A stretch of 32,057 bases of DNA from assembly GCA_003551905.1 (NCBI GenBank), contig PUNT01000084.1:1-32057 (forward strand), written 5' to 3'. This document shows, in pieces, positions 1 through 32,057 of the stretch. Within the stretch, counting starts at the first letter, position 1. Every line of letters begins with the position of its first letter. The DNA comes from Halanaerobiales bacterium (lineage in GTDB: Bacteria; Bacillota; Halanaerobiia; B1SED10-174). The translations under genes and the position numbers were made by a program. The notes below the pieces were generated by a model. The model saw only the letters and a program-made list of their open reading frames with translations, ran no database searches and was not told the DNA's origin.

Positions 1-1079
1 CCCTGGGGATAATCGTAGGGATGCAAAGAAATTACAATTGCTGCAGTATTACCACCACTATAACCGTCTCTGATTGCTGATGTGGAGATATATCCCTCCT
101 GTGGCGAACAGGATACAATCCTTCCCTCTGGTATATCCCGGTAACTGTAGACGGTTCTCTTTTCCCGGGAAAAACGCAGATTCAAATTATAACTGGCAGG
201 GGGGAGATTATTTTCTTTTATTCTCTGCCTGTAAATAATTTCATCAATGAGTTTCTGAGGGTGTTCTATCCTGACCCCACATGCACTTAGAGCAGGAGTG
301 AAATTAACCCCTTTGCCAGCCAGAAGGTTCAGAACTCCCGGTGCTCTCTGCCCTGTAGCCAGAACAACCAGGGGGGTGGACATGGAACCCTTATTGGTTT
401 TTATACCTTTAACCATATCCCGGTCAACAATAATATCTTCCATTTCCGTCCAGGGATGGACAACTCCACCTGCTTCCTGGAGTTTTTTCTGTAAACCATG
501 CCATATTCTATTCATCACATCAGCACCAAGACACACTCCTGTTTCATAACTCACAGACTCCGAAGCTCCCAGGGAGACTAGTTCATCTAAAATCTCCTGG
601 CTGTAGGGATCATCCAGGGGTGGGTTGTGAAAACTGGCAGTCCAGAAATGAAATCCCCCTTCTCCCCTTAAAAGATCTGTCTCCCTTTCTACCATGGGCG
701 GGCCTCTTTCTACCAGTACTGGGGCATAACCAGCCCGAGCTAGAGTAAGGCCCGCATAATAGCCGGCAACTCCTGCTCCTACTATAACCGGCGGTTCTAC
801 CAGAAGCTCCTCCCCAGGAACCGGCTGGCGACGTATCTTCTCTGGCACCCTGGCCACTCCATAGTCAGCATTATTCAGAATTTTCTCTTCCAGTTCCAGA
901 GGAACCTCAACGTCTACTATATATTCAAAAGCACATGCTCCAGAACGCCACACCAGTTTCTTGCTGCGTAAGTGCCAACCCCGAAGCATATCTTTCTTCA
1001 TCTTTAGCTTTCTCTGTATTACCCGGAAAAAATCAGGTTCCTCCTGCAGGGGAAAAACCAGGCCAAAAATACGCAGCAT
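1..1079 (-). CDS. NAD(P)/FAD-dependent oxidoreductase, COG2509-like (3' end runs off the window)
   Basis: My translation of the complement, missing from the ORF track because no stop is in the window: MLRIFGLVFPLQEEPDFFRVIQRKLKMKKDMLRGWHLRSKKLVW...PPVIVGAGVAGYYAGLTLARAGYAPVLVERG...LRGEGG...LVVLATGQRAPGVLNLLAGKGVNFTPALSACGVRIEHPQKLID. Contains a GxGxxG dinucleotide-binding motif and the GEGG and GVRIEHPQ motifs typical of this family. Confidence 0.8.
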   Translation of the reverse strand, partial: MLRIFGLVFPLQEEPDFFRVIQRKLKMKKDMLRGWHLRSKKLVWRSGACAFEYIVDVEVPLELEEKILNNADYGVARVPEKIRRQPVPGEELLVEPPVIVGAGVAGYYAGLTLARAGYAPVLVERGPPMVERETDLLRGEGGFHFWTASFHNPPLDDPYSQEILDELVSLGASESVSYETGVCLGADVMNRIWHGLQKKLQEAGGVVHPWTEMEDIIVDRDMVKGIKTNKGSMSTPLVVLATGQRAPGVLNLLAGKGVNFTPALSACGVRIEHPQKLIDEIIYRQRIKENNLPPASYNLNLRFSREKRTVYSYRDIPEGRIVSCSPQEGYISTSAIRDGYSGGNTAAIVISLHPYDYPQ

Positions 1080-1085
1080 CCCAAA

Positions 1086-1463
1086 TTACCTCTCAATAAG
1101 GTTAATTTTAACCATTCGGGGATCAACAGCAATCAGCTCCACCTCTGCAGGGGCCTCAACCTCAACTGCCACCCAGTGCTCACCAGCGTCAAGCCCCTGC
1201 AGGTCAATATATGCCTGGGACTGCCTGACAAAGCCAATTCCATAATCATCTCTATTCAATACAATTTTAACAGTTTCTGTGGTATAGGAAAGGGTGAAAC
1301 CCTGAGGGATATTCTCCAGTTCCAGGGGCAAGTTAACCACCATCAGGTTTTCTTCACTTCCGCTGGCCCAGAAAAACCCTGCTGGCTCCATACTGTTTAC
1401 ATAAAGCCATATGAGGAGCGAAAGGAGTATAGCTGCTGCCTTAATTTTCAGGTTATCACTCAT
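1086..1463 (-). CDS. cdaR: CdaR / YbbR-domain regulator of CdaA, short single-domain form
   Basis: Overlaps the cdaA stop by 4 nt (ATGA). N-terminal TM helix (IKAAAILLSLLIWLYVNS) followed by one YbbR-like repeat (NLPLELENIPQGFTLSYTTETVKIVL...). Confidence 0.8.
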   Translation of the reverse strand: MSDNLKIKAAAILLSLLIWLYVNSMEPAGFFWASGSEENLMVVNLPLELENIPQGFTLSYTTETVKIVLNRDDYGIGFVRQSQAYIDLQGLDAGEHWVAVEVEAPAEVELIAVDPRMVKINLIER

Positions 1464-2248
1464 ATTTCCTGCCTCCAGTATCGGAAAACTCCTCTGCTGC
1501 CCCGCCGCAATTGTAATTCTTTTAAGAGCCTTTCTTTAAGACTCCCTTCATCAAAATAACGACGCATATGACCGTTGAAAACCAGATTCACTACTCCGGA
1601 TTCTTCAGAAACCACAATGACCAGGGCATCCGAGTCCTCAGCCAGTCCCATGGCAGCCCTATGCCGGGTTCCTACCTTGCTGGAAAAGCGGGCCTTCTCC
1701 GAAAGAGGTAAAACACAGCTAGCAGCAAGAATTCGATCCTTGCGTATAATGACTGCTCCATCATGAAGAGGGTTATCTGGGGAAAAAATACCGGTGAGAA
1801 GCTCAGAAGATACAGTGCTGTCAAGAGACACCCCATCCTCCAGATAATCATTTAAGCCGGTTTCCCTCTCAATCACTATCAAAGCTCCCCAGCGCCGGCT
1901 GGAAAGCTCAAAAACTGCTTTCACCACATCCTGAACTACTTCCTCCAGGTCCCGCCCCTGCAGTTGACTGAAAAAGCGACCCCGGCCAATCTGTTCTAGT
2001 GCTCGCCTCAATTCAGGATGAAAAACTATTGGCAGGGCCACAAAAACCATGGTCATAACATTTCTCAGTATCCAGTTAATGGTTATAAACCCCAGGCGAT
2101 CGCTTATGAGGGAGGCAATAAAAAGTACAGCCAAACCTTTAATGATTTCAACTGCCCTGGTGCCCCTTATTAGAAGCATGAGCCGGTAGATTACAAAAGC
2201 TACAATTGCCATATCCAGAACATCTCGCAGGATTAGCGCCCAGGTCAT
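1460..2248 (-). CDS. cdaA: Diadenylate cyclase CdaA (DisA_N/DAC domain)
   Basis: N-terminal TM helices, then a DAC domain with LHDGAVII and GTRHRAAMG motifs. The ORF opens at 2254, but the ATG at 2248 is better spaced from the GAGGG RBS. Confidence 0.93.
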   Translation of the reverse strand: MTWALILRDVLDMAIVAFVIYRLMLLIRGTRAVEIIKGLAVLFIASLISDRLGFITINWILRNVMTMVFVALPIVFHPELRRALEQIGRGRFFSQLQGRDLEEVVQDVVKAVFELSSRRWGALIVIERETGLNDYLEDGVSLDSTVSSELLTGIFSPDNPLHDGAVIIRKDRILAASCVLPLSEKARFSSKVGTRHRAAMGLAEDSDALVIVVSEESGVVNLVFNGHMRRYFDEGSLKERLLKELQLRRGSRGVFRYWRQEI

Positions 2249-2362
2249 TACCATCCCTCAATTTCATCTGTTGTTCTTATTTTAATTCCACGCCAAAACC
2301 GTAAATCCTTTAGAGAAGGGAAAACCCCCATTAATGTCAAAACCTAAATAAGAGGTGAAAAA

Positions 2363-3085
2363 ATGGCTCCCCAAAGAATGCCGGAAGCTCTCTGGAATAT
2401 AAAGGATATAGTCATTCTCCAGTTTCTCTCCTTCCTGATGGATGGACTGGTTGCCCTGGGACAAACCTTTCTGGTCCCTCCCCAACATTTCTTCACCCCT
2501 TATTTTGCAGTTTTATTGCATCTCATAGGCCGTCTATTCTTCCTGACCATGCTTTTCTACTGGATTCACTATCTCTATGATCTGCCCTTAACCTACCTGG
2601 GGTTAAACCTGAAGAAGATAAGGCAGGGAGCCGTACTCTGTATCAAGCTGGCTGTTCCCCTGGTGGCTCTAGTAATTTTCCTTGCCCATTACCCCCTGAG
2701 CAGAGAAGCAAACATGGAAGCTTTTTCGCCTCTCCTTATCATTGAAGGACTGGAAAGCCTGGCCATATCCCTATTCTACCTGCTGGTTTTAACCTTGCTT
2801 TTCATCCCTATTGCCCTGTCCACAGAAGTTTTCTATCGGGGTTTTGTAGGTTCCTATTTCCGGAAAAAAACTGGCAGCATACTGGGAGGCTTTTTAAGTG
2901 CCATCTATTTCGCCATCTTTATGGGCAGCTTTACCCCTGGCTGGTTTGCCCTCTATTCAGTTCTGGGAATAATACTCTTCCATACCTATAATTCCCGGGT
3001 CAATCTCTGGACAGGAACCTTCTACCTGGCTGTATTCTCTGCTGCCATCACCCTCTATGTTCTGGGTTTTTCCTGGCTTTTCTAG
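2363..3085 (+). CDS. CPBP-family (CAAX/Abi) intramembrane protease homologue, catalytic motifs degenerate
   Basis: Multi-TM protein with [34 protein letters not shown], resembling the CPBP EExxxR...FxxxH region. AGAGGTG RBS upstream of ATG. The only convincing plus-strand gene in the window. Confidence 0.7.
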
Positions 3086-4260
3086 AGGAGATCCAGTTCC
3101 TTGCCCACCCGTTCAAACTTCTCCAGGGCATAATCCAGGTCCTCTTTACTGTGGGTTGCTGAAATCATAACCCTTATCCGGGCTTTACCCCGGGGAACCA
3201 GGGGGAAACCGATTGCCTGGGCAAATATTTTTTCCTCCAGAAGCCGCCGGCTGAAATGGCTGGCAGTTTGAGCATCTCCTATCATAACCGGTGTAATGGG
3301 AGTTTCGCTCTTGCCAGTATCATAACCAAGGACCTGAATTTTTTTCTTGAAATAATCAGCATTACTCCAGAGCTTTTCAACCAGCTCTCCACTGCGGGCC
3401 AGTGTTCTCACTGCAGCCAGTGTTGCCGCCGTATCAGGTACTGTAAGAGCTGAGCTGAAGGTAAACGGCCGGGATCTCTGTTTCAAATACTCTATGAGAT
3501 TGGCTGTGCCAGCAACGCATCCACCCATGACACCGAAAGCCTTGGAAAATGTCCCCACCTCTACATCAACCCGGCCATGCAGGCCAAAATGGTCCACTAT
3601 TCCCCGGCCATTCCGGCCCAGGACCCCTTCACCATGAGCATCGTCCACCAGGGTCATTGCTCCATATTTTTCTGCCAGTTCCACAATACCCGGCAAAGGA
3701 GCAATATCACCATCCATGCTGAAAACCCCGTCAGTTATTATTAATTTTCTACCTTCCTCCACTTCCTGGAGGTTTTTCTCCAATCCCTGCAAATCATTGT
3801 GCGGGTATACCTTGATCTGAGCTCTACTCAACCTGGAACCGTCAATAATGCTGGCATGGTTCAGCTCATCGCTGATAATGGTATCTCCCCGGCCAGCAAG
3901 TGCCGGTATGGTAGCCAGATTGGCATTGAATCCCGACTGGAAAACAAGGGCAGCTTCAACTCCCTTGAATTCTGCCAGCTCCCTCTCCAGTTGATCATGA
4001 ACTATCATGGTTCCCGCTATGGGGCGAACAGCACCCGGTCCTACGCCCAGCTTATCAATAGCCTCTTTGGCGGCCTTTTTAATGTCCTGATGAGCAGCAA
4101 AACCAAGGTAGTTGTTGGAACAGAAGTTAAGAACTTTCTCTCCCTTTATGGTCACCCAGGCTCCCTGGGGACTCTCCAGGGTATATATATCCTTGTATAA
4201 CCCTTCCTCTTTTAACTCTGCAAGCTCTCTTGCAATGAATTTCAAAACATCCTCAGCCAT
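3082..4260 (-). CDS. kbl: Glycine C-acetyltransferase (2-amino-3-ketobutyrate CoA ligase)
   Basis: Full-length PLP alpha-oxoamine synthase: [51 protein letters not shown]. Directly downstream of tdh. Confidence 0.93.
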
Positions 4261-4275
4261 GGACAATCTCCCTCC

Positions 4276-5313
4276 TCATGGATAGAGTATCACTTTCCCG
4301 CAGGAACCGGAAAGAACAAGCTCAAAAGCTTCAGCAAAATCTTCCATAGGGAAAGAATGGGTAATTAAAGGCTGTACATCAAGACCTGATGTCAAAAGCG
4401 CCTCCATCTTGTACCACGTATCATACATTCTCCGACCATTAATACCATAGACTCTTGCACCTTTGAAGATTATTCCATCATTGATGTCCATCTCCACAGG
4501 TCCAGGGGCAAGGCCCAAAAGTGATGCCCATCCCCCTTTACGCAGTGCCCTAAATCCCTGGTTAATGGCCTGGGGTTTGCCGGCCATCTCCAGCAGAACA
4601 TCAGCCCCCATGCCTTGAGTCTCTTTAAACACTTCCTGAACAACATCAACCTGGCGGGGATCAAAAACCCGGTGAGCCCCCATCTTCTGAGCCAGATTCC
4701 TGCGAAACTCATTGATCTCAGTTGCCATGACCTTCCTGGCCCCGGCATGGCGGCATAAAGCAATGGCAGCAAGGCCAATGGGACCGCAACCGGTGATTAA
4801 GATATTGTTCCCTATAATTTCGTCCACCAGAGCGCTATGGACTGCATTGCCTACTGGATCAAATATAGCTGCTACTTCCACCGGTATATCCTCATGGATT
4901 TTCCAGATATTCTCCTGTGGTACCCGAACATACTGGGCAAAACAGCCAGCAGTGTCCACCCCAATTATTTCTACATCCTGGCATATATGGCCCTGGCCGG
5001 TACGGCAGAAAAAGCATACACCACAGGTAAAGTGTCCTTCTACTGAGACAAAAATCCCTTCCTCTATATTTTCTACCCCTTCCCCCAATTCCACCACTTC
5101 ACCACAAAATTCGTGGCCAAAAATCAGGGGAGGTTTTATTCGGGAAGCTGCCCAATCATCCCATTCATAGATGTGACCATCAGTTCCACATATGGCTGCA
5201 GCTTTAACCTTTACCAGCACTTCACCCCGGCCGGGACGGGGAACAAAAACTTCTTCAAGCTGTGCTCCTTGCCCCTCTTTATGTTTAACCAGGGCTTTCA
5301 TGGTTCTGGACAA
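4276..5313 (-). CDS. tdh: L-threonine 3-dehydrogenase (zinc-dependent MDR family)
   Basis: MKALVKHKEGQGAQLEEVFVPRPGRGEVLVKVKAAAICGTDGHIYEWDDWA...GHEFCGEVVELG, structural Zn cysteines CGVCFFCRTGQGHIC. Probable TTG start at 5313 (GGAG-N8-TTG); an in-frame ATG lies at 5301. Confidence 0.9.
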   Translation of the reverse strand: MSRTMKALVKHKEGQGAQLEEVFVPRPGRGEVLVKVKAAAICGTDGHIYEWDDWAASRIKPPLIFGHEFCGEVVELGEGVENIEEGIFVSVEGHFTCGVCFFCRTGQGHICQDVEIIGVDTAGCFAQYVRVPQENIWKIHEDIPVEVAAIFDPVGNAVHSALVDEIIGNNILITGCGPIGLAAIALCRHAGARKVMATEINEFRRNLAQKMGAHRVFDPRQVDVVQEVFKETQGMGADVLLEMAGKPQAINQGFRALRKGGWASLLGLAPGPVEMDINDGIIFKGARVYGINGRRMYDTWYKMEALLTSGLDVQPLITHSFPMEDFAEAFELVLSGSCGKVILYP

Positions 5314-5411
5314 AAAAATCACTCCTATCTCCAGATTGAGTTAAGATGCCCACTATCTATTTCTCCATCAGATGAAGGAATACCTTTTGCCAGGATTATC
5401 CCTCCACAGGG

Positions 5412-5448
5412 AATAAGCCCCTGCCCGAAAACCAGGACAGGGGCTATT
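5412..5448 (-). terminator. Strong GC-rich hairpin, likely transcription terminator after the COG2403 gene
   Basis: On the minus strand: AATAGCCCCTG TCCTGGTTTTCGGG CAGGGGC TTATT, just after the stop at 5452. The U-tract is modest on the minus strand (UUAUU), somewhat better on the plus strand. Confidence 0.6.
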
Positions 5449-5451
5449 GTT

Positions 5452-6765
5452 TTACCCCAGCTTTTCTTTTATAATTTCATCCAGTGTAGGCTCACCAATT
5501 TCCTGCAATTCATAGCGGACCCGTACTGCCGGTTTATCTATCTTCACCAGTCGCCTGAGGTCAATGGGGGTTCCAATAACTACAACATCTGCATCTACTC
5601 TCTTAATGGTTTCCTCCAGCTCGTCCATCTGCTTGCGACCGTACCCCATGGCAGGAAGAACATTGGAAAGATGATCATAAGTTTTGAAAATATCCAGCAG
5701 GCTACCAACAGCATATGGCCGCGGATCAATGAGCTCGCTGGCTCCATATTTCCGGGCCGCAATGGCTCCTGCTCCATAGGCCATATTGCCGTGAGTCAGT
5801 GTAGGTCCATCCTCCACTACCAGCACTCTTTTGCCATTTAACATGTGGGAATCATCAACAAAAATAGGTGAGGCAGCATCCACCACCTGGGCTTCTGGAT
5901 TAGCAATGCGAATATTAAGGCGTACCCTCTCCACGTTCTCCGGATAGCTGGTTTCAATCTTGTTGATTATGAGAACATGAGCCATGCGAAAATTTGTTTC
6001 GCCGGGATGGTAAAGAAGTTCATGTCCAGGGCGGTGGGGATCAACCAGCACTATATGTAAATCAGGCCGGAAAAATGGCAGATCATTATTTCCCCCATCC
6101 CAGAGGATCACATCAGCCTCTTCTTCAGCCCTCTTAAGTATCTCTTCATAATCCACGCCAGCATAAACCACAAAACCACGCTCGATATGGGGCTCGTACT
6201 CTTCCCTCTCTTCAATGGTGCAGTTATGTTTATCCATATCTTCATGGGTTGCAAAGCGCTGCCAGACTTGCTTTTCCAGATCTCCATAGGGCATGGGATG
6301 CCGAATAACTACCAGCTTTTTACCCATCTCCTGGATTACTTCAGCAACTCGCCTGGTGGTCTGACTCTTGCCTACGCCGGTTCTAACAGCACAAACAGAT
6401 ACAATAGGCACCCTGGCATTAAGCATGGTGGTATTGGGTCCCATGAGCCGGAAATCAGCACCTGCTGTCAGGGCCACAGAAGCCCGATTCATAACATATT
6501 CATGGGAAACATCACTGTAAGCAAAGACAACCTGATCCACCTCTTTCTCCTTGATGAGGCTTTCCAGGTCTTTTTCGTCATAGATAGGAATCCCGTCCGG
6601 ATAAAGGGACCCACTGAGGCTGGCTGGATATTTTCTGCCGTGAATATCCGGAATCTGAGTAGCGGTAAATGCTACCACTTCATAATCCTCATTATCCCGA
6701 AAATAATTGTTAAAGTTGTGAAAATCTCGACCTGCTGCTCCCATTATTATTACTCTCTGTTTCAA
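5452..6765 (-). CDS. COG2403 predicted GTPase / cyclic 2,3-diphosphoglycerate synthetase-like protein
   Basis: KQRVIIMGAAGRDFHNFNNYFRDNEDYEVVAFTATQIPDIHGRKYP, CAVRTGVGKSQTTRRV nucleotide-binding loop, VRHPMPYGDLEKQ, ILWDGGNNDLPFF, DPHRPGHE. Start is TTG at 6765 preceded by AGGAGG-N9; the ORF-track start at 6888 lies inside the upstream gene. Confidence 0.88.
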   Translation of the reverse strand: MKQRVIIMGAAGRDFHNFNNYFRDNEDYEVVAFTATQIPDIHGRKYPASLSGSLYPDGIPIYDEKDLESLIKEKEVDQVVFAYSDVSHEYVMNRASVALTAGADFRLMGPNTTMLNARVPIVSVCAVRTGVGKSQTTRRVAEVIQEMGKKLVVIRHPMPYGDLEKQVWQRFATHEDMDKHNCTIEEREEYEPHIERGFVVYAGVDYEEILKRAEEEADVILWDGGNNDLPFFRPDLHIVLVDPHRPGHELLYHPGETNFRMAHVLIINKIETSYPENVERVRLNIRIANPEAQVVDAASPIFVDDSHMLNGKRVLVVEDGPTLTHGNMAYGAGAIAARKYGASELIDPRPYAVGSLLDIFKTYDHLSNVLPAMGYGRKQMDELEETIKRVDADVVVIGTPIDLRRLVKIDKPAVRVRYELQEIGEPTLDEIIKEKLG

Positions 6766-6770
6766 TACTA

Positions 6771-7757
6771 TCAACCTCCTGAATTTGTTATAGGAATTGA
6801 ATGCCCGCAAGACGGGCATTCCCTGCCATGAATATCTATAGAAATCCTGGGAAATCTCCGGACTATAGTGTGGCCACATGATGGGCATCTGGTTGTGCTG
6901 TATTCTGCATCGTGAACATTTCCCAGGTAGACGTAGGGAAGATGATCCCGGGCAACCTGATACAGTTCCATCATAGCTTTCAGAGATACTGGAGGGTGTG
7001 TGTATTTATAGGCTGGGAAATACCGGGAAAGGTGCAGGGGAGTATCCTCCCCCAGATTATCCCTTATCCAACGAGCCTCCTCACCTATCTCTTCTGGATC
7101 ATCATTTATGCCGGGAACTATAAGGGTAGTTATTTCCAGGTGACAATGATTGTTGAATAATTCTGCACTGTGGAGAATTGTAGTTAAATTACCCCTGCAG
7201 TGCTTTTCATAGGAGTTATTGCGGAAAGCCTTCAAATCCAGGTTAACTGCATCCACAAATGGCAAAATTCTTTTCAAGGGTCGGGAATTTATAAATCCGT
7301 TGGTTACCAAAATCATTTTCAAACCCTGGTCTTGGGCTTCTGGCATTATTTCTTCTAAAGTTTCGTACCACATTAAAGGTTCAGCATAGGTAAAGGCAAT
7401 ACCAACACTTCCCTCCCTGCGCCCCAGGGAAATGAGTTCTTCTGCGCTAACTTCCCAGGCCGGTGAATGACCCCGGGCCAGGGACCAGTTCTGGCAAAAA
7501 CCACATTCTAGATTGCAGCCAGGAGAACCTACAGAAAATATTATGCTACCCGGATAAAAGTGGTACAGGGGTTTTTTTTCTATGGGATCTATAGCCCAGG
7601 CCCCAACTTGCAGATAATTCAACGCTATAATCTTATTATCCCTGTTCTGACGCACCCCACAAAGACCTTTCTCGCCAGGAGTCAAACGACAGACATGGGG
7701 ACATAAGAGGCACTGCATCCCTTCTCCTACCGGTCGGGCAAAACTTACCTCGCGCAA
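6771..7757 (-). CDS. AmmeMemoRadiSam system radical SAM enzyme
   Basis: Radical SAM CxxxCxxC (CNLECGFC), N-terminal Cys cluster (CLLCPHVCRLTPGEKGLCGVR), C-terminal CPSCG...CPSCG. TTG start with an AAGGAGG RBS. Confidence 0.92.
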   Translation of the reverse strand: MREVSFARPVGEGMQCLLCPHVCRLTPGEKGLCGVRQNRDNKIIALNYLQVGAWAIDPIEKKPLYHFYPGSIIFSVGSPGCNLECGFCQNWSLARGHSPAWEVSAEELISLGRREGSVGIAFTYAEPLMWYETLEEIMPEAQDQGLKMILVTNGFINSRPLKRILPFVDAVNLDLKAFRNNSYEKHCRGNLTTILHSAELFNNHCHLEITTLIVPGINDDPEEIGEEARWIRDNLGEDTPLHLSRYFPAYKYTHPPVSLKAMMELYQVARDHLPYVYLGNVHDAEYSTTRCPSCGHTIVRRFPRISIDIHGRECPSCGHSIPITNSGG

Positions 7758-7777
7758 ATTATTTAGTCCTCCTTGAA

Positions 7778-9127
7778 CTATTCACTGTACCTGTCCACCT
7801 GAAAACGCTTGATCTTTTCCCCGGTGCCAGCTTCAATACCGGCTTTCATCCGGGCAATTGTTAACTGTTCTTCAACAGAATTGACTCCGGGGAGAGCAGG
7901 CAGGAGCACCCCTTTTCTGGCTCCTTTCTCCACTATTACCCCAAATCGTTCATGATCCAGTTCTCCCAAAGAGCTCACTTCCCGGGGAGGATGAAGTATA
8001 TCCACAGAGAACTTGAGTTCCGGCAATTCTTCCAGTCTTACCGGCGAAAAGCGGGGATCTTCAGTGGCTGATTGTATGGCATTGCTTATGATTTCCTCGG
8101 CCAGGGATGGTTTAGTAGCCATTATGGTACCTATACAACCCCGGAGTTCTCCACTTTCAGTCTTGATGGATACGAAGGAGCCAGCTGGTTCCTGCAAATA
8201 TCCTGGCAGGTTTGCATCTGGAGTTAAAAGCTTCCCCTCCTTGAGGAAGGTTTCCACTGCCTGCCGGGCCAGTTCTACTGGCTTAGAATCCTCTTGAAGA
8301 TTACCCTCCTGTATATGAAAAAGGGCCACCCCATAACCAACACCAAAAGGGCCTTCATAGGAAAGAACTCTGGGAGTAAAACCCTGACCTTCCAGGATTC
8401 CCGCCAGTATTATCAATGGCCGAAGCCCGCACTCTCCTGCTTTTTCCACCAGAGAGTCCTCAAGCTCCATTAACTCCTTGAGGTTACCTTTTTTGAGTAT
8501 TCCCATTACTCTATCATCAAATTCCTTCCCCCGGGGGCTGAAACCGGCCGGTGCGCTGGGTGTAAGGCGGTGGGAAAGATCGCCACTGGCAATTATTCCT
8601 ACCTTTTTGGGGTACTCCTCCAGCACTCTGCCCAGAAGACTACCAAAGGCAAATAACTCTTCATATTCCAGAAGGCCCATGTTAACAGGCAAAAGGGGAA
8701 CATCAAGGCCTTCTTCCTGCAAATAGTACAGGGGAACCATTACACCATGATCCAAAACCGGCTGAATCCGATATTTTCTGGCCTCCTGCTCATCCAGAAG
8801 TTTCAAAGAAAATCCTTCTTTCCTGGCTTCCTCATGGATAATTCTCACCAGCTCATCTTCCCGGGAGGCAGAAAACGTCACCTCTTCTGCCCCGAAAGAA
8901 GCCAGGGAGCCTTTCAAGCTGGAAAAATTTAAAATATTCAGGGTATCGGAAAACACCGGTCCGTGGGGGCTTATGGTAAGAATAACCTCAATTTCCTGCT
9001 TCTGGAACTCCCTGGCCATCTCTTCCATGGCTTTTCTCGTAGACTCAATTCTGTGCAGGTCTCTGCCCCCTATCTCAGGAATCAAAAGAGGCGGATGAGG
9101 GGCCAGGCCGGCAAGCGCAATTCCCAT
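7778..9127 (-). CDS. AmmeMemoRadiSam protein: Memo-like class III extradiol dioxygenase domain fused to AMMECR1 domain
   Basis: Residues about 1-272: MGIALAGLAPHPPLLIPEIGG, ISPHGPVFSD, LDHGVMVPLYY, IASGDLSHRL. Residues about 281-449: AMMECR1 domain with ELRGCIGT and PRFSPVRLEELPELKFSVDIL. AGGAGG RBS. Confidence 0.92.
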   Translation of the reverse strand: MGIALAGLAPHPPLLIPEIGGRDLHRIESTRKAMEEMAREFQKQEIEVILTISPHGPVFSDTLNILNFSSLKGSLASFGAEEVTFSASREDELVRIIHEEARKEGFSLKLLDEQEARKYRIQPVLDHGVMVPLYYLQEEGLDVPLLPVNMGLLEYEELFAFGSLLGRVLEEYPKKVGIIASGDLSHRLTPSAPAGFSPRGKEFDDRVMGILKKGNLKELMELEDSLVEKAGECGLRPLIILAGILEGQGFTPRVLSYEGPFGVGYGVALFHIQEGNLQEDSKPVELARQAVETFLKEGKLLTPDANLPGYLQEPAGSFVSIKTESGELRGCIGTIMATKPSLAEEIISNAIQSATEDPRFSPVRLEELPELKFSVDILHPPREVSSLGELDHERFGVIVEKGARKGVLLPALPGVNSVEEQLTIARMKAGIEAGTGEKIKRFQVDRYSE

Positions 9128-9141
9128 TTCTCAGCCTCCTT

Positions 9142-12100
9142 TTACTTATTGATGAAATAAACCTCCATCTCCAGCACCTGAGGACGGTATACCCGTCCCC
9201 GGATACCACCACTTTCAATCAACAGCCGCAAGCGTTGAGACTCCACCTTATTAAATTTGACATTGTAGGTTATAATATCTCGCCTGATTACCTCTATGGA
9301 TCCTCCCTTGCTCCCTTTACCCTCCTGATAGTGAACCAGGTCATGCCAGCGCCCATCTTTATGGTACTGGAGATAAAATTCGGTCATGGGTGCCGTTGAA
9401 GGAACCAGAACTTTTACATTATTAAACTCTTCCTCCTTGGGGAATCTGAGCTCCAACCACTCCGGATTCTCTTTATCCGGGGTCCTGTTGGCCTGCCAGT
9501 AGGTATTGGTTTTGCCATCTATGGCCTGGGAAGGGCTGAAATCCCCTTCATCCGGCGTGTAGGTGGATGAAGCTTGAGCTCTTGTTCCCCGATTCCTCAA
9601 GGCCAGGTTTACAGGCGCCGAATCGGTGGTAACATTGAAGGGCCCCAGCTCTGAAACATTTCCTGCCCTATCTTCTGCGCTGATTTTTATGGAGTAGCGT
9701 GTTTCTGGCTTCAAGCCGCTGAAGGTAAAGCTGTGATCCTTATCCCACTTATCTACTTTTTCAGTTCTTTCCAGATCATCCCCTCTAATACTTACAGTTC
9801 CCCGGACTTCCTTGGAACTGCTCCAGATTAACTGAATGGTGTCCCAGCGAACAATCTGCCGCTCTATGGTCAATCGTGGCGCCCTGGTATCCAGAACTAT
9901 AGTATCTTTGTAGGTGGAGGAAATGTTGTAGCTTTCATCCCGGTAGCGCACATAAACAATTTTCTCTCCATCACCTGGTGTTAATTCCCAGGTAACATTT
10001 TCCCTGAAGGAACGCCAGGAGGTCCAGTCCCGGCCATCATTGCTTAGAGAGTAGAAAATGGGGCTGCCTCCTTCATCCTCTGCCCAGAGTTTAAGCTGAA
10101 CCTCTCTTTGGTTGATATAGTTCCTGCCGCCCTCAATGGTAATTCCTCCCCGGGGCGGAGTCCTGTCCCTGGGGGTCCGGAAAGAGTGACCATCAACCTC
10201 CCGAACATTACCAGCCCGGTCCTTTAAAACTAATGTAACATCATAGCGAGTCTCCGGACTAAGTTCTTCAACTTTTACCTTGTGATGTGTGGAATAGGTT
10301 TTCGTTGTCACCTTCTGCCCTCGCCCTCCCCAGGAGGGAGTAACATATACTTCTACCTGCACATCCTGATTGGCCCTGATCTCCAATGTTGCCCAGTAAG
10401 GTTGTGTTTCATAGAAGGTAAGCTCCCGGAGTTCTGGAGGTTCTCGGTCCAGAGTGACGGTACAGGAATAAACCTGAGAAATATTGCCTGCTCGATCCCG
10501 GTACTGAACCTCTATAGTTCTCCTACCATCATCACCTGCAGCCAGTGCAAAGGGAACCTCTTCTGTGTAGGTTTGCCAGTCGGTCCAGGAAGCCCGCCCT
10601 TCTCTGAGTCGGTAAGCAGAAACTCCACTCAATTCATCCCGGGCCTCCAGTTTCAGAGTAATGTCCCGGGTATTGACATACCTCCTATCATCTTTAATAG
10701 AAATACTTCCCCGGGGTGGTTCTACATCATAAACCACTTCTCCCCTGTAGTATTCCCCACCAATTTCAGGGGAAACAAAAATATGCACCCAGTGTTTCTT
10801 GGCATGATCCCCTATCTCCAGGAGACTGAGCTGGTACAGGGAACTGCGCCATTCCCATTTTAATCCTTCAATACTAACCCATATTCCGTCCTTATCCACC
10901 GGGTGAGGAAGGATCAATTCTTTCTCCCTGACAAAGAGACCTTCAGGAAAGATTTCCTGCTTTTCCAGACTGCCTGAATAAAGGTGGACAGGTTCATATC
11001 TGGCCCACATGCCTGTAAATAACCACCAGAAGTAACTTTTCTCCTGGCGAATTCTCCTGATGCCCTCAGATGGTTCATCCCGGTAGGGCAGAACCCGGGC
11101 CAGGGAATTCCAGATCCCCAGAGCCTCTTTATATTCGTCCTGGGCTTCTTTCAACCGGGCCAGAGCCATGTACATCTCCGGAGTTGGCCCCATGAGATCC
11201 ATGAGATCTCTTAAGTACTCTTCTGCCTGGAAAGGCTCTTCGTCTCCGGCCATTTTCCACTGCAAGGCATACCAGACCGGATTATCAACTTCGCCTAGCC
11301 TGTCAAGAACATCCTCAGCTTTCTGAATCTCACCACTTCGATAATAACAGTGAGCAGCATTAAGTAGCGCATCTTCTTTGCTCACTCCATCCTTTATTGA
11401 ATCTTCCCAGAGTGTAGCTGCTTCTTCTGGCTTAAGCTGTCCCAGAGTTTCCAGGTGAACCAGCCGGTAATTTAAAGGCATTTCATGAAGGTCTTTTAGT
11501 TTTTCATAACCAAGCAAGGCTGTCTGATGCTCTCCCTCCAAAGTACTGGTCAAACTCTTATACAGGATCAAAAGGCTCTGATCCTTGTCATTCTCCCGGG
11601 CATAAGCTGCATAATCAACCCCGGCTAAGAGTTCACCCTTCTCCAGGAATAATAATGCATTGGCCAGCAAAGCAGGAGCATGATTATCCTGATGCCTTAA
11701 AGCCTGACCTAAGTATTTACTTGCAGCATCTAAATTGCCCCGGGCAACCTCACCGGCTCCCAGAGTGTAATAAAGAGGAACTGGTGGTAATCCTCTATCC
11801 TGCCATTTTCGGGTCACCTTGGACAATTCCACCCAATCTCCTTCTCCAGCGAAGAGATACAACAAGGGTTCCAGGAGACCCCGATCAGTTATGCCGGCAA
11901 AAAAGGCTTTCTGAAATTCATCCAGTGCCTTTTCATCTTGTCCCAAACTGAGAAAAAGATAGCCCAGGAGCACTCTATCTTCAGGCTCAATGCTATCCTT
12001 ATTGATTATCCTCTCAACAATCTCCTCTCCCTGCTTTCTCTGCTCCTCATTCAGGGTGGGACGAGCCCACTCTATGAGATCCTGGGGTATACAGATAGTA

Positions 12101-12240
12101 TAGGGCAGGAAAGAAATAACCTGCCGGGGCCTATCCTCTCCCAGAAATTCTTCAATATCATCCCAGGCCTGAATAGCTGATGAATTAAAAAAGAAAAACA
12201 AAAACAAACCCAGAAAGAAGAGAATTATTTTAACTCTCAC
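9142..12240 (-). CDS. Secreted multidomain protein: signal peptide, TPR-like repeats, two Ig-like/FN3 pairs, C-terminal F5/8 type C (discoidin-like) domain
   Basis: GTG start at 12240 preceded by AGGAGG-N8; signal sequence VRVKIILFFLGLFLFFFFNSSAIQAWDD; alpha-helical TPR-like region; 'PPRGSISIKDDRRYVNTRDITLKLEARDELSG' and 'PPRGGITIEGGRNYINQREVQLKLWAEDEGG' duplicated; C-terminal 'SQAIDGKTNTYWQAN...EWLELRFPK'. Confidence 0.85.
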   Translation of the reverse strand: MRVKIILFFLGLFLFFFFNSSAIQAWDDIEEFLGEDRPRQVISFLPYTICIPQDLIEWARPTLNEEQRKQGEEIVERIINKDSIEPEDRVLLGYLFLSLGQDEKALDEFQKAFFAGITDRGLLEPLLYLFAGEGDWVELSKVTRKWQDRGLPPVPLYYTLGAGEVARGNLDAASKYLGQALRHQDNHAPALLANALLFLEKGELLAGVDYAAYARENDKDQSLLILYKSLTSTLEGEHQTALLGYEKLKDLHEMPLNYRLVHLETLGQLKPEEAATLWEDSIKDGVSKEDALLNAAHCYYRSGEIQKAEDVLDRLGEVDNPVWYALQWKMAGDEEPFQAEEYLRDLMDLMGPTPEMYMALARLKEAQDEYKEALGIWNSLARVLPYRDEPSEGIRRIRQEKSYFWWLFTGMWARYEPVHLYSGSLEKQEIFPEGLFVREKELILPHPVDKDGIWVSIEGLKWEWRSSLYQLSLLEIGDHAKKHWVHIFVSPEIGGEYYRGEVVYDVEPPRGSISIKDDRRYVNTRDITLKLEARDELSGVSAYRLREGRASWTDWQTYTEEVPFALAAGDDGRRTIEVQYRDRAGNISQVYSCTVTLDREPPELRELTFYETQPYWATLEIRANQDVQVEVYVTPSWGGRGQKVTTKTYSTHHKVKVEELSPETRYDVTLVLKDRAGNVREVDGHSFRTPRDRTPPRGGITIEGGRNYINQREVQLKLWAEDEGGSPIFYSLSNDGRDWTSWRSFRENVTWELTPGDGEKIVYVRYRDESYNISSTYKDTIVLDTRAPRLTIERQIVRWDTIQLIWSSSKEVRGTVSIRGDDLERTEKVDKWDKDHSFTFSGLKPETRYSIKISAEDRAGNVSELGPFNVTTDSAPVNLALRNRGTRAQASSTYTPDEGDFSPSQAIDGKTNTYWQANRTPDKENPEWLELRFPKEEEFNNVKVLVPSTAPMTEFYLQYHKDGRWHDLVHYQEGKGSKGGSIEVIRRDIITYNVKFNKVESQRLRLLIESGGIRGRVYRPQVLEMEVYFINK
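9622..10719 (-). repeat. Internal protein-level tandem duplication: [Ig-like + FN3-like] x 2
   Basis: Unit 1 about 10719..10171 and unit 2 about 10161..9622. Shared patterns: PPRG.I.I...R.Y.N.R...LKL.A.DE; W..W.....; .V.YRD...NIS; LSPETRYDVTLVLKDRAGNV versus LKPETRYSIKISAEDRAGNV. Confidence 0.8.
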
Positions 12241-12304
12241 CGGCAATACCTCCTTTTGCCAGAAGTACTTTGACATGAGGAAAAATTCTCCTGCTGCCCT
12301 GGAC

Positions 12305-12337
12305 AAATAAAAAATCCTGGCCGGCCTGACCAGGATT
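12305..12337 (-). terminator. Rho-independent terminator of rplM-rpsI
   Basis: On the minus strand: AATCCTGGTC AGGCC GGCCAGGATT TTTTATTT, a 10-bp stem followed by a U-tract, just after the rpsI stop. Confidence 0.93.
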
Positions 12338-12343
12338 ATAAGG

Positions 12344-12733
12344 TTAACGCTTGGAAAATTGAGGTGCTTTTCTAGCTTTTTTCAGACCATATTTACGCCT
12401 TTCTTTCATGCGAGGATCCCTGGTCAAAAGCCCAGCCTTTTTCAAAGCAGGACGATAATCTGCATCTGCCTGCAGAAGAGCTCTTGCAATACCAAGGCTT
12501 ACTGCACCGGCCTGGCCAGAAACACCTCCACCGGCAACTTTTACTATGGCATCAAAGTTACCTTCAGTGCCGGTAACAACCATGGGTTGACGAACCATCT
12601 TTTCAAGAGTTTTGCGCTGAAAGTAACTCTCCAGGGGTTTTTCATTTACCATAATACTCCCTTTGCCGGGCTTAAGCTGAACCCGAGCAACAGATTCCTT
12701 GCGTCGCCCTGTGCCCAGATAGAAATTATCCAT
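12344..12733 (-). CDS. rpsI: 30S ribosomal protein S9
   Basis: [19 protein letters not shown]...[24 protein letters not shown]. Confidence 0.98.
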
Positions 12734-12737
12734 GCAA

Positions 12738-13187
12738 TCAGGCCTCCCCTCTCTGAATATTTAACTCCAGCACCTGGGGCTTCTGCGCCTGATGGGGGTG
12801 CTGGTCCCCCCTGTATACTTTTAGTTTTTTAAACATCTTTCTGCCCAGTTTGTTCTTGGGCAGCATCCGTCTAATTGCCAGTTCTACAACCCTCTCCGGA
12901 AATTTGTTATGCATTTCCCGGTATACTGTTTGTTTCAAACCACCAGGGTAATTACTGTGATGGTAATAAATCTTGTTATCCCATTTCTTGCCGGTGAGAA
13001 CAACTTTATCGGCATTAATAACGATGACAAAATCTCCTACATCCAGGTGGGGTGTGAATATTGGTTTGTGTTTCCCCCGCAGAACGTGGGCTACTCTGCT
13101 GGCCAGACGTCCTAGAGGAATCCCTTGAGCATCTACAACATACCAGCAGTGTTCAATATCCTCCTGTCGGGGCATGTAAGTCTTCAT
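12738..13187 (-). CDS. rplM: 50S ribosomal protein L13
   Basis: [29 protein letters not shown]...[19 protein letters not shown]. Confidence 0.98.
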
Positions 13188-13206
13188 GTTTCTGACCTCC
13201 TATCAG

Positions 13207-13247
13207 GTGCTCAGTTCCTTTTCCGGGGCAGGGGAAAGGAAAAGCAC
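13207..13247 (-). promoter_or_regulatory. 5' leader hairpin of rplM, candidate L13 leader / autoregulatory element
   Basis: On the minus strand: GTGCT TT TTCCTTTCC CCTGCCCC GGAAAAGGAA CTG AGCAC, a long two-part stem between the promoter and the rplM RBS (AGGAGG). Confidence 0.65.
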
Positions 13248-13257
13248 TTCAAGCGAT

Positions 13258-13286
13258 ATTTTATTATATAAAACGGAAGTTGTCAA
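13258..13286 (-). promoter_or_regulatory. Sigma-A type promoter for rplM-rpsI
   Basis: TTGACA (13286..13281), 17-nt spacer, TAAAAT (13263..13258) on the minus strand. Confidence 0.85.
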
Positions 13287-13387
13287 GCTACTTCCAGGGG
13301 GTTCTTCTACATATCTACCTCTTTTTCCCTGGCTTCCTGCAGAGCAATACCCAGGGGGCGAAAAAAACTGAAAAGCAAATTTCCTAA

Positions 13388-14143
13388 TTAATCATAACTG
13401 CTTTCGTCGTAGTTAACTCCCATGAGCATTAGTCCCCTGGTAGGCGCTGCCGGCCCGGCTCGTCTTGTATCCCGGGCCAGAAGAATCTTTTCTATCTCCA
13501 GAAAGGCCATTTCTCCTCTTCCCACTTCCAGGAGGGTACCTGTGATGAGCCGGACCATCCGGTAAAGGAAACCATCCGCTCTAAAGTCCAAGACCACTTC
13601 ATCATCCACTCTTTCTATTTCCAGGTTCAAAAGTCTGCGGATCCTGGTCTTTGCAGTACTTCCGCTGGCACAAAAAGAAGAAAAATCATGTTCTCCCACA
13701 AGCAATTTTGCCCCTTCTTTCATGAAACCAACCTCCAGGGGTTGGGGGAAGAAATGAACAAAATCCTGGCGCAAAGGACACCGAACCCGCCGGTTTAATA
13801 TGCGATAACGGTACCATTTCTGCCGGGCATCTCGCAGAGCGTGGAAAGTTTCTCCTGCTCTTTGCAGGGAGATAATGGCCATATTTATGGGAACATTGGC
13901 ATTTATACCCATGAGAAGTTTATCCGGAGATAATTCTTTCCTTAATTTAAAACTACATACCTGACCACAGGCATGAACCCCTGCATCAGTCCTACCAGCA
14001 CCTATTACGGTGACTTCCTCACCTGTTACAGTATATATTGCATTTTCCATGTATTCCTGTACCGTATCCCGGCAGTTTTTTTGTTTCTGCCAGCCGTGAA
14101 AATGATTGCCCTTATATGCCAGTTTCCCCTGATAATTAAACAT
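13388..14143 (-). CDS. truA: tRNA pseudouridine(38-40) synthase TruA
   Basis: NHFHGWQKQ..., GAGRTDAGVHACGQV, TGTLLEVGRG. Start overlaps the ecfT stop (TAATG). Confidence 0.95.
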   Translation of the reverse strand: MFNYQGKLAYKGNHFHGWQKQKNCRDTVQEYMENAIYTVTGEEVTVIGAGRTDAGVHACGQVCSFKLRKELSPDKLLMGINANVPINMAIISLQRAGETFHALRDARQKWYRYRILNRRVRCPLRQDFVHFFPQPLEVGFMKEGAKLLVGEHDFSSFCASGSTAKTRIRRLLNLEIERVDDEVVLDFRADGFLYRMVRLITGTLLEVGRGEMAFLEIEKILLARDTRRAGPAAPTRGLMLMGVNYDESSYD

Positions 14144-14934
14144 TATATTAGTATCACCCCTACCACCACCAGGAGGGAAATGACTAAAGCCAGCCAGTCA
14201 CTACGTTTTAATACCAGCTCTTTCATCCGGGTCCGTCCAACTCCACCACGGTAGCACCGGGCTTCTAAAGCTGCAGCCAGGTCATCAGCACGGCGAAAAG
14301 CGCTAAGGAAGAGAGGAACTAAAAGTGGTATGAGATTTTGGGCCCGGCGCAGGAGGTTCCCTGACTCAAAATCCGCTCCCCGGGCTTTCTGGGCCTTGAG
14401 TATTTTCTCTGCCTCCTCCAGCAGAGTGGGGATGAAACGAAGGGCTATTGTCATCATCATGGCCAGCTCATGGGCAGGAAACTTAACCACCTTTAAGGGG
14501 GACATGAGCGTCTCTAAACCATCTGTGAGCTGAATGGGACTGGTGGTAAGGGTTAATAGGGAGGTAAACAAAATCAATAGAGCGATCCGGGTGGCCATAA
14601 ACAAACCGGTAAAAAGCCCTCCCTCTTCTACCCTGATAAAACGCCATTCCAGCAAAACCTCTCCGCCCCTGGTGAAGAGAATGTGAATAAAGAGGGTAAA
14701 AAGAATAATGAATATGACTGGCTTTAACCCCCTGACTAAAAGTGGCAAACTCAATCGGGAAAAATAAATAAGAAACATTATATATGCTGCCATGAACAAA
14801 AATCCCCAGAATGATCCTATGAGAAAAAGCCCCACTATTAAGATCAAAGTTATAATTATCTTCATCCGGGGGTCCAGCTCATGAACAGTGGATTCCCTTG
14901 CTATATATTGACCTATGGTGATATTTTTGAACAC
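14143..14934 (-). CDS. ecfT: Energy-coupling factor transporter transmembrane protein EcfT
   Basis: YIARESTVHELDPRMKI, multi-TM, EAEKILKAQKARGADFESG (ARG motif). Confidence 0.95.
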   Translation of the reverse strand: MFKNITIGQYIARESTVHELDPRMKIIITLILIVGLFLIGSFWGFLFMAAYIMFLIYFSRLSLPLLVRGLKPVIFIILFTLFIHILFTRGGEVLLEWRFIRVEEGGLFTGLFMATRIALLILFTSLLTLTTSPIQLTDGLETLMSPLKVVKFPAHELAMMMTIALRFIPTLLEEAEKILKAQKARGADFESGNLLRRAQNLIPLLVPLFLSAFRRADDLAAALEARCYRGGVGRTRMKELVLKRSDWLALVISLLVVVGVILI

Positions 14935-15776
14935 CTAAACCCACCCCAGCACTGGAGAATTTCCCGGGCCACCTCTTCCACAGTAAATAAGTCTGTACGC
15001 AGAGGATATCCCTTTTCTTTAAGCTGCCATAGCACATCAGTCAGGGGAGGGAGTTCCAGGCCTATTTCCAGCAGCTTTTCTCTGCCCTCAAATATTCGAC
15101 CGGGGGTGCCCTGCAGCACTATTTCTCCCTTATTCATGACCATCACTCTCTGTGCCCGGACCGCAGCCTCCTCCATCCGGTGGGAAATGAGGAGAACTGA
15201 TATTCCATGCTGAGAATTGAGAGCGCCAATCTGATCTAAAAGTCTCCGCCGACTCTGGGGATCCAAACCAGCGATAGGCTCGTCTAAAATGAGCAACTCC
15301 GGTTCCATGGCCAGGACGCCGGCTATGGCCACTCGCCTTTTCTGGCCACCAGAAAGACCAAAAGGAGAGCGATCTTTGAGGCTCTCATAATCCAGGTCAA
15401 CAAATTCCATGGCCCGGCGAGTTCTTCTTTTTAACTCTTCTCCCTCCAGACCCAGATTCTTAGGTCCAAAGGCAATATCCAGAAAAACTGTCTCTTCAAA
15501 GAGCTGATGCTCCGGGTACTGAAAAACCAGCCCTACCCGGCGCCGAACCTCCTTGAAGCTAATATCCTTCCCTATCTCCTGCCCATCCAGGAATACTTTT
15601 CCCTGAGTAGGTTTTAGCAACCCATTTATAGTTTGAACCAGTGTGGATTTGCCTGATCCTGTGTGCCCAACCAGTGCAGCAAATTCACCATCCCTGATGG
15701 TCATATTAACTCCCTTTAAAACTTCTTCCTCCTCCTGGAAGTATCTGAAATGAACACCTTTTATTTCAATGCGCAT
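14913..15776 (-). CDS. ecfA2: Energy-coupling factor transporter ATPase EcfA2
   Basis: Walker A GHTGSGKST, signature LSGGQKRRVAIAGVLA, Walker B ELLILDEP. Confidence 0.93.
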   Translation of the reverse strand: MRIEIKGVHFRYFQEEEEVLKGVNMTIRDGEFAALVGHTGSGKSTLVQTINGLLKPTQGKVFLDGQEIGKDISFKEVRRRVGLVFQYPEHQLFEETVFLDIAFGPKNLGLEGEELKRRTRRAMEFVDLDYESLKDRSPFGLSGGQKRRVAIAGVLAMEPELLILDEPIAGLDPQSRRRLLDQIGALNSQHGISVLLISHRMEEAAVRAQRVMVMNKGEIVLQGTPGRIFEGREKLLEIGLELPPLTDVLWQLKEKGYPLRTDLFTVEEVAREILQCWGGFRCSKISP

Positions 15777-16594
15777 AGGGCTTTCACCAGCTCTTCCTTG
15801 GTTAATATTCCAGTAGATAGGGGGAGACCAGCCTTTTGCAGCTTATCAACCAGGCAGGGTATATCCGGGAGCTCCAAATCAGCATCTTCAACAATATCCC
15901 TGGCCTGGAAAACATCCAGAGGGGAGCCTTCCAGCATAACCTGACCTGCCTTGAGAATAATAACCCGGTCGGTATCCACCACTTCCTCCATGAAATGGGT
16001 AATATAAACTATGGTTATTCCTTCCCCGGCCAGTTTTTCAATTGTTTTCAAAACCTCCTGTCGTCCCAGAGGATCCAGCATTGCTGTCGGCTCATCGAAA
16101 ACAATACACTGAGGGCGCATTGCAATGATGCTGGCAATAGCTACCCTCTGCTTCTGCCCTCCAGACAGGTGATGAGGAGGAAAATTCCGGTACTCCTCCA
16201 TGCCAACCATCTCCAGAGCTTCCTGTACCCGCTGGCGGATTAATTTTGGTGGCAATCCCAAATTTTCCGGTCCAAAGGCCACCTCCTCCTCAACCATGGT
16301 AGCAACCAGCTGATTGTCAGGATTCTGAAAAACCATACCCACTCGCTGCCGGATCTCCCAGATTTTTTCCTCATCAGCTGTATCCATCCCATCCACCAGT
16401 ACCTGCCCCTGAACTGGCGTAAGAAGGGCATTAAAGAGTTTTGCCAGTGTGGATTTTCCGGACCCATTGGGCCCAACAATGGCAATCCTATCCCCTTTTT
16501 CTATGGCCAGGTCAATGCCATGAATGGCCTGTACTGGAGGTTCATTACCTTCAGTATAGGTATAATGGACATCTTCCAGGGCTATAAATGCCAT
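15761..16594 (-). CDS. ecfA1: Energy-coupling factor transporter ATPase EcfA1
   Basis: Walker A GPNGSGKST, signature LSGGQKQRVAIASIIA, Walker B CIVFDEP. Confidence 0.93.
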   Translation of the reverse strand: MAFIALEDVHYTYTEGNEPPVQAIHGIDLAIEKGDRIAIVGPNGSGKSTLAKLFNALLTPVQGQVLVDGMDTADEEKIWEIRQRVGMVFQNPDNQLVATMVEEEVAFGPENLGLPPKLIRQRVQEALEMVGMEEYRNFPPHHLSGGQKQRVAIASIIAMRPQCIVFDEPTAMLDPLGRQEVLKTIEKLAGEGITIVYITHFMEEVVDTDRVIILKAGQVMLEGSPLDVFQARDIVEDADLELPDIPCLVDKLQKAGLPLSTGILTKEELVKALCALK

Positions 16595-16624
16595 CTATAC
16601 CACCTACACTTTAAATATAAAAAC

Positions 16625-16966
16625 CTACTCTATAATCTCCAGTATAGCCATACTGGCTCCATCACCCCTACGTTGGCCCAGTTTAATAACCCGGGTATAA
16701 CCACCATCCCTATCAGCAAAACGGGGGCCCACTTTCTCAAAGAGCTCAGCAACAGCATCCTTATCCTTAAGAAAAGTTAAGGCCTGACGGCGGCTGTGCA
16801 AGCTGCCTTCCTTGGCCAGAGAAATCATCTTCTCGGCTAGAGAACGGGCCTCCTTGGCCCGGGCTAATGTAGTTTCAATTCTCTTGTGTTTGATAAGTGA
16901 GCTGATCATGTTGGCCAGCATAGCATTGCGGTGGGCACTCTTAACACCCAATTTTCTTGTTCCCAT
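16625..16966 (-). CDS. rplQ: 50S ribosomal protein L17
   Basis: GTRKLGVKSAHRNAMLANMISSLIKHKRIETTLARAKEARSLAEKMI. Confidence 0.98.
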   Translation of the reverse strand: MGTRKLGVKSAHRNAMLANMISSLIKHKRIETTLARAKEARSLAEKMISLAKEGSLHSRRQALTFLKDKDAVAELFEKVGPRFADRDGGYTRVIKLGQRRGDGASMAILEIIE

Positions 16967-16988
16967 TTAACCCTCACCTCCTAATCTC

Positions 16989-17930
16989 CTATTCCGGCTG
17001 CCGCAGGCTAAGATCCAGCTTTTCCAGCTTCTCCCTTATTTCATCCAGGGACTTCTTTCCTAAATTGCGAACTTTCATCAAATCTTCTTCTGTCTTGTTG
17101 AGAAGTTGTTCCACTGTGTTGATGCCGGCCCGCTTCAAACAGTTAGAAGAACGGACAGAAAGTTCCAATTCTTCAATGGTTGTTTCCAGGATCTTATCCT
17201 TTTCGTCTTCCTCTTTTTCCACCATTATCTCCATCTCACTAGCAGCCATGGTCAGGTTGGTAAAAAGGGCAAGGTGTTCCTGCAAAATTCGAGCAGCCAG
17301 GCTCACAGCTTCCTCAGGAGAAATACTGCCATTGGTCTTTATATCCAGGTTGAGACGGTCATAGTCAGTAACCTGACCAACCCGGGTATTTTCAACGGTA
17401 AAATTTATCCTCTCCACCGGTGAAAATGAAGCATCTATTGGGATCACGCCAATTATATGCTCCCTCTCTTTTTTATGCTCTTCTGCTGATACATAGCCCC
17501 GGCCTCTTTCAACGGTTACCTCCATGTATAGCTCTGAACCATCGCTCAATGTGGCAATGTGCAAATCCGGGTTAACAATATCCAGATTACCGGTAGAGGT
17601 AAAATCAGCAGCAGTTACCTTCCCTTCACCTGTGGCATTAAGGGTAAGAACTTGCGGTTCATCTCCATCCATCTTTATAACCAGTTCCTTTACATTGAGA
17701 ACTATATCCGTTACATCCTCTACCACTCCATCGATGGTAGCAAATTCATGCCTGATATCGCTTATCTTCAGGGAGGTGACACTGGCCCCGGGCAGTGAAG
17801 AAAGGAGTACTCGCCGCAGGGCATTCCCCAGTGTTATGCCAAACCCCCGCTCCAAGGGGGTAACTACAAATCGGCCAAAGTTATTCTCGCTCTCAACAAC
17901 CTCAATACGGGGCCTCTCTATTTCAATCAT
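16989..17930 (-). CDS. rpoA: DNA-directed RNA polymerase subunit alpha
   Basis: [32 protein letters not shown]-terminal domain with [21 protein letters not shown]. Confidence 0.98.
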
Positions 17931-17953
17931 TCAATTACCCCTCCTTTTTCCGG

Positions 17954-18583
17954 TTAACGTGAATAATACTCTACTATCAGGTGCTCCTGGAAGGTCATAT
18001 CCATATCTTCCCGGGTTGGCTCCCTGAGAACTCTTCCTTTACCTTTTTCCAGGTCCACCTCCAGCCAGGAGGGCACACCCCGGCCTTCATTTAGCTCCAG
18101 AATTTCTTTAATATGGGCCAACCCCATGCTCTTTTCCCTGATGTTAATCAGATCTCCCTCCTTAACCTGAAAGGAAGGGATGTTAACACGCCGGCCATTA
18201 ACCTCGATGTGGCCGTGAAGCACTATCTGGCGTGCTTCAGGACGAGAACGGGCAAAATTCAAACGATAAACAACATTATCCAGTCGGCTTTCCAGTATTT
18301 TTAAGAAATTTTCACCGGTAATGCCGGTAAGCCTTTCCGCCTCCTTAAAATAACGACGAAATTGCCTCTCCTGCAGGCCATAGGTCCGCCGCATCTTCTG
18401 CTTTTCCCGGAGCTGAACAGCATGATCAGACATTTTCCCCCGACGATCCTGTCCGTGCTCTCCAGGTTTGCTGGGACGGCGATTAATTGCACATTTATCA
18501 GTGTAGCACCGTTCACCTTTGAGGAATAGTTTTGTCCCTTCCCGGCGGCAGAGCCGGCAAACGGGGCCTGTATATCTTGCCAT
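17954..18583 (-). CDS. rpsD: 30S ribosomal protein S4
   Basis: [26 protein letters not shown]...[29 protein letters not shown]. Confidence 0.98.
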
Positions 18584-18605
18584 CTTCTATACCTCCTACT
18601 CCTTA

Positions 18606-19001
18606 TTATACTCTTCTTCTTTTGGGAGGTCGGCACCCATTGTGGGGTATAGGTGTTACATCTTTGATGAGACTGACCTCCAACCCTGCTGATTGCAGAG
18701 ACCTTATTGCTGATTCCCTGCCAGCACCAGGTCCTTTAACATAAACTTCTATATGCTTCAAACCATGTTCCATGGCTTCCTTGGCAGCTTTTTCTGCAGC
18801 CATCTGTGCTGCAAAAGGTGTGCTCTTCCGGGATCCCTTGTAACCCATATTTCCACCACTGGACCAGGTGATAACCTTGCCATCCATATCAGTTATGGTA
18901 ACTATTGTATTGTTAAAAGTGGAGCGAATATGGGCCTGCCCATGCTCAATATTCTTCCGGACTTTCTTCTTTCCCCGGCGAGTGCGTTTGGTTTTTGCCA
19001 T
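18606..19001 (-). CDS. rpsK: 30S ribosomal protein S11
   Basis: [30 protein letters not shown]...[13 protein letters not shown]. Confidence 0.98.
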
Positions 19002-19017
19002 TCTTCTCTACCCCCCT

Positions 19018-19386
19018 TTACTTTTTCCTGCGGATACCCACAGTTCTCTTGGGACCTTTACGGGTTCGTGCATTGGTTCTGGTTCGCTGCCCCCGTACTG
19101 GTACTCCCCGGCGGTGGCGTAACCCCCTGTAGGTGCCAATATCCATAAGGCGCTTAATATTGGAGCGCACTTCTCTACGGAGTTCACCTTCAACCTCCCG
19201 TTCGCCTACTTCTTTTCGGAGTGCTGAAATTTCCGCTTCGGTTAAATCCCGAACCCTGGTATCTGGATTAATTCCGGCAGTTTCCAGTATACTCTGAGCC
19301 CTGGCTTTCCCAATACCATATATATAGGTAAGGCCAATTGCGACCCTTTTATCACGGGGTAAATCAACACCTTCTATCCTGGCCAT
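19018..19386 (-). CDS. rpsM: 30S ribosomal protein S13
   Basis: [26 protein letters not shown]...[25 protein letters not shown]. Confidence 0.98.
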
Positions 19387-19401
19387 ATTACAACCTCCCT
19401 T

Positions 19402-19753
<352 letters not shown>

Positions 19754-19758
19754 GGGGT

Positions 19759-20052
19759 CTATCGGACCTCCTTACTGTTAGCTTCCTCCAGCACCTTCTT
19801 CAGGGCACCAGCCACATCTTTATTGCTAACTCGCATTTTGGACCTGCATTTCACATGGATGTCTTCAATAACAGTATTGAGGGGCTGCAAGTGTTTAATA
19901 TTCTTTCTTTTGGGACTTTCAACTCTCCGCCTGCAACCATCAGCAATATATACAAAGGGGTCAGGCCCTATCTGCAGAACCACAAAATATTCCCCCTTAT
20001 CTCTTCCAGCAATAGACTTGACAACCTGGCCTAACTCCAGATTGCTGGCCAT
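19759..20052 (-). CDS. KOW-domain RNA-binding protein, ribosomal protein L14e/L6e/L27e-like (COG2163-type)
   Basis: [55 protein letters not shown]-type core, located between map and infA. Confidence 0.85.
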
Positions 20053-20073
20053 TTTCCATCACCTCAGTTAACT

Positions 20074-20103
20074 ATTATAACACAGCACTCCTATACTATG
20101 CAA
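20074..20103 (-). promoter_or_regulatory. Internal sigma-A promoter ahead of the KOW gene-infA-alpha operon
   Basis: Minus strand: TTGCAT (20103..20098), 18-nt spacer, TATAAT (20079..20074) with extended -10 TGT, in the short map-KOW intergenic gap. Confidence 0.75.
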
Positions 20104-20104
20104 T

Positions 20105-20854
20105 TTAGGGCTTTGTGAGTATTTCTGGCCCATTTTCGGTTATGGCCACTGTATCTTCAAAATGTGCAGAGAGCATTCCATCCACTGTAACAACAGTCCA
20201 ACCGTCCTCTTCAACCCTGACTTCATGGGTTCCTGCGTTAACCATGGGTTCAATAGCCAGGGTCATACCTTCCTTCAATACAGGTCCTCTTCCAGGAGGA
20301 CCAAAATTAGGAACCTGGGGTGGCTCATGCATAGCCTGCCCAATACCATGACCCACATAGTCCCGGACCACTGAAAATCCCTGACCTTCCACAAAAGACT
20401 GAATGGCATGGGAAATATCCGACAAATACCCTCCTGGCTGACACATCTTTATCCCTTCCTGCAAACTCTTTCGAGTTACCTCCATGAGCTGGTGAGCAGA
20501 TTGGCTTATCTCACCAACTCCATATGTCCGGGCGCAATCTCCGTAGTAGCCGTCAAGCAGGGTGCCAACATCCAGGCTAACAATATCCCCTTCTTTTAAG
20601 ATTCGAGGACCAGGTATACCGTGAACAACCTCCTGATTAACTGATACACAAACCGAGGCAGGAAAACCCCGATAGCCCTTGAAGGCCGGTACGCCTCCAT
20701 TCTGACGGATGAAATCTTCAGCTAAATCATCAATCTCCTGAGTTTTCAGGCCGGGAGCAATAATTTCAGCAATCTTTTCCTGAACCTGGGCAGCAAGTTT
20801 GCCGGCCCTGACCATAAATTTAATTTCCCGGGAAGATTTACAGACAATCATCAA
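20105..20854 (-). CDS. map: Type I methionyl aminopeptidase
   Basis: GYRGFPASVCVSVNQEVVHGIP, VSLDVGTLLDGYYGDCART, GHGIGQAMHEPPQVPNFG. Confidence 0.97.
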   Translation of the reverse strand: MMIVCKSSREIKFMVRAGKLAAQVQEKIAEIIAPGLKTQEIDDLAEDFIRQNGGVPAFKGYRGFPASVCVSVNQEVVHGIPGPRILKEGDIVSLDVGTLLDGYYGDCARTYGVGEISQSAHQLMEVTRKSLQEGIKMCQPGGYLSDISHAIQSFVEGQGFSVVRDYVGHGIGQAMHEPPQVPNFGPPGRGPVLKEGMTLAIEPMVNAGTHEVRVEEDGWTVVTVDGMLSAHFEDTVAITENGPEILTKP

Positions 20855-21498
20855 AACCGCTCCATAATAGCTAATAGTTTACTGGTTACAGTTTTGGGAT
20901 CCGGACTGGCATCAACCTGCTGGAGAAGGTCCTTTTCCCGGTAATAGCTTTCCAGTTCTAAAGTTTTGCCCCTGTTCACCTGCAGTCGCCTTCGGACCGT
21001 TTCCTCCCTGTCATCATCCCTCTGCATCAGCTCCCCACCGCATAGGTCACAAATGCCACCTTCTTCTGGAGGGCTGAATCTTATATGGTAGTTGGTCCCG
21101 CAGTTAGAACAAACCCGACGTCCGGACAAACGCTCTACCAGCACCTCCTCTGGAGCCTGCAAGCAAATGACACCTTGCAATTCTTTGCCTAAATTCTCCA
21201 AAATACTATCCAGAGCTGCAGCCTGAACCAGTGTCCGGGGAAAACCATCCAGTAAGAACCCGTTATCTGTATCCGGTTCCTCCAGGCGCTTTTCTATCAT
21301 GGCACAGGTAATTTCATCAGGAACCAGTTCCCCAGCTTTTATATACTGGGCAGCTTTTCTCCCCATTTCTGTTGCTTTTTCAATATTTTCTCTGAATATA
21401 TCCCCGGTAGCGATGTGAGGTATAGAAAATTTCTCTGCCAGAATTACAGCCTGTGTCCCTTTCCCTGTCCCTGGCAATCCCATCAGAACTATATTCAT
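20851..21498 (-). CDS. adk: Adenylate kinase (zinc-lid form)
   Basis: MNIVLMGLPGTGKGTQA; lid CSNCGTNYH...CDLCG; start at 21498 with AGGAGG RBS. Confidence 0.97.
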   Translation of the reverse strand: MNIVLMGLPGTGKGTQAVILAEKFSIPHIATGDIFRENIEKATEMGRKAAQYIKAGELVPDEITCAMIEKRLEEPDTDNGFLLDGFPRTLVQAAALDSILENLGKELQGVICLQAPEEVLVERLSGRRVCSNCGTNYHIRFSPPEEGGICDLCGGELMQRDDDREETVRRRLQVNRGKTLELESYYREKDLLQQVDASPDPKTVTSKLLAIMERF

Positions 21499-21508
21499 TG
21501 TCTTCCTC

Positions 21509-22768
21509 CTATCGCATGAAGCCTTCATAGTGCCGCATAAGCAGGTGAGATTCAATCTGTTTCATTGTCTCCAGAGCAACCCCAGTTACAATCAAAAGAC
21601 TGGTTCCACCAAATTCAATGTTAATCCGGGTTAGAGGAAACATAAAGTTGGGCAATATGGCAACAAGGGCCAGAAATATAGCGCCTGCCAGTGTAATCCT
21701 GGTGAGAATCCTGTCCATGAAGCTTGCTGTGGAACGGCCAGGCCTGATGCCGGGGATAAATCCCCCGTATTTTCTAATATTATCAGCAACTTCCTGGGGA
21801 TTGAAAGTTATAGCTGTATAGAAATAAGTGAAGAATATAATCATCAGGCCAAAACTGGTAAGGTAAATTGCTCCCTCAGGTCTCAATGCTTCAGCCAGCC
21901 TCTGTGCCCAGTCATAAGGAAGGATCTGGGCTATAGTAACTGGAAAAGCCAGAACGCTGGAGGCAAAGATTACCGGAATAACGCCAGCCTGATTTACTTT
22001 CATGGGTATATGAGTTGCCCGGCCGCCGTACATTCTTCTACCAACCACTCGTTTGGAATACTGGACCGGGATACGACGTTCCCCCTGCTGAACATAAATA
22101 ACAGCAGCTACCACAGCCAGACCTACCACTACAAAAACCAGTATATTCAAGGCTGTAACTTCACCAATACCTATCATCCTTATTGTTTCCCGGAAAACTG
22201 GCGGATAGCTGGCGATTATTGAAGCAAAGATCAGTATAGATATCCCGTTGCCAATTCCCTTTTCAGTAATCTGCTCCCCCAGCCACATGAGAAAGGCAGT
22301 ACCTGCAGTCAGGGTAAGAACAATTATGCCCAGGCTGGCAAAGTTAGGATTGGGAATGGCTCCCATGTTGCGGATGAACATGGTAAAACCCCAGCCCTGG
22401 ACAAAACCAAGGGCAACAGTTGCATAGCGGGTGTACTGGGCAATCTTCTTACGTCCTTCTGGACCTTCCTTCTGCAGTTCTTCCAGCTTGGGAATAACTA
22501 CTGTGAGAAGATTCATGATAATAGAAGCGGTAATATAAGGGCTTATACCCATGGCAAAGATGGTAAAGCGCTGCAGCGCACCACCTGTAAACATATCCAG
22601 AAGCCCCAGTATGCCTCCCTCGCCAAAATATTGGGCAAACTGGGTGGGATCAACGCCGGGAACCGGAACGAAGGCTCCAATTCTGTAAACAGCGATCATA
22701 GCCAAAACAAAGAAAATCTTCTTCCGCAGTTCTTTAACTTTCAGGGCATTAAATAAAGCTGTGAGCAT
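21509..22768 (-). CDS. secY: Protein translocase subunit SecY
   Basis: IGAFVPVPGVDPTQFAQYF; multi-TM; YSKRVVGRRMYGGRATHIPMKVNQAGVIPVIFASS. Confidence 0.98.
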   Translation of the reverse strand: MLTALFNALKVKELRKKIFFVLAMIAVYRIGAFVPVPGVDPTQFAQYFGEGGILGLLDMFTGGALQRFTIFAMGISPYITASIIMNLLTVVIPKLEELQKEGPEGRKKIAQYTRYATVALGFVQGWGFTMFIRNMGAIPNPNFASLGIIVLTLTAGTAFLMWLGEQITEKGIGNGISILIFASIIASYPPVFRETIRMIGIGEVTALNILVFVVVGLAVVAAVIYVQQGERRIPVQYSKRVVGRRMYGGRATHIPMKVNQAGVIPVIFASSVLAFPVTIAQILPYDWAQRLAEALRPEGAIYLTSFGLMIIFFTYFYTAITFNPQEVADNIRKYGGFIPGIRPGRSTASFMDRILTRITLAGAIFLALVAILPNFMFPLTRINIEFGGTSLLIVTGVALETMKQIESHLLMRHYEGFMR

Positions 22769-23206
22769 CTAAAGCACCTCCACCTGTCCACCAGCAGCCT
22801 CAATCTTTACCACTGCAGCTTTGCTGAACCTGTGGGCCCGGACTGTCAGAGAATTCTTCAATTCCCCATCACCTAAGATTTTTACTCTGCTCTGTCGGGC
22901 TACCATACCCTCCTGAAGCAATAGCTCGGGAGTTATTTCAGTTCCGCTGGTAAAACGATTCAAATCCTCAACATTAACCGTTGAGTAGCTGTCAGCAAAA
23001 ATATTCTTGAATCCTCGCTTGGGAAGCCTCCGATACAGGGGGGTTTGACCACCTTCGAAACCCAGGCGCACACCACCCCCGGACCGGGATTTTTGCCCTT
23101 TATGGCCCCGTCCTGCAGTTGTCCCCCGCCCTGAACCAGAGCCTCGTCCAAGCCTTTTTCTGTTTTTCTTAGCCCCGGGTCGGGGTTTCAATTCGTGTAA
23201 GCGCAT
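22769..23206 (-). CDS. rplO: 50S ribosomal protein L15
   Basis: [47 protein letters not shown] at 23206 follows GGAGGGG. Confidence 0.98.
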
Positions 23207-23224
23207 AAATATCCCCTCCTTCAA

Positions 23225-23734
23225 CTAACCCATAAGTTCTTCCACATCTTTGCCCCGCAGGCGGGCCACCTCTTTGGGGTGTTTCAAGCTTTTAACAGCC
23301 TCCATGGTGGCATAGGCCATATTTATTGGATTATCCGAACCAAGAGACTTGGTTAAAATATCACTAACACCTGCAGCCTCTAAAACTGCCCTGACAGCCC
23401 CACCAGCGATAACACCAGTTCCTTCTGAAGCAGGCTTCAGAAAAACCCTGCCGGCACCAAAAGAACCAATAATTTCGTGAGGAATGGTGGTCCCTACCCT
23501 GGGCACCTCAATCATGGATTTCTTTGCCTCTTCAACACCTTTTTTGATGGCATCCGGCACTTCATTGGCCTTGCCCAGGCCGGTACCAACTTTTCCTGCC
23601 CCGTCACCAACAACAACAAGGGCACTAAAGCTGAACCTGCGGCCACCTTTAACAACCTTGGCCACCCGGTTGATATTTACCACCTTTTCGATGAACTCTT
23701 TTTCTTCTTCTTTAGCTCTGGGTTTGGAAGTCAA
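23225..23734 (-). CDS. rpsE: 30S ribosomal protein S5
   Basis: [44 protein letters not shown]. Confidence 0.98.
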
Positions 23735-23751
23735 TCATTTCCCTCCTTTCC

Positions 23752-24111
23752 TTAAAACTTCAATCCTTTTTCCCTGGCCGCATCAGCCAGAGCTTTTACC
23801 CTGCCGTGATAAAGGTTGCCTCCTCTGTCAAACACAACATTTTCGATGCCCTGGGAAAGGGCCCTTTCGGCAATGATATTTCCTACAATTTTTGCTGCCT
23901 CTTTATTGCCGGTGTTTTTAACCTTATCTTTAATATCCTGTTCTAGGGTAGAAGCAGAAATCAAAGTTTCTCCCTTTATATCGTCAATAATCTGGGCATA
24001 TATATTTTTTAAACTGCGGTAGACATTCAACCTGGGCCTTTCAGGAGTTCCCATTACCTTTCTTCTGACCCGGAGATGTCTCTCCCGGTGCATGACCCGT
24101 TTATCTCTCAT
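23752..24111 (-). CDS. rplR: 50S ribosomal protein L18
   Basis: [34 protein letters not shown]...[28 protein letters not shown]. Confidence 0.98.
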
Positions 24112-24139
24112 GCCCTTCCCTCCTTCTCATAACCAAAAC

Positions 24140-24679
24140 TTATTGCGCCCCTGCTTTACCCACCTTGCGGCGGATATATTCACCTTCATAGCGAATCCCC
24201 TTACCCAGGTATGGATCAGGTTTACGCAGCTGGCGAATGCTAGCAGCTATCCGTCCTACTTTCTGCTTATCAATTCCCCGTACAATTATCTTGTTATTGC
24301 CCTCCATGGCCAGTTCAATACCTTCTTCTGGCTCTACTACAGCAGGATGAGAAAACCCCAGCTGCAGTTCTAATTTATTTCCCTTCATGGCACCCCGATA
24401 ACCGGTGCCTACCATTTCCAGTCGCTTCTCGTATCCCTTGGTAACCCCTTCAATCATATTGGTGATTATGCTCCGGGTCATACCCTGGACAGCCCTGAAT
24501 CTCTTCTCTTCCCCAGGGACTTCAACTCGCAATTGTCCCTTATGCTTTTTTATGTTGGCATAACGATGAAGAGACTGGGTTAATGTACCCTTGGGACCCT
24601 TAACTGTAATCTCCTGATTTTTTACTTTTACCTCCACCCCATCCGGAATGGATATTGGTAAAACCCCTATCCGGGACAT
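24140..24679 (-). CDS. rplF: 50S ribosomal protein L6
   Basis: MSRIGVLPISIPDGVEVKVKNQEITVKGPKGTL...KPDPYLGKGIRYEGEYIRRKVGKAG. Confidence 0.98.
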   Translation of the reverse strand: MSRIGVLPISIPDGVEVKVKNQEITVKGPKGTLTQSLHRYANIKKHKGQLRVEVPGEEKRFRAVQGMTRSIITNMIEGVTKGYEKRLEMVGTGYRGAMKGNKLELQLGFSHPAVVEPEEGIELAMEGNNKIIVRGIDKQKVGRIAASIRQLRKPDPYLGKGIRYEGEYIRRKVGKAGAQ

Positions 24680-24691
24680 TCTCACACCTCC

Positions 24692-25093
24692 TCACCATAT
24701 ATAACAGATAACCTCGCCACCTAAGCCTTTTGCTCTGGCTTCTTTGTCAGTCATAACGCCCTGGCTGGTGGAAATAACGGCAATACCAAGACCTCCCAAG
24801 ACCCGAGGCACTTCATCCTTCTTAGCATAAACTCTCAGCCCGGGTTTACTGATCTTTTTCAATCCATTGATAACTTTCTCACCATCCGGTCCATACTTCA
24901 AGAATAACCGGAGGACTCCCTGAGGATTTCCTTCCTGAATAACCCGATAATCCTTGATAAACCCTTCTTCTTTAAGAATTTCAGCAATTCTCTCCCTCAT
25001 CCTAGATGAAGGGATTTCCACTGTATCTTTTAAACCCATAGTAGCGTTCCTTATCCGGGTCAGCATATCTGCTACTGGATCAGTCATTCCCAT
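24692..25093 (-). CDS. rpsH: 30S ribosomal protein S8
   Basis: [44 protein letters not shown]...; start chosen by AAGGAGG spacing. Confidence 0.98.
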
Positions 25094-25119
25094 TAATGCC
25101 AACCTCCTTCCCAAAAATA

Positions 25120-25305
25120 TTACCAGCTGGCCTTCTTCACTCCCGGAATTACTCCCTTATGGGCCAATTCCCGGAAGCAAATCCGACAAAGCATAAATTT
25201 TCTCAAAACCCCCCTTGCCCGGCCGCACTTGCGACACCGACGAACCCGGCGGGTAGAATACTTGGGGTCAAATTTTTCTCTTTCAACCTGACTTTTTCGC
25301 GCCAC
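25120..25305 (-). CDS. rpsN: 30S ribosomal protein S14, zinc-binding type Z
   Basis: 61 aa: [40 protein letters not shown]. Confidence 0.98.
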
Positions 25306-25319
25306 ACCTTTCCCCCCTT

Positions 25320-25862
25320 TCAGTCTTTTCTGAAGGGCATACCCAGGCTGGTCAGAAGCTCCTGTGCTTCCTCATCAGTCTCAGCACTGGTAACAATGAT
25401 TATATCCAGCCCGCGCACTTTATCGATTTTATCAATATCTATTTCCGGAAAAACTGTTATCTCAGAAATACCCAGGGAGAAATTCCCCCGTCCATCAAAT
25501 GAACGCTTCGATACTCCCCGAAAATCCCTAATTCTTGGCAGGGCAATATTTACCAGCTTGTAGAAAAACTCATGCATGATATCTCCCCGGAGAGTAACCT
25601 TGCAGCCTACAGGCATACCTACCCGAACTTTAAAATTTGAAATAGCACGTTTGGCCCGGGTAACCACTGGTTGCTGCCCGGTAATCAGTCCGAGCTGTTC
25701 TACACTGTTATCCAGAGCTTTAACATCCTCTTTGGCTTCACCTACGCCCATATTTATTATTATCTTTTCCAGATGGGGAACTTCCATAATATTTTCATAG
25801 TTAAATTTCTTTTTCAGGCTGGGGACAACTTCCGACTGGTAATAATCTTTTAGAACCGCCAC
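25320..25862 (-). CDS. rplE: 50S ribosomal protein L5
   Basis: [23 protein letters not shown]...[19 protein letters not shown]. Confidence 0.98.
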
Positions 25863-25882
25863 TCCCGCAACCTCCTTTCTGC

Positions 25883-26209
25883 CTACTTGTCAATAACTTC
25901 GTCACATTTACAGCAGACCCGGGCCTTCCTATCATCCTTTAAATAGGTTATCCTGGTCCTGCTTCTCTTGCTACAGCGGGGGCACACCAGTTGGACATTG
26001 GAAACATCAATTGGTGCCTCATTCTCTATAATGCCCCCCTGGGGAAGCTCTCTGGTAGGTCGGGTATGTCTGTGAACAACATTAACTCCTTCCACCACAA
26101 CCCGCCTAGTATCCGGGTCTACCTCCAGTACCTTCCCTTTCTTCCCTACATTCTTGCCAGCTATAACCTGCACTCTATCACCTTTTTTTACGTGCATCCT
26201 GTTGGCCAT
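25883..26209 (-). CDS. rplX: 50S ribosomal protein L24 with CxxC...CxxC ribbon
   Basis: [26 protein letters not shown]...; C-terminal [33 protein letters not shown]. Confidence 0.97.
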
Positions 26210-26232
26210 TACCAGACCTCCTCCCCTGCTCC

Positions 26233-26601
26233 CTAGAGCACTTCCGGTGCCAGGGATATTATCTTCATAAAATTCTTTTCCCGCAATTCCCGAGCCACAG
26301 GGCCAAAAATCCGCGTTCCCCTTGGATTATTGGTACGATCAATTATAACAGCAGCATTTTCATCAAAAGCAATATAAGAGCCATCGGGGCGGCGAAATTC
26401 TTTCTTGGTCCTGACAATAACTGCTTTAACTATCTCACCTTTTTTAACCACCCCACCGGGAATAGCTTCTTTTACTGTAGCCACGATAATATCTCCAGCC
26501 CGGGCATACCGCTTCTTGGATCCTCCCAGGACATTTATACATAGCAGTTCTCGAGCGCCGGTGTTATCAGCCACCCGGACCCTGCTTTCTGTCTGAATCA
26601 T
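26233..26601 (-). CDS. rplN: 50S ribosomal protein L14
   Basis: [46 protein letters not shown]. Confidence 0.98.
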
Positions 26602-26632
26602 ACCTGTTCCCCTCCTTCCTCAACTACCTTGA

Positions 26633-26887
26633 TCACTGGGCTTTTTCTAGCACTTCCAACACCTGCCAGCGTTTTTTCTTGCTATAAGGGCGACTCTCTA
26701 TAATATTAACCTTGTCACCTACACCACAGGTATTTTCTTCATCATGGGCCAGATATTTTTTGCTCCTCTTTACAACCCGCTTATAAAGTGGGTGCCGGGT
26801 ATGCCTTTCAACCAGGACTACCACCGTTTTATCCATTTTGTCGCTAATCACAGTCCCGGTAAAAACTTTTTTACTTTTATTACCCAT
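26633..26887 (-). CDS. rpsQ: 30S ribosomal protein S17
   Basis: [44 protein letters not shown]. Confidence 0.98.
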
Positions 26888-26901
26888 ACCCCCGCCTCCT
26901 T

Positions 26902-27159
26902 TCAGTTACACCTTTTTTCCGGACGACCAATAAGTTTTTGTCCATCTATTTCTCCTAGAAACTCCCCATTGTGGTAGATCTGGAAGGTGCAAACTCCTTT
27001 CGGTACCATTTTCCGCTTGCCATTGGTCATGATTACCAGAACATTCATCCGGTCTTCAATAACTTCTCCCCCAAGACCCAGATAGGTTCCTCCTGTCACC
27101 TTGCTGATCTTTATCCTTTTACCTACAAGAGGGGTCCTGATCAGTTCATTATTAGCCAT
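26902..27159 (-). CDS. Archaeal/eukaryotic-type RNase P protein Rpp29 (Rnp1/Pop4)-like, minimal form
   Basis: 85 aa: [85 protein letters not shown]. The order of short motifs (E-L-I...L-V-G-K...[14 protein letters not shown]...K.VPK...F.I...G....I-D-G..L.G-R-P-E-K-R) matches the Rpp29 Sm-like core as I recall it. Lies between rpmC and rpsQ, 27 nt after the rpmC stop and 14 nt before the rpsQ start, with a GGGGG/AGG-type RBS upstream. Confidence 0.82.
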
Positions 27160-27186
27160 TGAGGAAACCCCCTTTTTAGAACATAA

Positions 27187-27381
27187 TTATGCTCCCAATT
27201 CCCTTTTCCTTATCACTGTCTTTACCCTGGCAATATCTCGACGTACTTCCCTGAGACGCAGGGGATTATCCAGCTGTGCTGTAGCATGCTGGAATCGCAG
27301 GTTAAAAAGATCCTCTTTCAAATCCCTGAGCTTAACCTGTAGCTCTTCACTGGTCATATCATAATATTTTTTTGCTTTCAT
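27187..27381 (-). CDS. rpmC: 50S ribosomal protein L29
   Basis: [61 protein letters not shown]. Confidence 0.98.
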
Positions 27382-27806
27382 TGCTGTCCACCCTCTCCTT
27401 CTTCCCGGGTGACGAATTTTGTTTTGATGGGCAATTTATGGCTGGCCAGCCGCATGGCTTCCCGGGCTATCTCAGGGGTAACCCCGGTGAGCTCGAACAT
27501 TATACGTCCTGGCTTGACAACAGCCACCCAGAATTCTGGGGCCCCTTTACCGCTTCCCATCCTTGTTTCAGCAGGTTTGGCGGTAACCGGTTTGTCAGGA
27601 AATATCTTGATCCAAACTTTACCGCCTCGCTTGATATGCCTGGTCATGGCTATCCGGGCGGCTTCAATCTGCCGGTTGGTAATCCAGGCAGGTTCTAGTG
27701 CCATCAAACCATATTCACCAAACTCCAGGGTATTGCCCCGGGTGGCTATACCACGCATCCGGCCTCGCTGCTGTTTTCTGTACTTGACGCGCTTGGGCAT
27801 CAACAT
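27378..27806 (-). CDS. rplP: 50S ribosomal protein L16
   Basis: [66 protein letters not shown]. Confidence 0.98.
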
Positions 27807-27824
27807 TGGACCGGCCTCCTTTCA

Positions 27825-28496
27825 CTAATTACCAGCAGTATCTGAAGTCGTGTTGTCTTCATCCTTCTGAGGTAATACTTCACCTTTATTAATCCACACC
27901 TTGACACCGATGGTGCCATAAGTTGTTCTACTCTCAGCAAATCCATAGTCTATATCAGCCCGCAGGGTATGGAGGGGAACATTTCCTTTGTTGTAACCTT
28001 CGGTTCGGGCCATGTCAGCGCCACCCAACCTGCCGCTGCACTTGATCCTAAAACCCTCTGCTCCCATACGCATGGCCCTGCCCAGGGCCTGCTTCATTGC
28101 CCGGCGGAAAGAAACCCTTTTTTCCAGCTGACTGGCCACATTCTCCGCCACCAGTTGAGCATTCAGATCCGGCCCCTTGACTTCCTCCACATTGACTACA
28201 ACTTTTCGCCCGGTCATCTCTTCCAGCTCTTTTCGCAGGTTGTCAACTTCTGAACCGCCTCGACCTATAACCATACCGGGTCTAGCAGTGTGTATATCAA
28301 TTTTTATGAGCTGGGGTGCTCTCTGGATAACTATCCGGCTGATACCGGCATTGTACATCTTGGACTTAACATGTTTGCGAATTTCCAGATCCTCATGGAG
28401 AAAATCAGCCAGTTTGCCCCGCTCCGGGAACCACTTGGCTTCCCAGTCTTTTATAATACCCAGTCTTAAACCGTGGGGATTAACCTTTTGACCCAT
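27825..28496 (-). CDS. rpsC: 30S ribosomal protein S3
   Basis: [43 protein letters not shown] at 28496 after GGAGGG. Confidence 0.98.
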
Positions 28497-28839
28497 CTTT
28501 TCCCTCCTCTTTTTCGCCAACCACAATTGTGATATGGCTCATTCTCTTTCTAATCATATTTGCTCTACCAAAAGCCCGGGCCCGCCAGCGCCTCATAGTC
28601 GGCCCTTCGTCCACATAAGCATTGCGAACAACCAGATCATCTGGCTCAAGTTCCAGGTTGTGTTCAGCATTTGCTACTGCTGATTTTAGAACTTTTTCAA
28701 TCAACCTGGCTGCTTTTCGAGGCGTATACTTTAAAATTGCAAAGGCTTCCCCAACTTCTCTACCCCGGACCAAGTCAACAACCTGTCGGGCTTTAAAAGG
28801 GGAGATACGAACATACCGGGCTACTGCTTTTGCTTCCAT
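28480..28839 (-). CDS. rplV: 50S ribosomal protein L22
   Basis: [61 protein letters not shown]. Confidence 0.98.
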
Positions 28840-28860
28840 ATCCAGCCAAAACCCCCTTTC

Positions 28861-29145
28861 CTACTTAAGCGAAGTGGCACGCTCCGTGTGGGCGCCATGC
28901 CCTCTGAACTTTCTGGTTGGAGCGAATTCACCCAGCTTGTGACCTACCATCTCCTCTGTTATATAGATAGGAACGTGGCGTCGTCCATCGTGAACTGCTA
29001 TGGTATGCCCCACCATCTCTGGATATATGGTGGATGCTCGGGACCAGGTCTTAATAACTTTTTTTTCTCCAGTTTCATTCATCTCTTCTATGCGAGCCAG
29101 GAGCTTTTCATGGCAGAAAGGCCCCTTTTTGGTTGGACGTCCCAT
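28861..29145 (-). CDS. rpsS: 30S ribosomal protein S19
   Basis: [19 protein letters not shown]...[53 protein letters not shown]. Confidence 0.98.
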
Positions 29146-29161
29146 TAAACCCCTCCTTTCC

Positions 29162-29998
29162 CTACCGCTTTTTTGACTTACGGCGGCGCAAGATCATCCG
29201 GTCAGACTCCTTCTTGCGCTTCCTGGTCTTGTAACCTATTGTAGGTTTGCCCCACGGAGTAACAGGTTGACGTCCGGGAGGGGTTTTTCCTTCCCCTCCC
29301 CCATGGGGATGATCCACGGGGTTCATAACAGTTCCCCTGACTGCAGGTCTTTTGCCCAGCCAGCGCTGGCGCCCCGCTTTACCCAGAGAAATATTCTCAT
29401 GCTCTAAGTTGCCAACCCGGCCTATGGTGGCCCTGCACCTGAGATTGATCAATCTGTCTTCCCCTGAAGGCATGCGAATATGCGCATATTTTCCCTCTTT
29501 GGCCATGACCTGAGCTCCTGCACCAGCTGAACGGACCAGCTGTCCTCCCTTGCCGGGTTTGAGCTCAATGTTGTGGACAATGGCTCCAGCAGGAATATCT
29601 TGCAAGGGCAGAGCATTACCCGGCATAATATCAGCACCCGGACCGGACAATACTTTACTTCCCACCCGCAATTTATCTGGAGCCAGGATGTATCGCTTCT
29701 CACCATCAGCATAGTGGAGCAAAGCTATCCGGGCAGAACGGTTGGGATCGTATTCAATACTGACCACCTTGGCAGGAACTCCGTCTTTGTCACGCTTGAA
29801 ATCTATAATGCGATACCTGCGTCTATGCCCCCCACCCCGGCGTCTAACAGTAATATTGCCGAAGGTATTACGACCGGCTTTCCTGCGCAGAGGAGCTATG
29901 AGGCTCCTTTCCGGCTCTTTTTTCGTGAGCTCGGAAAAATCTGCAACTGTCATAAAACGCCGTCCTGCAGAGGTAGGCTTAAATTTTTTTACGGCCAT
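29162..29998 (-). CDS. rplB: 50S ribosomal protein L2
   Basis: [33 protein letters not shown]...[38 protein letters not shown]. Confidence 0.98.
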
Positions 29999-30023
29999 GA
30001 TTCACCCTCCTTCTCACCATAAA

Positions 30024-30314
30024 CTACATTCCTTCATAAATCTCGATACTATCTCCTTCTGCCAGGCGCACCAGGGCTTTTTTAATCTGGGGAGTAATCC
30101 CCCGGAATATGCCCATGCTCTTTCTCCTGCCCGGCATTCTGGTGGTGTTAACATTAACTACCTTGACCTGGAAAACCTCTTCAACTGCCCTCTTGATTTC
30201 CGGTTTTGTTGCGTTTAGAGCAACCTGGAAGGTATAGGTGTTGTTTTTCTGGATCAGATCCATGGAGCGTTCAGAAATATGCGGCTTTATAATGATATCT
30301 CTAGGATCTTTCAT
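30024..30314 (-). CDS. rplW: 50S ribosomal protein L23
   Basis: MKDPRDIIIKPHISERSMDLIQKNNTYTFQVALNATKPEIKRAVEEVFQVKVVNVNT. Confidence 0.97.
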   Translation of the reverse strand: MKDPRDIIIKPHISERSMDLIQKNNTYTFQVALNATKPEIKRAVEEVFQVKVVNVNTTRMPGRRKSMGIFRGITPQIKKALVRLAEGDSIEIYEGM

Positions 30315-30940
30315 GAAGCATACACCTCCTCCATTCGACTGACTGCTTCTTTGGTAGCAATGATATATTCATTGTTGACAATGTCGAAAATATTAAGTGC
30401 TCGAGCAATGAGTATTTTAGTTCCGGGTATATTTCGGGCAGATTTATAGATGTTATCATCCTTTTCTCCGGTCAGTATGAGAACCTTCTCACCATTGATT
30501 TCAAGTTTTTTCAGGAGAGCATCCATTTCTTTTGTTTTGGGTTTTTCCAGTTCCAGATTATCCAGGATCAGCAATCTTCCTGCCTCCACCTTGGCTGTGA
30601 GTGCTGCTCTGATTGCCTGTCTTTTAACTTTCTTGGGCAGTCGGTTGCGGTAATCTTTCGGTTTGGGACCAAAAGTTATTCCTCCACCTACCCAGATGGG
30701 AGAGCGAATGCTGCCATGCCGGGCTCTACCGGTTCCTTTCTGCCGCCATGGTTTCCGGCCTCCTCCTTTAACTTCACTCCGGGTTTTAGTGGAGACAGTC
30801 CCCAGTCTCTTGGCTTCCAGCTGAGCTTTAACTGCTTCGTGAATGAGGCCAGGATTGACCTCTACAGCAAATACATCAGCTGATAATTGCATCTCTTCTA
30901 TCTCGTTGCCCCCCTGATCGAATACTGTCACTTTCGGCAT
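30311..30940 (-). CDS. rplD: 50S ribosomal protein L4
   Basis: RSEVKGGGRKPWRQKGTGRARHGSIRSPIWVGGGITFGPKPKDYR. Confidence 0.98.
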   Translation of the reverse strand: MPKVTVFDQGGNEIEEMQLSADVFAVEVNPGLIHEAVKAQLEAKRLGTVSTKTRSEVKGGGRKPWRQKGTGRARHGSIRSPIWVGGGITFGPKPKDYRNRLPKKVKRQAIRAALTAKVEAGRLLILDNLELEKPKTKEMDALLKKLEINGEKVLILTGEKDDNIYKSARNIPGTKILIARALNIFDIVNNEYIIATKEAVSRMEEVYAS

Positions 30941-30953
30941 GCTTTTCTCCTCC

Positions 30954-31583
30954 TTAACCCGCTTTTACTGCGTTGCGGATAGTAACCAGGCTTTTACGAG
31001 TTCCGGGTACCGAACCTTTTACCAGCAGGATATTTTCTTCCGGATCAACCTGAACTATTTCCAGGTTTTGAGTGGTAATACGCTGGCCTCCAGTCCGTCC
31101 TGGCAGTTTTTTCCCTTTAAAAACTCGGGCCGGGTCAGTAGAACCCAGTGAGCCAGGAATGCGGTAAGACCTGGACCCATGAGTTTTGGGTCCTCGTCTA
31201 AAATTCCACCTCTTAACTGTTCCCTGAAAGCCCTTGCCTTTAGAAGTTCCGGTTACATCCACCCTGTCTCCCTTCTGAAATATGTCGGCCTTTACTTCCT
31301 GGCCTATCTCATATTCCTGGGAATCTGCACCTCTTATCTCTACAAGCCACCTGTGAGGTTCAACACCTGCTTTGTCAAATTGCCCCTTATGAGGCTTATT
31401 AACCTTCTTTGCAGGGGAAAAGCCTACCACAATGGCTTCATAACCATCCCGCTTGTGAGTCTTTTTATCCACGACAACACAGGGGCCTGCTTGAATTACT
31501 GTCACAGGAATCAAACGCCCGTTTTCATCGAAAACTTGCGTCATACCAACTTTTTTCCCTATAATGCCTCTGGCCACTTTCAC
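30954..31583 (-). CDS. rplC: 50S ribosomal protein L3
   Basis: [37 protein letters not shown]...[26 protein letters not shown]. Confidence 0.98.
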
Positions 31584-31609
31584 ACCTCCTAAAACCTACC
31601 TCCCGGGCT

Positions 31610-31921
31610 TTATAGCTTTATTTCAATGTTAACCCCGGCGGGCAAATCCAGGCGCATTAATGCCTCTACCGTTTTGGGGGTCGGGTTGAGAATATCGATG
31701 AGTCTCTTATGAGTTCTCATTTCAAATTGTTCCCGGGAATCTTTGTGGATGTGGGGTGAACGCAGAACAGTAAAAATTTCCTTCCGGGTTGGCAAAGGAA
31801 TTGGTCCTGCAACTTCCGCCCCGCTTTTTTTTGCTGTCTCTAATATTTTTAATGCTGATTGATCAAGAATTTGATGCTCATAAGCTTTTAGTTTGATTCT
31901 TATTTTCTCCTGTTCAGCCAA
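31610..31921 (-). CDS. rpsJ: 30S ribosomal protein S10 (TTG start)
   Basis: [71 protein letters not shown]; start codon reads TTG after GGAGGAGGG. Confidence 0.98.
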
Positions 31922-31937
31922 ATGTTTTCCCTCCTCC

Positions 31938-32057
31938 TACTCAAGAATCTCAGTAACAACTCCTGCGCCAACAGTTCTGCCGCCTTCCCTTACAGCAAAG
32001 CGCAATCCCTCTTCCATGGCTATGGGAGTGATGAGCTCGCAGTTCATTTCCACATTA
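31938..32057 (-). CDS. tuf: Elongation factor Tu, C-terminal fragment (5' part beyond the window)
   Basis: Translated by hand: [39 protein letters not shown]. Confidence 0.97.

Follow-up and report, generated by a model that had tools for sequence, protein, structure and literature searches.

An archaeal-type Rpp29 homologue in the S10 operon of a bacterium that encodes RnpA and class-A RnpB

An 85-amino acid protein, encoded in the S10 ribosomal protein operon of a Halanaerobiales bacterium, is with near certainty a bona fide homologue of the RNase P protein Rpp29 (Rnp1/Pop4). Taken as a whole, the observations are best explained by a single gain of an archaeal-type Rpp29, which would have been kept without its partners and would serve as an RNase P cofactor (with a probability of about 0.55). 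What is new is that a known tRNA-processing protein family, otherwise reported only from archaea and eukaryotes, is present, here without its partners, in bacteria, from which it has been reported absent. The bacterial operon has been described as lacking RPP29 (PMC4919917) and a survey did not find archaeal RNase P proteins in bacteria (PMC6380272), an absence contradicted by this one well-supported clade of salt-loving soda-lake bacteria. In the literature covered, which leaves aside the majority of subscription journals and resources of the InterPro kind, no description of a bacterial Rpp29 was found. The clade provides a natural test of the transition of RNase P from one protein to several, and of the capacity of Rpp29 to act in the absence of Rpp21 and Rpp30. 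It also raises the question of how a gene of foreign origin reached an identical slot in an operon that ranks among the most conserved known to biology.

The window (the whole stretch of DNA analysed, 32,057 nucleotides) contains a bacterial S10/spc ribosomal operon on its minus strand, in the order ... rplP-rpmC-(rpp29-like ORF)-rpsQ-rplN-rplX-rplE .... The original prediction placed an intact 85-residue reading frame with its own ribosome-binding site between rpmC and rpsQ, and its coordinates, start, stop and SD-like sequence are all confirmed. The frame is located 27 nt past rpmC and 14 nt ahead of rpsQ, among the following features:

27378..27806, minus strand: rplP (L16), bacterial S10 operon
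27187..27381, minus strand: rpmC (L29), bacterial-type, upstream neighbour
27168..27174, minus strand: SD-like AAGGGGG of the rpp29-like gene, ahead of the ATG
26902..27159, minus strand: rpp29-like gene (PF01868), 85 aa, Sm-like barrel, ATG start, TGA stop
26895..26902, minus strand: SD of rpsQ (AAAGGAGG), overlapping the rpp29 stop codon
26633..26887, minus strand: rpsQ (S17), bacterial-type, downstream neighbour
26233..26601, minus strand: rplN (L14)

In a profile search, the S17 next to the rpp29-like gene scores 116 bits with uS17_bact versus 45 bits with uS17_arch. Because the neighbours are bacterial-type, no archaeal operon block accompanied the gene.

The protein matches the Pfam profile RNase_P-MRP_p29 (PF01868) with 54.5 bits (E=1.2e-14; the curated cut-off is 27 bits) over profile positions 2-83 of 84, and the same profile is matched by all six members of the family. 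With such a match, and with conservation under purifying selection in six of six family genomes, the reading frame is well outside what chance would give. In a phmmer search against the PDB, all hits with E < 0.01 are Rpp29, both archaeal structures and human Rpp29, while a profile made from the six family sequences matches eight distinct PDB sequences, each of them Rpp29. The AlphaFold2 model (pLDDT 80) is predicted to contain seven strands and a short helix, arranged as an Rpp29-type Sm-like beta-barrel. When this model is compared with the PDB using Foldseek, the matches ranked 1 to 14 are all Rpp29/Pop4, with 6AHR and 6AGB among the matches; Spt5 KOW domains, Hfq and any ribosomal protein rank behind Rpp29, Hfq and Spt5 at E 0.04 and above. 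The original reading of the sequence as an Rpp29 pattern, and not as a chance Sm-like fold, is thus upheld by profile and by fold. The NCBIfam equivalogs for archaeal Rnp1 are matched below their cut-offs (NF046110 with 46.3 versus 90 bits, NF003020 with 33.4 versus 154 bits), which makes the protein a divergent member of PF01868. Homology is shown, and functional equivalence to archaeal Rnp1 does not follow from it. Identity to archaeal Rpp29, for which PDB sequences are the only ones compared, is around 30-37%, versus 46-58% when archaeal orders are compared among themselves.

Comparison with archaeal Rpp29/Rnp1 (P. furiosus, PDB entry 2KI7; M. thermautotrophicus MTH11, 1OQK; M. jannaschii, 6K0A) reveals homology over the full length of the core, with the Sm-like barrel common to both; the operon neighbourhood, the conserved glycines, the equivalents of K91 and F96 and a GRPE.R C-terminal motif are also shared. 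When residues are mapped onto P. furiosus Rpp29 via the phmmer alignment, the core residues G13, G28, G31, V33, D36-K54, F59 and G73 are kept, the E73-K91 core salt bridge corresponding to D36-K54 and F96 to F59. The GX4ET motif and the KX(n)F arrangement (K91/F96 in P. furiosus) are near-universal (PMC4919917). In the window copy the former is present as GX4DR (G31...D36-R37), with the acidic residue kept as aspartate, K54 and F59 kept, and the threonine, T74, a proposed RNA-contact residue, replaced by R37. Residues H46 and E47 of P. furiosus Rpp29 form salt bridges to Rpp21 (PMC4919917); their equivalents are T9 and P10 in the window copy and T/I/V-P in the family, with P10 invariant. The C-terminal tail of archaeal Rpp29, which docks into Rpp30 (PMC6565675), is missing, and the bacterial protein ends one residue past the aligned core. 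The protein has therefore kept the barrel and part of the RNA face, with both protein-protein faces lost, matching the missing partners. Human and yeast Rpp29/Pop4 contain a homologous barrel domain, but unlike these the 85-aa protein has no N-terminal extension and no nuclear partners. The net charge of the family proteins is +2 to +6.

The RNase P background of the host is bacterial, unlike that of archaeal Rpp29. A genome search for rnpA, rnpB, Rpp21, Pop5 and Rpp30, as suggested in the original prediction, finds the first two and none of the three archaeal partners. RnpA is encoded at C170 (PF00825, 92.9 bits), with its conserved basic motif VVRNRIKRR intact, and the class-A rnpB is matched across the full model (RF00010, 311.9 bits). 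Profile searches for Rpp21, Rpp30 and Pop5 give nothing above cut-off in any of the six family genomes; a weak Rpr2 (Rpp21-model) match in G000 was discarded, the ORFs of that region reading as a glycosyltransferase and a protease. Because the contact sites for Rpp21 and Rpp30 are lost and Rpp21, Rpp30 and Pop5 are absent, the 85-aa protein cannot belong to an archaeal-type holoenzyme. RnpA (C5) is encoded separately and differs from it in fold and family, although a role as RnpB cofactor may be shared by both. Comparison of the family rnpB with that of sister families yields only five columns specific to the family, and part of these match the Rfam consensus for bacteria in general, so no clear sign of rnpB co-adaptation is apparent. 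Second, partial class-A rnpB matches are present in two family genomes, at G003:C90:3229-3456 and G004:C113:3229-3416, perhaps due to strain mixing in the metagenome-assembled genomes (MAGs). HARP, the protein-only RNase P of Aquifex and archaea, is likewise RNase P machinery common to archaea and bacteria. However, HARP is a PIN nuclease able to replace the RNP, whereas here a non-catalytic RNP subunit is found beside a complete bacterial RNP.

Of the possible functions, that of a second protein cofactor for bacterial RNase P is preferred, at about even odds in our estimation. In the mechanism we propose, the family ancestor would have gained Rpp29 once, keeping it in the archaeal slot ahead of S17 in the S10 operon. 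As a small basic Sm-like barrel, the protein would work without archaeal partners, as Rpp21, Rpp30 and Pop5 are absent and the Rpp21 and Rpp30 contacts are eroded. It would bind the class-A RNase P RNA and/or pre-tRNA beside RnpA. By bridging the C and S domains or stabilising them, it might improve fidelity or the affinity for substrate, perhaps under high-salt conditions. That a lone Rpp29 might act on class-A RnpB is biochemically plausible by analogy, because the human protein binds M1 RNA of bacteria and increases M1 pre-tRNA cleavage in vitro (reviewed in PMC8509007) and archaeal Rpp21-Rpp29 binds the S domain and raises substrate affinity (PMC6565675, PMC4919917). Human Rpp29 has also been described to bridge the C and S domains (PMC8509007). 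With somewhat less confidence, falling just short of even odds, the enzyme may be considered a natural hybrid RNase P, made up of RnpB and RnpA with a recruited archaeal subunit as partner-free cofactor, and, jointly with this, an intermediate form linking the bacterial enzyme, with its one protein, to the archaeal enzyme, with its several. Against a role in RNase P stand the change of T74 to R37, the lack of clear rnpB co-adaptation, the missed equivalog cut-offs and the low identity to archaeal proteins; expression from a ribosomal operon would also probably exceed RNase P levels.

The main rival to the RNase P cofactor, although on balance unlikely, is a role linked to the ribosome, in which the Sm-like barrel would have been repurposed after capture by the S10 operon as a ribosomal protein, assembly factor or rRNA chaperone, co-expressed with L29 and S17. 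The tight packing of the operon, with its overlapping signals, is consistent with such a role, as are the arginine at position 37 and the fact that the interfaces to archaeal RNase P proteins are both lost. Purifying selection is clear (dN/dS is around 0.05-0.12 within genus g2, somewhat higher than for the neighbouring ribosomal protein genes, while dS is saturated between the two genera) and fits a ribosomal role too, and a further small protein encoded in the same operon weakly resembles archaeal L14e. However, the archaeal orthologue, an RNase P subunit, has its gene in this operon as well, so location does not discriminate between the two. Rpp29 has published activity on the RNase P RNA of bacteria, which speaks for RNase P, and no ribosomal protein is seen to be missing from the family alone.

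A general RNA chaperone or regulator of the Hfq or Rof kind, for instance one binding the S10-operon mRNA and unrelated to RNase P, is considerably less probable. The basic Sm-like barrel would suit it, and Hfq and Spt5 KOW domains do occur in the Foldseek list, but far behind Rpp29; the top matches by sequence and by structure are all Rpp29, and Rof, Hfq and Sm-like proteins resemble the protein in general barrel fold, without a sequence match. A 4-bp stem covering the SD of the rpp29-like gene (window 27160-27177) might point to regulation and is kept at the same place in L002-L006. It is formed by GGGG-loop-CCCC or CCUC, both genera keeping the stem while the loop varies. Its strength is not above that of shuffled sequence; the hairpin was therefore rejected and is no more than a lead toward low or regulated translation.

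Returning to the RNase P cofactor and its proposed single gain, PF01868 occurs once in this genome, and the six family genomes, which belong to two genera, all contain an 85-aa copy, always between rpmC and rpsQ. The named counterparts come from a scan of genome contigs for close relatives, the sole one of our searches to reach into other bacterial phyla. All are MAGs, classified in their records as Halobacteroidaceae or Bacillota, and their sample codes are B1Sed10, T1Sed10 and CSSed16; codes in this style appear in a study of hypersaline soda-lake sediment (PMC6146748). Outside the family, the 53 remaining genomes of the class contain no PF01868 match and, save for one sub-threshold match, neither does the remainder of a 399-genome set of relatives, while the family's own profile finds nothing in 399 genomes sampled evenly from the phylum. 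Wider spread in Bacillota was rejected: the match at G272/L014 (24 bits, below the cut-off) contains stops, has no S10 genes at its locus and is attributed to chance. No relatives carried by viruses, phages or plasmids were found, and a scan of viral contigs with archaeal Rpp29 was also empty. The gap between L29 and S17, measured from the L29 stop to the first matched S17 residue, is 17-66 nt in 51 sister loci of the class versus about 303 nt in the family, in keeping with the expectation that bacterial operons normally have no gene here. The location of rnp1, in many archaea, between the L29 and S17 genes of the ribosomal operon, also put forward in the original prediction, agrees with published work, in which the archaeal operon also contains an eIF gene (PMC4919917).

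The rpp29-like gene has a GC content of 0.44, and both GC and GC3 resemble those of neighbouring genes; as, in addition, the copies of the two genera are 61-71% identical when compared with the window copy, the gain is not a recent one. A single acquisition of an archaeal-type Rpp29 in the family ancestor is the simplest history. The gene was very probably gained by transfer, with an archaeon as the presumed donor. The original prediction had left the choice between an ancient relic and an in-place transfer; a single gain is favoured and a relic is much less likely, because the gene occurs in just one family, itself nested in a class otherwise without it. As a relic, Rpp29 would already have belonged to the S10 operon when bacteria and archaea last shared an ancestor and would have survived only here, which we consider very improbable. 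The slot identical to the archaeal one, the bacterial-type flanking genes and a bacterial-archaeal identity below that between archaeal orders would all agree with it, but every other bacterial lineage sampled, all sister families of the class among them, would need to have lost the gene, and the published survey found no such protein in bacteria (PMC6380272). Contaminating archaeal DNA or a chimeric assembly is rejected with practical certainty, even though all named relatives are MAGs, since the gene occupies the same slot of bacterial operons in six genomes, two genera and several metagenomes, in diverged copies with a neighbour-like GC content.

Several other features of the window were observed. 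The gene for L30 (rpmD) is absent from its usual slot between rpsE and rplO (window 23224/23225 junction). The gap between the S5 and L15 matches is 10-52 nt, and rpmD is missing there in every sister genome of the class that was checked, which is a class-wide loss or relocation; loss of L30 was for this reason rejected as an explanation for the recruitment of rpp29. Downstream of map, a small protein (window 19759-20052, minus strand) matches the NCBIfam model of archaeal 50S L14e weakly, with 31.5 bits versus a cut-off of 87. This archaeal-looking protein of the same ribosomal operon is probably a feature shared with other Firmicutes. At window 5452-6888 (minus strand), a 478-aa protein without Pfam or NCBIfam match is encoded, adjoining a radical SAM protein (6771-7757) and an AMMECR1- and LigB-domain protein (7778-9127).
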